NCBI RefSeq assembly: GCF_003667545.1
Contig: NZ_RCUV01000001.1
Coordinates: forward strand, 186,001-250,000
Length of the DNA stretch: 64,000 nucleotides
From: Mycetocola manganoxydans
GTDB taxonomy: Bacteria > Actinomycetota > Actinomycetes > Actinomycetales > Microbacteriaceae
Reading direction: 5' to 3'
Shown piece by piece: positions 1 through 64,000 of the stretch (its first letter is position 1; each line of letters begins with the position of its first letter). The notes under the pieces were generated by a model that was not told the DNA's origin, did not search any database, and saw only the letters and a program-made list of their open reading frames with translations. Both the position numbers and the translations under genes were made by a program.

Positions 1-200
1 CCGTCGCGATCACGTAGCACGGGGAAGCGCCTTATCGTCACGTTCGGACGTGTTGCCGGCCGCTCCCCTGAGCGGGACGTGGTCGTCATGACCGTGACCT
101 GATCACCACGTTCAGTCAGCGCGTTCGCCAGTGACGCCAGTCGGAAAGACGCGGCCGCCGGCTCAGGCGAAAAGATGCGACTCGCGATTACGACGCGCAT
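1..200 (-). CDS. Glycosyltransferase (GT4-like), N-terminal 66 residues only
   Basis: The gene starts with ATG at 200 and reads leftward out of the window, so only its first 66 codons are visible. The start (MRVVIASRIFSPEPAAASFR), followed by a helix ending in ALTERGDQVTVMT, is the usual opening of GT-B glycosyltransferases of the WcaI/WbuB type: beta strand, glycine- and proline-rich loop, then the line about the sugar acceptor. It begins 4 bp after the stop codon of the WlbA-like dehydrogenase, so the two are probably translationally coupled. It is the likely transferase for the sugar made by the three genes upstream. The donor and acceptor cannot be read from this fragment. Confidence 0.75.
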   Translation of the reverse strand, partial: MRVVIASRIFSPEPAAASFRLASLANALTERGDQVTVMTTTSRSGERPATRPNVTIRRFPVLRDRD

Positions 201-204
201 CAGC

Positions 205-1191
205 CTAGAACTCGACCGACTTGCCCGTCCTGGCGGAGTCGATGATGCCTTCGACGACGGCGAGGGTTCGGAGCCCTTCTTCCATCGTGACGACGTCGGT
301 GCGAAGGCCGAGGACGGCGTCGCGGAACGCTTCGTGTTCGACCCGGAGGGGTTCTCGTTTTGCGATTGCGAACCGGGTGACATCGCCCTCGGACACTCCC
401 CGGAACGCGGACATGTACTCCCACTCGGTGGGGATCGTGCCATTGGCATAGAACGTCAGGTCACTCGAGTTCGTGTCAGCTACGTACGCGCCACGTTCCC
501 CAGTGACGATAGTGACCCGTTCCTTCATCGGGGAGAGCCAGTTCACCACGTGGTTCACGATCACCCCGTTCTCCAGCCGGCCGGTGGCGAGGATCATGTC
601 CTCGTACTCCCGGCCGCTTTTCAACATCGTCTGCGCGAAGATCGTCTTGTGGGGTGACTGTGCCACCCACGCTGTCAGGTCGACATCGTGCGAGCCGAGG
701 TCCTTCGCGACCCCGACGTCCGCAATCCGGGACGGGAACGGCCCCTGACGCCTTGTCGCAATCTGGTACACCTCACCCAGGTCTCCCGCTTCGATCCGGC
801 GACGCAGTTCTTGCAACGCCGGGTTGAACCGTTCGATATGACCGACAGCGCCAACCAGATTGTTCGCGGTGAACGCGTCGACCATCCGCTGCCCGGCCTG
901 AACCGAGTGTGCGATCGGTTTCTCGACGAGGGTGTGCACGCCTGCGTCGGCAAGTTTCAGTGCTGCCGCCTCGTGGAACGCAGTCGGCACCGCGACAACG
1001 GCCATGTCGATCCCGACACCGATCAACGCATCGATGTCCGGAAGAACATCAAGTTTCCCGGCAACACCGTGCGGGTCCCCGCCCGGATCAGCGATCCCGA
1101 CCAGATCCACCCCGGGCAACTCTCGCAGCACCCGGGCATGGTGCCGGCCCATCTGGCCAACACCGAGCAAACCCACCCGCAACTCGGCCAT
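205..1191 (-). CDS. Gfo/Idh/MocA oxidoreductase, WlbA/WbpB-like sugar-nucleotide 3-dehydrogenase
   Basis: 328 residues. An N-terminal Rossmann fold (GLLGVGQMGRHHARVL, residues 8-23) and the EKP motif at residues 90-92, whose Lys is the usual catalytic residue, place it in the Gfo/Idh/MocA family. In WlbA/WbpB enzymes this protein oxidises C3 of UDP-N-acetylglucosaminuronic acid to a 3-keto sugar, the substrate of the aminotransferase. Here the aminotransferase and a WbpD-like acetyltransferase lie directly upstream in the same operon. The start ATG shares its A with the stop of the aminotransferase gene. The substrate is inferred from the trio; a different sugar nucleotide is possible. Confidence 0.85.
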   Translation of the reverse strand: MAELRVGLLGVGQMGRHHARVLRELPGVDLVGIADPGGDPHGVAGKLDVLPDIDALIGVGIDMAVVAVPTAFHEAAALKLADAGVHTLVEKPIAHSVQAGQRMVDAFTANNLVGAVGHIERFNPALQELRRRIEAGDLGEVYQIATRRQGPFPSRIADVGVAKDLGSHDVDLTAWVAQSPHKTIFAQTMLKSGREYEDMILATGRLENGVIVNHVVNWLSPMKERVTIVTGERGAYVADTNSSDLTFYANGTIPTEWEYMSAFRGVSEGDVTRFAIAKREPLRVEHEAFRDAVLGLRTDVVTMEEGLRTLAVVEGIIDSARTGKSVEF

Positions 1192-2291
1192 CAGGCGCCT
1201 GCCTTCACCACAGTGTTCACCGCGGCGACGACCCGTTGCAGGTCGTCCTGCGACAGTGACGGGTGCACCGGCAAGGACACCACCTCAGCGGCCGCGCGTT
1301 CCGTCTCCGGCAACTCCAGCCCGGGAGCGAAATGGGTCAACGACGGCAACCGGTGATTCGGCACCGGGTAATACACACCAGACCCCACCTGGTGCTCCTC
1401 CTTCAACGCGGTCACGAAACCGTCCCGGTCTTCCGGCACCCGGATCGTGTACTGGTGATAGACGTGCACGGCGCCCGTCGCAACCGGAGGAACGGTGACA
1501 CCCTCCAGGTTCGCGTCGAGGAACGCCGCGTTCTCCTGACGGGTTTTCGTCCACGCGCCGACCTTGGTCAGCTGTACCCGCCCGATCGCCGCGTGGATGT
1601 CGGTCATCCGGTTGTTCAACCCGACAACTTCGTTCTGGTACTGCGTCTCCATACCCTGGTTGCGGAACAGCTTCACGCGCCGGACGAACTCGTCACTGTC
1701 ACAGGTCACCATCCCACCCTCGCCGCTGGTCATGTTCTTCGTCGGATACAGGCTGAACATCCCGAACCGACCGAACGACCCCACCCGCTTACCGTCCAGC
1801 TCTGCGCCGTGCGCCTGCGCGGCATCCTCATAAAGATCAAGATCGTATTTTTCTGCCAAAGCCATCAGCTCACCGAGGTGTGCCGGGTGACCGTACAGGT
1901 GAACGGGCATGATGGCCTTCGTCCTCGAGGTGATCGCCGCTTCGACGGCCACCGGATCCAGAGTGAACTGGTCCGGTTCAATGTCAACAAACACCGGGGT
2001 TGCCCCGGTCAACGCCACCGAGTTCGCCGTTGCGGCGAAGGTGAACGACGGCACAATGACCTCGTCGCCCGCGCCAACGCCCGCAGCGAGCAAACCGAGA
2101 TGAAGGCCAGAGGTGCCGGAGTTCACGGCGACACTCGCCCGACCCTGCACCATCACCTCAGCGAACTCAGCCTCAAACGCCGCAACCTCAGGCCCCTGCG
2201 CAACCATCCCGGAACGAAGAACACGATCAACCGCCTCCCGCTCCTCATCACCGATGATGGGCTTCGCCGGAGGAATAAATGAGTTAGTCAT
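1191..2291 (-). CDS. DegT/DnrJ/EryC1/StrS sugar aminotransferase (WlbC/WbpE-like)
   Basis: 366 residues from ATG 2291, which has a good AGAGAGG ribosome site and overlaps the upstream acetyltransferase stop by 8 bp. An in-frame extension to 2366 runs through the acetyltransferase coding sequence and is rejected. The PLP-binding Lys is K185 in SLYPTKNMTSGEGG; NSGTSGLHLGL (residues 58-68) and YEDAAQAHGA (154-163) are typical family signatures. It would transaminate the 3-keto sugar nucleotide made by the adjacent Gfo/Idh/MocA enzyme to the 3-amino sugar, normally with glutamate as donor. Family assignment is secure; the exact substrate is inferred from neighbours. Confidence 0.9.
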   Translation of the reverse strand: MTNSFIPPAKPIIGDEEREAVDRVLRSGMVAQGPEVAAFEAEFAEVMVQGRASVAVNSGTSGLHLGLLAAGVGAGDEVIVPSFTFAATANSVALTGATPVFVDIEPDQFTLDPVAVEAAITSRTKAIMPVHLYGHPAHLGELMALAEKYDLDLYEDAAQAHGAELDGKRVGSFGRFGMFSLYPTKNMTSGEGGMVTCDSDEFVRRVKLFRNQGMETQYQNEVVGLNNRMTDIHAAIGRVQLTKVGAWTKTRQENAAFLDANLEGVTVPPVATGAVHVYHQYTIRVPEDRDGFVTALKEEHQVGSGVYYPVPNHRLPSLTHFAPGLELPETERAAAEVVSLPVHPSLSQDDLQRVVAAVNTVVKAGA

Positions 2292-2895
2292 GTGCGGGGA
2301 CCTCTCTGAGTGTTCCGTCGTTTTCTTCATAAAGCGCACCCGTCTGGGGGCATTGCCACCCGGCATCCGTCTCTGTCAACCGCTGACCGGCCTTACCGAC
2401 CCACCCGATGCGTTTCGCGGGGACACCAACCATGAGCGCGAAGTCGGGCACGTCGCGGGTGACGACCGCGCCCGCAGCCACGGTCGACCATGCGCCGATC
2501 GTGACGGGAGCGACGCATACGGCGCGAGCGCCGATGGCGGCACCCTCGAGGATGGTGACTCCGACAGGCTCCCAGTCGTGCGCGCTCTTCTGCGACCCGT
2601 CCGGGTTGATCGCCCGTGGGTAGGTGTCATTGGTGAGCACGACTGCCGGGCCGATGAACACGCCGTTGCCGAGCCTCGCGGGCTCGTAGACGAGGGCGTA
2701 GTTCTGCACCTTGCAGTTGTTGCCCATCTCCACACCGGTTCCGATGTATGCGCCACGGCCGACGATGCAATTGCGGCCGATTCGAGCTTCTTCACGGACC
2801 TGTGCGAGATGCCAGACTGAGCTTCCTTCGCCGATGTCGGCCTGTTCGGATACGTCTGCCGATGGCACGATTCGGGCGTTGGGGTGAATACTCAA
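2284..2895 (-). CDS. Hexapeptide-repeat N-acetyltransferase (WbpD/WlbB-like)
   Basis: 203 residues from a TTG start at 2895, chosen because GAGGAG sits 5 nt upstream and the protein then begins MSIHPNARIVPSADV, as in WbpD. A longer in-frame reading to 3285 overlaps the divergent GT2 gene and has no acetyltransferase-like residues. Left-handed beta-helix hexapeptide repeats run from about residue 8 to 150, with the family loop LTNDTYPRA near residue 90 and the closing VGVPAKRIGWVG. It would N-acetylate the 3-amino group made by the aminotransferase, giving a 2,3-diacetamido sugar. It is the first gene of a leftward operon: acetyltransferase, aminotransferase, dehydrogenase, glycosyltransferase. 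Confidence 0.85.
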   Translation of the reverse strand: MSIHPNARIVPSADVSEQADIGEGSSVWHLAQVREEARIGRNCIVGRGAYIGTGVEMGNNCKVQNYALVYEPARLGNGVFIGPAVVLTNDTYPRAINPDGSQKSAHDWEPVGVTILEGAAIGARAVCVAPVTIGAWSTVAAGAVVTRDVPDFALMVGVPAKRIGWVGKAGQRLTETDAGWQCPQTGALYEENDGTLREVPAHD

Positions 2896-2967
2896 GTGGG
2901 CTCCTCGCACACGTTCGTTCGACGGCTGGTGCGCACCAAGACTACCGCCTTCTGCAACAATGGGCGT

Positions 2968-3678
2968 ATGACCGCCGCCCCCTCCAACGTGCCTGATGTC
3001 GCCGGAGGACGGGACTCGGAAGCGTGGATCATCATTCCCCTCTATAACGAGGCGACGGTGATCGCGCGTGTCGTCACCGAACTTCTTGAACGATTCGAAC
3101 ACGTGGTGTGCATCGACGACGGCAGCACGGATGGATCCGCTGCGGTCGCGGCTGCGGCCGGTGCCCGGGTGATTCGCCATCCAGTGAACCTGGGGCAGGG
3201 TGCAGCCCTTCAGACCGGGCTGGCCTACGTGACGACCAAGCCGGACGCGCGCTACATCGTGACCTTCGATGCGGACGGGCAGCACAGAATTGAAGACGCC
3301 GAGGGGATGTTACGTGCGGCACGAGAACACGGAACGGCTATCGTCTTCGGTTCCCGCTTCCTCGACGACCGTACTCAGCCTGGCTGGTTGAAGAAGGTCA
3401 TTCTCAAGACGGCGGTGTGGGTGACCAACCGGACGACGGGCCTTCGCCTGACCGACGCGCACAACGGCCTGCGCGTCATTCGCACCGACGCCGCGCGACT
3501 CGTCGATCTGCAGCAGGACCGGATGGCGCATGCGACCGAGATCGTCTTTCAGCTCGGCCGCACCAAGCTGCCGTGGGAGGAATACCCGGTGGAGCTTCTC
3601 TACACCGACTACTCGAAGGGGAAGGGCCAGTCTGTGTTGAACTCGGTCAATATCCTTGTCGACCTCCTCGTGCGATAG
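2968..3678 (+). CDS. GT2 glycosyltransferase, polyprenyl-phosphate sugar synthase-like
   Basis: 236 residues from ATG 2968. An in-frame earlier start at 2884 would overlap the divergent gene. It is a single GT-A domain with WIIIPLYNEATVIARVV, the nucleotide-binding CIDDGSTDGS, a metal-binding VTFDADGQHR and the acceptor-side DAHNGLRVIR. There is no C-terminal membrane segment. This is the pattern of dolichol-phosphate mannose synthase-like enzymes, which charge a polyprenyl phosphate with a sugar for use outside the membrane. The DUF2304 gene starts 10 bp downstream, a recurrent pairing in surface-glycan loci. No strong ribosome site precedes the ATG, so a leaderless message is possible. Confidence 0.8.
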   Translation: MTAAPSNVPDVAGGRDSEAWIIIPLYNEATVIARVVTELLERFEHVVCIDDGSTDGSAAVAAAAGARVIRHPVNLGQGAALQTGLAYVTTKPDARYIVTFDADGQHRIEDAEGMLRAAREHGTAIVFGSRFLDDRTQPGWLKKVILKTAVWVTNRTTGLRLTDAHNGLRVIRTDAARLVDLQQDRMAHATEIVFQLGRTKLPWEEYPVELLYTDYSKGKGQSVLNSVNILVDLLVR

Positions 3679-3688
3679 GACCAGAACC

Positions 3689-4066
3689 ATGTGGATCCAG
3701 ATCATCCTCGTTGTCGGCGTTGTCGTCGTCGGCCTCTTTCTCACTCGCCCGTCCGGCCGGGACAGCCACCTCGCGCTTCGCCGTCTGTTCCTGGCGGCGT
3801 TCGTCGTCGCTGCGGTCGGGTCGATCATTTTTCCGCAGTGGCTGACCTATGTCGCCAACCTCGTGGGAGTCGGACGCGGAACCGACCTTCTGCTGTATGG
3901 TTTCGTCCTTGCATTTCTTATCTACGTCTCAACGACGTATCGCCGCAACGTCCAGCTGGACCGTAAGCTCACCCGGCTCGCGCGTGATCTTGCCCTGGCG
4001 GAAGCACGCATCGAGGACAGTCATCCGGAAACGGCGCCCCCGTCGGCCCCAAAAGGCGACGACTGA
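3689..4066 (+). CDS. DUF2304 small membrane protein
   Basis: 125 residues from ATG 3689, with AGGA upstream and 10 bp after the GT2 stop. Three hydrophobic segments (about residues 1-17, 27-45 and 60-77) are followed by a charged, probably coiled-coil tail from about residue 80 (TYRRNVQLDRKLTRLARDLA). This is the layout of DUF2304 proteins, small membrane partners usually found beside GT2 polyprenyl-phosphate sugar synthases. The role is unknown; a membrane anchor or partner for the soluble GT2 enzyme next door is a reasonable inference. It converges with the DUF6541-like gene, leaving 24 bp with no clear terminator. Confidence 0.75.
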   Translation: MWIQIILVVGVVVVGLFLTRPSGRDSHLALRRLFLAAFVVAAVGSIIFPQWLTYVANLVGVGRGTDLLLYGFVLAFLIYVSTTYRRNVQLDRKLTRLARDLALAEARIEDSHPETAPPSAPKGDD

Positions 4067-4090
4067 CGTACACCCGGCGGGGTAGTCGCG

Positions 4091-6055
4091 TCAGTCGCAG
4101 CCGGTGATGCGGTAGAGGACCTTGTCGTTCTCACGATCGATCTCCGTGACTGCCCCCGACTCGGCGAGATTCAGATAGCCCTCGAAGTTTGTCGTGCTGT
4201 CGAAGCTGAGTACGCCGCCCGCATCTCTCGTGTAGATGCCGAAGTCCAGCACATATCCAACCCCCAGCGACTCCAGCGCCGCGCACACCTCTGGGTCGGT
4301 GCCAGCCTCATTGAGCCGCGTGTTGACGGTAACGTGTTCGGGATCGGACGAGATATTGAAGTGCGGGTTGAGCACGCGACGATCGCCGACGACGTATGCG
4401 AGTGAAGCACCGGTCCACGGGTTGCCGGCCACAATGGAATCCTCGGGCACGTGCTCACCGAGCCGCTCGAGTATCGTGCGCTCATCGATCGATAAAATCG
4501 GCGACGATTCGGTCATCGCGTACTTCGGTCGCGCGTCCGCAACGGCGTACTGCATGGCGTTGCCCTGCGTCGCAGCGAGTAACAGGACGGCGGCGAAGAA
4601 CGGCAGGACGGGGGCAATTCGTGCTGCGCGCAGACGCTGATCCAATCGGGGTTGAAGCCGTTTCTCAGCGAACCTCCACACGGCAGAGACGCCAAGCACG
4701 GCGATCGGGACAGCTATCGTCGCAAGCAACGCAGTGAGCCGTGGAGTGTCCTTATAGAACAGGCCGATCGTGACGTTGCGCAGGTCGCCGTAAGGAAGTG
4801 ACGCCGCCAGAAGGAAGAGGACGGCACTGACCGCCCACATGCCGCCGATCCACCACCGGCCGTTGCGGAGAACGGACACCAGCCCGACGATGGTCAGGAC
4901 ACTGATGACAACAGCCGGGAATGCCCCCTCCCTCGAATTGCTGATGAGTTCATACAACGCGTACACGGGGCTGGCGTGGGCGTCCCACGGCGAGGTATTT
5001 CCGAGCCGCCCGATGACGTACCACGCGGCGGCAAACACCAGCATTGCGATTCCGAATGCCAGCACTGCTGCCCATCGCACTCCGCGCGGGCCCGATCCCC
5101 GCCAGATCCGGACGACAACGGCGAGCGCAGCTGGCACGAGCATTGCTGCCCAGGCGAAGACGACGGCAGATTGGGCCAGCCCCATCGCGACGAGCGTAAC
5201 TGCGAGCGTGAGGGCAGCCAGCACCGGTGGCGCCAGCGTGCCACGGGGAACCAGCCCGAGGACGGACAACCCGAGCGCGAGAGCGAGCGGGATGAAGGCT
5301 AGTGCAAAGAAATAGGGGTACAGCACGCCGTAGTCGAGCGGAAGAATCGGGAAGCCGGGAATGCCGGCACTCAGGACACCCGCGGCCAGGATCGCCACCC
5401 GGCTCCCTGGAGCGAGCGCCCGGCTGAGAGCCACCACGCCAGCTGGCCAGATACCGGCGGCGATGACGATGTTGACCGTGTTCGCGGCCATGAGGACGTC
5501 GCCACCGGATGACGCCGCCACAAGCGACACCATCCCGTGCCATGCTGCCGGATAGAAGCTCGATGCTCCCGGGGGCAGGATCAGACCGGAAAGATGGAAT
5601 GACGAGGCATTGGCGGAGTCGAGCACGAACTTGACGCCATTGAGGTGGAACGCTGCGTCGAACGTCTGCGACATGTTCGTGGGGTCGCCGATCACGATGA
5701 CCAGTTGAATAGTGATCGCGACGGCAGCGATCGCCAGCGCCGTGATAATCCAGCTACGTTCAGTAGGCTTTCTGTATCGCCGCGAAGCGCCCCATGCACC
5801 GGTCAGAAGACGATGCACGACGGCAGTTCCGGCGGCGATCGCGAGCAATGCCGCCATGACTACCGGGACTGCCCACGGCAGCGCCACGAACGGAAAGGCG
5901 ATTGCCAGGACCGCAACGAGTGCCGCGGAGACGGCCGGCGCGGCGGCATGAAGCACGAATCCCCGTGCCCCTGCTGCCAGAAGCACCGCTAGACCGGGCA
6001 GGTAGAAGAAGCCGATCGAGACCGCCAGGACCGGTAGTGCTGACAACCAGCTCAC
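4091..6055 (-). CDS. Large polytopic membrane protein, DUF6541-like (possible GT-C glycosyltransferase)
   Basis: 654 residues from a GTG start. About a dozen hydrophobic segments fill residues 1-500, and a soluble C-terminal domain of about 130 residues follows, probably extracytoplasmic. The layout (many helices, an acidic loop after an early helix around NMSQTFDAAFHLNGV, a C-terminal periplasmic domain) resembles DUF6541 proteins and GT-C enzymes that use polyprenyl-phosphate sugars. Context supports this: a polyprenyl-phosphate sugar synthase-like GT2 and DUF2304 gene converge with it, and galE lies just upstream. No catalytic residue can be named with confidence. Confidence 0.6.
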   Translation of the reverse strand: MSWLSALPVLAVSIGFFYLPGLAVLLAAGARGFVLHAAAPAVSAALVAVLAIAFPFVALPWAVPVVMAALLAIAAGTAVVHRLLTGAWGASRRYRKPTERSWIITALAIAAVAITIQLVIVIGDPTNMSQTFDAAFHLNGVKFVLDSANASSFHLSGLILPPGASSFYPAAWHGMVSLVAASSGGDVLMAANTVNIVIAAGIWPAGVVALSRALAPGSRVAILAAGVLSAGIPGFPILPLDYGVLYPYFFALAFIPLALALGLSVLGLVPRGTLAPPVLAALTLAVTLVAMGLAQSAVVFAWAAMLVPAALAVVVRIWRGSGPRGVRWAAVLAFGIAMLVFAAAWYVIGRLGNTSPWDAHASPVYALYELISNSREGAFPAVVISVLTIVGLVSVLRNGRWWIGGMWAVSAVLFLLAASLPYGDLRNVTIGLFYKDTPRLTALLATIAVPIAVLGVSAVWRFAEKRLQPRLDQRLRAARIAPVLPFFAAVLLLAATQGNAMQYAVADARPKYAMTESSPILSIDERTILERLGEHVPEDSIVAGNPWTGASLAYVVGDRRVLNPHFNISSDPEHVTVNTRLNEAGTDPEVCAALESLGVGYVLDFGIYTRDAGGVLSFDSTTNFEGYLNLAESGAVTEIDRENDKVLYRITGCD

Positions 6056-6089
6056 GTGATCGCCATCCCCTCTCGACGAGTGAGGGCTG

Positions 6090-7073
6090 TCACGACGCCA
6101 TGCCCGGGCGTGCGAGCAGGGAGGCCTCCCACGCTGAGCCGACCATCTCCGTGAGGTTGCGTCTGGCGGTCCAGCCCAGCGCTTCCTGCATCCGGGTCAC
6201 ATCTGCCACGACAGTTGCAGGGTCGCCCGCGCGACGGACCTGCACAACCGGCCGGAACGTTCTGCCTGAGCACACCGAGAGTGTGTCGAGCACTTCGAGG
6301 ACGCTCGCACCGGTTCCTGTCCCGACATTGAGCACCGTCGACCGAACGTCGGTGTCAGCCAGGTGGTTGAGCGAACGGATGTGGGCTTCAGCCAGGTCGA
6401 GGACATGCACATAGTCCCTGACCCCTGTCCCGTCCGGAGTATTGAAGTCGTCGCCGAACACCCGGGGGCTTTCACCACGGTGCACCGCGTCGATCGCAAG
6501 CGTCAAAAGGTTCATCGGAACTGTGTCAGCAAGTTCCGGCCAGCCGGCGCCTGCCACGTTGAAGTATCGGAGGCTCGCGGTTCGGAGCTGCTGGGCATCT
6601 GCAGCGGCGGCGACCAGCCACTCGCCTGCGAGTTTCGTCTGGCCGTACGGGTTGACGGGATTGGTCGGCGCATCCTCAGTCACCGGGGATGCTTCGGGAC
6701 TGCCATATACGGCCGCAGAGGACGAGAAAACAAATCTGTCGACAGACGACCCCTCGATCGCCAGAAGTACATTCGCGAGCCCGCCGACGTTCTCCCGGTA
6801 GTAGCGTGCTGGCTGCTCAACGGACTGTCCTACCTGCTTCAGGGCAGCGAGATGAATGACGGCGGAAACGTCATGTTGGTCGATGAACGTCCGCAGCGAC
6901 CGTGGGGCCTGTTCGCTGGCGAGGTCGATGACGGCGAGGGGTACGTCTCCCACTCGCGAAGCGTCACCGCTGGCGAGGCTGTCCACGACGACGGCTTCTT
7001 CCTTTTGCTCACGGAGTAGCCGAACGATGTGGCTGCCGATGTACCCGGCGCCGCCGGTAACGAGAACTGACAC
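6090..7073 (-). CDS. galE: UDP-glucose 4-epimerase
   Basis: 327 residues from a GTG start. It is an extended short-chain dehydrogenase with the NAD-binding GGAGYIGSH (residues 7-15), the catalytic SSSAAVYG near residue 119 and the YxxxK pair Y143/K147 in NPYGQTKLAG. It interconverts UDP-glucose and UDP-galactose, the latter being the donor for galactose or galactofuranose in surface polymers. It is probably co-transcribed with the membrane protein gene 34 bp downstream and the two GT2 genes upstream, all leftward. Length and motifs match GalE closely; a related 4-epimerase specificity cannot be excluded. Confidence 0.9.
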   Translation of the reverse strand: MSVLVTGGAGYIGSHIVRLLREQKEEAVVVDSLASGDASRVGDVPLAVIDLASEQAPRSLRTFIDQHDVSAVIHLAALKQVGQSVEQPARYYRENVGGLANVLLAIEGSSVDRFVFSSSAAVYGSPEASPVTEDAPTNPVNPYGQTKLAGEWLVAAAADAQQLRTASLRYFNVAGAGWPELADTVPMNLLTLAIDAVHRGESPRVFGDDFNTPDGTGVRDYVHVLDLAEAHIRSLNHLADTDVRSTVLNVGTGTGASVLEVLDTLSVCSGRTFRPVVQVRRAGDPATVVADVTRMQEALGWTARRNLTEMVGSAWEASLLARPGMAS

Positions 7074-7117
7074 CCGTCAATAGTAGTCGTGCAACCACTG
7101 GCTCGTTCTGAGCAGCG

Positions 7118-7981
7118 TCACACTCCCGTGTTCTTGAATCCGCGGGCGATCAGACGACGGTAAAGCCGCGTGCGCATCCCGACGGGAACAAAGCGGTATA
7201 TCCCCCGTACAGTGATGTTGCGGCAGAACTGGGCGCGGGTCGTGAAACGGATGCTGCGGAGCGCGCGCTGGAGACTGAGTTCGGCCTCGAACTGCCGACG
7301 ACCGCCTCGGCGGGAGTATGCGCCTGCCCCGACCCGGTACATCAGGAGCGGGTCCGGCAGGTTTTCGACCCGTGCGCCCGAGTGAATCATTCGGGCGAAG
7401 AGCCAGTAATCCTCCATGAGCCCGATGTCCTCATAGCCGCCCGCCCGGTCAACGGCGGCGCGGCGGTACATCACTGTCGGGTGATTGAAGGGGTCGTGGA
7501 ATCGTGCGTACTTGGCGATATTTGCCGCGCCTGTTGGCGGGGTCCGTCTGCCGATCACTTCGCTTGTGTCGTGCGCGAACTCCAGCATGCCCGTGCCAAC
7601 GAGGTCGAAACCCTCATGAACTTTGGCGAGCTGTCGCTCGAAACGGCTCGAGAGCGAGACGTCATCGGCATCCATTCGGGCGACGATGTCGTGCGAACAC
7701 GCAGCGAGACCAGCGGTCAGCGCGTTGGCGAGCCCACCGCGCTCGGGAATCCGAACACGCACGACGGGGACTCCCGTTGAGGCGACGGCTTTTGCCACCG
7801 CGGTCTCAAGAGCCGCAGTGATGGCGCCGTCCTGGACGACGACGACCTCATCTGGCGGAAGGGTCTGCGCATCGACCGAACTCGAGAACGCACGGGTGAA
7901 CTGTGCAGGGTCGTCGTTTCCGTATACCGGCAGCAGCAGCGAAAACGGCGCCGGGCGCTGTTGGGGGACGTCGCCTGTCAT
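7118..7981 (-). CDS. GT2 family glycosyltransferase
   Basis: 287 residues. The ATG overlaps the stop of the next GT2 gene as ATGA, so the pair is translationally coupled. The GT-A core shows LLLPVYGNDDP, VVVQDGAI, the metal-binding IVARMDADDVS and a downstream GLMEDYWLFARMI motif, the acceptor-side ED pair common in this family. The C-terminal part is basic and has no obvious membrane helix. It is likely one of the enzymes that assemble the surface polysaccharide encoded by this region. The sugar and linkage cannot be read from sequence. Confidence 0.85.
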   Translation of the reverse strand: MTGDVPQQRPAPFSLLLPVYGNDDPAQFTRAFSSSVDAQTLPPDEVVVVQDGAITAALETAVAKAVASTGVPVVRVRIPERGGLANALTAGLAACSHDIVARMDADDVSLSSRFERQLAKVHEGFDLVGTGMLEFAHDTSEVIGRRTPPTGAANIAKYARFHDPFNHPTVMYRRAAVDRAGGYEDIGLMEDYWLFARMIHSGARVENLPDPLLMYRVGAGAYSRRGGRRQFEAELSLQRALRSIRFTTRAQFCRNITVRGIYRFVPVGMRTRLYRRLIARGFKNTGV

Positions 7982-8931
7982 GATGGCCTGCGTTCGAGAA
8001 CAGCGAGCACGTCCTCCGGGACTCCCACCCCGGCGAGCACTGCAGAGTTCGGACGCGGGCGTCGCGCCAGCCCCTCACGAAGCCCGACGGCGAGCCCGGA
8101 ACGGAGAGTTCGTCGATCGTGCGAACTGCGGAACGTTTTTCCCCAGCGAAGGAATGAGGCTCCGATGTAGATGACCTTCTCGCCAGGCGACAGTGCCGGA
8201 GATGCCCTGAACAGCCAGACTTTGTTCCGGACCTCGAGCCTGAACCGGGGACCAGGGTCGACGTCGGTCGAGGCGAAAGCTCTGGTCTTGTGGACGACGA
8301 CGCTTGCCGGCACGCTCAGACCTGCTCCGTGGCGCAACAACCTCGCACTGAATTCGAAGTCGTCATTCCAGAGGAAATAGTCGGCGATGGGGAAACCGTG
8401 GCGCACAATCGCGTCGGCTCTGTACATCGATGAGACGAATGAGAGCGATCGGACGGCAACGGCGTCGATGTCCTCGGCGCGGCTTTTCTCCGCCTTCCCC
8501 GCAAACGGGTTTCGTCTGGGGGTGTTCATGGGGTGTTCTGCCCCGTTCGTCCAGACCACGCGTGACCCGACCGCACAGAGGTTTTCACCGTTGTATGCGT
8601 CTACCGAGTGGAGTAAAGCGTCGAGGGCTCCGGTCTCGGGGACGGTGTCGTCGTCCATCACCCAGACCCAGTCGGGGTCGTGACGAGCGAGAGCTGCAGC
8701 CATCCCTACCGCGAACCCGCCTGCCCCTCCGGTGTTCGCCGAGAGCTGGATCAGGGTGGCGGTCGGCGCGACCTCACGAACAACAGCTGCGGAATCGTCG
8801 CTTGACGCATTGTCTACAACGACGACGGCATCCGGTACCCGCGTCTGAGCCTTCAGCCCTGCGAGGACCTCACGAAGGAGATCCCGCCGGTTGTAGGCAA
8901 CCACAACCGCAACTACCTGACGACTGCGCAC
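7978..8931 (-). CDS. GT2 family glycosyltransferase (rhamnosyl/galactofuranosyltransferase-like)
   Basis: 317 residues from a GTG start with GAGGA about 10 nt upstream. Motifs are VVAVVVAYNRRDLLREVL at the N-terminus, VVVDNASSDDS, the metal-binding VWVMDDDTVPE near residue 95 and WNDDFEFSARLLRHG near residue 195. The DDD and WNDDFEF pattern is that of the GlfT2/rhamnosyltransferase branch of GT2. With galE in the same operon, galactofuranose or galactose transfer is plausible but unproven. It is the first gene of the leftward run GT2, GT2, galE, membrane protein. Confidence 0.85.
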   Translation of the reverse strand: MRSRQVVAVVVAYNRRDLLREVLAGLKAQTRVPDAVVVVDNASSDDSAAVVREVAPTATLIQLSANTGGAGGFAVGMAAALARHDPDWVWVMDDDTVPETGALDALLHSVDAYNGENLCAVGSRVVWTNGAEHPMNTPRRNPFAGKAEKSRAEDIDAVAVRSLSFVSSMYRADAIVRHGFPIADYFLWNDDFEFSARLLRHGAGLSVPASVVVHKTRAFASTDVDPGPRFRLEVRNKVWLFRASPALSPGEKVIYIGASFLRWGKTFRSSHDRRTLRSGLAVGLREGLARRPRPNSAVLAGVGVPEDVLAVLERRPS

Positions 8932-9004
8932 CCTGTGTTCCTCTCATGGCCACAGTCGCGGCCACGGGCCAGTTTACCCGCTGCGCGCGGAGTCCAGACG
9001 CGTG

Positions 9005-11095
9005 CTAGCCGCGCCAGACGCCGCGGGCAGTAGACCAGAAGAGGGTTCCGTTCTGGAACTTCTGTGATCTGGTGCCGTCCGCATTCTTGACGTAGTCGCC
9101 CGTCGGATAGCCGAGCGACCCCGTCGGACCGCCGAGTCCGACGTAAACCGAGGCGATCTTGCCTGTCGTCAGTCGGGTGCCAGCGGCACTGGTCCAGTAG
9201 GCGGTGCCCGCCTGCAGTTGCTGCGAGTATCCGCCCTCGTGGCTCACGGTCGACTGCGTCGGGTAGCCATAGTCTCCGCCTGTGCCAGAGAGCTTTGCGT
9301 ACCCGGCGCCGATCTCGGCGAGCATGTACCTCGCACCGGTCGCTGGCGACCAGTAGATGGTCCCCTTCTGGAACGCCTGCGATCGTCCGCCGTCCGCCCG
9401 GTGGGTATAGTCACCAATCGGGTATCCCAGCACTCCGTTCGGGCCGCCGAGAGTCGTGAAGAGCCGGCCGAGGACCCCGGTGGTCAGTCGCGCACCCGTC
9501 GAGGGCGACCAGTAGACAGCGCCGGCTTCGAGTGCTTGACCGAAACCGCCTCCGGCGTAAGCCGTTGCAACGCCGGCGGGGTATCCGTACGGCCCGGTGA
9601 CGCCGCCCTGGCTCTCATAGCCCTCGTTGAACTGGCTGAGCATGAAGTGACCGCCGTTCCCCGTCGACCAATAGAAGGTTCCGTTCTCGAAGACCTGGCT
9701 TCGCCCATCGTTCGGGGCGGTCCGATAGTCGCCTGCCGGGAATCCGAGCGGGCCGCTCGGCCCTCCCAATGCATGATATTCACGGCCGATGACTCCCGTG
9801 ACGAAGCGCACGCCGGTCGCCGGCGACCAGTACATCGTGCCGTTCTCGAACACCTGCTTGCGCCCCACCGTCGCGATCGTCTGATAGGTCGAGATGGGAA
9901 TCCCGAGTGAGCCATCCGCGCCGCCCATTTCGTTGTGCGCAGCGCCCATTTTTCCGGTGGTGAAGATTGCGCCGGTCGCGGACGACCAGTAGTACGTACC
10001 GTTCTGGAACGACTGGCTCCTGGCTCCGCTGGAATGTTTCGTGTATTCGCCGGTCGGATAGCCGAGGTCGCTGCCGCCGCCGCCGGCTTCCGCATGGTCC
10101 CGGCCGATCCGCCCGGTCGTCTTGGTCACAGCGCCAGCGGGCGAGCGATACACCCAGTAGTTCGTGAACCGCTGACCCATGCCTCCGTCAGCGTAGATTT
10201 CCGCGGACTCGAGGGGTGCCCCCAGCAGGCCTGCATTCTTGTCGTAGTAGGCAGCGATGCTCGCGTCGACACCGGTACCCCGAGTGGAGCCGAACCACGA
10301 CGTGAAGAAGTTGTAGAAGTTTCGGTTGCCGTACGCGGAGCATCCGTCCCCGGTGCCCCAGCCGGCGCTCAGGGCGCGTGCGTTGGGCTGGTATGGCGTG
10401 TAGTAGTAGAGGCTCGCTGTTGCCTTGTTCTCCACGTAGACCTGGCCGGTGCCGCACGAAACGTTCGGGTGCCACTGGATCGGCACCGTCTTGCCGGGGC
10501 CGAACCAGGTGAAGTAGTTCGACGTTCCCGGGGGGTTGGTATAACGGATCAGCTGCGATCCCGCTTTGTACACCTGGTTGAACAAGCCGAAGTACTGGCT
10601 GTCGCACAACTTGAAATCCGGGCAGCCATAGCCCATCGCGATGTTGTACCTGCCCTGGGTCGGTGAGGCCATCGTGACAAGGCTCTGCTCCTTCTCGAGC
10701 ATCACCAGAAGGACCTGCGGGTTGATCCCACACGCCTGGGCAACCTTATAGAGGATGCGCGCAGCTGTCTCATTGCTAGCGCCGGAGTATGCCTTGCACA
10801 TCGCGTCAGCTGCCCGGTTACTCGTTGTCACCTTGTAGTTCTTGAGGCACAGCGCACCGGCCTTGCAACTCGCGCCCTTCGTGTTCAGAAATGACTGGAT
10901 GCCCGCCTCGGTCATCGCATTGCTGTTGTAGAAAACAGCATCGTCGATGATGTTGCCAGCGTTGAACCCCGCGGCGGAAGCGGACGGAGTCTGCGAAGCA
11001 GGAAGCGGGGCTGCGACGAAGATCGTTGCTACCAATAAACCGATGATGAACAGCGCGATTGAGCGCGCGCGAGTATTACTTTGGACCCCAGGCAT
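9005..11095 (-). CDS. Secreted LGFP-repeat surface protein
   Basis: 696 residues from ATG 11095 (TAGGA upstream). A signal sequence (IALFIIGLLVATIFVAAPLP, residues 12-31) shows export. Residues about 45-280 form a cysteine-containing globular domain with a conserved core (CGINPQVLLVMLEKEQSLVT), similar to N-terminal domains of actinobacterial LGFP proteins and possibly a wall-active domain. From about residue 290 to the end are roughly eight LGFP-type repeats of about 50 residues, each with a GG..G.LGYP turn, then a NGT.YWS strand pair. In mycolata such repeats are linked to wall-polymer association. Here it sits among glycan genes, divergent from a GT4 gene, so a wall-polysaccharide-binding role is inferred. 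Confidence 0.85.
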   Translation of the reverse strand: MPGVQSNTRARSIALFIIGLLVATIFVAAPLPASQTPSASAAGFNAGNIIDDAVFYNSNAMTEAGIQSFLNTKGASCKAGALCLKNYKVTTSNRAADAMCKAYSGASNETAARILYKVAQACGINPQVLLVMLEKEQSLVTMASPTQGRYNIAMGYGCPDFKLCDSQYFGLFNQVYKAGSQLIRYTNPPGTSNYFTWFGPGKTVPIQWHPNVSCGTGQVYVENKATASLYYYTPYQPNARALSAGWGTGDGCSAYGNRNFYNFFTSWFGSTRGTGVDASIAAYYDKNAGLLGAPLESAEIYADGGMGQRFTNYWVYRSPAGAVTKTTGRIGRDHAEAGGGGSDLGYPTGEYTKHSSGARSQSFQNGTYYWSSATGAIFTTGKMGAAHNEMGGADGSLGIPISTYQTIATVGRKQVFENGTMYWSPATGVRFVTGVIGREYHALGGPSGPLGFPAGDYRTAPNDGRSQVFENGTFYWSTGNGGHFMLSQFNEGYESQGGVTGPYGYPAGVATAYAGGGFGQALEAGAVYWSPSTGARLTTGVLGRLFTTLGGPNGVLGYPIGDYTHRADGGRSQAFQKGTIYWSPATGARYMLAEIGAGYAKLSGTGGDYGYPTQSTVSHEGGYSQQLQAGTAYWTSAAGTRLTTGKIASVYVGLGGPTGSLGYPTGDYVKNADGTRSQKFQNGTLFWSTARGVWRG

Positions 11096-11204
11096 GGGTC
11101 CTATCGTATGGGTATGTATATACCCCGGGTACTCCCCGTACTGGGCGCGACACGGTCCTCTAGGCTAGAAGCGGCGAAAACAACCGATAACGAGGGGCTC
11201 ACGC
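11096..11204. promoter_or_regulatory. Divergent promoter region with AT-rich dyad between the LGFP protein and GT4 genes
   Basis: Both genes start outward from this 109-bp spacer, so it must hold both promoters. A dyad (GGGTAT at 11110-11115, ATACCC at 11120-11125) forms an AT-rich island in otherwise GC-rich DNA. A TACGAT hexamer (complement of 11103-11108) lies close to the LGFP start and a TAGGCT hexamer at 11161-11166 faces the GT4 gene; either could be a -10 element. No convincing -35 element accompanies them. The dyad could be an operator shared by both genes. Confidence 0.35.
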
Positions 11205-12341
11205 ATGGCGACAATACTTCGGATGGTCGTCGATCAGATGATCACTCCTGCCCCGAATGGCATCTCGCGCTACACCGAAGAGCTCACGCGGGCACTCGTG
11301 TCGACCGCGCCGCGCGGCTGCTCGGTGGAGGGAATCGTGTCGGCGCTGCCACAGGAGAAGATCGCCCGGATCGAAGAAGCCCTGCCCGGCCTGTCGCAGC
11401 TTCACCGCACAACACTCCCCCGTCGCGAGCTGGCGGCGGCGTGGCAGCTCGGCATCGTCCCGACCCTCGGCACCGGAATGATCCACTCCCCCAGCCTTCT
11501 CGCTCCGCTCCGCCGCCATGACCGTGAGTTCGACCAGACCCAGATGGTGGTCACCATTCACGACACCCTCGCCTGGAGCGACCCCAAATCGCTGACTCCG
11601 ACGAGCGTCGCATGGCACAAGGCAATGGCGAAGCGTGCGAGAAAGCACGCGGACGCCATCGTTGTTCCGACGCACGCCGTCGCCGAGCAGCTCTCCGACA
11701 TCATCGATTTCGGAGACCGTGTCCGCGTCATTTCCGGTGCCGTCGCGTCGAACCTCACACTGCCGGACGATGCCGATGAGCGGGCGGCGCGGATGGAGCT
11801 TCCCGAGGAGTTCATGCTCACGGTCGGCACCCTCGACCCGCGTCGCGGGCTTACACCGCTCATCACGGGGCTCGGCCAGCCTGATGCTCCCGATCTTCCC
11901 CTGCTCGTTCTCGGCCCGGAGACCTGGGGCGAGCTCGCCCTCGCTTCGGTCGCAGACGAGGCGGGCCTGGCTGAGGGCCGCGTCCGGGCCCTCGGTTACC
12001 TCTCCGACGCGGATCTCGCCGTGGTTCTCGCTCGCACGAGTGTGTTCATCTACCCGAGCCTGCGCGAGGGCTTCGGCCTCCCTCTCGTTGAGGCATTCAC
12101 CTTCGGAGCCCCCGTCGTCCACTCCGACGACCCCGCTCTCGTGGAGGTCGCCGGCGGTGCCGGCCTCGCCGTCGAACGCGGCGCAAAGGGGTACCCGGAG
12201 CGCCTCGCCGCCGCCGTGGCATCCGTCCTCGCCGATTCGGAACTCGCCGACCGCATGCGGATCGCCGGGCAGGACCGCGCTCGCGCCTTCAGCTGGCGTG
12301 ACTCAGCAGAACGCGTCTGGGCACTTCACGCGGACCTCTAG
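11205..12341 (+). CDS. GT4 family glycosyltransferase
   Basis: 378 residues from ATG 11205 with GAGGGG 8-9 nt upstream. It is a GT-B enzyme: the N-terminal domain carries the acceptor-side NGISRYTEELTRAL, and the C-terminal domain has the nucleotide-sugar signature SLREGFGLPLVEAFTFGAPVVHSD, with the EGFGLPLVE E-x7-E motif near residue 290. Proteins of this pattern are mostly mannosyl- or rhamnosyltransferases of wall polysaccharide assembly. It stands alone on the plus strand, divergent from the LGFP gene and convergent with the LCP gene 6 bp away. Donor unknown. Confidence 0.85.
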   Translation: MATILRMVVDQMITPAPNGISRYTEELTRALVSTAPRGCSVEGIVSALPQEKIARIEEALPGLSQLHRTTLPRRELAAAWQLGIVPTLGTGMIHSPSLLAPLRRHDREFDQTQMVVTIHDTLAWSDPKSLTPTSVAWHKAMAKRARKHADAIVVPTHAVAEQLSDIIDFGDRVRVISGAVASNLTLPDDADERAARMELPEEFMLTVGTLDPRRGLTPLITGLGQPDAPDLPLLVLGPETWGELALASVADEAGLAEGRVRALGYLSDADLAVVLARTSVFIYPSLREGFGLPLVEAFTFGAPVVHSDDPALVEVAGGAGLAVERGAKGYPERLAAAVASVLADSELADRMRIAGQDRARAFSWRDSAERVWALHADL

Positions 12342-12347
12342 AACGCC

Positions 12348-13718
12348 CTACTCGGGTTTCGGCGTCGCCGACGGCGGATACAGGTCCGCCCGGACGAGTT
12401 CGCGGATCCTGTCGAAGTCGTTGAAGTCGCGCTCGTCGGGGATGATGCCGTTCGCCGGCGTCAGCTCGACCGAGCTGGTCGGCAGTTCCTTGGTCTTCAT
12501 CGCGAGGTTGCCGAAGTAACCCAGCATGTCCTGCGGGATGTCGGTCTTCACCACCTGCGTTCCTGCCTGCGCGATGCTCTGGAACTTCGAGAGCACGTTC
12601 GCGGGTGTGAACTGGTCGAGTATCGCAGCCTGGAGTTCGCGCTGGCGTTCCATCCGGTCGTAGTCGGAGGTGCTGTGCCTGGACCGGGCGTACCACTGGG
12701 CGTAGTAACCGTTGAGCGTGCGGGTCCCCGGCTCGATCCACTCGTCCACGCCGCGCAATTGCTCGTCGCCGCCGATCGGGAGCCGCTCCTTCACGGTGAT
12801 CTCCACGCCACCGAGCGCGTCGACGAGTTTCTCGAACCCCTGCATGTCGATGAGGGCGAAGTACGGGATCTCCAGCCCGAGGATCCCCTCGGCTGCTTCT
12901 TTCGTCGCTTCGATTCCCGGGCTCGACGAGGTCGACGCAGCATCCGGATACAGATCTCCGTGGCGTAACTGGGCCTCGGTGTAGATCGAGTTCAGTTTGC
13001 AACTGCTGACGTCACAACGCCGGTAACCGTCTGGGTACAGCTCGCCCATGGGTGACCCGGCGGAAAACGGCACATTCCGCATGTCGCGTGGCAGCCCGAT
13101 CATGGTCATCCGCCCGGTCTCAGCGTCGAGCGACACCACCGAGATGCTGTCCGGGCGCAGCCCCTCGCGGTCGGGGCCGGCGTCCGCACCGAGCAGGAGG
13201 ATGTTGTATCGACCGTCGACCGGAGGAACGGATGCTGCACCTCCCCCGAAGATGGACTGGAGCGTTCCCCGCGCGACTCCGGCGTAGTACGCGCCGGCCG
13301 TCGCCGTGCCGACAGACAGCACGAGCAGCACGACCGTGCAGGCCGCGATCCAGAATCGGGTGCCTGGCATCGCGCGGATGAGGCGGACGAGGCGGAGCGT
13401 GTCGATAGTGAGAACGAGCCACAGCACCCCGTAGCCGGCGAGGAGGAGCTGGGCAGCGGTGAGAACCCACGAGTTCGTGGCGATCGTAAGGGCAGCCGTG
13501 CGCCAGAGAAAGTAGGCGAGGATCGCGAAGATCCCGATCAGCCACATCGTCAGTGTTGCCGCGAGGCCGAAGCGTCCGAGCTTGCGGTTGCCCGCGAGGA
13601 CCTGGGTGGATCCGGGAATGAGGAAGTTCAGCGCAACGAGCCACCACGCCCGCCGCGTCATGAGTGCGGGAGCCGAGAGGTCCGGGTAGCGAATCGGACT
13701 GGTCGCAGAGACGCTCAT
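12348..13718 (-). CDS. LCP (LytR-CpsA-Psr) family glycopolymer ligase
   Basis: 456 residues. The LCP domain (about residues 165-440) has [20 protein letters not shown], the pyrophosphate-binding Arg in [11 protein letters not shown], and [22 protein letters not shown] enzymes transfer undecaprenyl-linked glycopolymers to peptidoglycan on the outer face of the membrane. Unusually the N-terminus carries about four hydrophobic segments (from about residue 27 to 145, starting [15 protein letters not shown]) instead of one anchor, a variant seen in Micrococcales. Its gene overlaps purE by 4 bp at its 5' end, yet its position next to the glycan genes fits a role in anchoring that polymer. Confidence 0.88.
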
Positions 13719-14233
13719 AGGTTCGACTTGAGGGCGCGATTCTTCTCGTCGACCTGTGAGGCGAGTGCCGAGGCATAATCGGCGAGTTTCGTCGCCAGCG
13801 TCTCGTCGGCCGTGGCGAGGATGCGTGCCGCGAGTATTCCGGCGTTCTTCGCGCCGCCGATTGACACGGTAGCCACCGGGACACCGGCGGGCATCTGCAC
13901 GATGGAGAGCAGTGAGTCCAGTCCGTCGAGCCTCGCGAGCGGCACCGGTACACCGATGACGGGAAGAGTGGTGACGGATGCGAGCATGCCAGGCAGGTGC
14001 GCGGCCCCGCCTGCTCCGGCGATGATGACAGCGAGGCCGCGCGACCGGGCATCGCGACCGTAATCGATCATCTTCTCTGGCGTGCGGTGGGCACTCACGA
14101 CCTCGACCTCGTGGTCGATCCCGAACTCGGACAGGATCTCTGAAGCGGCAGCCATCACCGACCAGTCGGAGTCGCTTCCCATGACGAGACCGACACGGGG
14201 GCGCGCTGAGGCGTGGAATGGCATGAGAACCAT
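13715..14233 (-). CDS. purE: N5-carboxyaminoimidazole ribonucleotide mutase
   Basis: 172 residues. It converts N5-CAIR to CAIR in de novo purine synthesis. The family core is complete: [38 protein letters not shown] and [21 protein letters not shown]. The start is ATG 14233 or the in-frame ATG 14224; neither has a strong ribosome site, and it lies only 8 bp after the purK stop, so coupling to purK is likely. It is followed by the LCP gene with a 4-bp overlap. Confidence 0.95.
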
Positions 14234-14241
14234 GCTAAATG

Positions 14242-15375
14242 TCAGTTCTGAAAAAACGCCGCTGCGGCGCGCGCTTCATACGCGACGACGTCGAGCCTGC
14301 TGCCACTCGCATTGACGTGGCCGACCTTTCGGCCCGGCCTCGGATCCTTGCCGTAGTTGTGGATCTTCGCTGTGGGGTGAGCGCCGAGTGCGCTCGAATA
14401 CCGGTCAGCGAGCGCGCCATCGGCAGGCCCGCCGAGGATGTTCACCATCACGGTGTGCGGCTCGGTGCACCCCGTAGCGCCGAGCGGGAGGTCGAGAACG
14501 GCGCGGAGGTGCTGCTCGAACTGGCTCGTTGTCGAGCCGTCCTGGGTCCAGTGCCCCGAGTTGTGCGGGCGCATCGCGAGTTCATTGATGAGCAGGCGAT
14601 CGTCCTGCGTCTCGAAGAGTTCGACAGCGAACACACCGGTGACGCCGAGCCCCGTGGCGACGTCAGCCGCGATCTGGGCGGCGACGTCCGCGATCCGCCC
14701 GGCCGAACCCGGCGCGGGAGCCAGCACTTCAGCGCAGACCCCGTCGCGCTGGATGGATTCGACGACCGGCCAGAGCACAAGCTCCCCCGACGGGCGGCGG
14801 GCTGACAGCTGCGCGAGTTCCCTGCGGAAGTCGACGAACTCTTCGACGAGGAGCGCGTCCTGAGCGCCGTGTTCGGCAAGGGTGGTGAACCAATCGCTTG
14901 CCTCGTGGGCGGCTGACACGACCCGGACGCCCTTCCCGTCATAGCCGCCGCGCGGGGTCTTCACCACGGCGTGGCCACCGTTGGCGTCGAGGAAGTCCTG
15001 GAGTTCATCCTCGGTTTCGACCCGCGCCCACGCCGGAACGGGCAAACCGAGATCGCTGAGCTTCTGTCGCATCAGCAGTTTGTCCTGGGCGAACAGGAGC
15101 GCGTCTGGGCCCGGATGCACCGGAACCCCCGCGTCGACCAGGGCGTGCAGAACGTCCTGCGGGACATGCTCATGGTCGAACGTGATGACGTCGACGTCCC
15201 GAGCGAACGCGAGGACGGTTTCGACGTCGTGATAGTCCCCGACAGCGGTAGCCGCGAGGCTCGCGGCCATTCCCTCGGTCTCCGCGAGCACGCGGAGGTC
15301 GATGCCCAGGTTCACGGCCGGTGGGATCATCATCCGGGCGAGCTGCCCTCCGCCAATTACACCAACACGGACCAC
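14242..15375 (-). CDS. purK: 5-(carboxyamino)imidazole ribonucleotide synthase
   Basis: 377 residues from GTG 15375, which has GGAGG 7 nt upstream and gives the standard opening [15 protein letters not shown] reading frame open to 15519 adds 48 residues unrelated to PurK. It is an ATP-grasp enzyme that carboxylates AIR to N5-CAIR with ATP and bicarbonate. Visible signatures include [33 protein letters not shown] and [14 protein letters not shown]. PurE, the next enzyme in the pathway, follows 8 bp downstream. The 142-bp spacer to the divergent GtrA gene should hold its promoter. Confidence 0.95.
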
Positions 15376-15517
15376 GGGCAAGCCTCCAGAGATTGTTCCG
15401 GCGCAGGGAACTCCCAGCGGTGTGCGCCGGGAGGTCGCATAAACTGCGTACGCCCCTATCCTCGCGCATGGCGCATCAGGCATCCAACCCAGCCCCTTCC
15501 CGAAACCGGAGCAGGAC

Positions 15518-16039
15518 ATGACGAGAATCGCGCTGACCGGCGGTGCGCGCCGTCTGCTCGTCCAGGTGGCTCAGTTCGGACTCGTCGGGGCCGCCGGTCT
15601 TCTCGTCGACCTGACCGTGTTCAACGCCCTCCGTCTCACGATCCTCTCGCCGGAGAACGTGCACACCGGTCCTCTGATCGCAAAGATCGTCTCGACACTG
15701 CTCGCGATCGTCACGAACTGGTTGGGCAACCGGTACTGGACGTTCGCCCGCGAACGCCGGTCGAACACTCTTCGTGAGGGGCTCGAGTTCTTCGCGGTGT
15801 CTCTCGCCGGGATGGGAATCGGGCTCGGCTGCCTGTGGGTGTCCCACTACCTGCTCGGCTTCACCTCGGTGCTCGCGGACAACATCTCGACGAACGTCGT
15901 GGGGCTCGGGCTCGGCGCCGTCTTCCGTTTCACGCTGTATCGCTACTGGGTCTTCTCGCCGAGCCGCCAGGCATCCGCTGCCCGCGTCGTTCCGGCGGGT
16001 CAGAAAGCGGTCGTCGCGCTCCCGGTCGAACCCATCTGA
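15518..16039 (+). CDS. GtrA family membrane protein
   Basis: 173 residues with four hydrophobic segments (about residues 14-36, 48-70, 85-107 and 113-135). Signatures are QFGLVGAAGLLVDLTVFN at the start, NWLGNRYWTF after the second segment and FRFTLYRYWVFSP after the fourth, all standard for GtrA proteins. These small proteins are thought to move polyprenyl-phosphate-linked sugars across the membrane. It is not next to a GT2 partner, but the surface-glycan region 2 kb to the left has one. Its last 40 bp overlap the convergent PH-domain gene. Confidence 0.88.
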   Translation: MTRIALTGGARRLLVQVAQFGLVGAAGLLVDLTVFNALRLTILSPENVHTGPLIAKIVSTLLAIVTNWLGNRYWTFARERRSNTLREGLEFFAVSLAGMGIGLGCLWVSHYLLGFTSVLADNISTNVVGLGLGAVFRFTLYRYWVFSPSRQASAARVVPAGQKAVVALPVEPI

Positions 16040-16557
16040 GGGGTGAGGACGACCTGGTTGCGTTCGATCAGTTCCTGGAGCGTTTCGAGTACCTGGTCGG
16101 CCCCGGGAAGGTCGCGGAGGATGAGCGGCTTCTCCACGCCCGAACTGATGTGGATGTCGCCTGAGCGGAATGCGCTCTGCAGCCAGCTCTGCTTGAGCGT
16201 GACGTGGTATCCCCTGCTGTGGAAGATCTCCCTGCGTTCACGCACGAAGAACCCGCGGCGGGCGATCACCCGACGTGTCGTGATCGTGCACCGGTGATTG
16301 AGCCAGGCGATGTACGGGAACAGCACGAACAGTACGAACAGCAAAACCGCGAGCAGGACGATCATCGCGTGCAGCCAGGTCTCCGCGAAGAGGCTGACGG
16401 CGAAGACCGTCAGTCCTGGCAGCGCGACGAGCGCGAGCGCCGGCAGGAAGAGTGCTCGGGCGTTGGGGCGCAGCCGCGCAACGACGCGCTCCGTCGGCAC
16501 GATGGGTCGCTCACCGACGGGAGGCAGGCTCGCTGCAGCGCTCGGGTAATCGGCCAT
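16000..16557 (-). CDS. PH domain-containing membrane protein (bacterial PH, YdbT-like)
   Basis: 185 residues. A short N-terminal tail with ERVVARLRPNARAL leads into two hydrophobic segments (about residues 36-58 and 64-86). These are followed by a bacterial PH-like domain with the typical NHRCTITTRRVIARRGFFVRE and HSRGYHVTLKQSWLQ strands and a DIHISSG turn. This organisation is common in actinobacteria next to birA, as here. The function is unknown; a membrane-associated scaffold is the usual suggestion. The 166 bp between it and birA hold a 10-bp inverted repeat with a 70-bp spacer but no recognisable gene. Confidence 0.85.
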   Translation of the reverse strand: MADYPSAAASLPPVGERPIVPTERVVARLRPNARALFLPALALVALPGLTVFAVSLFAETWLHAMIVLLAVLLFVLFVLFPYIAWLNHRCTITTRRVIARRGFFVRERREIFHSRGYHVTLKQSWLQSAFRSGDIHISSGVEKPLILRDLPGADQVLETLQELIERNQVVLTPQMGSTGSATTAF

Positions 16558-16723
16558 GCTTCATTTCTAGCACTGGCGGCCGGAACGTCAGGGCCGCACC
16601 GCCGCCGCCCTCCGTACGAATCGAGGAGATGTGATGCGGCACGCCGTTCAGCACCGGCCGCCAATGGTCTGCAACACCGGATCTCCCGAACCCGACGTCG
16701 ACGCCGGAATGTGAGGTCGCGAA

Positions 16724-17521
16724 TCAGCGGGCGCGCAAGTGGGTGACGTCGCCGGCGGAAACCGGGGTGAGCTGATCCGACCCATCAGCCTGGACGACGA
16801 TCCGTCCTGAGACGTCGATGCCGCGGGCGATGCCGGACAGCAGGTTGCCCCCGGGGAGCTCGACCCGGACACGCGCGCCGATCGTGCCACAGGCATCCGT
16901 CACCGCTGCCTGCAGGCCACTCGCTGCTGCGTTCCCGTCCGCCGCCCGGAACGCATCGACGAGGCTGCGGAACTCACGCAGGTAGGTCTCCAGGATGCGA
17001 TCGGCATCCGGATGCTCCGCCCCGGCGAGCACGAGAGAGGTCGCCGTGGGAACGGGCAACTGTTCGTCGGTCATGGTGAGGTTCAGCCCTGCACCGACGA
17101 CCACGCTCGGGGCACGTCCGACGACGAGTTCGGACAGGACACCGCTGATCTTCGACCCGCCAACGAGCACGTCGTTCGGCCACTTCAGCGTCACGTCGTC
17201 CCGGTCAGGAAGGGCAAGACGGACGGCGCGGGTCATGGCGAGACCGGCCGCGAGCGGCAACCAGCCGAGCGCATCGATCCGGAGCGAAGAGTCCGCACGG
17301 ACGAGGACCGAGACCGCGAGCGCCGTGCCGGCCGGGCTGACCCACACCCTGCCCAGGCGACCGCGTCCCGCCGTCTGCGTGTCGGTGACGACGGCGGAGA
17401 AATCGGGCCACTCGGCCTCATTCGCCGCCAGGGAGACGAGCTCGTCGTTGGTCGACGGGGTCGCGGGAAGGACCTCGAGGCGGGCGGCGACGGCGGCGGA
17501 TCGGGAAAAAGCTGAGCTCAT
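16724..17521 (-). CDS. birA: Biotin-[acetyl-CoA-carboxylase] ligase
   Basis: 265 residues from ATG 17521, with GGAG 5 nt upstream; an in-frame start at 17551 is less well placed. It activates biotin to biotinyl-AMP and attaches it to the carrier lysine of the acyl-CoA carboxylase alpha chain. Motifs are PSTNDELV, the biotin-binding TAGRGRLGRVWVSP and LKWPNDVLVGGSKISG. There is no N-terminal winged-helix domain, so this is a monofunctional ligase and not a repressor. It is divergent from accD, and its target lysine is encoded by accA3 7 kb away. Confidence 0.95.
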   Translation of the reverse strand: MSSAFSRSAAVAARLEVLPATPSTNDELVSLAANEAEWPDFSAVVTDTQTAGRGRLGRVWVSPAGTALAVSVLVRADSSLRIDALGWLPLAAGLAMTRAVRLALPDRDDVTLKWPNDVLVGGSKISGVLSELVVGRAPSVVVGAGLNLTMTDEQLPVPTATSLVLAGAEHPDADRILETYLREFRSLVDAFRAADGNAAASGLQAAVTDACGTIGARVRVELPGGNLLSGIARGIDVSGRIVVQADGSDQLTPVSAGDVTHLRAR

Positions 17522-17567
17522 GGCTCCACGATACGCGCCGCAAACCGACAAGGCTCAGGAGGGCTCG

Positions 17568-17607
17568 TTGTAGGCATCCACCAACGGTATGGCCCTATCT
17601 GTGCACA
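17568..17607 (+). promoter_or_regulatory. Block upstream of accD shared with the accA3 upstream region
   Basis: TTGTAGGCATCC at 17568-17579 and CTGTGCACA at 17599-17607 are separated by 19 bp. The accA3 upstream region has the identical 12-mer at 24774 and CTGTGCGCA at 24806, with a 20-bp gap. A TAGAGT hexamer at 17609-17614, just after the block, may be a -10 element for accD. The shared spacing suggests a common operator for the two carboxylase chains. GGCATCC is a frequent word in this DNA, so part of the match may be chance. Confidence 0.35.
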
Positions 17608-17620
17608 GTAGAGTGAAGAA

Positions 17621-19234
17621 GTGACCGATGACGCAGCTGTGACCGACGAATCCGCCCCTGACATGTACACGACGACTGGCAAGCTCGCCGACCTCAAGCA
17701 TCGGTACCACGAAGCCGTGACGGCCTCGGGAGACGCTGCGATCGCGAAGCAGCATGCCAAGGGCAAGATGACCGCACGCGAGCGGATCACCCAGCTGCTC
17801 GACCCGGGCAGCTTCGTCGAACTCGACGAGTTCGTCCGCCACCGCACCCACGCGTTCGGCATGGAGAAGTCGCGGCCGTACGGCGACGCCGTCGTCACAG
17901 GCACCGGAACCATCCACGGGCGCCAGGTCGCCGTGTACTCGCAGGACTTCACCATCTTCGGGGGTTCGCTCGGCGAGGTCGCCGGCGAGAAGATCATCAA
18001 GATCATGGACCACGCGCTCAAGACCGGCGTCCCTATTCTCGGCATGCTCGACTCAGGCGGGGCGCGCATCCAGGAGGGCGTCGTCGCGCTCGGAAAGTAC
18101 GGTGAGATCTTCCGCAGGAACACCGCCGCTTCCGGCGTCATCCCCCAGATCTCCCTCATCATGGGTCCTGCCGCCGGCGGGGCCGTGTACTCCCCCGCCC
18201 TCACCGACTTCGTCATCATGGTCGACAAGACCAGCCAGATGTTCGTCACCGGCCCGGATGTCATCAAGACGGTCACCGGTGAAGATGTCGGCATGGAGGA
18301 ACTGGGTGGAGCTCTCACGCACAACACCCGGTCCGGTGTCGCGCACTATCTCGCGAGCGATGAAGCAGACGCCCTCGACTACGCCCGGACACTCATCAGC
18401 TTCCTCCCCGACAACAACCTCGCTGAGCTTCCCGTCTACGAGAGCGACATCGAGCTGGAGACGACGGATGCCGACCGCAAGCTGAACACGATCATCCCGG
18501 ACTCCCCGAACCAGCCGTACGACGTGAAGACCGTGATCGAGCACGTCGTCGACCACGGTGACTTCCTCGAGGTGCAGCCGCTGTTCGCCCCGAACATCGT
18601 CATCGGTTTCGCGCGTGTCGAAGGCCGGACGGTGGGAATCATCGCGAACCAGCCGAACGCGATGGCCGGAACCCTCAACATCGAAGCCGGGGAGAAGGCA
18701 TCCAGGTTCGTGCGTTTCTGCGACGCGTTCAGCATCCCGATCCTGACCCTTGTCGATGTGCCTGGCTATCTCCCCGGCACCGACCAGGAATGGACGGGCG
18801 TGATTCGCCGCGGCGCGAAGCTGCTCTACGCCTACGCCGAGGCGACGGTTCCGCTCGTCACGGTGATCCTGCGCAAGGCGTACGGTGGCGCCTACATCGT
18901 CATGGGTTCGAAGCAGCTCGGAGCTGACATCAACCTCGCCTGGCCGACGGCTGAGATCGCCGTCATGGGCGGACAGGGCGCCGTCAACATCCTCTACCGC
19001 GGTGAGATCAAGCGCGCCGAGGCGGCCGGTGAAGACGTCGCCGCCGTGCGGACCCGCCTCGCCAACGAATACACCTACAACGTCGCGAGCCCGTTCCTTG
19101 CTGCCGAACGCGGCGAACTCGACGGGGTCATCGAACCGGCGGCCACCCGGGTCGCCGTCATCAAGGCGCTGCGCTCGCTCAAGGGCAAGCGGTCCAGCCT
19201 GCCGCCCAAAAAGCACGGGAACATCCCGCTGTGA
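17621..19234 (+). CDS. accD: Acyl-CoA carboxylase beta subunit (carboxyltransferase)
   Basis: 537 residues from GTG 17621, in the range of actinobacterial AccD4/5-type subunits. It transfers the carboxyl group from carboxybiotin to acetyl- or propionyl-CoA. Visible signatures include [16 protein letters not shown], the two oxyanion-hole glycine stretches [12 protein letters not shown] and [14 protein letters not shown], and [19 protein letters not shown]. It is followed by the epsilon subunit with a 4-bp overlap and pairs with the biotin-carrying alpha chain at 24.9 kb. Malonyl-CoA and/or methylmalonyl-CoA formation is the expected role; substrate choice cannot be read with certainty. Confidence 0.93.
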
Positions 19235-19530
19235 CCCGGCAGGAACCGGCCGGGCGCCGTTCGGGTCGGCACGCGGGACCCTCAGGCGCGCGCGAACTGT
19301 TCACGGCGGAAGGGCAGGATCAGGGCGTGAATGTCCGCGTCCTGCGTGGCTCTCCCACGCCCGAGGAGATTGCCGCCGTCACCGCTGTCCTCACCGCGGC
19401 TGTCGTCGAGGAAGCGGCGCGGGCCGATGCCGTCCCGTCTGACGGTCCGTCGGCGTGGCAGAGGAGCCAGCGCATTCTGCGCTCCCCGCTCCAGGCCGGT
19501 GCCGGGCGCTGGCGGAACTTCTCCGCCTGA
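19231..19530 (+). CDS. accE: Acyl-CoA carboxylase epsilon subunit
   Basis: 99 residues if translation begins at GTG 19231 (4-bp overlap with accD), or 67 residues from GTG 19327. The second start gives the usual epsilon opening [21 protein letters not shown]. Epsilon subunits are short proteins that stabilise the actinobacterial alpha-beta carboxylase complex. The C-terminal half ([20 protein letters not shown]) is the conserved basic WxR segment. The 30-odd extra residues of the long form are basic and low in similarity to the family, so the short form may be the real one. Two hairpins follow. Confidence 0.85.
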
Positions 19531-19657
19531 CGGTCCCCCAAAGAGCCGACTAGCGGCGTGTGCACATGCCGAGCAGAATGAGAGCGCAAGGTGTCTCTCC
19601 TAGAGGGTTACACCACCAGACGATTCGCTCGATTAGGGTAGCAGCGGCGTTTGGGGG

Positions 19658-19694
19658 CGGGTCAGGGCGTTATTCGGGTTAACGTTCTGACCCG
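19658..19694. other. Extended hairpin downstream of accE
   Basis: CGGGTCAG (19658-19665) pairs with CTGACCCG (19687-19694), and inside it CGTTA (19668-19672) pairs with TAACG (19680-19684) around a 7-nt loop. The arms are separated by a 2x2 mismatch. It lies in the 216-bp convergent gap between accE and the kinase-like membrane gene, just before a terminator hairpin. It may strengthen termination or be part of a small RNA; nothing else in the gap looks coding. Confidence 0.55.
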
Positions 19695-19703
19695 GGGTTT
19701 AGT

Positions 19704-19734
19704 GGGCCGGTTCGAAAGAGCCGGCCCTTTCCCT
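19704..19734 (+). terminator. Rho-independent terminator of the accD-accE operon
   Basis: GGGCCGG (19704-19710) and CCGGCCC (19721-19727) form a perfect stem around a 10-nt loop, followed by TTTCCCTTTG. The U tract supports termination of rightward transcription from accD-accE. The stem can also act on the convergent leftward gene, but there is no T run on that side. Confidence 0.7.
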
Positions 19735-19746
19735 TTGTGCCGGAAC

Positions 19747-20796
19747 TCAGCGCTCGGCTTGCCACGACTCGCGGCCAGGGCGGGCGGCGGGCGCCTGCAC
19801 TGCGGGTCGGGGGATCTCTTTCCAGAGCCGCACCGAATCGCCGGGCTCATCGGGGTCCGTCGACGCGCTCAGCCCGACGAGTGTGACGGCGACATCGGAG
19901 TCCGCCGGAGCCGTGCGCACGATCAAGCGGTCCACATGGGTGTCGGCGATCACGACGGCGACCTCGTCGAGCACGGACTGGAGAGCATCCTCCGGCAGGT
20001 GATCGAGCGTGCCCTCGTCGAGCATGCTCACCGTGGTGCCGCGCCTGCGCGCCGCGAGCACGCTTGTCCGCACCGCATCGTTGAGCAACCGTCTTCCCCG
20101 GATCTCGTCACGGAGCCCCGCTTCGAGAACACGCGACTCGATGCGCTGGGCTTCGCTCAGTTCTCCGCCGGCGAGGATGATGTCGCGCAGGATCGGGAGG
20201 GCCCGCTTGCCGGTCTGCTCGAGCCGTGCGCGCCGCTCCTGCTCGTGTGCGTCCTGCGCAGCCTGCCACTTCGCGGCTTCCTGCTCAGCGACGGTGAGCG
20301 TCTGGGCGTCGTGTCCGACCTTCGCGAGCGAGCGGGTGAGAACTCCCGCGACGACGACCCACATGAGACTGCCGGTGACCCCGATCTCCATCGACGTCGG
20401 AATCCCACACCAGATCACCGACTGGACCGTGAGGAACAGGACGCCCAGCCAGCCGACGATCTCCTGCCGTCGCACCACCGTGATGGTCATGAGCGTGCCG
20501 ATCGCCGACACATGCCAGGTCGCGTACCCGTTGTTGACGGCCGGGTCGAGCTGGCTGGTCACGAGCAGAGGCACACTGATCGCCGTCGCCAGGCAGAACG
20601 ATGCGAGCCATGCCGGCATGGCCGTCGGGCTCGATGGCCACAGCGCCATTCCCGTCGCAGTGAGGTACAGCGCCATCGCCATCACGCTCGGCCACGGCGA
20701 GTCGGCCTGCGGCAGGGTGAGCAGCCCGCGAACGACGTGATAGAAGGAGAAGGCAGCAGCGAGCGCGAGCATCGTGTACCGGTTCAGTGCGATCAT
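19747..20796 (-). CDS. Membrane protein with degenerate sensor-kinase-like C-terminus
   Basis: 349 residues, overlapping the histidine kinase gene by 4 bp. About five or six hydrophobic segments fill residues 1-145, followed by a helical linker rich in Q, E and R and a domain with the layout of a HisKA_3/HATPase protein (LRDEIRGRRLLNDAVRTSVL, then VDRLIVRTAP). There is no phospho-accepting His in an HD motif and no N-box or G-box for ATP binding, so it is unlikely to be an active kinase. As the third gene of a response regulator, kinase and kinase-like operon it may modulate or sense for the intact kinase. The function is inferred only. Confidence 0.6.
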   Translation of the reverse strand: MIALNRYTMLALAAAFSFYHVVRGLLTLPQADSPWPSVMAMALYLTATGMALWPSSPTAMPAWLASFCLATAISVPLLVTSQLDPAVNNGYATWHVSAIGTLMTITVVRRQEIVGWLGVLFLTVQSVIWCGIPTSMEIGVTGSLMWVVVAGVLTRSLAKVGHDAQTLTVAEQEAAKWQAAQDAHEQERRARLEQTGKRALPILRDIILAGGELSEAQRIESRVLEAGLRDEIRGRRLLNDAVRTSVLAARRRGTTVSMLDEGTLDHLPEDALQSVLDEVAVVIADTHVDRLIVRTAPADSDVAVTLVGLSASTDPDEPGDSVRLWKEIPRPAVQAPAARPGRESWQAER

Positions 20797-22112
20797 GCCG
20801 ATGCCTCCTCGGTCGTTTCCTGCGTCGACTGCCGGGGGGCGGCATCCTCATCTGACCAGCGGATGTTGACCACGGTGCCAGCACCGGGTCGGGATCGGAG
20901 ATCGACGCTTCCCCCGGCCGCGACGACGCGCTCGATGATGGACACCCTCAAGCCGAGTCGGTCGGCGTCGACGGCGGCGGTATCGAACCCGACGCCCTCG
21001 TCGCGCACGCAGACATGCACGACGGCATCCTCAACCTCGACGGCGACGCTGCGGCCGCCCGTGTCGCCGGCGTGCTGGATGCTGTTCGTCATGGCCTGGG
21101 CGGCGGCGAGGTACAGGCTCTCCGCAACGGGGAACGGGATGCTGTGGGCGTCGGATCCCCGGAGGGTGATCTCGAACGGCGTCTCGAGGTGAACCGCGTG
21201 CTGCCTGAGCACGTCGACGAGCCAGCCGATCGTGATCCTCTGCCCGGGGTCCGCGACGGGACCCTCGAGTGCGGCGAGCTTGCTGATGGCGTCGCTCGCC
21301 ATGGCGACAGCCGCCCGCGCCTGCTCGGGCATCGATGCGCGTTCCGCGGCCTGAAGCGACGCGAGAACGGTGTCGTGGACGAGGGCATCCACTTCGATCC
21401 TCTCCGCCTCGAGCGCGTGTCGCCGGACGGCTTCGTCATACCGGAGGAACGCGGCCGACCTGGCTTCATCGACGGCACGGGCGGCATTACGGAACATCGT
21501 GATGAGGACGAGGATGACGAGCCCGATCATGGTTCCGTAGAGCGCATCCTGCACGGCGATATCAGCGTGGGTGATGTCACCGTTTTCGTCGATCACCCGG
21601 ACCAGTCCGTAGACGGCGGGGGTGACCGCGATGTACACGGCCGCGATCCACGGCCGGAGGGCCTGGGAGACACTGGCACACGCGATGGCGCAGAGGTACC
21701 ACGTCCACGGCTCGGTGATCGACTCGGCACCCGCTCCCCCGCTCGCAACCGCCCACAGCGCGACGGCCACGAGGTAGACGGCTGCGAAGAGCAGATTCGC
21801 GATCCGCTGCAATCGGGGGTTCACACCGAAGAGGATGACGGCGACGAGGAGGCCGAGGAGCGTCAGGAGGTAGAGCGAACCCATCGGCTCAGGGGCGACC
21901 AGACCGCTGCCAAGGGCGATGCTCAGTGTCTGGGCGCCGAAAACCAGGGCCATGAGACTGATCGAACGAGCGATGAGCTGCTCGATTCGAGCAACGCTGA
22001 AGCGCGGCTGAGTGTGGGCGGCGTCTCTCGCTACCCGGTCCAGATTGTCGAGAAGAGGTCCTCGCGGAACCGGCGAGAAGATCGCCCCTGACCGCTGCTG
22101 GTCAGTTGTCAT
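20793..22112 (-). CDS. Sensor histidine kinase (NarL-system, HisKA_3-like)
   Basis: 439 residues from ATG 22112, which overlaps the response-regulator stop by 11 bp; an in-frame start at 22148 lies deeper in that gene. Six or so hydrophobic segments (residues about 48-210) are followed by the dimerisation segment with the phospho-acceptor H246 in VDALVHDTVLASL. The ATPase domain carries the N-box MTNSIQHAG, G1 VRDEGVGFD and G2 GLRVSI. It should phosphorylate the response regulator encoded just upstream. The signal is unknown; the lack of a large extracellular loop suggests sensing in or near the membrane. Confidence 0.88.
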   Translation of the reverse strand: MTTDQQRSGAIFSPVPRGPLLDNLDRVARDAAHTQPRFSVARIEQLIARSISLMALVFGAQTLSIALGSGLVAPEPMGSLYLLTLLGLLVAVILFGVNPRLQRIANLLFAAVYLVAVALWAVASGGAGAESITEPWTWYLCAIACASVSQALRPWIAAVYIAVTPAVYGLVRVIDENGDITHADIAVQDALYGTMIGLVILVLITMFRNAARAVDEARSAAFLRYDEAVRRHALEAERIEVDALVHDTVLASLQAAERASMPEQARAAVAMASDAISKLAALEGPVADPGQRITIGWLVDVLRQHAVHLETPFEITLRGSDAHSIPFPVAESLYLAAAQAMTNSIQHAGDTGGRSVAVEVEDAVVHVCVRDEGVGFDTAAVDADRLGLRVSIIERVVAAGGSVDLRSRPGAGTVVNIRWSDEDAAPRQSTQETTEEASA

Positions 22113-22767
22113 CACCGGTGCCCGGGTTGAGTTCGGGCAGGATGCCATCTTCGACGGCGCGGCGGAGAAGGTCGACCTTCGTCGGCGCTGGGCGGCCGAT
22201 GTCCACGTACTTTCCGCGAATGCGGTCGAGGTACTCCTTCACCGTCGACGGGGCGATGCCGAGCTGCACCGCAACGTCCTTCATCGGAAGTCCTGAGGCG
22301 TAGAGGTGGAGGACGTCCCGTTCACGGCGGCCCAGTTGAGCGCGACTGAAGTCACCGTCGGCGTCGATCGCACTCGCCCACTCCAGGTTGTTGAGTGCCT
22401 CACCGCTCGCGACCGTCTCGATGGCGGCCACGACGGCATCCGTCGGCGCCGATTTCGGGATCACACCGGCAGCGCCGGCGGCGAGCGCCTCGCGGACGGA
22501 GGCGACCCGGTCGGCGATGGAGTGGATGAGCACCGCTGACCCTGAGCCGTGCACAGCGCGGACGTTGTCGGTGATGTTGCTTCCGTCACCGAGGTTCAGG
22601 TCGAGCACGACGACGTCGGATGGTGTCGCCTCCGACGCCGACACGAACTCCTGCACCGTTGAGACACTGAGCACGACGGAGTGCCCCGCCGCCTCGCAGA
22701 CAGCCGTCAGGCCCATCCGTACGGACTCATGATCATCGATTACCGCTATGCGCACCACAGAGCCCAT
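22102..22767 (-). CDS. NarL/LuxR-family response regulator
   Basis: 221 residues. The receiver domain has the acidic pair DD (residues 11-12), phospho-acceptor D56 in DVVVLDLNLG and the switch Lys in GVIPKSAP. The C-terminal LuxR-type helix-turn-helix spans about residues 145-205 (LGRRERDVLHLYASGLPMKD, then APSTVKEYLDRIR). It is the first gene of the leftward operon with the intact kinase and the kinase-like protein. ATG 22767 is taken as the start; a GTG four codons later is possible. The operon sits between the two halves of the carboxylase locus, but no target can be named. Confidence 0.92.
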   Translation of the reverse strand: MGSVVRIAVIDDHESVRMGLTAVCEAAGHSVVLSVSTVQEFVSASEATPSDVVVLDLNLGDGSNITDNVRAVHGSGSAVLIHSIADRVASVREALAAGAAGVIPKSAPTDAVVAAIETVASGEALNNLEWASAIDADGDFSRAQLGRRERDVLHLYASGLPMKDVAVQLGIAPSTVKEYLDRIRGKYVDIGRPAPTKVDLLRRAVEDGILPELNPGTGDDN

Positions 22768-22807
22768 CGTAGGGTGCCGCGGCGCTCAAGCGGGAAACCC
22801 TGTGCGC

Positions 22808-24073
22808 TCATCGGGTGAGAAGCGCGATGGACTCGAGGTGGTGGGTGTGCGGGAACAGGTCGAATGCGCGCAACGCCTTGAGCTCGTACCCCTCCGCAGC
22901 GAACAGCCCGATGTCTCTCGCGAGCGCGACGGGGTCGCAGGCGACGTAGACGAGCTGCGCCGGGCGCAACTCAGCGAGGCTGGCGACGACCTCTTTGCCC
23001 GCGCCCGAGCGGGGCGGGTCGAGGACGACGGTTCCGGCCGCCAGCCGTGTGCGTTCGGCGGCGCTGGACTGGGCGACGAGGCCACGGAGGTACGCGTCGA
23101 CACGAGCGGTGATGCTCTGCGCGCCCACCCAGTCGGAGAGGTTCTCAGCGGCGTGGTCCGTCGCCCGTGCGGAGGACTCGACGCTCGTGATGCGGGTGGT
23201 GCTGCCGAACTTGTCACCGACGGCTGCAGCGAGGAGTCCGACGCCGCCGTACAGGTCGAGGTTCGCTGCGCGGGGGTCGAACAGCGCTTCGTCGATCGTC
23301 GACTGGACGAGACCGGTGAGCAGTTCCGCAGCCGAGCGGTGCACCTGCCAGAAGCCGCCCTCATCGAGGAAGAAGTCACGGTCGCCGACCCGTTCGATGA
23401 TGGTCTGCTCGCGCCGGTTCGCCGGGCTCACACCCTTCTTCACCGGTTCACGCACCACGATGCGAGCGCTCTGGGTGCTGCTCGGGGCGATGATGTCGAC
23501 GGACTCGGCGCCCCGGAACTGCTGGTCGAGCGGGGCGGCGGATGCCACTTCGTCTGTGGCGAGCGGGAGGTCACCGACGCGAATCACGCGGTGGCTGCGT
23601 GCGGCATACGGTCCGACGTTGCCGTCGGCGTCGACGTGCAGGCTGACCCGGGTACGCCAGGCGAGCCCGTCGCGTTCGTCGTCGCCAGGGACGGCTTCGA
23701 CCTGCACATCGCTCTCGACTCCGGCGAAACGCTGGAGCGAGTCCGCGAGCACCTGCCGCTTAAGTTCACGCTGGTGCGACAGCTCGATGTGGCCGAATTC
23801 GGCCCCGCCGGCGCGCTCGGAAGGTGTCACGTCGATCGCCGCCGACGCCCAGACGTGGGCCTGGCGGTGAGGGGAGGCATCCAGAACCTCGACCGTCTCC
23901 GCGCGCCAGAAGCTCTTCTTCGACGATTCGGTGATGCGTGCACGCACGCGTTCGCCTGGGATGGCGTCAGCGACGAAAACCACGCGGCCGTCGAGCCGCG
24001 AAACGAAGACACCGCCGTGGGCTACGTTTGTAATCTCGAGTTCGACATCTGCTGGGTTGTTTTGCGCATTCAC
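22808..24073 (-). CDS. TrmA/RlmD-family class I SAM-dependent RNA (uracil-C5) methyltransferase
   Basis: 421 residues from GTG 24073; an in-frame extension to 24394 runs across the divergent maf gene and is rejected. A TRAM-like domain opens the protein (LEITNVAHGGVFVSRLDGRVVF), followed by the methyltransferase domain with DLYGGVGLLAAAVGD for SAM binding, VVLDPPRSGAGKE and the catalytic-Cys motif VYVACDPVALARD. These are the signatures of uracil-5-methyltransferases acting on tRNA or 23S rRNA. The exact RNA target cannot be read. It is divergent from maf over 58 bp. Confidence 0.88.
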   Translation of the reverse strand: MNAQNNPADVELEITNVAHGGVFVSRLDGRVVFVADAIPGERVRARITESSKKSFWRAETVEVLDASPHRQAHVWASAAIDVTPSERAGGAEFGHIELSHQRELKRQVLADSLQRFAGVESDVQVEAVPGDDERDGLAWRTRVSLHVDADGNVGPYAARSHRVIRVGDLPLATDEVASAAPLDQQFRGAESVDIIAPSSTQSARIVVREPVKKGVSPANRREQTIIERVGDRDFFLDEGGFWQVHRSAAELLTGLVQSTIDEALFDPRAANLDLYGGVGLLAAAVGDKFGSTTRITSVESSARATDHAAENLSDWVGAQSITARVDAYLRGLVAQSSAAERTRLAAGTVVLDPPRSGAGKEVVASLAELRPAQLVYVACDPVALARDIGLFAAEGYELKALRAFDLFPHTHHLESIALLTR

Positions 24074-24131
24074 CCTTGAATCGTCCCACGGATGGCTGAG
24101 CATCGCTCGCGCCGCTGCCGGAAGGGACACG

Positions 24132-24779
24132 ATGCAGCTCCACCTCGCCTCCACTTCACCCGCCCGACTGCAGCTGTTGCGACAGTCAGGAATCGAGCCC
24201 GTCGTTGTTCCGTCGCACGTCGACGAGGATGCCGCTGTTTCCGCCGCCGAGACGGCCTCCGGTTCTCCGCTCAGCCCGGAGGACACGGTCGCGCTCCTCG
24301 CGCAGGCGAAAGCGGAATCGGTGTGGCGGGACCTTCCCGCCCAGGATTGCCTCATCCTCGGCGGAGACTCGGTTTTCGTCGTCGACGGCGTCATCTACGG
24401 CAAGCCCCACACTCCCGAAGCGGCTCGCGAACGCTGGATGCTGCAGCGGGGCAGGACCGGCACACTGTACTCAGGTCACTGGCTGATCGAGCACCGGGCA
24501 GACGGCAGCGCCGGGCAGGCGGTTGGAGCCGTCGCATCCGCGAACGTCACCTTCGCCGCCGACATCACCGATACCGAGATCGACGCGTACATCGCCACCG
24601 GCGAACCGCTCTTCGTCGCCGGTGCGTTCACCATCGACAGCCTCGGAGCGCCGTTCATCGAGCGCATCTCCGGGGACCCGTCGACCGTGGTCGGCCTGTC
24701 GCTCCCGACGCTCCGCTCGCTGGTGCGGCAACTCGGCTACGACTGGCCTGCACTGTGGAATCGCGGCGGCGCCTTGTAG
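24132..24779 (+). CDS. maf: Maf-type nucleoside triphosphate pyrophosphatase
   Basis: 215 residues from ATG 24132 with GAAGGGA just upstream. It hydrolyses non-canonical or excess NTPs (dTTP/UTP-type) to the monophosphate. Family signatures are LASTSPARLQLL, the conserved VPSHVDEDA, LGGDSVFVVDG, GKPHTPEAARE with the RxGRTG segment, and GAFTIDSLGAPFIERISGDP. Maf commonly lies between accD/accE and accA3 in actinobacteria, as here. It ends 78 bp before accA3; a GGGT/ACCC dyad followed by TTTT at 24789-24805 could be a weak terminator. Confidence 0.93.
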   Translation: MQLHLASTSPARLQLLRQSGIEPVVVPSHVDEDAAVSAAETASGSPLSPEDTVALLAQAKAESVWRDLPAQDCLILGGDSVFVVDGVIYGKPHTPEAARERWMLQRGRTGTLYSGHWLIEHRADGSAGQAVGAVASANVTFAADITDTEIDAYIATGEPLFVAGAFTIDSLGAPFIERISGDPSTVVGLSLPTLRSLVRQLGYDWPALWNRGGAL

Positions 24780-24814
24780 GCATCCGCAGGGTTATCGACC
24801 CTTTTCTGTGCGCA
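24774..24814 (+). promoter_or_regulatory. Block upstream of accA3 shared with the accD upstream region
   Basis: TTGTAGGCATCC (24774-24785, overlapping the maf stop codon) and CTGTGCGCA (24806-24814) repeat the arrangement found before accD, with 20 instead of 19 bp between them. The gap holds the dyad GGGT-TATCG-ACCC. A TAGGCT hexamer at about 24846, close to the accA3 start, may be a -10 element. Candidate common operator for carboxylase expression; unproven. Confidence 0.3.
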
Positions 24815-24857
24815 CCGGCCAAAAGGGAGGGGCGTTCGGGCAATAGGCTAAGGAACT

Positions 24858-26627
24858 GTGTCGCGTATATCCAAGGTCCTCATTGCCAATCGGGGCGAAA
24901 TTGCCGTCCGAGTGATCCGCGCAGCGCGCGACAGCGGGATCGGCTCGGTCGCGGTGTACGCCGACCAGGACCGCGACTCGCTGCACGCGAAGCTCGCCGA
25001 TGAGGCGTACGCGCTCGACGGCGCGACGAGTGCTGAGACATACCTCGTCATCGACAAGATCCTCTCGATCGCCCGCCGCTCCGGCGCAGACGCGATCCAC
25101 CCCGGTTACGGCTTCCTGGCCGAGAACGCCGACTTCGCCCGCGCCGTGATCGGCGCCGGACTGGTCTGGATCGGCCCGTCGCCCGAAGCAATCGAGAAGC
25201 TTGGAGACAAGGTCTCAGCCCGCCACGTGGCGCAGAAGGTCGGTGCACCACTTGCGCCCGGCACGCTCAACCCCGTCTCCGGCGCCGATGAGGTCCTCGC
25301 GTTCGTCGACGAGCACGGACTTCCCGTCGCCATCAAGGCAGCGTTCGGCGGTGGGGGCAGGGGCCTCAAGATCGCCCGCGAACGCGAGGAGGTCGCCGAA
25401 GCATTCGACTCCGCGACCCGCGAGGCCATCGCCGCGTTCGGTCGCGGTGAGTGCTTCGTCGAGAAGTACCTCGATCAGCCCCGCCACGTCGAGACCCAGT
25501 GCCTCGCGGATGCCGCCGGCAACGTCGTCGTCGTCTCCACGCGGGACTGCTCCCTCCAGCGCCGCCACCAGAAACTCGTCGAGGAAGCACCGGCGCCGTT
25601 CCTCACCGATGAGCAGAACAACCTTCTCTACAGCGCATCCAAGGCGATCCTCAAAGAGGTCGGCTACGTCGGCGCAGGAACCTGCGAGTTCCTCATCGGC
25701 AAGGACGGCACCGTGTCCTTCCTCGAGGTGAACACCCGACTGCAGGTCGAACACCCCGTCTCGGAGGAGATCACCGGAATCGACCTCGTTCGTGAGCAGT
25801 TCCGGCTCGCCGAAGGCGGCACCCTCGACTACGAGGACCCGATCCCCCAGGGCCACTCGATCGAGTTCCGGATCAACGGCGAAGACCCCGGCCGCGGGTT
25901 CCTGCCCCAGCCCGGCCCGATCCATGTCTTCAAGACCTTCGGAGGCCCTGGCATCCGCCTCGACTCCGGCGTCACCGCCGGCGACGAGATCTCCGGTGCG
26001 TTCGATTCCCTCCTCGGCAAGATCATCGTCACCGGTGCGACCCGCGAGCAGGCCCTCGAACGGTCCCGCCGCGCCCTCGACGAGTTCGAGGTCTCAGGGC
26101 TCCCGACGGTGTTGCCGTTCCACCGCAAGATCGTCCGTGACCCGGCGTTCACCGCCGAGAACGGCAGCTTCGGCGTGTACACGCGCTGGATCGAGACCGA
26201 GTTCGTCAATGACATCGAACCCTGGGACGGCGAACTCGACGGTCCCGTCGCCCCGGTCGGACGACACAGCGTCGTCGTCGAGGTCGAGGGCAAGCGCATC
26301 GAGGTCAGCCTCCCGACCACCCTGCTGCCCACGTCCGCCGGTCCTGGCCGTGCCCTCGCGCCTGCGCCAAAGCGTCACGGTGGAACAGGAACCGTCAGTT
26401 CTGCGACCGGCAACTCCGTGGCATCCCCGATGCAGGCGACGATCGTCAAGCTTGCCGTCGAGGACGGACAGCAGGTTGTCAAGGGCGACCTCGTCGTCGT
26501 GCTCGAAGCCATGAAGATGGAGCAGCCGATCACCGCTCACAAGGACGGAACCGTCGGGAACCTCAACGCCGAGGTCGGAACGACGGTGTCGAGCGGACAT
26601 CAGCTGCTCACGATCACGAGCCTCTGA
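24858..26627 (+). CDS. accA3: Acyl-CoA carboxylase alpha chain (biotin carboxylase plus biotin carrier)
   Basis: 589 residues from GTG 24858. Residues 1-450 form the biotin carboxylase: [34 protein letters not shown], the ATP-grasp glycine loop [11 protein letters not shown] and [19 protein letters not shown] linker leads to the C-terminal biotinyl carrier domain with the biotinylated K553 in LEAMKMEQP. It carboxylates its own biotin with ATP and bicarbonate and works with AccD and AccE encoded 5.6 kb upstream. BirA (16.7 kb) is the ligase. It converges with the quinone reductase gene 24 bp away, with no clear terminator between. Confidence 0.95.
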
Positions 26628-26651
26628 CGCCGCGACGGGGCGAGCGCGACG

Positions 26652-28088
26652 TCAGTTGACGATGTGCATCGCCTTCGCGGCGTCGGTGATGCTGCCGGTC
26701 AGTGACGGGTAGACCGCGAACGCTCGGGCGATCTCGTCGACGTTGAGCCGGTGCTCGACGGCGATCGCGAGCGGGAAGATCAGCTCGCTCGCCCTCGGTG
26801 CGACGATGACGCCGCCGATGACGGTTCCGGAGCCGGTGCGGGCGAACAGCTTGACGAAGCCGTCCTTGATGCCCATCATCTTCGCGCGCGGGTTGGATTT
26901 GAGGGGAAGCTTGTAGATCTCGCCCTGGGCGAGGCCTTCCTCGATCGCCTTCTGGGTCCAGCCCACTGTTGCGATCTCCGGCTGCGTGAAGATGTTCGCG
27001 GCGACGTTCCGCAATTCGGTGGGGTTCACGGCGTCACCCATGGCGTGGAAGATCGCCGAGCGGCCCTGCATGGATGCGACGGATGCCAGCGGCATGAACG
27101 TCGTGCAGTCACCGGCCGCGTAGATGTTCGGGATCGACGTGCGCGCCACCCGGTTCACCCGGATGTGACCGGATTCGGTCATCTGCACGCCCGCTTCTTC
27201 GAGGCCGATGCCCGCGGTGTTCGGAATGGCGCCGACCGCCATGAGGCAGTGGCTGCCTTCGACCGTGCGTCCGTCCGAGAGGGTCGCGACGACACCGTCC
27301 TCTGTGCGCTCGACGCTCGATGCGCGGGACTTCGACAGCACCGTCATGCCGCTGCGCTTGAACACCTTTTCGATCACGGCTGCTGCGTCGGCATCTTCGC
27401 CGGGGAGAACCTGGTCACGGCTGGAAATCAGGGTTACCTCGGAACCGAGTGCGCGGTAGGCAGAGGCGAACTCCGCGCCCGTGACACCGGAGCCGACGAC
27501 GATGAGGTGCTCGGGCACGGAGCGAAGGCTGTAGAGCTGGGTCCAGTCGAGGATCCGCTCGCCGTCGGGCATCGCGGACGGGAGCCTGCGGGGGCTGCCG
27601 CCGACGGAGACGACGATCGTGTCTGCTTCGACCCGGTCGAAGTCGGTGCCGCGCCCGCCGGACTCGGTCGAGACGATGACGGCGTCACGGCCGTCGAGTC
27701 GTCCGTCTCCGTGCACGATCCGCACGCCGGCCTCCTCGAGCCGCGTCCGCATGTCTTCCGACTGGTGGCGGGCGAGGCTCAGCAGCCGCTTGTTGACGGC
27801 GGCGAGGTTGACGGTCACCTCGGGCTTGACCGGCTTCCCGGTGTCGGTGCGAGCGAAGAACTGCACGCCCAACTCGCTCGCGCCACGGACGGCGTTTGTC
27901 GCTTCGGCCGTGGAGATAAGGCTTTTCGACGGAACCACGTCGGTGATGACGGCTGCTCCGCCGACTCCGGTGCGTTCGACGAGGGTGACGTCGGCTCCGA
28001 GCTGGGCGCCGGCGAGGGCTGCTTCGTACCCGCCCGGTCCGCCTCCGAGTACAGCGATCCGTTGTTTGCGCTCGAACTCGTAGGTCAT
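26652..28088 (-). CDS. NAD(P)H-quinone dehydrogenase, LpdA-like flavoprotein without redox disulfide
   Basis: 478 residues from ATG 28088 (TGGAG upstream). It has the fold of the pyridine nucleotide-disulfide oxidoreductases: FAD site VLGGGPGGYEAALAG (residues 13-27), NAD site IVVGSGVTGAEFASAY and the second FAD motif IYAAGDCT. The redox-active Cys pair is replaced by A46 and V51 in GGAAVITDVVPSK, and the C-terminal His-Glu motif is absent. That pattern defines the mycobacterial LpdA/Rv3303c group, which reduces quinones and is not a lipoamide dehydrogenase. An extension to 28181 is ignored. It is divergent from punA. Confidence 0.88.
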   Translation of the reverse strand: MTYEFERKQRIAVLGGGPGGYEAALAGAQLGADVTLVERTGVGGAAVITDVVPSKSLISTAEATNAVRGASELGVQFFARTDTGKPVKPEVTVNLAAVNKRLLSLARHQSEDMRTRLEEAGVRIVHGDGRLDGRDAVIVSTESGGRGTDFDRVEADTIVVSVGGSPRRLPSAMPDGERILDWTQLYSLRSVPEHLIVVGSGVTGAEFASAYRALGSEVTLISSRDQVLPGEDADAAAVIEKVFKRSGMTVLSKSRASSVERTEDGVVATLSDGRTVEGSHCLMAVGAIPNTAGIGLEEAGVQMTESGHIRVNRVARTSIPNIYAAGDCTTFMPLASVASMQGRSAIFHAMGDAVNPTELRNVAANIFTQPEIATVGWTQKAIEEGLAQGEIYKLPLKSNPRAKMMGIKDGFVKLFARTGSGTVIGGVIVAPRASELIFPLAIAVEHRLNVDEIARAFAVYPSLTGSITDAAKAMHIVN

Positions 28089-28246
28089 TGCTCCATTGTC
28101 GCAGCACGGAACACCCTTGCCAAAACGCCCGCCTCCCCGCCACCCGCGGATTCCCGCGTCGGATCGAGGGGGATCGCACAACGGATGCTGCGACGCGGCT
28201 CGACGAATACCCCGCCGCTGAGTGCGCCGCTGAATAAGATGGGGGA

Positions 28247-29080
28247 ATGTCTGACGCTTCCAGCAATCCCCTCGACGATCCCACCGCCGATCCCTTCGAC
28301 GTCGCCCTGGGCGCTGCCGCCCAGATCGCCGAACGAACCGGTGTCGAACGACACGACATCGCTCTGACGCTCGGCTCCGGCTGGGGCAAGGCAGCCGAGC
28401 TCATCGGCGAGACCACGGCGACGATCCCCGCTCACGAGATCGACGGCTTCTCCCGACCGGCGCTCGAGGGCCACGTCGGCACCCTGCGCTCCGTCCTCCT
28501 GCCGAGCGGCAAACGTGCGCTCGTCATCGGCGCCCGCACCCACTACTACGAGGGCCACGGCGTGCGCCGGGTCGTCCACAGCGTGCGCACCGCGGCGGCA
28601 GCCGGGGCGACGACCATGATCCTCACGAACGGTGCCGGCGGCATCCGCGAGACCTGGACGCCCGGCACTCCCGTCATCATCCGGGACCACATCAACCTCA
28701 CCTCGGATTCGCCCCTCGAGGGCGCGACGTTCATCGACCTCACCGACCTGTACTCGAAGCGCCTGCGCGAGCTCGCCCACGGCATCGAGCCGGACCTCGA
28801 CGAAGGCGTGTACTGCCAGTTCAGGGGGCCGCACTACGAAACCCCCGCAGAAGTGCAGATGGCGAAGGTCATCGGCGGTGACATCGTCGGCATGTCGACG
28901 GCACTCGAAGCCATCGCGGCACGACAGGCCGGCATGGAAATCCTCGGCCTGTCGCTCATCACGAACCTCGCCGCCGGGATCCAGGCAACGCCGCTCAGCC
29001 ACCTCGAAGTCCTCGAGGCCGGGCGGGACGCCGAGCCCCGGATCAGCGCGCTGCTCGCCCGGATCGTTGCGGCTCTGTGA
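28247..29080 (+). CDS. punA: Purine nucleoside phosphorylase
   Basis: 277 residues. It splits inosine or guanosine with phosphate to the base and ribose-1-phosphate. Signatures of the trimeric PNP family are LTLGSGWGKAAELI (phosphate site), ARTHYYEGHG, LTNGAGGI, the purine-site FRGPHYETPAEVQM and VGMSTALEAIAARQAGM. Its stop overlaps the start of the phospho-sugar mutase, so the two are coupled; the mutase could convert the released ribose-1-phosphate to ribose-5-phosphate. The 158-bp spacer to the divergent quinone reductase gene should hold the promoter. Confidence 0.94.
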   Translation: MSDASSNPLDDPTADPFDVALGAAAQIAERTGVERHDIALTLGSGWGKAAELIGETTATIPAHEIDGFSRPALEGHVGTLRSVLLPSGKRALVIGARTHYYEGHGVRRVVHSVRTAAAAGATTMILTNGAGGIRETWTPGTPVIIRDHINLTSDSPLEGATFIDLTDLYSKRLRELAHGIEPDLDEGVYCQFRGPHYETPAEVQMAKVIGGDIVGMSTALEAIAARQAGMEILGLSLITNLAAGIQATPLSHLEVLEAGRDAEPRISALLARIVAAL

Positions 29081-30771
29081 TGACCCCCGCAGGAACCGCC
29101 CATATCCTTACCGCTGCGCGAGCCTGGCTGGCGCAGGACCCGGACCCGGAGACCCGCCAGGAACTCGACGTCCTCATCCGCGACGCCGAGGGCGGGAGTG
29201 AGCCGGCTCTCGACGAACTGCACAGCCGGTTCGACACGAGGCTCGAGTTCGGCACCGCCGGTCTGCGCGGTCGCATCGAAGCGGGCTCCGCCCGGATGAA
29301 CCGGGTCCTCGTCGGACAGGCCGCGGCCGGTCTCGCCGCGTACCTCGCTGAGCGTGAACCCGACGCCCGGCCGAGCATCGTCATCGGATACGACGGTCGC
29401 CGCAACTCGCGGGTCTTCGCGACCGACACCGCCGAGATCATGGCCGGAGCCGGCATCCGGGCAATTGTGCTTCCCCGGCAGTTGCCGACACCGGTCCTCG
29501 CCTTCGCCGTCCGTCACTTCGATGTCTCCGCCGGCGTCATGGTGACCGCGAGCCACAACCCGCCCGCCGACAACGGCTACAAGGTGTACCTCGGCGGCGC
29601 AGACGAGGGCTCGCAGATCGTGTCCCCGTCCGACGCCGAGATCGAGGCGCAGATTCTGCGGGTCGCCGCATCGGCGAACGTGCTCGAGCTGCCGCGAAGC
29701 ACCGACTACGAGACGGCGGACGAGACCGTCGTCGACGCATACATCGCCGCGACGGCTGCGGTGATGACGAGCGAGCCTGTGCCGATGGAGGTCGTCTACA
29801 CGGCCATGCACGGGGTCGGCTGGGAGACGTTCTCCCGGGTCGTCGCAGCGGCAGGACTCACACTCCCCCACTCCGTCGTCGCGCAACAGGAACCCGACGC
29901 AGAATTCCCGACCGTGGCGTTCCCGAACCCCGAGGAACCGGGAGCACTCGACCTGTCTTACGCGCTCGCTCGGGAGACCGGCGCGGAACTCATCGTCGCC
30001 AACGACCCGGACGCCGACCGCCTCTCGATCGCGATCCCGGACGCCTCCTCAACCGAGGGATACCGGCAGCTCAGCGGCAACGAGGTCGGGGCGCTCCTCG
30101 GCTGGCGTGCCGCCGTGCTGAACGCCGAACAGGGAAATGCGGGCGGCGTGCTCGCCTGCTCGATCGTGTCCTCCCCCGCGCTGTCCGCCGTCGCCAGCGA
30201 GTACGACCTCGACTTCGTCGAGACGCTCACCGGCTTCAAGTGGGTCTCCCGGGTACCGAACCTCATCTTCGGGTACGAGGAAGCACTCGGCTATCTCGTC
30301 AACCCGCGCACCGTTCGCGACAAGGACGGGATCTCTGCCGCGATCGACTTTCTCTCGATGGCATGCTTCCTCGCGGGCCACAACCTCACGGTCCAGTCGG
30401 CGCTCGATGCTTTCGCCGAGAAGTTCGGCTACTTCGCGAGCGACCAGTTGTCGTTGCGGGTCACCGATCTGTCCGACATCGCCGCGATCATGGCGCACCT
30501 GAGGGCGAACCCTCCCGCCGAGCTCGGCGGCGTCGGCGTCGAGACGATCGAGGACCTTCGCGACGGTTTCGGCGATCTTCCACCCACGGATGCCCTCCGG
30601 TTCCGTCTCACGGACGGCTCACGCGTCATGGCGCGGCCGAGCGGCACCGAACCGAAGATCAAGTTCTACCTCGACGTCAAGCGTCCGGTCGAGCGCAAGG
30701 ACGAAGCATCCGTCGTCCTTGCCGCGGTGAAGTCAGACCTGTCCGCGATCGCAGCGGCAGCGACGGCCTGA
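29077..30771 (+). CDS. Phospho-sugar mutase (alpha-D-phosphohexomutase superfamily, PGM2-like)
   Basis: 564 residues, starting at GTG 29077 (4-bp overlap with punA) or ATG 29080. The four-domain phosphohexomutase pattern is complete: FGTAGLRGRIEAGSARMNRV, the phosphoserine loop VMVTASHNPPADNGYK, metal-binding NDPDADRLSIA, sugar-binding GYEEALGYLV and the phosphate-binding RPSGTEPKIKFYLDV. Length and motifs fit the PGM2-like branch, whose members include phosphopentomutases. Fusion in one operon with purine nucleoside phosphorylase suggests ribose-1-phosphate and deoxyribose-1-phosphate as substrates, though glucose-1-phosphate is possible. Confidence 0.9.
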   Translation: MMTPAGTAHILTAARAWLAQDPDPETRQELDVLIRDAEGGSEPALDELHSRFDTRLEFGTAGLRGRIEAGSARMNRVLVGQAAAGLAAYLAEREPDARPSIVIGYDGRRNSRVFATDTAEIMAGAGIRAIVLPRQLPTPVLAFAVRHFDVSAGVMVTASHNPPADNGYKVYLGGADEGSQIVSPSDAEIEAQILRVAASANVLELPRSTDYETADETVVDAYIAATAAVMTSEPVPMEVVYTAMHGVGWETFSRVVAAAGLTLPHSVVAQQEPDAEFPTVAFPNPEEPGALDLSYALARETGAELIVANDPDADRLSIAIPDASSTEGYRQLSGNEVGALLGWRAAVLNAEQGNAGGVLACSIVSSPALSAVASEYDLDFVETLTGFKWVSRVPNLIFGYEEALGYLVNPRTVRDKDGISAAIDFLSMACFLAGHNLTVQSALDAFAEKFGYFASDQLSLRVTDLSDIAAIMAHLRANPPAELGGVGVETIEDLRDGFGDLPPTDALRFRLTDGSRVMARPSGTEPKIKFYLDVKRPVERKDEASVVLAAVKSDLSAIAAAATA

Positions 30772-30790
30772 CCCTCAGCCGAGGGCTTTT
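30772..30790 (+). terminator. Short terminator after the punA-phosphomutase operon
   Basis: CCCTC (30772-30776) pairs with GAGGG (30781-30785) around AGCC and is followed by CTTTTT. The stem lies inside the 3' end of the convergent PTS IIB gene. It is short for a terminator, but the T run is clear. Confidence 0.45.
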
Positions 30791-31047
30791 TCGAGCTTTC
30801 GCTCGAGCTCATCGAGATCGAAGTAGTTCTCGATGATGACGACGTCGGCGAAGGTCTTGCCGATTTTGTCGACGAGCTCGGGCGACGTGAGGATGACCTG
30901 GGCGTCAGCCGCTGCGTCAGCGACCCCGGCGACGTCTGACGCTGTTACCTCGGCGTCGATGTCGAGGCGCTTCAGCACCCGCTCAGCGTTGACCTTGAGG
31001 ATGCCGGATGTCCCGACACCCGCACCGCAGATTGCGACGATCTTCAT
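30775..31047 (-). CDS. PTS sugar transporter subunit IIB (ascorbate/lactose-type)
   Basis: 90 residues from ATG 31047 with GGGAGG upstream. The fold start KIVAICGAGVGTSGILK carries the phospho-accepting Cys at residue 7, as in UlaB/GatB-type IIB proteins. It would pass phosphate from IIA to an incoming sugar in the IIC channel. The IIA gene lies 18 bp upstream in the same operon. No IIC gene is in the window, so the sugar is unknown and the pair may be regulatory or work with a distant IIC. Confidence 0.9.
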   Translation of the reverse strand: MKIVAICGAGVGTSGILKVNAERVLKRLDIDAEVTASDVAGVADAAADAQVILTSPELVDKIGKTFADVVIIENYFDLDELERKLEKALG

Positions 31048-31065
31048 GGCAGCCTCCCGGCCTGG

Positions 31066-31512
31066 TCAGTTGTCGGCGTCGAACACCCGGCGGACCTCGT
31101 CCGGGGTGGTGGCGGCCGCGATGGCCGGAATCGCGGACGCGTCGTTGAACACGTTCGCGAGTTGCGCGACCGTGGTCACGTGAGTCTCCGGCGTCGGTAC
31201 GGCGAGACCGAGGACAACGCTCACCGGGTCGTTGTGCGGATGTCCGAACGCCACCGGCTCTGCGAGGGTCACGACCGCGAGCCCCTCCCTCAGCACATCC
31301 GAACCGGGGCGTGCGTGCGCGAGCGCCAGTCCGGGTGCGATGACGATGTAGGCACCGAATTCGTCGATGACCTCGATCATCCGGTCGGTGTACGACGTCT
31401 CGGTCGCACCGCTGCGCTCGAGTGCGTTGCCGACGAGCCGGACAGCATCCCGCCACGTTCCGGCGTCGGCACCGAGGTCGATGGCGGAGTTCGGGAGCGG
31501 GGGCAGGGACAT
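31066..31512 (-). CDS. PTS sugar transporter subunit IIA (fructose/mannitol/ascorbate-type)
   Basis: 148 residues from ATG 31512; a start four codons earlier at 31524 is possible. The PTS EIIA type-2 domain has the phospho-accepting H66 in APGLALAHARPG and the flanking GAYIVIAP and NDPVSVVLGLAVPT segments. It receives phosphate from HPr and passes it to the IIB protein encoded next. Enzyme I lies in this window at 48.2-49.8 kb, but HPr and any IIC partner do not. The pair sits between nucleoside-salvage genes. Confidence 0.88.
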   Translation of the reverse strand: MSLPPLPNSAIDLGADAGTWRDAVRLVGNALERSGATETSYTDRMIEVIDEFGAYIVIAPGLALAHARPGSDVLREGLAVVTLAEPVAFGHPHNDPVSVVLGLAVPTPETHVTTVAQLANVFNDASAIPAIAAATTPDEVRRVFDADN

Positions 31513-31588
31513 CGTTGGTCTCACTTCAGCTGGTGGGCGGCCGGTCTCAGGCTATCGGTCCGGCCGGACGCGACGGGTGGGGCAGCTC

Positions 31589-32719
31589 TCAGTCGCGGTA
31601 TCTCTCGGCATCTTCGAAGCCCGCAGAAATGATCTCGGCGAGTTCCTCACGGTCCTCGAGGGGCAGGAACGCGCCACGCGCCGCATTCTGCTGGAAGACC
31701 TCGAGGTCGTCGATGTCGTAGGAGAAGGCGTCGGCGAGCAGACCGAGTTCCCGGGTCAGCGTCGTACCGCTCATCGTGCGGTTGTCGACGTTCACGGTGG
31801 TCTTGAAACCGAGCTGGTAGAGCACGTCGAACGGGTGGTCGACGAGATCGCTTCCCCAGGCGGCGATCGCGCCGGTCTGCAGGTTCGAGGACGGGCTGAG
31901 TTCGAGCGGGATCTCGCGGTCCTTGACCCACTGGGCGGTTTCGCCGAGCGACACGTATGTGCCCTCGTCATCGCTGCGTTCGACGGTGATGTCTTCGGCG
32001 ATGCGCACACCGTGTCCGAGGCGCAGTGCCCGGCCGTCGAACAGCGCGCTCTTGATCGAATCAAGGCCGTCTGCTTCACCCGCGTGGACGGTGACAGGGA
32101 AGTGTTCCTGGGCGAGGTAGTCGAACGCGACCCGGTGTCGTGACGCCGGGAAGCCCGCTTCTGCGCCGGCGATGTCGAAGCCGACGACACCGTTGGTGCG
32201 GTGCCGCACGGCCAGTTCGGCGATCTCGAGTCCGCGGTCGGCGTGCCGCATGGCGGTGATGAGCTGACCCACCTGGATGCTGTCACCGGAGCGCTCGGCG
32301 TCATCGATTCCCTGCTCGATGCCGGCCTGTACCGCTTCGACCGCCTGGTCGAGTGTCAGGCCGCGAGTGAGGTGCTGCTCGGGAGCCCAGCGGACTTCAC
32401 CGTAGATGACCCCGTCGGCGACGAGGTCCTTCACGAACTCGCGGGCGACGCGGGTCAGGCCCTCCTCCGTCTGCATGACGGCGGTGGTGAGGTCGAATGT
32501 CTTGAGGTAGTCCACAAGGTTGCCCGCGTCGCACTGGGAGAGGAACCAGTCGCCGAGCTTCGCCGGGTCGGTCTCAGGAACGTCGATGCCGACGGCATTC
32601 GCCAGTTCAAGGATGGTCTGCGGGCGCAGGGCGCCGTCGAGGTGATCGTGCAACGAAATCTTCGGCAGGTCGGCGATGTCGACGCCGTTGGGGAGGAGGA
32701 ACTGGTTCTCGGAAGTCAC
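31589..32719 (-). CDS. add: Adenosine deaminase
   Basis: 376 residues from a GTG start. It deaminates adenosine and deoxyadenosine to inosine and deoxyinosine. The zinc-site residues are all visible: ISLHDHLDGALRP (HxH), VTVHAGEADG with the catalytic Glu, LRLGHGVRIAED, and the aspartate segment VNVDNRTMSG; LSPSSNLQTGA is also typical. Its product inosine is a substrate for PunA (28.2 kb) and the nucleoside hydrolase encoded divergently 116 bp away. It is the likely last step before purine release in the salvage set of this region. Confidence 0.95.
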   Translation of the reverse strand: MTSENQFLLPNGVDIADLPKISLHDHLDGALRPQTILELANAVGIDVPETDPAKLGDWFLSQCDAGNLVDYLKTFDLTTAVMQTEEGLTRVAREFVKDLVADGVIYGEVRWAPEQHLTRGLTLDQAVEAVQAGIEQGIDDAERSGDSIQVGQLITAMRHADRGLEIAELAVRHRTNGVVGFDIAGAEAGFPASRHRVAFDYLAQEHFPVTVHAGEADGLDSIKSALFDGRALRLGHGVRIAEDITVERSDDEGTYVSLGETAQWVKDREIPLELSPSSNLQTGAIAAWGSDLVDHPFDVLYQLGFKTTVNVDNRTMSGTTLTRELGLLADAFSYDIDDLEVFQQNAARGAFLPLEDREELAEIISAGFEDAERYRD

Positions 32720-32835
32720 CCGCTCAGACTACCGCCCAGCCTCTCCGAACGCACTGCCCGGCGGCTCCTCCCCGCCCCGCTTCGACGCGTCCAACTGGCG
32801 TCATTCCGGACCGGGCGAGCCCATAGAATCGAGAA

Positions 32836-33780
32836 ATGCCCCAGAAAATCCTGCTCGACTGCGACCCCGGCCACGACGACGCGATTGCCATGCTGCTCGC
32901 CCATGGGAACCCGGAGATCGACCTCGTGGCTGTGACGACGGTCATGGGCAACCAGACACTGGAAAAGGTGACCAGGAACGCCCTGTCGGTCGCTCGTGTC
33001 GCCGGGATCACCGGCATCCCGTTCGCCGCAGGAAGCGCGCGTCCCCTCGTGCGGGAGATCGAGACGGCGCCGACGATCCACGGCGAATCCGGCCTCGACG
33101 GGCCGGAGCTGCCCGAGCCGCTGCTCGAGCTCGACTCGAGGAACGCGGTCGAGCTCATCATCGAGACCATCATGACCAACGAGCCGGGCACGATCACGCT
33201 CGTTCCCACCGGCGCCCTCACCAACATCGCCCTCGCGGCGCGGATGGAGCCGCGGATCGTCGAGCGCGTGAAGGAGGTCGTGCTCATGGGTGGAGGCACC
33301 AACTTCGGGAACTGGTCGGCCACCGCTGAGTTCAACATCGTCATCGACCCCGAGGCCGCCCACATCGTCTTCAACGAGGCGTGGCCGCTCACGCAGATCC
33401 CCATCGATGTGACCCATGAAGCGCTGGCAACGCCGGATGTCGTCGAGCGGTTCACCGCGATCGGCACGGCACCTGCGCGGTTCGTGGTCGAGCTGCTCGA
33501 CTTCTTCGGGTCCACCTACCGTGAAGTGCAGGGCTTCGACGCACCCCCGGTGCACGACCCGTGTGCCGTCGCCTACGTCATCGACCCCAGTATCTTCACG
33601 GTGCGGCGTGCTCCGATCACCGTCGAGCTCGTCGGAACCCTGACGGCCGGAATGACCGTCGCCGACTTCCGGGCGCCCGCACCCGCCGACTGCACGACTC
33701 AGGTCGCGATCGGGATCGATACACCCCGGTTCTGGGACCTCGTCGTGGACGCGGTGGAGCGCATCGGCGACCCGGAGTAG
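32836..33780 (+). CDS. Inosine-uridine-type nucleoside hydrolase
   Basis: 314 residues from ATG 32836. It hydrolyses ribonucleosides to base and ribose. The calcium-binding signature LLDCDPGHDDAIAML opens the protein, and VTTVMGNQTLEKVTRN, LVPTGALTNIALA, VVLMGGGTNFGNWS, EFNIVIDPEAAHIVF and the closing HDPCAVAYVIDP complete the family pattern. Substrate range within the family cannot be read. Its stop codon lies 24 bp before the left inverted repeat of the nuclease cassette, so the cassette has landed in its immediate downstream region. Confidence 0.93.
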   Translation: MPQKILLDCDPGHDDAIAMLLAHGNPEIDLVAVTTVMGNQTLEKVTRNALSVARVAGITGIPFAAGSARPLVREIETAPTIHGESGLDGPELPEPLLELDSRNAVELIIETIMTNEPGTITLVPTGALTNIALAARMEPRIVERVKEVVLMGGGTNFGNWSATAEFNIVIDPEAAHIVFNEAWPLTQIPIDVTHEALATPDVVERFTAIGTAPARFVVELLDFFGSTYREVQGFDAPPVHDPCAVAYVIDPSIFTVRRAPITVELVGTLTAGMTVADFRAPAPADCTTQVAIGIDTPRFWDLVVDAVERIGDPE

Positions 33781-33804
33781 CGCGGGCGCCGCTCGCCGCC
33801 TCTT

Positions 33805-33915
33805 GCGCGGCATCCGCGTTCGATTCACCACAAATGGTTGCTCACACAATCGATTCACCAGGAAATGTCCGTCCTCTACCCGTCGAGCGACAAGTCGTGG
33901 TGATTCGAGACCGAG
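33805..33915 (+). repeat. Left inverted repeat of the nuclease cassette
   Basis: These 111 bp align with the reverse complement of 34985-35095. The outer part reads GCGCGGCATCCG, 4 nt, then CGATTCACCACA (33821-33832). A second CGATTCACCA follows 30 bp later at 33851. The inner end is GGTGATTCGAGACCGAG (33899-33915). Over the 42 bp ending in the inner GGTGATTCG I count 29 matches to the right copy without gaps. The element begins 24 bp after the iunH stop codon. Confidence 0.8.
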
Positions 33916-34011
33916 CGGTCCCGTTCCCTCACAACTCGCCTTCTCGCGCACACTGTGCACGGGCGCTGCGCGCCTAGTCTCTCGCGGCCGAGTACACCAA
34001 AGAATCGATGA

Positions 34012-34923
34012 GTGACGTTCCGCAAACCTCTTCCGGTGACGATGCCGTCAGCATTCTCGGTGGCCGATGCACTGCACAATGGGCTGACCACCGGGCAGCT
34101 CCGCAACCCGTCGTTCGGGCGACCGTTTTTCGGCACCCGAACGACGCCGGGCGCGTCAGACGCTGTGGAGGTGCGATGCCGCGCGCTGGCCAGTCGGATG
34201 CTTCGCGGCCAGGCCTTCAGCCACCTCACGGCGGCGTTTCTATTCGGAGTGCCGCTTCCGCGCTCAGCGCGTTCGCCGTCACTGCATGTGATGTCGCCGA
34301 CGCCCGTGCGCGCCATGCGTGCGACCGGGGTGACCGGGCATCAGGCGTCACTCGTACCCGACGAGGTCGTACGTGTTGGCGGGCTTCCCGTCACATCGCC
34401 CGAGCGCACGTGGTGCGACCTCGCGGCGCTCCTCGGCTTCGCGGATCTCGTGGCCGCCGGCGATCACCTTCTGTGCTGGAAGTACCCGAGGACGACGATT
34501 GACCAACTGACGGATGCCGTCGCGCGCTACCCCTCTCAGCGCGGTCGAGCCGTCCTGCCCAGAGCACTTGCCGCGCTCAGCACGCGGTCACGATCTCGTC
34601 CCGAATCTCTTCTCCGGGTGGAACTGGTCGCGAGCCCGTTGCCCAACCCCGTCCCGAACTTTGAGGTGCATCTTCGGCTGAGCCGCAGGGACCTCGAGAT
34701 CGACCTCGCCTACCCCGAGTTCAAAGTGGGTCTCGAATACCAGGGGGACCACCACCGCACCGACCGCGGCCAGTGGCGTCGTGACATCCGACGCGGAAAT
34801 GACGCTGTCGATGAGGGATGGAGCATGCTCTACTTCACCGGCGATGACACCGACGACCTCCCAGCCCTGCTTCCGCGGGTCGAGCGACGGCTGCGCGCCC
34901 GCGGCTGGGCCGGCAGCAGCTGA
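34012..34923 (+). CDS. Putative DUF559/Vsr-like nuclease with AbiEi-like N-terminus
   Basis: 303 residues from GTG 34012; ATG 34042 is an alternative. The N-terminal 190 residues resemble the AbiEi-type region common in actinobacterial proteins of this kind (FSHLTAAFLFGVPLP, GLPVTSPERTWCDLAALL). The C-terminal 110 residues look like a restriction-endonuclease fold: E198 in RPESLLR, D231 in RRDLEIDLAYPEF, and E242/Q244 in VGLEYQGDHHR, followed by a RRD.RR helix and the strand WSMLYFT. That E...D...ExQ spacing fits DUF559/Vsr-like proteins. It is the only gene in the inverted-repeat cassette. Family identity is moderately sure; activity and role are unknown. Confidence 0.7.
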   Translation: MTFRKPLPVTMPSAFSVADALHNGLTTGQLRNPSFGRPFFGTRTTPGASDAVEVRCRALASRMLRGQAFSHLTAAFLFGVPLPRSARSPSLHVMSPTPVRAMRATGVTGHQASLVPDEVVRVGGLPVTSPERTWCDLAALLGFADLVAAGDHLLCWKYPRTTIDQLTDAVARYPSQRGRAVLPRALAALSTRSRSRPESLLRVELVASPLPNPVPNFEVHLRLSRRDLEIDLAYPEFKVGLEYQGDHHRTDRGQWRRDIRRGNDAVDEGWSMLYFTGDDTDDLPALLPRVERRLRARGWAGSS

Positions 34924-34984
34924 CGGGAATCTCCGTCGTCAAGCGGTCGACCCGTGGTGACCGAGTCGTCACAAGCCGCTGGTT

Positions 34985-35095
34985 CTCGGTCGAATCACCG
35001 CAATCGGTCGCATGAGCGCTCGAAGAAGGACAGAGTGTGGTGAATCGACAGACGATCAGCAGAGTGTGGTGAATCGATCGACGGATGCCACGCGC
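34985..35095 (-). repeat. Right inverted repeat of the nuclease cassette
   Basis: Inverted counterpart of 33805-33915. Reading inward from 35095 on the minus strand it gives GCGCGTGGCATCCG, 5 nt, CGATTCACCACA, then a second CGATTCACCACA 29 bp on, and ends in GGTGATTCGACCGAG. The 18-mer CAGAGTGTGGTGAATCGA occurs twice exactly (35031-35048 and 35060-35077). The repeat ends 9 bp before the deoA stop codon at 35104. Confidence 0.8.
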
Positions 35096-35103
35096 GGCAC
35101 GCG

Positions 35104-36411
35104 CTACTGGATGCGGTCGCGCACCAGCGGCTCGGGCGTGAACGCGGTGCCGGGCGCCGCGAGTTCCCACGCGCCCTCGATCGCTTCGAGCGCCCGGGGG
35201 AATCGAGCCGCGTCATCCGCAGACAGAGTGAACAACGGCTGCCCGGCACGGACGACGTCTCCCGGCTTCGCATGCAGGTCGACCCCGGACGCGTGCAGCA
35301 CCGGGTCCTGCGCCCGCGCTCGACCTGCACCGAGGCGCCACGCGGCGATCCCGAACGGCAGGGCGTCCTGGCGCACGAGGATGCCATCAGCGGGAGCAGG
35401 GACGGTGTGGGTTTCACGCGCGACCGGCAACGCCGCATCCGGGTCCCCGCCCTGGGCGATGATCGACCGGCGCCACGTGTCCATGGCTCGACCGTCAGAG
35501 AGTGCGGCCTCGACGTCGGCGTCGGGCTGTCCGGCGAGCGTCAGCATCTCGCGGGCAAGAGCGACGGTGAGCTCGACGATGTCTGCGGGTCCACCACCGG
35601 CGAGCACCTCGACAGATTCACGCACCTCGTTGGCGTTGCCGATGGCCAGGCCGAGCGGCACGCTCATGTTCGTGAGCAGCGCCGAGGTCTTGACGCCGGC
35701 ATCCTGCCCGAGCGACACCATGGTGCGCGCGAGTTCTTCCGCCTTGGCATAGTCCTGCATGAACGCACCGGAACCGAACTTCACGTCGAGCACGAGCGCG
35801 CTGGTGCCCTCGGCGATCTTCTTCGACATGATGCTCGACGCGATCAGGGGAATCGCCTCGACGGTCCCGGTGATGTCACGGAGCGCATACAACCGCTTGT
35901 CCGCCGGAGCCAGCCCGGCGCCGGCAGCACAGATGACGCCTCCGACGTCGCGCAGGATCGAGAACATCTCGTCGTTCGACAGGTCGGCGCGCCAGCCGGG
36001 AATCGACTCGAGTTTGTCGAGCGTTCCGCCCGTGTGCCCGAGGCCACGACCGGAGAGCTGCGGTACGGCCACCCCGAAGGATGCCACGAGCGGCATGAGC
36101 GGGAGAGTGATCTTGTCGCCCACTCCCCCGGTCGAGTGTTTGTCGACCGTCGTCTTGCCCAGTGTCGAAAAGTCCATCGTCTCCCCGGACGCGATCATCG
36201 CGAGGGTGAGGTCGCGGATCTCACGGCGGCTCATTCCGTTGAGGAGGATGGCCATCGCCATCGCAGCCATCTGTTCATTGCCGACGAATTCGCGCGTGTA
36301 CGCGTCGACGAGCCAGTTGATCTCGTCGGTCGTCAACTCACCGCGGTCGCGTTTGGTGCGGATGAGGTCGACGGCGTCGAACGATTCGAGCGCTGCGTCA
36401 GTCGTGGTCAT
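35104..36411 (-). CDS. deoA: Thymidine phosphorylase
   Basis: 435 residues. It splits thymidine, deoxyuridine or uridine with phosphate. The pyrimidine phosphorylase core is complete: the N-terminal FDAVDLIRTKRDRGELTTDE, the phosphate loop KHSTGGVGDKITLPLMPLVA, SGRGLGHTGGTLDKLESIPG and DVKFGSGAFM. It overlaps cdd by 14 bp and is the last gene of the operon bmpA, ATPase, permease, permease, cdd, deoA. The right inverted repeat of the nuclease cassette lies directly behind its stop codon, so any terminator of this operon may be in or beyond that repeat. Confidence 0.95.
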   Translation of the reverse strand: MTTTDAALESFDAVDLIRTKRDRGELTTDEINWLVDAYTREFVGNEQMAAMAMAILLNGMSRREIRDLTLAMIASGETMDFSTLGKTTVDKHSTGGVGDKITLPLMPLVASFGVAVPQLSGRGLGHTGGTLDKLESIPGWRADLSNDEMFSILRDVGGVICAAGAGLAPADKRLYALRDITGTVEAIPLIASSIMSKKIAEGTSALVLDVKFGSGAFMQDYAKAEELARTMVSLGQDAGVKTSALLTNMSVPLGLAIGNANEVRESVEVLAGGGPADIVELTVALAREMLTLAGQPDADVEAALSDGRAMDTWRRSIIAQGGDPDAALPVARETHTVPAPADGILVRQDALPFGIAAWRLGAGRARAQDPVLHASGVDLHAKPGDVVRAGQPLFTLSADDAARFPRALEAIEGAWELAAPGTAFTPEPLVRDRIQ

Positions 36412-36823
36412 TCGTGGGTACTCCTGCGTATTCGTTGAGCGTGCGGGGGCCGAACGCGTCCGGCAGGACTTCGTCGATCGTGCGGATGCCGGACACCGTC
36501 TCGAGGAGCATCCCCGGCACCGCGTGCTCGAACAACAATTGCCGGCAGCGACCGCACGGCATGAGCGTGTTTCCGTCGCCGTCTACGCACGTGAAGGCCA
36601 CGAGCTGCCCGCCGCCGGTGAGGTGCAACGTCGATACGAGCGCGCATTCGGCGCACAGGGTCAGTCCGTAGCTGGCGTTCTCGACGTTGCATCCGGTGAT
36701 GATCCGGCCGTCGGTCACGACGGCTGCCACCCCGACCGGAAACTTCGAGTACGGAACGTATGCCTTCGTCATGGCATCCGTCGCTGCTTCACGGAGCGAA
36801 CCCCAGTCGATTGAATCACTCAT
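36398..36823 (-). CDS. cdd: Cytidine deaminase
   Basis: 141 residues. It converts cytidine and deoxycytidine to uridine and deoxyuridine. It is of the short homotetrameric type, with zinc held by three Cys: the CAE motif in TLCAECALVS, then PCGRCRQLLFE. The substrate-binding GCNVENASYGLT is present. It starts 4 bp after the second permease stop and overlaps deoA, which can act on the product. It belongs to the nucleoside uptake and catabolism operon. Confidence 0.95.
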   Translation of the reverse strand: MSDSIDWGSLREAATDAMTKAYVPYSKFPVGVAAVVTDGRIITGCNVENASYGLTLCAECALVSTLHLTGGGQLVAFTCVDGDGNTLMPCGRCRQLLFEHAVPGMLLETVSGIRTIDEVLPDAFGPRTLNEYAGVPTNDHD

Positions 36824-36827
36824 GTCG

Positions 36828-38110
36828 TCACGCCTTTATGTATGGTTTTCCGGATGCCGCCGGCCCACGTGACCGTCCGACAAGACCGGCGACGGCGAAG
36901 ATGGTCACGATGTACGGAAGCATCAGCATGAACTCGCTCGGCACCGGGGAACCGATGATGCCGAGTACGTTCTGAAGGTTGGTCGCGAAACCGAACAGCA
37001 GAGCGGCGAGAGTGGCACGGATGGGATCCCAGCGTCCGAAGATCACCGCGGCGAGGGCGATGAATCCGGCGCCCGCCGTCATCTCCTTGCCGAAGGCGCC
37101 GACAGCACCGAGGGTGAAGTACGCACCACCGAGTCCGGCGATCGCGCCGGCGAGCGACACGTTCCAGAACCGGGTTCCTGTCACGTTGATACCAACGGTG
37201 TCCGCAGCGGTCGGATGCTCTCCGACGGCTCGCATACGCAGCCCCCACTTGGTGTGGAAGAGGCAGAAATACACCAGTGCGACGACGACGTACATGATGT
37301 AGACGATGATCGTCTGCTCGAACAGGACCGGGCCCAGGATCGGGATCTCGCCGAGGATCGGGATCTCGATCCGGCTGAACCGTGGCGGTGTGTTCAGGAG
37401 GCCAGGGTCCTTGGTGAGGACCTGCGAGTAGAAGAAGCTCGTCAGGCCGATCACGAGGACATTGAGAACAACACCGACGATCACCTGGTCGACGAAGTAC
37501 TTGATTGAGAACGCGGCGAGGACGAAGGAGACGAGGACGCCGGCGACCATGGCGCCGAGGAGGCCGAGGTAGAGGTTCCCGGTGGCCGAGGCGATGACGG
37601 CGGAACTGAACGCGCCGGCGAGCAGCTGCCCCTCGATCGCCACGTTGACGACTCCGACCCGTTCAGAGATCACCCCGCCCATCGCGCCAAAGATCAGCGG
37701 GACACTGAGTGTCACCGTCCCGATGAGAAGACCCGGCACAGGAACAGTTGCACCTGCGGCCGCCCAGGTCAGGAACCCTGTCATGAACAGCACGGCGAAG
37801 ACAGCGATGAACCAGATGGGAACTCTGCGGTACTTCTGGACCCGGTAAAACGCGAACGCCGTCATGAGAGCGAGCACGATGGTGATGATGATCCCGGTCG
37901 CGAACGTCGGCAACTCGGGAGCGGGCAACTGGATCAGGTCGGAGCCCTGCGAAAGCTGGAACCGTGTGGTTCCCTCGCGGTGTCCGAGAATGAACAGCCC
38001 GGCCGCAATGACCGTGAAGATCGCGAGGGCGATCGGCGCTTTCCAGCTGCGGAGAACCACCGCCCGGTTGTCGGGCTCGGCCTGTGGCCGTTCAGGTTCG
38101 GTGAGAACGC

Positions 38111-38114
<4 letters not shown>
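36828..38114 (-). CDS. Nucleoside ABC transporter permease (NupQ-like)
   Basis: 428 residues from GTG 38114, which overlaps the stop of the preceding permease as GTGA. A much longer in-frame reading to 38924 crosses that permease in another frame and is rejected. About ten hydrophobic segments and the conserved VGVVNVAIEGQLLAG and GERVGVVN-type loop are typical of the BPD_transp_2 permeases that work with BMP-family binding proteins. A C-terminal NLQNVLGIIGSP also fits. It forms the membrane channel with the neighbouring permease for nucleoside import. Confidence 0.9.
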
Positions 38115-39381
<1,267 letters not shown>

Positions 39382-39385
<4 letters not shown>

Positions 39386-40902
39386 GCTGCTTCACCTGTT
39401 CCTGGGGCGGGTTCGCCGGCCATCATCAGTCCGAGAACGTCTCGAGGGGTGTCAGCCGGAACGATCCCGACGATTCCTCCCCGGTACATGACCGCGATGC
39501 GGTCAGCGAGCGCGACGACCTCGTCGAGCTCGGTCGACACAACGATCACCGGAAGGCCGGAGTCCCTCGTGGCGATGATCCGTTTGTGGACGAACTCGAT
39601 GGAACCGACGTCGAGTCCACGCGTCGGCTGCGCGGCGACGAACAACCGCAGGTCGCGGCTGAGTTCGCGGGCGAGGACCACTTTTTGCTGGTTTCCGCCG
39701 GACAGCCGGCCGGCCTTGGAATCGATGCCCTGGGTGCGGATGTCGAACTCGGTGACCTTCTCGCGCGCGAAATTGGCGAGGAAGTTCAGCTGAAGGTTTC
39801 CGGCTTTGACGAATGGCTTCGACGTGCTTCGGTCGAGCATGAGGTTCTCGGCGATGGAGAACTCGGCCACGACGCCATCCTGGGTGCGGTCTTCCGGCAC
39901 GAAGCCGACGCCGGCATCGAGAATCTTGCGCACGCTACGATTCCGCAGCGATTTACCGTCGAGTTCGATGCTGCCGGTGACGTGGGGCTGGAGGCCGAGA
40001 AGCGCTTCGGTCAGTTCGGTCTGTCCGTTGCCCTGCACTCCGGCGATGACGAGGACTTCTCCCGACTTCACCTCGAAGCTGACGTTGTTGACGACGACCT
40101 GGCCCTGCGGGTCGATGACGGAGAGGTCGCGCACGACAAGAGCAGGCTCGCCGAGAACGGGCGGGTTTTTCGCGACGGTCAGTTCGACAGCGCGACCAAC
40201 CATGAGCGACGCGAGTTCGGTGTTGGTGGCGGTCGGGGATGCCTCTCCAACCACCTTCCCGAGGCGGATCACGGTGATGCGGTCCGCGACTTCGCGAACT
40301 TCACGCAGCTTGTGCGTGATGAAGACGATGGAGGTTCCTGATTCGCGAAGCTGCTTCATGATGACCATGAGCTCGTCGGTTTCCTGGGGGGTGAGCACTG
40401 CTGTCGGCTCGTCGAAGACAAGCACTTTCGCGTCCCGGGAGAGTGCTTTGATGATCTCGACCCGCTGCTGCACACCGACGGGGAGGCCCTCGACGAGGGC
40501 GTCCGGGTCGACATGGAACCCGAACCGCGCGGAGATCTCGCGGACCTTCGCCCGAGCGGCTTCGAGGTCGAGTCGCCCGCCGAACGTGGTCTGTTCATGG
40601 CCGAGCATCACGTTCTCAGCGACGGTGAAGACCGGGATGAGCATGAAGTGCTGGTGGACCATCCCGATGCCGGCGTTCATGGCGTCGCCTGGTCCGGCGA
40701 ACTTCTGGACGACGTCGTCGAGAAGGATTTCGCCCTCTTCGGCCTGGTACAGGCCGTAGAGCACGTTCATCAGGGTGGACTTTCCCGCGCCGTTCTCGCC
40801 GAGCAAGGCGTGAATTTCACCCGACTGGACGGTGAGGTCGATGTGGTCGTTAGCGACCAGGGCACCGAATCGCTTCGTTATGCCGCGAAGTTCTAGCTTC
40901 AT
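39382..40902 (-). CDS. Nucleoside ABC transporter ATPase (NupO/RbsA-like, two ABC domains)
   Basis: 506 residues. It has two fused ABC domains. The first carries Walker A GENGAGKST, the LPVGVQQRVEIIKALSR signature and VLVFDEPTAVLT. The second has the degenerate Walker A GVQGNGQTEL but an intact LSGGNQQKVVLARELS signature, as is usual for this family. It powers nucleoside import through the two permeases downstream. The 148-bp gap to bmpA upstream holds two strong hairpins that could reduce expression of this gene relative to the binding protein. Confidence 0.92.
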
Positions 40903-40961
40903 GGTTCCTGATTCTAGGGAAGGGCGGAACCATGTGGGGGTTCACCCGGATGTTCACGGAC

Positions 40962-40989
40962 GGCGTCAGCCTTGATGTTGGCTGACGCC
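40962..40989. other. Hairpin between bmpA and the transporter ATPase gene
   Basis: GGCGTCAGCC (40962-40971) and GGCTGACGCC (40980-40989) form a perfect 10-bp inverted repeat with an 8-nt loop. It lies between a second, stronger hairpin and the ATPase start. A possible RNA-processing or attenuation element in the transporter operon. Confidence 0.6.
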
Positions 40990-40996
40990 AGCGAAA

Positions 40997-41024
40997 CGGG
41001 GAGGCCGGTGTGCCGGCCTCCCCG
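40997..41024 (-). terminator. Perfect hairpin after bmpA, probable attenuator
   Basis: CGGGGAGGCCGG (40997-41008) and CCGGCCTCCCCG (41013-41024) form a perfect 12-bp stem with a TGTG loop. Read leftward it ends in TTTCG, a weak U tract. It starts 26 bp after the bmpA stop. Such hairpins after a binding-protein gene usually stop part of the transcription so that the binding protein is made in excess. Confidence 0.65.
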
Positions 41025-41050
41025 CTTCATGCTGTGATGTAGCGCGTCGA

Positions 41051-42154
41051 CTACGGGGACGACGGTGAGGTTACTTCGATCGATCCGTCGATGATGCCGG
41101 CCCGGATCTCATCCAGTTCTGCCTGCAGTTCGGCGTCGACCTTGCCTTCGAAGTCGTGGAACGGGGCGATTCCGACACCTTCGTTCTCGAGGGTTCCGAC
41201 GAACGGGGTTCCGTCGAACTCGTCGTCTGCTGCTGCCAGGACGACTTCGTTCACACCGACCTTCATGCCCTTGAGGATGGAGGTCAGGAACAGGTCAGCG
41301 CCGTCCGGGAACGTCTCGTAGAGGTCAGCGTCGACACCGATCATGGCGATCTCCTTGCCGGAGTCGCGGATCGCGGAGATCGCGCTCTGGAAGATCGGGC
41401 CACCGACGGGGAGAAGAACGTCGGCGTTCTGGTCGATGAGACCCTGCGCCAGGTTCTGAGCGTCCACTCCGACCTCGAATCCACCGGTGAAGCTTCCGTT
41501 CTGGGCTGCGACGTCCCAGCCGAGCGCCTTGACGTCGGCGTCCTTGACTTCGTTGTAGTGGTTGACTCCATCGACGAAACCGTCCATGAAGATCGTGACG
41601 GGCGGGATCGGGATTCCGCCGAAGGTTCCGACGACTCCGGTCTTGCTGTAGCTCGCTGCTGCATAACCGGCGAGGAATGCTGCCTCAGCGGTGTTGAAGA
41701 CGATGGGCTTGATGTTCTCGGAGTCCGTGGCGCCGTCGCTGTCGAGGTCCACATAGTCATCAATGATTGTGAACTTGACATCGGGGTTCGCTGCAGCTGC
41801 AGCTCCCGTCGCCTCGGCGAGGAGGAAGCCGACCGTGACGATCAGGTCGCAGCCCTGGTCGACGAGGTTTTCGACGTTGGGGCCGTAGTCGGTCTCAGCA
41901 GCGGACTCGACCGTGATCGGCTCGACGCCGAGCTCCTCGGCCGCTTCGGTGAGGCCTTCGAAGCCGAGCTGGTTGAACGACTTGTCGTCGAATCCGCCTG
42001 CGTCAGAAACCATGCAGGGCGTGAAGTCGAGGGCTTCACCCTCGCTGCCGTTGCCGTTGTCTGCGGCGGGGGCCTGCCCACAGCCGGCGAGCAGGGCAAT
42101 GACGCCTGCCGTGGCAAGGCCGGCGAAAGCGACCTTACGGGTGTTGATTGTCAA
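41051..42154 (-). CDS. bmpA: BMP-family nucleoside-binding lipoprotein
   Basis: 367 residues from a TTG start at 42154 with GGAGG about 6 nt upstream. A lipoprotein signal (residues 1-25) ends in the lipobox LLAGC. The mature part shows the BMP pattern: DAGGFDDKSFNQLGFEGL near the N-terminus, VGFLLAEATGAAAAANPDV, and VGTFGGIPIPPVTIFMDGF in the middle. It captures nucleosides outside the cell and delivers them to the permeases encoded downstream. It is the first gene of the leftward nucleoside operon. The 262-bp spacer to the divergent exonuclease gene holds its promoter; I see no clear -35/-10 pair. Confidence 0.92.
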   Translation of the reverse strand: MTINTRKVAFAGLATAGVIALLAGCGQAPAADNGNGSEGEALDFTPCMVSDAGGFDDKSFNQLGFEGLTEAAEELGVEPITVESAAETDYGPNVENLVDQGCDLIVTVGFLLAEATGAAAAANPDVKFTIIDDYVDLDSDGATDSENIKPIVFNTAEAAFLAGYAAASYSKTGVVGTFGGIPIPPVTIFMDGFVDGVNHYNEVKDADVKALGWDVAAQNGSFTGGFEVGVDAQNLAQGLIDQNADVLLPVGGPIFQSAISAIRDSGKEIAMIGVDADLYETFPDGADLFLTSILKGMKVGVNEVVLAAADDEFDGTPFVGTLENEGVGIAPFHDFEGKVDAELQAELDEIRAGIIDGSIEVTSPSSP

Positions 42155-42416
42155 TGTGACCTCCAGGGTGCTGCCCCGCGGGACTCGCTAGGGCGGGTAT
42201 GGGTACGTTACCGAATGTTACGGAGGCCACTGCGCTGTGGATGGCTCTCGAAACAGAAGCGTTACATAGCCGTTCCATGCGAGGCTAGGGCCAACCCTCG
42301 AACGGGTGACGCTCCCGCTCTCATGAGCAGCCACCCACTCTTCGCCTGCTCGAATGCGCACTATCGGCTGCAGGAGAGCACACGCGCCGAAACGCGCGCC
42401 GTGCCACAATCGGAGC

Positions 42417-43346
42417 ATGACCGGGCGACTGATGCTCCTCGACACCGCTTCGCTGTATTTCCGCGCGTTCCACGGACTCCCTGACACTTTGCGGGCGCCG
42501 GATGGCACTCCCGTCAACGCTGTGCGCGGGCTCCTCGACTTCATCGCCAGGCTCGTGACCGATTACGAGCCTGACGCGCTCGTCGCCTGCTGGGACGACG
42601 ACTGGCGGCCGGGCTGGCGAGTTGAGCTCATCCCGAGCTACAAGCAGCACCGCGTCGAAGAGTCGCGGACCGGTGCACCGGATGTGGAGGTCGTCCCCGA
42701 ACTGCTCGTCGCCCAGATCCCACTCATCCGCAAGACCCTCGACGCCTTCGGCATCACCATCGTCGGTGCCGCGGATCACGAAGCCGACGACGTCATCGGG
42801 AGCCTCGCAACACAATCGAAAGGCCCGGTCGACGTCGTCACAGGTGACCGCGACCTTTTCCAGCTCATCGACGACGCAACAGACGTCCGGGTCATCTACA
42901 CGGCTCGCGGGATGAGCAAGCTCGAGGTACTCACCGAAGAAACCGTCCGTTCGAAGTACGGGATCTCATCGCACCAGTACGCCGACTTCGCCGCGCTCCG
43001 CGGGGACACGTCGGATGGCCTGCCCGGGGTCGCCGGTGTCGGCGACAAGACCGCGGCGGGGCTGCTCAGCACGTTCGGTTCCCTCGACGCCATCGTCGCT
43101 GCGGCCGCCGAACCGGGAAAGGGGATGTCGGAATCCGTCCGCGCGAAGATCCTCGCGGCATCCGATTACCTGCGTGTGGCGCCGACCGTCGTTGAGGTGG
43201 TTCGCACCCTCGATCTCGAGAAGCCGGACGCCAGGATCCGGCCACTTGAGACCGAATCCCTGACAGCGGCTCGGCAGCTCGCCGCCGAACTCGGGCTCGG
43301 AGGAGCGGCAGAACGCGCACTTCGTGCCCTCGGCAATGAGCCCTAG
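42417..43346 (+). CDS. 5'-3' exonuclease (PolI N-terminal domain type)
   Basis: 309 residues from ATG 42417 (CGGAG just upstream); an in-frame reading from 42354 is less likely. It is a FEN-like nuclease: MLLDTASLYFRAFHG, the acidic ACWDDDWRP and ADHEADDVIGSLA, TGDRDLFQLI, and the helix-hairpin-helix SDGLPGVAGVGDKTAAGLL. It matches the stand-alone PolI-type exonucleases of actinobacteria, which remove flaps or RNA in repair and replication. It converges with the mannose-1-phosphate guanylyltransferase gene, 5 bp apart. Confidence 0.9.
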   Translation: MTGRLMLLDTASLYFRAFHGLPDTLRAPDGTPVNAVRGLLDFIARLVTDYEPDALVACWDDDWRPGWRVELIPSYKQHRVEESRTGAPDVEVVPELLVAQIPLIRKTLDAFGITIVGAADHEADDVIGSLATQSKGPVDVVTGDRDLFQLIDDATDVRVIYTARGMSKLEVLTEETVRSKYGISSHQYADFAALRGDTSDGLPGVAGVGDKTAAGLLSTFGSLDAIVAAAAEPGKGMSESVRAKILAASDYLRVAPTVVEVVRTLDLEKPDARIRPLETESLTAARQLAAELGLGGAAERALRALGNEP

Positions 43347-43351
43347 CGCGT

Positions 43352-44467
43352 TCAGAGAACGTCGTCGCGCCCTGAGAGCTTGAGCGCGTCGACGACACTC
43401 TTGACGCGCTGCGCGTTGGCGCTGGTGGTCACGAGAAGCGCGTCCGGGGTATCGACGACCACGATGTCCTTCACCCCGATGAGGCTGATCACGCGGTTGC
43501 TCTGACTGACGACGATTCCGCTCGAAGCGTCCGACAGCACCCGGGCGTTCTCCCCGAGGATCGCGAGGTCGGTCTTGCGTCCGCCCGAGTTGAGCTTTGC
43601 GAGCGAGGCGAAGTCGCCGACGTCGTCCCAGTCGAAGTGACCAGGCACGACAGCGAGCCGCCCGGCGGCAGCGGCGGGCTCAGCGACGGAATAGTCGATC
43701 GCGATCTTCGTCAGCGTCGGCCAGATCCGGTCGACAGCGGGGCCACGGGTGGCTGGGTCGTCCCAAACGGATGCCAGCTCCACCAGTCCGGCATGCAGCT
43801 CCGGCTGATTGCGCTTCAGCTCCTCGAGGAGGACGTCGGCGCGGCTGATGAACATGCCTGCGTTCCACAGGTGCGCCCCACCCGACACGTATTTCTTCGC
43901 GGTGGCGAGGTTGGGCTTCTCGACGAACGAGTCGACGAGGAGAGCTGACTCGGCACCGGTGATGTCGAGGGGGGAACCGCTGTGGATGTAGCCGAAGCCG
44001 ATGGCCGGTTCCGTCGGCTGGATGCCGATGGCCGTGATGTACCCGGCGTCGGCGGTGGCGACGGCTTGCGTGACGGCCGCACGGAACAGCCGGTCACCCC
44101 GGATGACGTGGTCGGCAGCGAATGAACCGATGATGACATCGGGTTCACGGTTGACGAGGATCGCGGCGGCCAGGCCGATCGCGGCGGAGGAGTCGCGGGG
44201 GTCGCTCTCGAGCACGACGTTGTGGTCGGCGAGGTCAGGGAGCTGGGTTTCGACGGCTGCACGGTGCGCCCGGCCGGTCACGACCATGATGCGCTGCTCA
44301 CCGGACAACGGAGCCAGCCTGTCCCAGGTCGCCCGGAGAAGTGTGCTGCCCGATCCGGTCAGGTCATGGAGGAATTTCGGAGCATCGGCGCGTGACAGCG
44401 GCCACAGCCTCGATCCGATTCCGCCGGCTGGGATCACACTGTAGAAGCGCTCAAGGGGACTCGTCAT
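43352..44467 (-). CDS. manC: Mannose-1-phosphate guanylyltransferase
   Basis: 371 residues. It makes GDP-mannose from mannose-1-phosphate and GTP. The nucleotidyltransferase opening SVIPAGGIGSRLWPLSRADAPKF, SFAADHVIRG, and FVEKPNLATAKKYVSGGAHLWNAGMF followed by HFDWDDVGDF are characteristic of the GDP-mannose branch. There is no isomerase domain, so it is the single-function type. GDP-mannose would supply mannosyl transfer to the surface glycans encoded at the left end. It is divergent from sdhC over 187 bp. Confidence 0.92.
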   Translation of the reverse strand: MTSPLERFYSVIPAGGIGSRLWPLSRADAPKFLHDLTGSGSTLLRATWDRLAPLSGEQRIMVVTGRAHRAAVETQLPDLADHNVVLESDPRDSSAAIGLAAAILVNREPDVIIGSFAADHVIRGDRLFRAAVTQAVATADAGYITAIGIQPTEPAIGFGYIHSGSPLDITGAESALLVDSFVEKPNLATAKKYVSGGAHLWNAGMFISRADVLLEELKRNQPELHAGLVELASVWDDPATRGPAVDRIWPTLTKIAIDYSVAEPAAAAGRLAVVPGHFDWDDVGDFASLAKLNSGGRKTDLAILGENARVLSDASSGIVVSQSNRVISLIGVKDIVVVDTPDALLVTTSANAQRVKSVVDALKLSGRDDVL

Positions 44468-44534
44468 GATCCCCAGAGTAGCGGCAGGGCCGACCGGCGC
44501 CAGCGAGGCTCGAACTGTCTCGACGTCAAGATGC

Positions 44535-44553
44535 TTAGGTTCCCCTTACCGGC
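44535..44553. promoter_or_regulatory. DtxR/IdeR-like iron box candidate upstream of sdhC
   Basis: The 19 bp begin TTAGGTT and continue CCCCTTACC, matching 13 of 19 positions of the DtxR/IdeR consensus, with the left half-site perfect. It lies about 100 bp before sdhC, just upstream of a possible -10 element TAGACT at 44574-44579. Succinate dehydrogenase is an iron-rich complex under iron control in several actinobacteria. The right half-site is weak, so binding is uncertain. Confidence 0.4.
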
Positions 44554-44654
44554 GGAGTGAAGCCCCGTCAACGTAGACTATTCAGACGCGCCGTTGTGAC
44601 GCACGACCGTTGTCGCCAGCGGCCGAGAAGGCTTCAAACAGGGAGGGCCGTTCG

Positions 44655-45074
44655 TTGTCAGTGAAGACTGCTAGAACACCACCATTGGATTCGACCACCT
44701 CGCCACGCCCCGCGGGTACGCTGTACCGCGGCCGCGAGGGCATGTGGTCCTGGGTACTGCACCGCATCACGGGCGTCGCCATCTTCTTCTTCCTCCTCGT
44801 TCACATCCTCGACACCGCGCTCGTCCGGGTATCCCCCGAGGCGTACAACGCGGTCATCGGGACCTACCAGACCCCGATCATGGGCCTCGGTGAAGTCGCT
44901 CTCGTCGGTGCGATCGTCTTCCACGCCTTCAACGGTCTGCGGATCATCCTCATCGACTTCTGGTCGAAGGGCACGAAGTACCAGAAAGTCATGTTCTACG
45001 TCGTGATCGCCCTCTGGGTCATCACGATGCTTGGCTTCACCCCCCGTCACCTCATCAACGTCTTCAGCCACTAG
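44655..45074 (+). CDS. sdhC: Succinate dehydrogenase cytochrome b556 subunit
   Basis: 139 residues from TTG 44655, chosen because GGGAGGG lies 8 nt upstream; the open frame continues to 44610 without a ribosome site. Three membrane segments and the conserved YRGREGMWSWVLHRITGVAIF, with HRITG near the quinone site, and a later VFHAFNGLRIILID carrying a haem His identify the SdhC family. It anchors the enzyme and binds haem b with SdhD. First gene of sdhCDAB. Confidence 0.93.
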   Translation: MSVKTARTPPLDSTTSPRPAGTLYRGREGMWSWVLHRITGVAIFFFLLVHILDTALVRVSPEAYNAVIGTYQTPIMGLGEVALVGAIVFHAFNGLRIILIDFWSKGTKYQKVMFYVVIALWVITMLGFTPRHLINVFSH

Positions 45075-45089
45075 GAAGGGGAGAACGTC

Positions 45090-45536
45090 ATGTCGCAAAC
45101 CCTCGATGCTCCCCGCACCCCGGTCCGTCCCGCCCGCAAGAAGGGCGTGAACTGGGAGAAGTGGGGGTGGATCTACATGCGCGTCTCGGGCGTCGTGCTC
45201 GTCGTGCTGATCTTCGGCCACCTCTTCATGAACCTCATGGTCGGAGACGGCGTCAGCGCCATCGACTTCGCTTTCGTCGGCGGCAAGTGGGCGTCTCCGT
45301 TCTGGCAGTGGTGGGACGTGGCCATGCTGTGGCTCGCGCTCATTCACGGCGGCAACGGCATGCGCACCCTCGTGAACGACTACGCCCGCGGCCCGAAGCT
45401 GCGCGCAGCGTTCAAGGTCGCCATCCTCGCGTCCGTCGCGATCCTGATCCTCCTCGGCACGCTCGTCGTCTTCACCTTCGACCCCTGCCCTGTCGGACAG
45501 CCGGCCGACCTCCTCCCTTCGTTCTGCGCTGCGTAA
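45090..45536 (+). CDS. sdhD: Succinate dehydrogenase hydrophobic membrane anchor
   Basis: 148 residues from ATG 45090 with AGGAAGGGG upstream, 15 bp after sdhC. Three membrane segments follow a basic N-terminus; FGHLFMNLMVGDG and ALIHGGNGMRTLVNDYAR are the conserved segments, the latter near the haem/quinone site. It forms the membrane domain with SdhC and passes electrons to menaquinone. Confidence 0.93.
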   Translation: MSQTLDAPRTPVRPARKKGVNWEKWGWIYMRVSGVVLVVLIFGHLFMNLMVGDGVSAIDFAFVGGKWASPFWQWWDVAMLWLALIHGGNGMRTLVNDYARGPKLRAAFKVAILASVAILILLGTLVVFTFDPCPVGQPADLLPSFCAA

Positions 45537-45564
45537 CGACTAACTGAACATTTTGGATGCATCT

Positions 45565-47367
45565 GTGACTCAGGACCCAAGCGACTCCACCATCATCGAT
45601 GGAGTGCACTACCACCAGTTCGACATCGTGATCGTGGGAGCCGGTGGAGCCGGCATGCGCGCGGCCATCGAGGCAGGGCCGGGTGCGCGGACCGCGGTGA
45701 TCTCGAAGCTCTACCCGACGCGGTCCCACACGGGAGCCGCGCAGGGCGGCATGGCTGCCGCTCTCGCGAACGTCGAGGAAGACAGCTGGGAATGGCACAC
45801 GTTCGACACGGTCAAGGGCGGCGACTACCTCGTCGACCAGGACGCCGCTGAAATCCTCGCGAAGGAAGCCATCGACGCGGTCATCGACCTCGAGAACATG
45901 GGTCTGCCGTTCAACCGCACCCCCGAGGGCAAGATCGACCAGCGTCGTTTCGGCGGGCACACCTCCGACCACGGTAAGGCGCCCGTTCGTCGTGCCTGCT
46001 ACGCGGCGGACCGCACGGGCCACATGATCCTGCAGACGCTGTTCCAGAACTGCGTCCGTCTCGGCATCAACTTCTTCAACGAGTTCTACGTGCTCGACGT
46101 CATCATGAGCGACGTCGACGGTGTCGAGCAGCCCGCCGGCGTCGTCGCCTATGAGCTCTCCACCGGTGAGCTCCACGTCTTCCACTCCAAGGCGATCATT
46201 TTCGCCACAGGCGGCTTCGGCAAGATCTTCAAGACGACGTCCAACGCGCACACCCTCACCGGTGACGGCGTCGGCATCATCTGGCGCAAGAAGCTTCCGC
46301 TCGAGGACATGGAGTTCTTCCAGTTCCACCCGACCGGTCTCGCCGGTCTCGGCATCCTTCTCACCGAGGGAGCGCGCGGCGAAGGCGCGATCCTCCGCAA
46401 CGCGAGCGGCGAGCGGTTCATGGAGCGCTACGCCCCGACGATCAAGGACCTCGCACCGCGTGACATCGTCGCCCGCTGCATGGTCAAGGAAGTCGCCGAA
46501 GGCCGCGGCGCCGGGCCGAACAAGGATTACGTCTACCTCGACTGCACGCACCTCGGCGCTGAAGTCCTCGAGACGAAACTGCCGGACATCACCGAGTTCG
46601 CACGCACCTACCTCGGTGTCGACCCGGTGACCGAGCCCGTTCCGGTCATGCCGACGGCGCACTACGCGATGGGCGGCATCCCGACCAACGTGAAGGCAGA
46701 AGTCCTGCGCGACAACACCACCGTTGTGCCCGGGCTCTACGCCGCCGGTGAGTGCGCGTGCGTCTCCGTCCACGGCTCCAACCGCCTCGGCACCAACTCG
46801 CTGCTCGACATCAACGTCTTCGGCAAGCGCGCGGGCAACAACGCCGTCGAATACGTTCAGACGGCGGAGTTCCTCCCGCTTCCTGAAGACCCGGCGAAAG
46901 AAGTACGAGAGACCATCGAAGGCATCCGTGCCAACGCCGGAGGAGAGCGCATCGCCGTTCTGCGCCGCGAGCTCCAGGAACAGATGGACATGAAGGCGCA
47001 GGTGTTCCGCACCGACGAGTCTCTCGCCGAGGTCACCGAAACAATCCACCAGCTGCGCGACCGGTACCGCAACATCTCCGTGCAGGACAAGGGCCGCCGG
47101 TACAACACCGACCTGCTCGAGGCCGTCGAACTCGGCTTCCTGCTCGATCTGGCCGAGGTCGTCGTCTTCTCCGCACGCAACCGCAAGGAAAGCCGTGGCG
47201 GACACATGCGCGACGACTACCCGGATCGCGATGACGAGAACTACATGAAGCACACAATGGCGTACCTGACCGGCGACCCGCTCTCATCGGATGCCGCCGA
47301 TCACATCCGCCTGGACTGGAAGCCCGTCGTCATGACGCGTTACCAGCCGATGGAGAGGAAGTACTGA
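45565..47367 (+). CDS. sdhA: Succinate dehydrogenase flavoprotein subunit
   Basis: 600 residues from GTG 45565, with a TGGAT 8-12 nt upstream; TTG 45553 is an in-frame alternative that adds four residues but has no ribosome site. The FAD-binding [17 protein letters not shown], the flavin-linked H55 in [13 protein letters not shown], the succinate-site [20 protein letters not shown] and HPTGLAG and the closing [15 protein letters not shown] are all present. It oxidises succinate to fumarate in the TCA cycle and hands electrons to SdhB. Third gene of sdhCDAB. Confidence 0.95.
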
Positions 47368-47368
47368 C

Positions 47369-48136
47369 ATGTCGACAGCCGTTATTGACGAAGCTGCTCC
47401 GGCTCCGACGCCCGAGGTCATCGAGTCGTTCACCGTCACCGTGATCATCCGTCGCTTCGACCCCGAGGTGGACGAACAGCCCAAGTGGGTCGACTATGAC
47501 GTCGAGATGTTCGCCACCGACCGCATCCTCGACGCGCTGCACAAGATCAAGTGGGAGCAGGACGGGTCGCTGACGTTCCGCCGCTCGTGCGCCCACGGCA
47601 TCTGCGGCTCGGACGCGATGCGCATCAACGGCCGTAACCGCCTCGCTTGCAAGACGCTGATCAAGGACCTCGACATCTCGAAGCCGATCTACGTCGAGGC
47701 CATCAAGGGTCTCCCCCTCGAGAAGGACCTGATCGTCGACATGGACCCGTTCTTCGAGTCCTTCCGCGAGGTTCAGCCGTTCCTCATCCCGTCGTCGAAG
47801 CCCGGCGCAGGCAAGGAGCGGATCCAGTCCGTCGCCGACCGCGCGCGGTTCGACGACACCACCAAGTGCATTCTCTGCGCAGCATGCACCTCGTCCTGCC
47901 CGATCTTCTGGACCGACGGCCAGTACTTCGGGCCGGCGGCAATCGTCAACGCCCACCGCTTCATCTTCGACTCGCGCGACGATGCGGCCAAGGTACGTCT
48001 CGACATCCTCAACGACCAGGAGGGTGTCTGGCGTTGCCGCACCACCTTCAACTGCACGGATGCCTGCCCACGCGGCATCCAGGTCACCCAGGCGATCGCA
48101 GAGGTCAAGCAGGCCATCATGCGCGGCAAGCCATAA
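47369..48136 (+). CDS. sdhB: Succinate dehydrogenase iron-sulfur subunit
   Basis: 255 residues, starting 2 bp after the sdhA stop. The 2Fe-2S cluster is held by CAHGICGSDAMRINGRNRLAC, the 4Fe-4S cluster by CILCAACTSSCP and the 3Fe-4S cluster by the later Cys residues ending in CTDACPRGIQV. It carries electrons from the flavin of SdhA to the quinone site in SdhC/SdhD. It is the last gene of sdhCDAB; a strong terminator begins 16 bp after its stop. Confidence 0.95.
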   Translation: MSTAVIDEAAPAPTPEVIESFTVTVIIRRFDPEVDEQPKWVDYDVEMFATDRILDALHKIKWEQDGSLTFRRSCAHGICGSDAMRINGRNRLACKTLIKDLDISKPIYVEAIKGLPLEKDLIVDMDPFFESFREVQPFLIPSSKPGAGKERIQSVADRARFDDTTKCILCAACTSSCPIFWTDGQYFGPAAIVNAHRFIFDSRDDAAKVRLDILNDQEGVWRCRTTFNCTDACPRGIQVTQAIAEVKQAIMRGKP

Positions 48137-48151
48137 CGTATCGCTTCACTG

Positions 48152-48181
48152 AGCCCTCGCCCTTTCCGGGCGGGGGCTTTG
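48152..48181 (+). terminator. Rho-independent terminator of sdhCDAB
   Basis: AGCCCTCGCCC (48152-48162) pairs with GGGCGGGGGCT (48168-48178), with one G-U pair, around a TTTCC loop, followed by TTTG. It is an 11-bp stem in the correct position after sdhB. On the minus strand there is no T run, so it does not serve the convergent ptsI gene. Confidence 0.85.
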
Positions 48182-48198
48182 TGCTGTGCCCCGCGGTG

Positions 48199-49833
48199 TC
48201 AGCCGCGCGCCGCTGCGCGCGCCTCGGCCGGAGTCGAGGCGTCGAGGACCCTCACCGCGAGCGCTTTCGCGTGCTCGAGAGTGTGCTGGCGCAGTTCGGT
48301 GCGCACATCCGCGAGCGCTGACGGCGCCATAGACAGACTCGTTGCCCCGAGTCCGACGAGCACAACAGCGAGGAGTGGATCCGCTGCCGCTTCGCCGCAC
48401 ACGCCGACAGCTCGCCCGGACTGGGTTCCCGCTTTGCCGATGAGCTGGATGAGTCGCAAAACGGCAGGGTGCCAGGGATCCTGATAGGAGGCGACGGTCC
48501 CGAGCTGGCGGTCGGCCGCGAGTGCGTACTGGGTGAGATCGTTGGTGCCGATCGAGACGAAGTCCGCGATTCCGAGGACCTGCCCTGCCATCAACGCGCA
48601 GGAGGGGACCTCCGCCATGACTCCGGCGACCGGGATGCCGTGCGAGCGGGCGAGAGTGACGAAGTATTCCGTTTCGGCCGCGTCTGCGACCATCGGCGCC
48701 ATCACCCCGACCTCGGCGTCGGTCTCGGCGGCCGCCGCGGCGATCGCCGTCAGTTGGTCCCGAAGGATGTGTTCGTGCGCACGGGTCGCCCTGAGTCCGC
48801 GCATCCCGAGGGCCGGGTTGTCCTCGTGTCCGGTGGTAAGGAAGGCGAGCGGCTTGTCAGAACCGGCATCGAGTGTGCGCACGAGGACCCTCTTGCCGCC
48901 GAACGCCGCGAAGACCGTACGGTAGTGCTCCTGTTGTTCGGCGACGGTCGGTGCTGATTCCGCGCCGAGGAAGAGGAACTCGGTGCGGAACAACCCGACC
49001 CCTTCGGCTCCGCACAGCAGCGCATCTGCGATGTCCGAAGGACGGCCGATGTTGGCGAGGAGTGGGATGGCTGTGCCGTCCGCGAGTTTTCCTGGACCGG
49101 TCGGAGCCGCAACCCGGCGCGCGGCGAGCCGGCGCTCAGCGGCGGCGATGTCGTCAGGCGACGGGTCGACGGTCACCGTTCCGTCCGATGCGTCGAGAAG
49201 TACCGACGTCTCGTCTGCGAGCGTCGCGGCATCCGTCACCCCGACGACGGCGACGATGGCCTTTGAGCGGGCGAGGATCGCGGTGTGCGACGTCGGCCCT
49301 CCCCCGATGGTGATGAGCCCGAGTACTTTCGTGATGTCGAGCGACGCTGTGTCTGCGGGCGCGAGGTCGTGGGCGATGAGGACGAACGGATGGTCCACCT
49401 CTGGCACTCCCGGGGCAGCAACGCCGCGCAGCCGGGCGATCGCGCGCTGGGCGACGTCGCCGAGGTCGGCCGCGCGTTCCGCCATGTACCCGCCCATCGA
49501 GATGAGCATCTGCTGGAAACCGTGAAAGGCTTCGAAGACGGCACGTTCCGCCGTGCGGCCCGTCGAGATCCGCGATCGGATGTCGTCGAGTAACGCCGGG
49601 TCCTGGGCCATCATCGACTGGGCGTCGAGAACGCCCTTCGCCTCGCCCCCGGCGCGGTCTGCCCGCTCCGAAAGATCGACCGCCACGGCCTGCAGCGCAG
49701 AGACCGCGCGGGAGAACTCCGTCTCGGCGTCGGCGTCGCGATGTTCGGTCCCCGGCTCAGGGATGGGGTCCGGCATGCGGACCACCGGGCCGTGCGCGAT
49801 GCCACGCCCAACTCCGACTCCCTGTAACCGCAT
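48199..49833 (-). CDS. ptsI: PTS enzyme I (phosphoenolpyruvate-protein phosphotransferase)
   Basis: 544 residues from ATG 49833 with AAGGAG upstream; a longer in-frame reading to 50172 overlaps the transglutaminase-like gene and is rejected. The phospho-accepting H183 lies in GGGPTSHTAILARS, and the PEP-binding domain shows GLFRTEFLFLG, SDKPLAFL, FVSIGTNDLTQYALAADR and the catalytic Cys in VGVCGEAAADP. It starts the PTS by moving phosphate from PEP to HPr. HPr is not encoded nearby; the only other PTS genes in the window are the IIA/IIB pair at 31 kb. Confidence 0.95.
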   Translation of the reverse strand: MRLQGVGVGRGIAHGPVVRMPDPIPEPGTEHRDADAETEFSRAVSALQAVAVDLSERADRAGGEAKGVLDAQSMMAQDPALLDDIRSRISTGRTAERAVFEAFHGFQQMLISMGGYMAERAADLGDVAQRAIARLRGVAAPGVPEVDHPFVLIAHDLAPADTASLDITKVLGLITIGGGPTSHTAILARSKAIVAVVGVTDAATLADETSVLLDASDGTVTVDPSPDDIAAAERRLAARRVAAPTGPGKLADGTAIPLLANIGRPSDIADALLCGAEGVGLFRTEFLFLGAESAPTVAEQQEHYRTVFAAFGGKRVLVRTLDAGSDKPLAFLTTGHEDNPALGMRGLRATRAHEHILRDQLTAIAAAAAETDAEVGVMAPMVADAAETEYFVTLARSHGIPVAGVMAEVPSCALMAGQVLGIADFVSIGTNDLTQYALAADRQLGTVASYQDPWHPAVLRLIQLIGKAGTQSGRAVGVCGEAAADPLLAVVLVGLGATSLSMAPSALADVRTELRQHTLEHAKALAVRVLDASTPAEARAAARG

Positions 49834-49885
49834 GGGACTCCTTCCGGATCTCCTCGACCTTATCGCGGGCGCCCGCTTCCGGAGG

Positions 49886-52165
49886 TCAGCGCCGCCGCGT
49901 CCGCAGGGATCGCAGCGAACTGGCGGCACGGAACCGTTCTCGTCTCGTACGGCCCGTTCCGAGCGACCTTCTGAGATCCTCGACAGCAGCCCAGACCCGG
50001 TCGGCATCCTCGTGGCTGGGGCGCTCGGTCGAGAAGGTGGCACGGTCGGCAACGGATGCCAGAGCAATGGCCCGCTTACCGCCCACGGCAGCGGCGACCT
50101 CCCGACGCGTGGACGACGGCGGCGCTTCCAGCCCGTAGTCGAGCGCGGTGTCCTCGAACTCCTGCCAGCCACCCCGGATCCGGTCGGCGGGGTGCACCCG
50201 CTTGCGCCGCAGCGCCCTGCGCCGAAGCTTGGCGGCGATCACGGCGAGGAACGGCCCAGCGATGACGGCGACCAGCAGCAGGATCCCGCCCGCGACCTGG
50301 GCAATCCGGAGGAGCGTCGCCAGGAACGGATTCAGCGACTCCTCCTCGGTCTGTTCGCTCTCGGTCGGCGGAGACTGCTCGATCTCTTCATCCTCGTCCT
50401 CGACGGGCGGTTGGACGATCGCGGGTGGACGCGCGACGAGCTGCGGCTCTTCCGGTTCTTCCTCGGGGATGTCCCGGACGGCAGGCACGGGGTCGGCTGT
50501 CCACCAGCGACCCGATGAATCCTGTACTTCGATCCATGCGCTGATGTCCTCTCCCGTGAGCGTGACGGAGCTCGCCGGCCCCTGGTCCGTAGCGAGGAAA
50601 CCGACGACGACACGGGCGGGGAATCCGAGCTCGCGCGCCATCAGTGCGGCGGCGACAGCGTACTGCTCCGCATCTCCGACCATCGGTTTCGCGGTGAGCA
50701 GCTCGTCGATCCGGTCGATTCCATGGCCTGATCTGCTGGCGGGTTCGTCCTCTTCGAGCCCGTGACTGATGTATCCCTCGGTTTTCAACCCGTCGAGCAT
50801 GGCGACGAGCCGGGCGCCGTCACCCGAAACCCCTTCGGTCCACGTCTCCAGACGGTCGGTGAGGGATTGAGGGACGTCGTCGAACCGCGGCAACTCGGCG
50901 GTCCCTGGCCGGAGCTCCCTGAGGGCCGCATCCGACGGAGTGGGGGTGTCGACCGAATCGAGCCGATAGCCGTCTCCCGCGGCCAGCCCGCCGACGACCG
51001 CGCCCGTCCCCGTCACGTCGTTGTAGAAGAACGATGCTGTGAGCGCGTCGCTGTTCGCGCCGCTGAACCGGATCTCCGCAAGCTGGCCCGCTCCCGGCAA
51101 CCAGATCCCCGAGTAACCCGAGATCGAGACGGTCATCGACACACGTTCTCCGAGGGCCGCCTGCTCCAGCCGGTACGGGACGCGCACGAAGGTGCCTGAC
51201 GCGCTTGAGGCATCCGGCGTTCCCACGCTGTAGACGACTCCGTCATAGCTGTCGAGGGTCGCCAGCCGCACTCTCCTGTCCTGGGGCAGACCGGTGACGG
51301 TCAGGAGCGGCTCGTTGACAAGATCCGATCGCAGGAAACGCCGGAACGCCGACAGTGGGCTGGGGTAGTCCCTCGGATTGAAGGCCTGCTCGATTCGAGT
51401 CCGGAGTACGTCCCTGTCCGACGAAGGGGGAAGAGCGGATGCCAGTACGGCGCCGCCGCTCACGGCGATGGCCAGAATGATGACCGAACTCACCGTGCCG
51501 ACGACGGCGGCCCGGCGGCGTTCCCGCCGTGACGGGCTGACGCTGGCGACAGCCACGGCGTGTTGGCGGAGGAGCGCCCGGTGCCGAAAGCCCCGCAGCC
51601 AGATCAGCCAGCCAAGCAGCAGAACGAGAAGACTCAGCCCGATCGCGAGCGGGAACCAGGATTCCTCGCGGCCGAAGGCAATGCCGATCACGAGCAGCAG
51701 GATCGGGGCGAGAACGGCGACTTCCCCCCGGCTCACCCGCAGGGCGAGTGAAATCGTCAGCGTCGTGGTGCCGAGAATCGCGAGGAACGCCGGGATCAGG
51801 AGACCCTGGTAGGTGCCCACCGGAGCGAGGATGGTCACCAGCTCTTTCCAGTCTTCCGCCGTGCCCCTGACGAGGTCGAGGAACGCCTGCGGCTGCGGAA
51901 GGATACCGGGGCCCATCCGCTCCGGCATGGTCAGCGGGACACCGGCGGCGAGATACACGATGATCGCGAGGAAGATGACCAGGACTCCGTGGAGCCGGAA
52001 CAGCCATCCGGTGAGCGCCACCAGGGTGCCGAGGACTATTCCGCCGATCAACACGAGCACGAATTGCGGCGTCTGGTACACCGGCCACCAGACGCTTGCA
52101 GCGACGGCGACCGATGCGACGGCGAAGAGCACCGACACGAGGACCGGAATGGGCCGCCGGGTCAC
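49886..52165 (-). CDS. Transglutaminase-fold membrane protein (TgpA-like) lacking catalytic Cys and His
   Basis: 759 residues from GTG 52165, overlapping the DUF58 gene by 4 bp. Six or seven membrane segments (residues 1-250) lead to an extracytoplasmic domain containing the transglutaminase-core fold (about 440-570), an acidic linker, a further membrane segment near 620-645 and a basic cytoplasmic tail. The core is recognisable (VGDAEQYAVAAALMARELGF, then PARVVVGFLA) but the catalytic Cys is A499 and the His is S542 in DISAWIEV; the Asp (D558) remains. It therefore looks like a non-catalytic member. It closes the MoxR-DUF58-transglutaminase module. Confidence 0.85.
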   Translation of the reverse strand: MTRRPIPVLVSVLFAVASVAVAASVWWPVYQTPQFVLVLIGGIVLGTLVALTGWLFRLHGVLVIFLAIIVYLAAGVPLTMPERMGPGILPQPQAFLDLVRGTAEDWKELVTILAPVGTYQGLLIPAFLAILGTTTLTISLALRVSRGEVAVLAPILLLVIGIAFGREESWFPLAIGLSLLVLLLGWLIWLRGFRHRALLRQHAVAVASVSPSRRERRRAAVVGTVSSVIILAIAVSGGAVLASALPPSSDRDVLRTRIEQAFNPRDYPSPLSAFRRFLRSDLVNEPLLTVTGLPQDRRVRLATLDSYDGVVYSVGTPDASSASGTFVRVPYRLEQAALGERVSMTVSISGYSGIWLPGAGQLAEIRFSGANSDALTASFFYNDVTGTGAVVGGLAAGDGYRLDSVDTPTPSDAALRELRPGTAELPRFDDVPQSLTDRLETWTEGVSGDGARLVAMLDGLKTEGYISHGLEEDEPASRSGHGIDRIDELLTAKPMVGDAEQYAVAAALMARELGFPARVVVGFLATDQGPASSVTLTGEDISAWIEVQDSSGRWWTADPVPAVRDIPEEEPEEPQLVARPPAIVQPPVEDEDEEIEQSPPTESEQTEEESLNPFLATLLRIAQVAGGILLLVAVIAGPFLAVIAAKLRRRALRRKRVHPADRIRGGWQEFEDTALDYGLEAPPSSTRREVAAAVGGKRAIALASVADRATFSTERPSHEDADRVWAAVEDLRRSLGTGRTRRERFRAASSLRSLRTRRR

Positions 52166-53562
52166 GCCGTCGCCCTCGCCATCGACTGCTGGAGGTCCTC
52201 GAGATATCCAATGGTGAGCACGGTCAGTTCCCCCGCGTGGCGAGTACGGGGTACGACGTCAGGGTCGCAGATGATCGCGATGACGTGAACCCCGACGGGA
52301 AAGTGCCTGGCCGCCTGACGCAGGGTGGAAATCGACACCGCAGCACCGCAGACGAGGAAGGCGAGGGAGACGCCGGAGATGGATGCCGACGCGACGCGCG
52401 CGAGGTCGGCGAGAGGGAGGGCGGTCTCGGACCGGTCGACGCCGCTGAGATCATCGAGAAGCCGGGACCCTGTCACCGCGGCGAACTTCTTCACGGCGAG
52501 AAGTCGTTTCTTCGCGAAGTCGGGGGTGGACTCGCTGGCGACAACGGAGATGGTCCGTCCGTCGCGGATGGCTCGGACGCCGAGGGAACCGACGACGCTG
52601 ACGGCCATCTCGAAGTCGTCATCGCCCGCATAGTCTTCCTCGGCGAGACTGAGCCCGATCATCAGGTGGCTTCGTCGAGTCTCCTCGAACTGCCGGACCA
52701 TGTACTGACCGGTCTTCGCGGTGCTCTTCCAGTGGATGCTGCGAAGCTCATCGCCGGGGCTGTACTCGCGCAGCGCGTGGAACGAAACGTCGCTCGACGT
52801 CAGGTCGCGGGTCGGTGTCCCCTCGAGGTCGCGGACGAACCCCATGCTGAGGCTCGGGACGGAGATGGTGCGAGGGTGAACGAACAGGTCGATCTGCTCC
52901 TCCCACTGCCGTTCTCGCCGAACGAGGCCGATCGGGTCGGCGCGTACAGCCCGGACGGGGCCGACGGGAATGACCCCGCGGTGCAGCGCGGGAACCGAGA
53001 ACAGGTCCTCGTACCGGCCTGACGGGGTAAGCACCGGGACCTGGAAATCGGCGAGCCCCTCCCCCACCGGCACTTCGATCCTGGTGCCGGCGAGGAGCCG
53101 CCTCGTCGGATTCGTCACGGTGAGTTGCCCCACCGCACTTTCTCCGGTGACCACGCGGTTCACGGGGACCGAGAGCGAGGCGTCATGCGAGGTGCGACCG
53201 ATGAGGAAGGCGGCGGCGGTGACGATCACGAGCAGCCCGGCCCAGCCGATGGCGACGAGTTCTTCCCACCCCAGTCCGTAGCCGAGCAGGAACGCGAAAG
53301 CGACGGCGCACCCGATCGCCCAGCCCAGCGGGGTGACGACAGCGGTTACCGCCGCCCACGCGCGACGCACAGTGCGTCGCATCCGTCGCCACGACCTCAC
53401 CAGGGCGACAACGACATCGGCAAGGACTCCCTCCCGTGAGCCGACCAGCCGGGTCCTCGCATTCACGATCTGGGTTTCGCCCAGAACGGTCGGAGCGTCA
53501 GCGCGGGAGAGGCGAGAACCGTTTCTCCGCGTGGCCGCTCCTCGGTCGCTCTTCTTGACCAT
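52162..53562 (-). CDS. DUF58 domain-containing protein
   Basis: 466 residues from ATG. A basic N-terminus is followed by two adjacent membrane segments (about 90-135) and a beta-rich region. Next come the DUF58 signature (FHALREYSPGDELRSIHWKS, residues about 275-294) and a von Willebrand A-like fold (HLMIGLSLAEEDYAGDDDFE). Proteins of this type always accompany MoxR ATPases and are thought to be their targets or adaptors in envelope assembly. MoxR starts 6 bp upstream in transcription order and the transglutaminase-like gene overlaps downstream. Confidence 0.88.
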   Translation of the reverse strand: MVKKSDRGAATRRNGSRLSRADAPTVLGETQIVNARTRLVGSREGVLADVVVALVRSWRRMRRTVRRAWAAVTAVVTPLGWAIGCAVAFAFLLGYGLGWEELVAIGWAGLLVIVTAAAFLIGRTSHDASLSVPVNRVVTGESAVGQLTVTNPTRRLLAGTRIEVPVGEGLADFQVPVLTPSGRYEDLFSVPALHRGVIPVGPVRAVRADPIGLVRRERQWEEQIDLFVHPRTISVPSLSMGFVRDLEGTPTRDLTSSDVSFHALREYSPGDELRSIHWKSTAKTGQYMVRQFEETRRSHLMIGLSLAEEDYAGDDDFEMAVSVVGSLGVRAIRDGRTISVVASESTPDFAKKRLLAVKKFAAVTGSRLLDDLSGVDRSETALPLADLARVASASISGVSLAFLVCGAAVSISTLRQAARHFPVGVHVIAIICDPDVVPRTRHAGELTVLTIGYLEDLQQSMARATA

Positions 53563-53568
53563 CGCGGC

Positions 53569-54591
53569 CTAGGCCACCTGGCTGTCGCTCGGCGGCGGGG
53601 TGTCGATGAGCACCTGAGCGATGACGTTCGACGGATTCACGCCGTCGAACTCTGCTTCGGGGTCGAGGATGAGGCGGTGGGAGAGCACGGTGTCTGCGAG
53701 CGCCTTCACGTCGTCGGGGATGACGAAGGAACGGCCCGAGACAGCGGCAAGCGTCTTGGCACTACGGATGAGAGCGAGGGCGCCGCGAACGCTGGCACCC
53801 AGACGGATCTCCGACGCCGTCCTGGTCCCCTCGATGATGCGGGCGACGTAATCGTTGATCGACGCGTCGACATGCACCGTCGTCGCCAGTCGGGTCATTT
53901 CGGTGATCGTCGCAGCGGATGCCACGGGGCTGAGCACTCCGTCACCGGCGGCATCCGACCCCTCGAGGATCCGGATCGTCGACTGGTGATCCGGATACCC
54001 GATCGACGTTTTCATGAGGAAGCGGTCGAGCTGAGCCTCCGGGAGCCGGTACGTACCGGCCTGCTCGATCGGGTTCTGCGTTGCGATCACCATGAACGGG
54101 GAGCTCACCGGGTGGGTCACACCGTCGACGGTGACGTGCTGCTCTTCCATGACCTCGAGAAGCGCGGACTGGGTCTTCGGACTGGCGCGGTTGATCTCGT
54201 CGGCGAGGACGATGTTGGAGAAGATCGGGCCGCGGTGGAACGCGAATTCGCCACTGCGCTGGTCATAGATGCTCACGCCGGTGATGTCGCCTGGCAGGAG
54301 ATCGGGGGTGAACTGCACCCGGTTCGAGGTTCCGGCGATGCTCTCCGCCATCGCGCGAGCCAGGGACGTCTTGCCTGTCCCAGGAACGTCTTCGAGGAGC
54401 AGATGCCCGCGGCTGAGCAGGGCGGTGAACGACAGCCGGATGACATGGCTCTTGCCGAGGAGGACCTGCTCGACGTTCTCGACGAGCTGGTCGCAGACCC
54501 CGGCGAACCAGGTCGCCTGTTCGGGCGTCATCGTCATCTGGCGGGCCTCTCCCGGTTCGGTTCGTTGGGTTGCGGGTGCAAAGACCATCAT
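53569..54591 (-). CDS. MoxR-family AAA ATPase
   Basis: 340 residues from ATG 54591, which overlaps the stop of the giant Ig/Fn3 gene (ATGA); a reading frame to 54987 is an extension into that gene. AAA features are Walker A EDVPGTGKTSLARA, Walker B IVLADEINRASPKTQSALLE, sensor 1 VIATQNPIEQAGTYRLPEAQ and the arginine region LDRFLMK. MoxR proteins act as chaperone-like ATPases with DUF58 (vWA) partners; here the partner follows 6 bp downstream. Role in this operon is inferred as assembly or gating of the surface system. Confidence 0.92.
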   Translation of the reverse strand: MMVFAPATQRTEPGEARQMTMTPEQATWFAGVCDQLVENVEQVLLGKSHVIRLSFTALLSRGHLLLEDVPGTGKTSLARAMAESIAGTSNRVQFTPDLLPGDITGVSIYDQRSGEFAFHRGPIFSNIVLADEINRASPKTQSALLEVMEEQHVTVDGVTHPVSSPFMVIATQNPIEQAGTYRLPEAQLDRFLMKTSIGYPDHQSTIRILEGSDAAGDGVLSPVASAATITEMTRLATTVHVDASINDYVARIIEGTRTASEIRLGASVRGALALIRSAKTLAAVSGRSFVIPDDVKALADTVLSHRLILDPEAEFDGVNPSNVIAQVLIDTPPPSDSQVA

Positions 54592-57500
54592 GGCGTGAAA
54601 TACCTCGTGGTGAATGTCTCCCCGTTCACGGTGACCGTGACGTTCAACCAGGCCTGGCCGTCGGCAGGCGGAGCGCTCAGGATGCAGGAGTTGGTTCCGG
54701 CGGTTCCCTCGATGGTCGCGTCGTTGACGGCGCCACAGGAGTAGCTGGCGGCGTATGCACCGTTCGGTGGATTGCCGGTCCAGGTCCAGGTGGCGGTATC
54801 GCCCGAGTAGCTCCGGCCCTCCGGAATCAGCGTGATCGACGGCGCAGGCGCCGTCCTGTCGAGAGCCGAACCGGAGAGTCGGAGGTCTCCGTACTGGCTC
54901 ACGGCCCTCACCTCGAACGACACGGGCTGTCCGAACGGCGCACCGAGGATCTGTCTGGGGTAACCCGACCCGCTGAAAGGCTGCCATTCCCCTCCTGGTG
55001 AGCGAATTTCATAGCTATAGCCGCCCGGATTCACCGCGGAGACGAAGTAGTCGCGAACGGTTTCTGTGGAGTCCGTCCATTGCATAGCGCCAACAATGTC
55101 GGTCACGGGTGGAGGTGTGGGCCGGAGAGTGGCGCTGACCGTCTCGGTCGCGACGCATCCGGCCTTGTTGAATCCCCAGACAACGAAGCGGTAGGAACCG
55201 TCAGCTGCGGTGAGATCCGTGAAGGTCGTGCTGGTGGTAGCTGCCCCCAGCTCGCGGGGGCCTCCGATCCCACCGCCCGGCGGAGAAGGCGAACCGGGCG
55301 CGGGGGACGACACGGTGCACGGGGTCGGGGTGGCGTCCGGTGCGAGCATCTGTACGTAGTAGCCGCCGATGGCATCCCCGTTGCCGCTGAATGGCTCCCA
55401 GCTGACCGTCGCTGTCCCTCCCGTCGAATCGGCATTCACGGAGATTCCACCGGCGCGGGGCTGTCCGTACGGAGTTCCCGAACCAGACGAGGAATTCCAC
55501 GTCGACAACGCGGGGTACGAGTCGTTCCGGGCGGACACCGTGAACGGCACCGGGTTGCCGTTTGCCAGGCCCGTGACCTCTGTCGAGCAGCGCGACGCAG
55601 AGCAGTTGCCGGCGAGAACAGTGACCGGCGCTCCCCCGCCCACGGTCACGACATACGATTTCACCGAGCTTCCCCGCTGCGGGGTGACGGTGTCCCAGCC
55701 GATGCGGAGTCCGCCGTCGAGCGGCGCCGCCGTCAGCCCGCCCGGAGCTGCCGGCACGACATCGGACCACACCGGGTCCACAAGTCGCTGCGGGTCCGAC
55801 GCCCCGACCGCGTTGACAGCCGACACCTGCGCCCGCACCGCGTTGTCACGCCCGTTGCCGGGTGTTCCGACCTCGCACGTGGTTGCCGAGCACACCGTGG
55901 TGCCGAGCGATTCCCCGGAGCCTGCACGGAAAAGTTCGACGTTGAAGCCGGTAAGCGGTGAATTGTTCGACGCGCCCGGTTCCCACGCCAGGGTCACGGT
56001 GCGGTGACCGAATCCGGTCATCCGCACATTCGTGACGGGCTCAGGCCGATCCTGGACCGAGATCCGGACCGTGCCCCACGCGAATCGCGACGGATCGTCC
56101 GTGGCATCCGCAACCTGGTACTGCAGCGTCGCGTCCGTTGGCGCGGCGTCCGCGGCGACGCTCACGCTCAACCGGCTGTTGTCGGCGCTCGGCGAGACGA
56201 CGACTCCGGCGGGCAATGCGCCACCCAGCCCCTGGACCGCGACAACCCGGAGCGGCGTCGACGGGAACGGGTTCGTCGCCGCGTCGTTCTCGAGGACGTC
56301 GATCACCTCGGTCGTCCCGCGCTGCACGACCGCCGAATCCGCTGCTGGCACGGCAATCGGTCGCGTCGATGGTGTCACATCCAAAACGAGGCGCCCTGCT
56401 TCGCCCTCGTTCACGGCATCCCGAACGCCGATGAGGATGCCCGTCTTCGCCCCGACGGCGATGGACGGGTCAGCCGTCAGCTCGAGCTTCTGACCGGAGA
56501 TCGACGCGCTGAAGCCCTCGGGTCTCGGATCGAGGATCGAGTAGCTGAGCTCGTCCAGGTCATCGGCGTACGGGTAGGTGGTCAGCCTCGACAACTCGAT
56601 CGTCTTCTTCTCGCCGGGCTGGAACTCGAGAACCCCACCGGCAAAAACGGGGGGCTGGTTCTCGCGCGGCGTGACGTCGAGCGGCAGAACGATGGTCGCG
56701 ATGCGCCCGGCAGGATCGGTCGCGCTCGACCCGTCGGTCACCTCGAACGAGATCGACGCCGGGCCGAAGTAGCGCTCAGCGCTCGTGTAGCGGATGGTGT
56801 CGTCATCGACCACGAGGTCTGCTCCGTTGGCGTGTGAGGCACGGACCTTCGCGGCATCGGTCAGTCGGACGCTCTTGCGGCCGACGGCCAGGACGTAATC
56901 GTTGATGTCGATGGTGACCGCCTCGCCGCTCACCACTGAGATCGGCTTGGTGCCCGGCCGCAGCTGCGGCAGCGCGTCGTCGAGCCCCGGAACCCAGATG
57001 AACGCGATCGCGCTGATGCTCGCGTCATCCGGACGACTCACCTGGAACGGAATGATCTGCGATCGAGCGGCGACCGGCACACGCACCCGTTTGCTGTCGA
57101 GCACTTCGGCGCCGCTGTTCTCCCTCGGCAGCGAGACGTCGAGCCGCGACACGGATCCTTCGGCGAAGAAGACGCGCGACAGGACATTCACGTCGACGCT
57201 CGACCGCTCGAGGATGTCATCGAGAGTGAGGACGATGTCACCGGGGACAGGGCGGGCAAGCGGAGCGTCATCGCGAGTGATGACCGTGAGGAAACTCGTC
57301 GACGTGTTGCCCCACTTGTTCTCGATCTCGTAGACGAACCCGAATCGCCCCTCGCCCTCCGGCACGCTCACCCGCACGAGATCCCCATCGACCTCTGCTG
57401 TCGCCCCCTCCGACATCGGGTCGACGGATGTCACGGACAGTTCCCCTCCGTCCGGGTCCGAGTCGTTGAGGAGAACCTGTACGGCAATGGTCCGGTCCGG

Positions 57501-60416
57501 TCGGGAGATCACCTCATCCGGCATGGCGATCGGCATCCGTGACCCGTCGAGCTTCGCGCTGATGCCCACACGCACCGTCCCGGTCGCCTGGCTGCCGAGC
57601 GCGTCGATCACCGTGTAGTCGAAGGTGTCCGTGCCGGTCGAATAGGCTCCCGCCTGGTAGTCGAACCAGTCCTCACCCGAGTCGACCACAGCGCCTTTGC
57701 CCGGGTTCGATGCCTGCCCGACGAGCTGCACCGAATCACCGTCAGGATCTATGCCGGCCAGGGGGATCGAAATCCGCACACGCTCCCCGCTGAGTACCCT
57801 CGCGGTCACGTTCCCCGGGACAGGAGCAGAGTTCGATGCGGCATCGACCTCACGCACGTTGAGCGTCACCTGGGCATCCGCCCACTGACCGTCTGGGGCG
57901 ACCGCCCGGTAGCTCGCCGTGAAATTACCCGGCTTGTCCGGTGCGAGGTAGCGGAGCACCCGCCCCGAGGCGAAAAGCAGTCCGGAATCGGCGGGCAGTT
58001 TCACGCTGAGAGCCGGGCTCAGGGTCAGTGTGTCACCGTCCGGGTGGGTGTCATTGCGGAGCACCGGGATGTCGATCGCGTCGCCCACGCGAACGGAGAT
58101 CGTATCCGGGTACGCCACGGGTGGCTGGCGTACCTCCGGCGTCGGGATTTCGACGACGGTCACCGTTCCCCGGGCTTCCGACGTTCCGTTCGAGACCAGG
58201 TAATTGAACGAGACCGGAGCATCCAGCGGTACCGTCAGCGTGACGCGGAGGATCCTCTGCTCCAGGATCTCCACCTGCAGGCCGGAGTCCTCGGGGACGT
58301 TGAGCACCCCGGTGACGACGAGCACCCCACCGGCGGGATCGAAATCGCCGGCGAGCACGTCGACGCGCTCCGTGCTCTGTTCCCTGATGTACGCGGTGTG
58401 CGGCACGGTCACCGGCGGTGCGCCCGGTTCAGGTTGCGCCTTCACCTCGATCCGGACCGTCCCGGTCGCCGTGCGGTTGCCGTCGGTCACCGAATACTCG
58501 ACGTTGTGCGTTCCAGCCTCTGAACTCTGGAAGCGGAAAGTCCCCCCGTCGTAGTCCGGCGTGATTGTCGCTCCGGCTTTGGCCGGAACGTTGGCGAGTC
58601 GGAGCGGTCCGGACCCGCCGCGGACGTGCGGGAGCGGAGAGACCAGAACTTCCTGCCCTGCGTAGGTGACCACGGGGAACGGTTCGGTGATGATGGGAAC
58701 TTCACCGGGTGCATAGACCGTCACCGCGAAGCTTCCGGCACCGTCAGCGGAGCCGTCGGAAACGGCGAGCGCTATCTCCTTCATCGATCCACCGAGACCG
58801 GCGTCGGTGTACACGAGGGTGCCGTCTGGCGTGTACTGGACCTGGTCGGGGGCGGGGATGCTCGCGGACTTCAGGTAGAACGGGTCACCGTCAGGGTCCA
58901 CCCAGTCGCCGAGGGTATCCGTGGTGAGCCGACCGCCGGCGGCGACAGAGGCTTTCGATTTGCGTACCTGCTCCGGTGGTCCGTTTTCGTTCTCTGCCCG
59001 CACGGTGAGAGTGACCGTCGCCGTGGACGTACCCTTGCGCCCGTCGGTGATCGTGTAGTCGAATCGCGCCTCGCCCGTGGCATCCGGTGAGAGCGTCACC
59101 TGCAGTTGCTGGGCGTTGTTGACGAGGTCGAGCCGCCCGAAGCGTTCGTCGATGGCGGTGAACGAGTCGACCATCAACACGTCGCCGTTCGGATCGACAT
59201 CGTTGAGCAGCACCGGCAGCGGAGATGTCTTTCCCGGCCGGACCCCGAAAGCATCGTCGACGGCGGTCGGAGGTAATTGCGTCTCCTCGAACTCCGGGGG
59301 TGTGTCCTCCTGATTGTCGTCGACCTGTTGCTCGTCCTCATCGACGTTGAGCAGTTCTTCCCAGTTGTCGATCTCCTCGTTGGCGGCCTGGACGGCCCAC
59401 GACATCCCGGTGGCCGAGTCGTTGAGGACGACGTGAGAGTCGTTCACGCGGAATTCGAGAGCACTGCCATCGCGGCCAAGGGAGGTTTGCTCAAGCTCTG
59501 CCCCGCACCGTGTGAACACGGCGCCGTCGGCCCACGCCGCGTAGTCGCAATCCCCGACGGTGACCGGCCGGGCAGGAACCCCCTGGGCTTCGATGGCGAA
59601 ATCCGTCGGCTCACCTCCCGAGAGAGGCACGGAGAGAAGCCGGCCGTTCGCACCGACCAGTACGGCGGCACCGGAGGCCGACGGCTGCGGGAGAAGCGCG
59701 TCCTCAGCATCTCCCAGATCGACACCGACGCCGTTCACGATCAGACGATTGCTCACACCGTCGAGCAGCACCGGGTCGGTACCGACCGAAGTCAGCTGGA
59801 ATCCGCGCGCGTCGGCATCGACGGATACTTGCGTCGTCGAACTCACGGTGTCCTGCCCATGCGCGACGCGGTAGATCTCACCGGCTTCCGGCGAGAAAGC
59901 GAACACGTCACCCGATGGTGCCGCTGAAACGATGGAACCAGGACCGAACGACAACGCCGGTTCGGACTCGGCGTCGAAGGTTTCGAGCTCGTCGACCGGG
60001 ACCAACCAGATGTCACCGTCGGCGTTCACCGTGACTCGGTCGCCCGCGAGCTGGACGTCACTCAACCCTGACGGCAGCGGCACGCTCTCGACGACGTCGG
60101 CGGTCGCCGGGTCGACGATCGAAAGCGTCGATTGCGCCCGGTCGACGACGAGGACTGTTTCACCCTCCTGCACAACGTCGAGTTGGTCGCTGCCGGCGGG
60201 GATACCCGCGTTGAGTTCGAAAACCTGGGTGTTGGCCCGGCCGACTGCTTCGCGGGCATTGTTCACGACCCACACCGCACCGTCGCCGAGATCGAGTTGC
60301 TGCGCTCGGTAGCCGGTCGACACAACGGCAACGCCGGCGATGAGCGCGCAGATTGCGGTGCCGCTCGTGAGGGTTGCGATCAGGGAACGGCGCGAGCGGA
60401 GCCACTGCCGGAACAT
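54588..60416 (-). CDS. Giant membrane-anchored Ig-like/Fn3 repeat protein
   Basis: 1942 residues from ATG 60416, sharing one base with the kinase stop. One membrane segment (about residues 9-32) sits near the N-terminus. About 340 residues with a repeat pattern like a beta-propeller and a short acidic linker follow. Then come about eleven Ig/cadherin-like repeats of 90-100 residues, each opening with a V-L-N-D-x-D-P-x-G-D-like turn (for example VLLNDVDPNGD), and three to four fibronectin III domains to the end. The bulk is outside the cell. In actinobacteria this gene follows the kinase and precedes MoxR, DUF58 and the transglutaminase-like gene, as here. Ligand unknown. Confidence 0.85.
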   Translation of the reverse strand: MFRQWLRSRRSLIATLTSGTAICALIAGVAVVSTGYRAQQLDLGDGAVWVVNNAREAVGRANTQVFELNAGIPAGSDQLDVVQEGETVLVVDRAQSTLSIVDPATADVVESVPLPSGLSDVQLAGDRVTVNADGDIWLVPVDELETFDAESEPALSFGPGSIVSAAPSGDVFAFSPEAGEIYRVAHGQDTVSSTTQVSVDADARGFQLTSVGTDPVLLDGVSNRLIVNGVGVDLGDAEDALLPQPSASGAAVLVGANGRLLSVPLSGGEPTDFAIEAQGVPARPVTVGDCDYAAWADGAVFTRCGAELEQTSLGRDGSALEFRVNDSHVVLNDSATGMSWAVQAANEEIDNWEELLNVDEDEQQVDDNQEDTPPEFEETQLPPTAVDDAFGVRPGKTSPLPVLLNDVDPNGDVLMVDSFTAIDERFGRLDLVNNAQQLQVTLSPDATGEARFDYTITDGRKGTSTATVTLTVRAENENGPPEQVRKSKASVAAGGRLTTDTLGDWVDPDGDPFYLKSASIPAPDQVQYTPDGTLVYTDAGLGGSMKEIALAVSDGSADGAGSFAVTVYAPGEVPIITEPFPVVTYAGQEVLVSPLPHVRGGSGPLRLANVPAKAGATITPDYDGGTFRFQSSEAGTHNVEYSVTDGNRTATGTVRIEVKAQPEPGAPPVTVPHTAYIREQSTERVDVLAGDFDPAGGVLVVTGVLNVPEDSGLQVEILEQRILRVTLTVPLDAPVSFNYLVSNGTSEARGTVTVVEIPTPEVRQPPVAYPDTISVRVGDAIDIPVLRNDTHPDGDTLTLSPALSVKLPADSGLLFASGRVLRYLAPDKPGNFTASYRAVAPDGQWADAQVTLNVREVDAASNSAPVPGNVTARVLSGERVRISIPLAGIDPDGDSVQLVGQASNPGKGAVVDSGEDWFDYQAGAYSTGTDTFDYTVIDALGSQATGTVRVGISAKLDGSRMPIAMPDEVISRPDRTIAVQVLLNDSDPDGGELSVTSVDPMSEGATAEVDGDLVRVSVPEGEGRFGFVYEIENKWGNTSTSFLTVITRDDAPLARPVPGDIVLTLDDILERSSVDVNVLSRVFFAEGSVSRLDVSLPRENSGAEVLDSKRVRVPVAARSQIIPFQVSRPDDASISAIAFIWVPGLDDALPQLRPGTKPISVVSGEAVTIDINDYVLAVGRKSVRLTDAAKVRASHANGADLVVDDDTIRYTSAERYFGPASISFEVTDGSSATDPAGRIATIVLPLDVTPRENQPPVFAGGVLEFQPGEKKTIELSRLTTYPYADDLDELSYSILDPRPEGFSASISGQKLELTADPSIAVGAKTGILIGVRDAVNEGEAGRLVLDVTPSTRPIAVPAADSAVVQRGTTEVIDVLENDAATNPFPSTPLRVVAVQGLGGALPAGVVVSPSADNSRLSVSVAADAAPTDATLQYQVADATDDPSRFAWGTVRISVQDRPEPVTNVRMTGFGHRTVTLAWEPGASNNSPLTGFNVELFRAGSGESLGTTVCSATTCEVGTPGNGRDNAVRAQVSAVNAVGASDPQRLVDPVWSDVVPAAPGGLTAAPLDGGLRIGWDTVTPQRGSSVKSYVVTVGGGAPVTVLAGNCSASRCSTEVTGLANGNPVPFTVSARNDSYPALSTWNSSSGSGTPYGQPRAGGISVNADSTGGTATVSWEPFSGNGDAIGGYYVQMLAPDATPTPCTVSSPAPGSPSPPGGGIGGPRELGAATTSTTFTDLTAADGSYRFVVWGFNKAGCVATETVSATLRPTPPPVTDIVGAMQWTDSTETVRDYFVSAVNPGGYSYEIRSPGGEWQPFSGSGYPRQILGAPFGQPVSFEVRAVSQYGDLRLSGSALDRTAPAPSITLIPEGRSYSGDTATWTWTGNPPNGAYAASYSCGAVNDATIEGTAGTNSCILSAPPADGQAWLNVTVTVNGETFTTRYFTP

Positions 60417-61840
60417 CAGCCGCTGCCCTCGGGCACGTCGACGCACTTCTCGGCGCTGGGCGGTCCGACCTTGCCGTCACGGTTCACGAGCACGGTGATA
60501 CAGACCTGCTGCCCCCCTGCCCCCCTCACCATGAACTCCGACGTCCGCTGGATACTCGACGCGCCACCGGACTGACGGATCTCGTAGGCATCCGTCATCT
60601 CGAGACCGGGGTCCTGCCAACTGAACCGCACGCTCGAATCCTCGACCTCCGCCGCAATGTTGACGACGGTCGGGATGTCGCTCGCGGGCGCCAGCCGGAG
60701 GACCACGAAGATCGTCGTCGCGGCCAGGACGACGACGAGCGCGGAGCACGCCACGATGGCCCACACGAAGGACCGGTTGATCTGGGCCGCCTGCCGCTGT
60801 GGGCTCCGATCCTCGGTCGGTGTGGCTTCAGCGACAACAGCCCTGGTCGCCCCCGGCTGTCGGTGGACGTCCTCGGGCGTTCGCCTGCGTCTGCGCCCCG
60901 GTTCGACGGTACGGATCGGGGTGACCCGCGTGCGGTCCTCGACGTCGTGAATGGGGCCGAAAGCCCACTCATCGACAGCGACGTCTGGCTGCGTCGCCGG
61001 AAGAGACAGCTCCGCTTCGACCGCCTGCAGTTCGCGGATGAGTTCCATCGCCGATTGTGGTCGGGCCTCCGGCCGACGCGAGAGCGCCCGAACGAGTATC
61101 CGTTCGAGCCGCTCGGGCACATCGTCGCGTCCGATGGGCTGCGGCTTACCGCGTGTCGCGCGGGATACGAGCTCTGCGGAGGTGTTGCTCTGCCACGGAA
61201 TCTCGAACGGTGCGCGCCCGGCGAGCAGCGAATAGATCGTCGCCGCGAGTGACCATACCTCGCTCGCCACCGTTCCGTTCGTCTCGCTGTGCAGCACCTC
61301 AGGAGCCGACCAGGGGATCGACATCCCGACCGTTTCGTCCGGGTTGGACTCCCCGACGGACCCGGCGATCCCGAAGTCGCTGAGCACGGGGTTGCCGTAC
61401 GCGGTCATGAGGATGTTCGACGGTTTGATGTCACGGTGCAGGACGCCGGCACGGTGGGCCGTTTCAGTCGCGCTGGCAATCTTGATCCCGATACGAAGAG
61501 CCTCGGACACCGAAAGCGGCTCGTCCCGGTAGCGCTGACCGATCGACGACGAGCACAGTTCCATGACGAGATACGGCCGCCCGTCGGCCGCGACGCCGGA
61601 CTGATAGACGGTCAGGATCGCCGGGTGGGCGCTCATTTGCGCCATCACGTCGGCCTCAGCCTGGAACATCCGACGGACGTCAGCTGTCACGTACTCGCTG
61701 AGCATCACTTTGACGGCCACCTGGCGTCTGGGACTGTCCTGTTCGTACAGGAAGACGTCCGCGAAGCCACCGGAGCCGAGGATGCGGATGAAGGAGAAGC
61801 CCGGCAATTGCGGAGGCAGCGAGGGAAGACGCCTGGCCAT
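60416..61840 (-). CDS. PknB-type Ser/Thr protein kinase with extracellular Fn3-like domain
   Basis: 474 residues from ATG with AGGGAG upstream. The kinase domain (about 12-275) has GSGGFADVF, K44 in VAVKVM, catalytic D137 in HRDIKPSN, the DFG D155 and a probable activation-loop Thr at 170 in DETVGMS. A basic linker, one membrane segment (about 355-380) and an extracellular domain of about 85 residues of Fn3-like type follow. It probably senses an external ligand and phosphorylates the FHA protein encoded 96 bp upstream. No PP2C phosphatase gene accompanies it in the window. Confidence 0.93.
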   Translation of the reverse strand: MARRLPSLPPQLPGFSFIRILGSGGFADVFLYEQDSPRRQVAVKVMLSEYVTADVRRMFQAEADVMAQMSAHPAILTVYQSGVAADGRPYLVMELCSSSIGQRYRDEPLSVSEALRIGIKIASATETAHRAGVLHRDIKPSNILMTAYGNPVLSDFGIAGSVGESNPDETVGMSIPWSAPEVLHSETNGTVASEVWSLAATIYSLLAGRAPFEIPWQSNTSAELVSRATRGKPQPIGRDDVPERLERILVRALSRRPEARPQSAMELIRELQAVEAELSLPATQPDVAVDEWAFGPIHDVEDRTRVTPIRTVEPGRRRRRTPEDVHRQPGATRAVVAEATPTEDRSPQRQAAQINRSFVWAIVACSALVVVLAATTIFVVLRLAPASDIPTVVNIAAEVEDSSVRFSWQDPGLEMTDAYEIRQSGGASSIQRTSEFMVRGAGGQQVCITVLVNRDGKVGPPSAEKCVDVPEGSG

Positions 61841-61936
61841 GGGGCTCTCCCTTCACTGAGAACGAGGCGGAGGGGAGGCTCGGTGTAGAGAACACTCGCC
61901 CCTAACCTTCCCAGTCTAAACGGCCATTCGAGGGAC

Positions 61937-63073
61937 CTATACCCCCGGCCAGGGGGGCAAAATCTCGATGACGTTCCCGTCTCCGATATCGATGAATGTG
62001 CCGGGGACGACGACGACGGACTCCCCCTGGCGCAGGCGACGCCAGTGGCCCTGCGGCGGGATGACGGATGTTCCGTTCGTCGACTTCAGATCGGTCGCCA
62101 CGATCGAATCACCGATCTGCTTGATCTCGAGGTGAGTCGCGGACACCGATTTGGAGCCTGAGACGACGGGGACCAGTCGTGACGGGTCGGGGAGCGGGAT
62201 GCGGGGCTGGCGAGGGTTGCGGCCGAAGTAGTGCACGGCATCCAGCGGGTAGGCCTGACCGCCGTTGATCCGGAAGCCGTACAACAGGGTCTTCGGGTCG
62301 TCAGGAATGAGGGGTGCTTCGCGAAGGACCGTCTCGTCCCGGATCGGCGGCGCGATGTCGCGCCTCAATACCGTTTCACCGTCGTGTCGCATGGCGGGGT
62401 CGTCCTCCGGCTGCACCCGGTGGGCGGGAGGCCGGATCACCGTGTGCGTCTCTGCGGGCGACGGGTGGAAGTGAGGAGGTGATTGCGGAGAGACAACGGC
62501 CGGCGGAGGAGTCTGCGCGGGCGCTGGAACCGCTGCTGCCTCGCGCGCGCCATCCTGTGCTGCATCGAGGCCCGCCAGAACTCCGGGCGCGGTCCAGTCG
62601 ATACGGTTCGCGACGATGACACCCGAGGCAAGGGGGAACGACACCCCGGAGACCGGCGCTCCCGGCTCGCCAGTCAATCCGCCAGCGGCGACAGCTTCGA
62701 CGCCGCTCAGTTCGTCGCGGCGCCAGTCCTTGTCGCCACTGGTGATCCGTTTCCAGGACCCGTCGGCGTGCGCGTCGACGACGGCCTCGCCATGGACGAG
62801 GACCTTCACCGTCGTGCGGTCTCCCTCTGCCCGTTCCATCGCGACGAACGAAGCGGGTTGCCCGCCGGACATGTTGGGGATGACCCGGAGCGCGTCGTCA
62901 AACGTCGCCGCGGCAGATGTCACGAGGGTCCAGAGTTGCTCGACGATCGCGGGTTCGGACGGGGTACGCAGCGCAACGAGAAGTCGTTCCCCGACGATGT
63001 AAATCCATGGCGTGCCCGCGTTCGTCATCGCGTAGCGGTAGCTGGACGGCTTCTCTCGTTCTGCTGTGTTCAC
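61937..63073 (-). CDS. FHA domain protein, likely kinase substrate or adaptor
   Basis: 378 residues from GTG 63073 with GAGGGG upstream; an extension to 63178 is unlikely. An N-terminal domain (residues 15-170) of unknown type is followed by a Pro-rich linker and a C-terminal FHA domain (about 282-372), with FGRNP, SKSVSATHLEI and TDLKSTNGTSV. The linker holds three repeats of TV(I/L)R, at T211 (HTVIR), T234 (ETVLR) and T248 (ETVLR). Threonines before such motifs are phosphorylated in GarA/OdhI-type proteins and then bind the protein's own FHA domain. The kinase gene lies next to it, so it is the expected partner. Confidence 0.85.
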   Translation of the reverse strand: MNTAEREKPSSYRYAMTNAGTPWIYIVGERLLVALRTPSEPAIVEQLWTLVTSAAATFDDALRVIPNMSGGQPASFVAMERAEGDRTTVKVLVHGEAVVDAHADGSWKRITSGDKDWRRDELSGVEAVAAGGLTGEPGAPVSGVSFPLASGVIVANRIDWTAPGVLAGLDAAQDGAREAAAVPAPAQTPPPAVVSPQSPPHFHPSPAETHTVIRPPAHRVQPEDDPAMRHDGETVLRRDIAPPIRDETVLREAPLIPDDPKTLLYGFRINGGQAYPLDAVHYFGRNPRQPRIPLPDPSRLVPVVSGSKSVSATHLEIKQIGDSIVATDLKSTNGTSVIPPQGHWRRLRQGESVVVVPGTFIDIGDGNVIEILPPWPGV

Positions 63074-63223
63074 TGTGCCCCTCAGAAAGTTCGTGCGAAC
63101 TCCACCCCCATTGCGGGACCGCGCACATTGCCTCCTATTCTGCCCCCTGCCCCCATTCGGGTCGAGTCGCTTGTCCAAATCGGCAACGCAGAGCGCCTGG
63201 TTCCGCTGATCTAAGCTGGATTC

Positions 63224-64000
63224 ATGTCATCCGCCGCTCCCGTTCGTATCGTCTCCGTCAACACGAACGGAGTCCGTGCCGCCTTCCGCAAGGGCATGGG
63301 CGAGTGGCTCGACCGGGCGAACGTCGACATCCTGGCGCTGCAGGAGGTTCGCGCCGCAACGAGCGACCTCGAGGGACTGTTCGGTCCCGAATGGGACATC
63401 CTGCACGACCCGGCCACCGCGAAGGGCCGGGCCGGAGTTGCGCTCCTCAGCCGGTCGAAGGCGTCGATCCACCGGGTGGAACTCGGGGCTGCTGAGTTCG
63501 ACAGCGCCGGACGCTGGCTCGAAGCGGACTACGAGGTCGGCGGGTCGATCATCACCGTCGTCTCCACCTACGTGCACTCCGGCTCCGTCGACACTCCCAA
63601 GCAGGTGGAGAAATACACTTTCCTCGATGCCATGACCGAACGGATGCCGCAGATCGCGAAGCACTCGGAACATGCAGTCATCCTCGGCGACCTCAACGTC
63701 GGGCACCGCGAACTCGACATCCGGAACTGGAAGGGTAACGTCAAGAACGCGGGCTTCCTGCCACAGGAACGCGCGTACTTCGATCGGTTCTTCGGGGCAG
63801 AGGGTGAAGAGATCACCGGCGTCGACGGATCCGTCGGACCCGGCCTCGGCTGGGTCGACGTCGGCCGGAAGTGGGCGGGCGAGGTCGACGGACCGTACAC
63901 CTGGTGGTCGCAGCGCGGCCGCGCTTTCGACACGGACACCGGTTGGCGACTGGACTACCACGTCGCGACTCCTTCCCTCGCGGCCACGGTTGTCGACTAT
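63224..64000 (+). CDS. xthA: Exodeoxyribonuclease III, 3' end cut off
   Basis: 259 residues are visible, from ATG 63224 to the window end; the family is usually 260-275 long, so only the last part is missing. Motifs of the endonuclease/exonuclease/phosphatase fold are VSVNTNGVRAAFRKG, LALQEVRA, GDLNVGHRELDI and the long WRLDYHVATPS near the end. It is an AP endonuclease/3'-5' exonuclease of base-excision repair. The final SDHAP-type motif would lie beyond the cut. It is divergent from the FHA gene over about 150 bp. Confidence 0.93.
   Translation, partial: MSSAAPVRIVSVNTNGVRAAFRKGMGEWLDRANVDILALQEVRAATSDLEGLFGPEWDILHDPATAKGRAGVALLSRSKASIHRVELGAAEFDSAGRWLEADYEVGGSIITVVSTYVHSGSVDTPKQVEKYTFLDAMTERMPQIAKHSEHAVILGDLNVGHRELDIRNWKGNVKNAGFLPQERAYFDRFFGAEGEEITGVDGSVGPGLGWVDVGRKWAGEVDGPYTWWSQRGRAFDTDTGWRLDYHVATPSLAATVVDY

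Follow-up and report, generated by a model that had tools for sequence, protein, structure and literature searches.

Genomic context of the nuclease gene

The window, a stretch of 64,000 nucleotides from Mycetocola manganoxydans, contains a gene for a 303-residue protein at positions 34012–34923 of the forward strand, identified from its open reading frame, an AlphaFold model, structure alignment, and conservation. Its neighbors, both open reading frames whose position is kept in relatives, were named iunH (32836–33780, forward strand) and deoA (35104–36411, reverse strand) in an earlier sequence-only reading, and deoA is convergent with the nuclease gene. No toxin or methylase partner was seen beside the nuclease gene in the window.

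The order add-iunH-nuclease-deoA-cdd was kept at loci from Mycetocola and Okibacterium (nuclease identity 60–72%); locus L028 had no iunH match, and the order was complete at L031. The arrangement nuclease-deoA-cdd was also found in a more distant Microbacteriaceae MAG, in which the nuclease was 38% identical. Since the nuclease lies between iunH and deoA in five of the six genomes of the genus, the gene appears to be immobile as a unit and to stay put by vertical descent. The one congener without it at this site, G005, contained another gene in the iunH-deoA interval (L072), presumably encoding a HAD-type phosphatase. The palindromes carried by same-locus relatives differed in sequence and were similar in design.

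Palindromic units flanking the gene

The nuclease gene is flanked by two units of one palindrome family in inverted arrangement. The left unit, CGATTCACC...GGTGATTCG, is an imperfect palindrome of 57 nt (33851–33907, forward strand), and the right unit is likewise an imperfect palindrome of 57 nt (34991–35047, reverse strand). Each is accompanied by an extra direct half-site, one starting 30 nt before the left unit (33821–33843, forward strand) and one at an offset of 29 nt from the right unit (35054–35076, reverse strand); the 23-nt length assigned to both derives from AbiEi operator geometry. Each flank therefore comprises three half-sites: two form the 57-nt palindrome as an inverted pair, and the third is a direct copy approximately 30 nt outward. 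The units begin with CGATT and end with ATTCG, giving CGA...TCG ends.

Matching inverted flanks around the 303-residue gene, as reported in the sequence-only reading, were confirmed: 16-nt arms were 94% complementary, arms of 13 nt and 12 nt were 100% complementary, and the cross-flank alignment score was 49, compared with a 99th percentile of 38 among 436 control position pairs. The 111-bp terminal repeats of that reading had to be redrawn, as the similar parts span 33821–33907 (87 nt) and 34991–35076 (86 nt). As single-stranded DNA, the two window units folded no better than shuffled sequences (z = −1.02 and −0.30), and the RNAalifold covariation term for nine copies (+0.33) gave no support.

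Structure and conservation of the protein

The AlphaFold model (pLDDT 92.9; pTM 0.88) suggested that the protein is a fusion of an AbiEi-type DNA-binding half and a Vsr-like nuclease. In the model, residues from about 1 to 190 resemble AbiEi antitoxins, with a winged helix and a second domain, and residues from about 193 to 299 resemble the nucleases Vsr and I-Bth0305I, with E198, D231, E242, H248, and D258 as putative active-site residues. Nucleases of the Vsr and I-Bth0305I kind carry the label "EDxHD". VIA-align superposed residues 3–190 on AbiEi (6y8q; Z = 12.2, 176 residues, rmsd 5.5) and residues 1–189 on Rv2827c (1zel; Z = 9.3). For the C-terminal half, residues 195–299 aligned with I-Bth0305I (3r3p; Z = 12.5, rmsd 2.3) and residues 193–298 with Vsr (1cw0; Z = 10.4).

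PADLOC AbiEi models matched the N-terminal half (E = 3.7e-09), and PF09407 scored 15.6 bits, below its cut-off of 22.2. The nuclease part matched REase_MTES_1575 (PF18741) weakly, at 13.2 bits and below the curated cut-off of 38.2, and NCBIfam returned no useful match for seven proteins. Structural prediction thus supports the AbiEi-like N-terminal part and nuclease C-terminal part that the sequence-only reading had proposed. Of its assignment of the nuclease type, the nuclease fold stands as a prediction and the DUF559 label does not, the fold being Vsr/I-Bth0305I-like and Pfam listing no DUF559 model (PF04480) at E ≤ 1.

Of 112 proteins compared, E198 was kept in all 112 and D231 in 110; H248 was present in 87 proteins and replaced by Lys in 24. 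A separate conservation alignment omitted L044 (containing a stop codon) and several other loci. The ratio dN/dS was 0.09–0.20 in six pairs.

Copies of the palindrome in the genome

Within the window, the half-site GTGGTGAATCGA with at most two mismatches occurred 12 times against a mean expectation of 7.15, a difference that was not significant (9 of 100 shuffles reached 12). Genome-wide, with at most one mismatch, it occurred 27 times compared with one match for the reversed pattern. Because the same search in five congeners gave 6 to 18 matches (0 to 4 reversed), a good part of the 27 matches is background. Single half-site counts were accordingly rejected as proof of dispersal, being weak against this congener background, and whole units and longer patterns were used instead. 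The exact sequence CGTCGATAAGGGT occurred five times in G002 and not at all in five congeners, whereas with one mismatch the counts were 16 versus 2–17, so that only the exact counts are telling.

Whole units of 56–57 nt comprised the two in the window and seven elsewhere in the own genome; the seven came from six of 19 own-genome stretches that had been picked for a motif match, and three further script hits, which were overlaps or one-armed, were left out of this count. No unit with its ends read backwards was found in 161,042 bases. A 60-nt match at position 13637 of the window is probably due to chance.

Paralogs and their palindrome families

Eight match rows for the protein in its own genome resolved into six paralogs and one weak partial match. 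No further copy of the complete cassette was found in the own genome, the other matches being diverged paralogs with at most 54% identity whose flanking repeats, where seen, differed from those in the window. The two flanks matched each other in four of the six paralogs (L001, L002, L005, and L007). L004 carried two tandem units on one side. L003 had a single hairpin, located in its right flank (2403–2469) with 33-nt arms, 88% complementarity, and a 1-nt loop, which is either a terminator or a one-copy palindrome. The palindrome families of the paralogs differed from one another (TCGATTCACC, GCTCGGTCAC, CGAGTTGCCC, GAATTCACTC, and TTCGTCGGTCCC).

The family of one paralog was represented by 50 half-sites in the own genome against one control match. 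These half-sites make up 23 units with a uniform length of 58 nt, and two of the units flank that paralog. The second family, CGATCGGKCCSAAAGGGTC, had 44 half-sites against no control matches, arranged in eight units of 57 nt and seven of 87 nt (57+30), with a same-strand spacing of 30 in all 12 cases. This second family also had 54 half-sites in the congener G001, in which it flanks the orthologous nuclease, and between one and nine in four other congeners. Among the own-genome copies listed (e.g., L010, L014, and L017), none lies beside a nuclease; the family may be left over from an older specificity.

In the assembly, two palindrome-bearing paralogs are disrupted, L002 (G000:C28:27839-28747) and L005/L006 (G000:C26:24002-24930): one match contains an in-frame TAG, and the other runs over two frames. 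The palindromes of L005/L006 still form one of the most numerous families. Because the listed own-genome copies of the CGATCGGKCCSAAAGGGTC family occur without an adjoining nuclease and two palindrome-bearing paralogs are broken, the nuclease appears not to be needed for palindrome persistence. A palindrome unit lies no more than about 200 bp from the end of several contigs (C27, C28, and C11 of G000; C15, C27, C53, C64, and C75 of G047), so the repeats break short-read assemblies.

Association of nucleases and palindromes across Actinomycetota

Across Actinomycetota, palindromes of 56–59 nt with a sequence of their own often flank homologous nucleases. In a family sample, a homologue was found in 30 of 40 genomes (E ≤ 1e-20), with up to 12 matches per genome; in a phylum sample, 22 of 119 genomes contained one (E ≤ 1e-30). 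We scored the similarity of left and right flanks at 41 loci, consisting of the six own-genome loci and 35 of 40 others. Flank similarity exceeded the 95th percentile of control position pairs at 29 of these loci and the 99th percentile at 25, and two of the six own-genome loci failed the latter. Against mismatched flanks of other loci, only 11 of the 41 passed the 99th percentile, which rose to 69 because related species share palindromes.

The analysis was extended to 80 further loci from the family sample, in 12 Microbacteriaceae genomes chosen for having several matches. Compared with 665 control pairs, 37 loci were above the 95th and 27 above the 99th percentile; compared with 462 mismatched pairs formed with other paralogs of the same genome, the counts were 37 and 28, respectively. 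That 28 of the 80 loci surpassed the other-paralog flanks of their own genome shows that the repeats belong to the individual paralog rather than to the genome at large. The 53 loci below the 99th percentile included all nine loci of G032, and palindromes at such loci may be one-sided, diverged, or absent. In the phylum sample, 15 of 27 loci exceeded the 99th percentile of mismatched pairs, one of the 28 new loci having been dropped for unclear orientation.

Of the 80 loci, 58 had intergenic flanks of at least 60 bp on both sides; matching intergenic flanks with a score of at least 32 were present at 31 of these 58 nuclease genes and at none of 76 control genes. Hairpins with a score of at least 12 were found in 61 of 119 intergenic regions of at least 150 bp beside a nuclease gene, as compared with 11 of 78 such regions elsewhere. 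Hairpin lengths beside nuclease genes peaked at 56–59 nt, and the hairpins often started with CGAG, CGAA, or CGAC. At the 80 loci, 33 hairpins of 54–60 nt lay within 400 bp of the gene (0.516 per kb) and seven further off (0.018 per kb). The similarity of palindrome arms averaged 0.86 for proteins more than 80% identical (n = 8) and 0.42–0.45 below 50% identity; over all pairs, protein identity and arm similarity correlated weakly (Spearman 0.20).

Presence and absence of units at orthologous sites in Agreia

Four genomes of the genus Agreia contained 19, 25, 27, and 27 half-palindromes against no control matches in any of the four. Two Agreia units flank the nuclease. Of the 39 Agreia units examined, 38 were intergenic, although 83% of those loci is coding.

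Of 16 sites considered, the 12 with a fetched orthologue were compared. At five of the 12, one species had a clearly filled site where another had an empty one. L222 held 352 nt in G046 and was empty in G047, G044, and G045; L229 held 474 nt in G047 against 4 nt in G046; L214 held 574 nt in G046 against 29 nt in G047; and L217 differed by 107 versus 20 nt. L243 held 91 nt in G045, was absent from G047, and had a variant palindrome in G046. Among the other sites, L230 differed by approximately 1.3 kb, two aligned through and were not resolved, and four aligned on one side only.

Filled sites often contained composite inserts of 350–570 nt, and neither a clean target duplication nor a clean insertion end was found at the 12 compared sites. 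At L214, L222, and L229, the inserts are composite islands that include further repeats, for example a CCCTGAGC(C/T)TGTCGAAGGG motif. Palindrome units thus come and go at orthologous sites; given composite inserts and no fixed target duplication, the comparison establishes turnover and not its mode.

Comparison with known systems

The closest known organization is the REPtron, which PMC6006769 describes as an immobile gene with its own dispersed palindromes on its flanks and one family per enzyme. The system described here shares with REPtrons (TnpA_REP/RAYT and REPs) the placing of palindromes both beside the enzyme gene and scattered through intergenic regions, an individual palindrome family for each enzyme, several families per genome, and a gene that is immobile as a unit. 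For the palindrome flanks, this likeness holds at many loci and not at every locus. The enzyme differs, being AbiEi-like and Vsr-like here rather than an HUH/Y1 transposase. No match to Y1_Tnp (PF01797) was found in the own genome at E ≤ 0.001, and the same model was found in 5 of 14 control genomes; a RAYT acting in trans was rejected on this basis. The units also differ from REPs in size, at about 57 nt with 23-nt arms compared with the 20–40 bp given in the abstract of PMC3733652. The title of that article names a GTAG or CGTC tag; by eye, the window units carry neither as an end tag and have the ends CGA...TCG. A term search of the main text of PMC3733652 found no mention of Actinobacteria or of five other terms.

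For the N-terminal half, the relevant comparison is with the AbiEi antitoxins of Streptococcus agalactiae (AbiEi) and Mycobacterium tuberculosis (Rv2827c), with which the first 190 residues share a fold (Z = 12.2 and 9.3, respectively). According to PMC7319586, the binding site of AbiEi is a pair of 23-bp inverted repeats separated by 3 bp, and the Rv2827c promoter contains 23-bp repeat pairs 13 bp apart, giving 59 bp. These operators of 49 or 59 bp, as described there, compare with 57 here, which can be written as 23+11+23, and the 30-nt spacing of the extra half-sites as 23+7. Unlike in the antitoxins, the AbiEi-like part is fused to a nuclease, and palindromes are also located downstream and dispersed. 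The locus likewise differs from AbiE type IV toxin-antitoxin systems in that no AbiEii nucleotidyltransferase toxin gene adjoins it, the neighbors being iunH and deoA.

The C-terminal half shares with Vsr and I-Bth0305I its predicted fold (Z = 10.4 and 12.5, respectively) and conserved acidic and His residues, and differs from them in being joined to an AbiEi-like half and in that no intron, intein, or mismatch context was seen. REase_MTES_1575 (PF18741), matched weakly at 13.2 bits, is a Vsr-type domain described in PMC3710099; the protein described there differs from the window protein in being a large HEPN fusion. Among open PMC articles, a set outside which preprints and most subscription journals lie, no report of an AbiEi-Vsr nuclease paired with palindromes was found.

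Proposed function and alternative explanations

We consider the best explanation, with a probability of roughly 0.55, to be a widespread two-part system consisting of an AbiEi-Vsr-like nuclease and a cognate palindrome of about 57 bp, located beside the gene and scattered in intergenic regions, in which the nuclease would bind, probably cut, and help to spread the palindromes. This explanation builds on the observed association, paralog specificity, fixed geometry, dispersal, and presence/absence variation. The unit of 23+11+23, the spacing of 23+7, and the geometry of AbiEi operators together suggest by analogy that the AbiEi-like half binds the palindrome. Two protein molecules would occupy the two 23-bp half-sites, as AbiEi antitoxins do on their operators, and binding upstream may also control the nuclease gene. 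In a bolder step, the Vsr-like half would nick or cut the palindrome or DNA close to it, and palindromes could then be copied or removed by repair or by processing of single-stranded DNA, such that a family spreads and turns over. Copying and loss driven by cutting would account for dispersed, variable sites that match the neighboring nuclease, and the organization would work like a REPtron with an unrelated enzyme. The alternative raised in the sequence-only reading, in which the nuclease would itself bring about mobility or copying, is supported in part: nuclease genes and specific palindromes associate across many genomes, and orthologous sites of close relatives differ in whether they carry a palindrome. 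As regards activity, it stays conjectural.

A simpler account treats the palindromes as operators only, serving autoregulation and perhaps a regulon, with the nuclease half acting elsewhere (on phage DNA or mismatches) and the sites being spread by ordinary recombination. Vsr is a repair nickase, which is in keeping with this account, and upstream copies are common, with 43 of 81 hairpins with a score of at least 12 lying left of the gene. The geometry also fits the operators of AbiEi and Rv2827c described in PMC7319586. However, downstream hairpins were nearly as many (38 of 81), one family had dozens of intergenic copies, and units were present or absent at orthologous sites; autoregulation alone explains the upstream sites and not the downstream and dispersed ones, and we regard this account as unlikely. 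A protective or attack system, in which the nuclease attacks DNA with or without palindromes (homing, addiction, or defense) and the chromosomal copies are self marks or homing scars, seems improbable. The resemblance of the nuclease half to the homing endonuclease I-Bth0305I, the match of PADLOC AbiEi models to the N-terminal half, and the several paralogs of differing specificity per genome would suit such a role, but no methylase or toxin partner was seen beside the gene in the window and the gene keeps one place across the genus.

That the palindromes are generic repeats moved by another enzyme and gathering by nuclease genes in roomy intergenic space accords with the filled Agreia sites, which are often composite islands with other repeats. 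Control flanks and intergenic regions speak against it (0 of 76; 11 of 78 versus 61 of 119), as does the observation that left and right flanks match each other and not other paralogs of the same genome, making this quite improbable. The sequence-only reading took the gene and its terminal repeats for a small transposon, perhaps moved in trans. Three points on which it had turned came out as follows: further repeat copies exist, the gene is absent from the site in one congener, and a nuclease fold is predicted. The two units are indeed in inverted arrangement, but the same locus is occupied in five of six congeners and in a more distant MAG, the same-locus relatives carry other palindromes, units occur alone elsewhere, and no second cassette copy was found, so that a mobile cassette is very improbable. 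The related candidate of a cassette with terminal inverted repeats or a MITE was rejected for the conserved locus, the lone units, and the single cassette, and the G005 site holds another gene. Transcription terminators or chance palindromes have a similarly slight chance of being correct. With the nuclease gene and deoA running toward each other, a terminator is to be expected between them; the same family is nevertheless found upstream and downstream, with a fixed length of 57/58 nt, dispersed copies, and paralog-specific sequence. Terminators were rejected as a candidate on hairpin position, density, fixed length, and the flank-match controls.

A more far-reaching form of the two-part system, which we advance tentatively and at somewhat less than even odds, is that Actinomycetota possess a second class of REPtron that evolved independently, in which AbiEi-Vsr fusions would each recognize a private 57-bp palindrome and drive its genome-wide copying, with many pairs side by side changing specificity and leaving abundant orphan families. 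As to novelty, the REPtron is the closest kind and fails on the defining enzyme; a stricter reader could see a variant of REPtron organization.

To our knowledge, a single enzyme superfamily has until now been linked with REP-like palindromes. If the two-part system is real, an unrelated second nuclease with private palindromes in a large phylum would mean that the partnership of enzyme and palindrome has more than one origin. A large group of multicopy genes in actinobacteria that lack a name would gain a function, the spread of short palindromes would become testable with a new enzyme, and nature would offer many pairs in which a DNA-binding nuclease is matched to a long target site.
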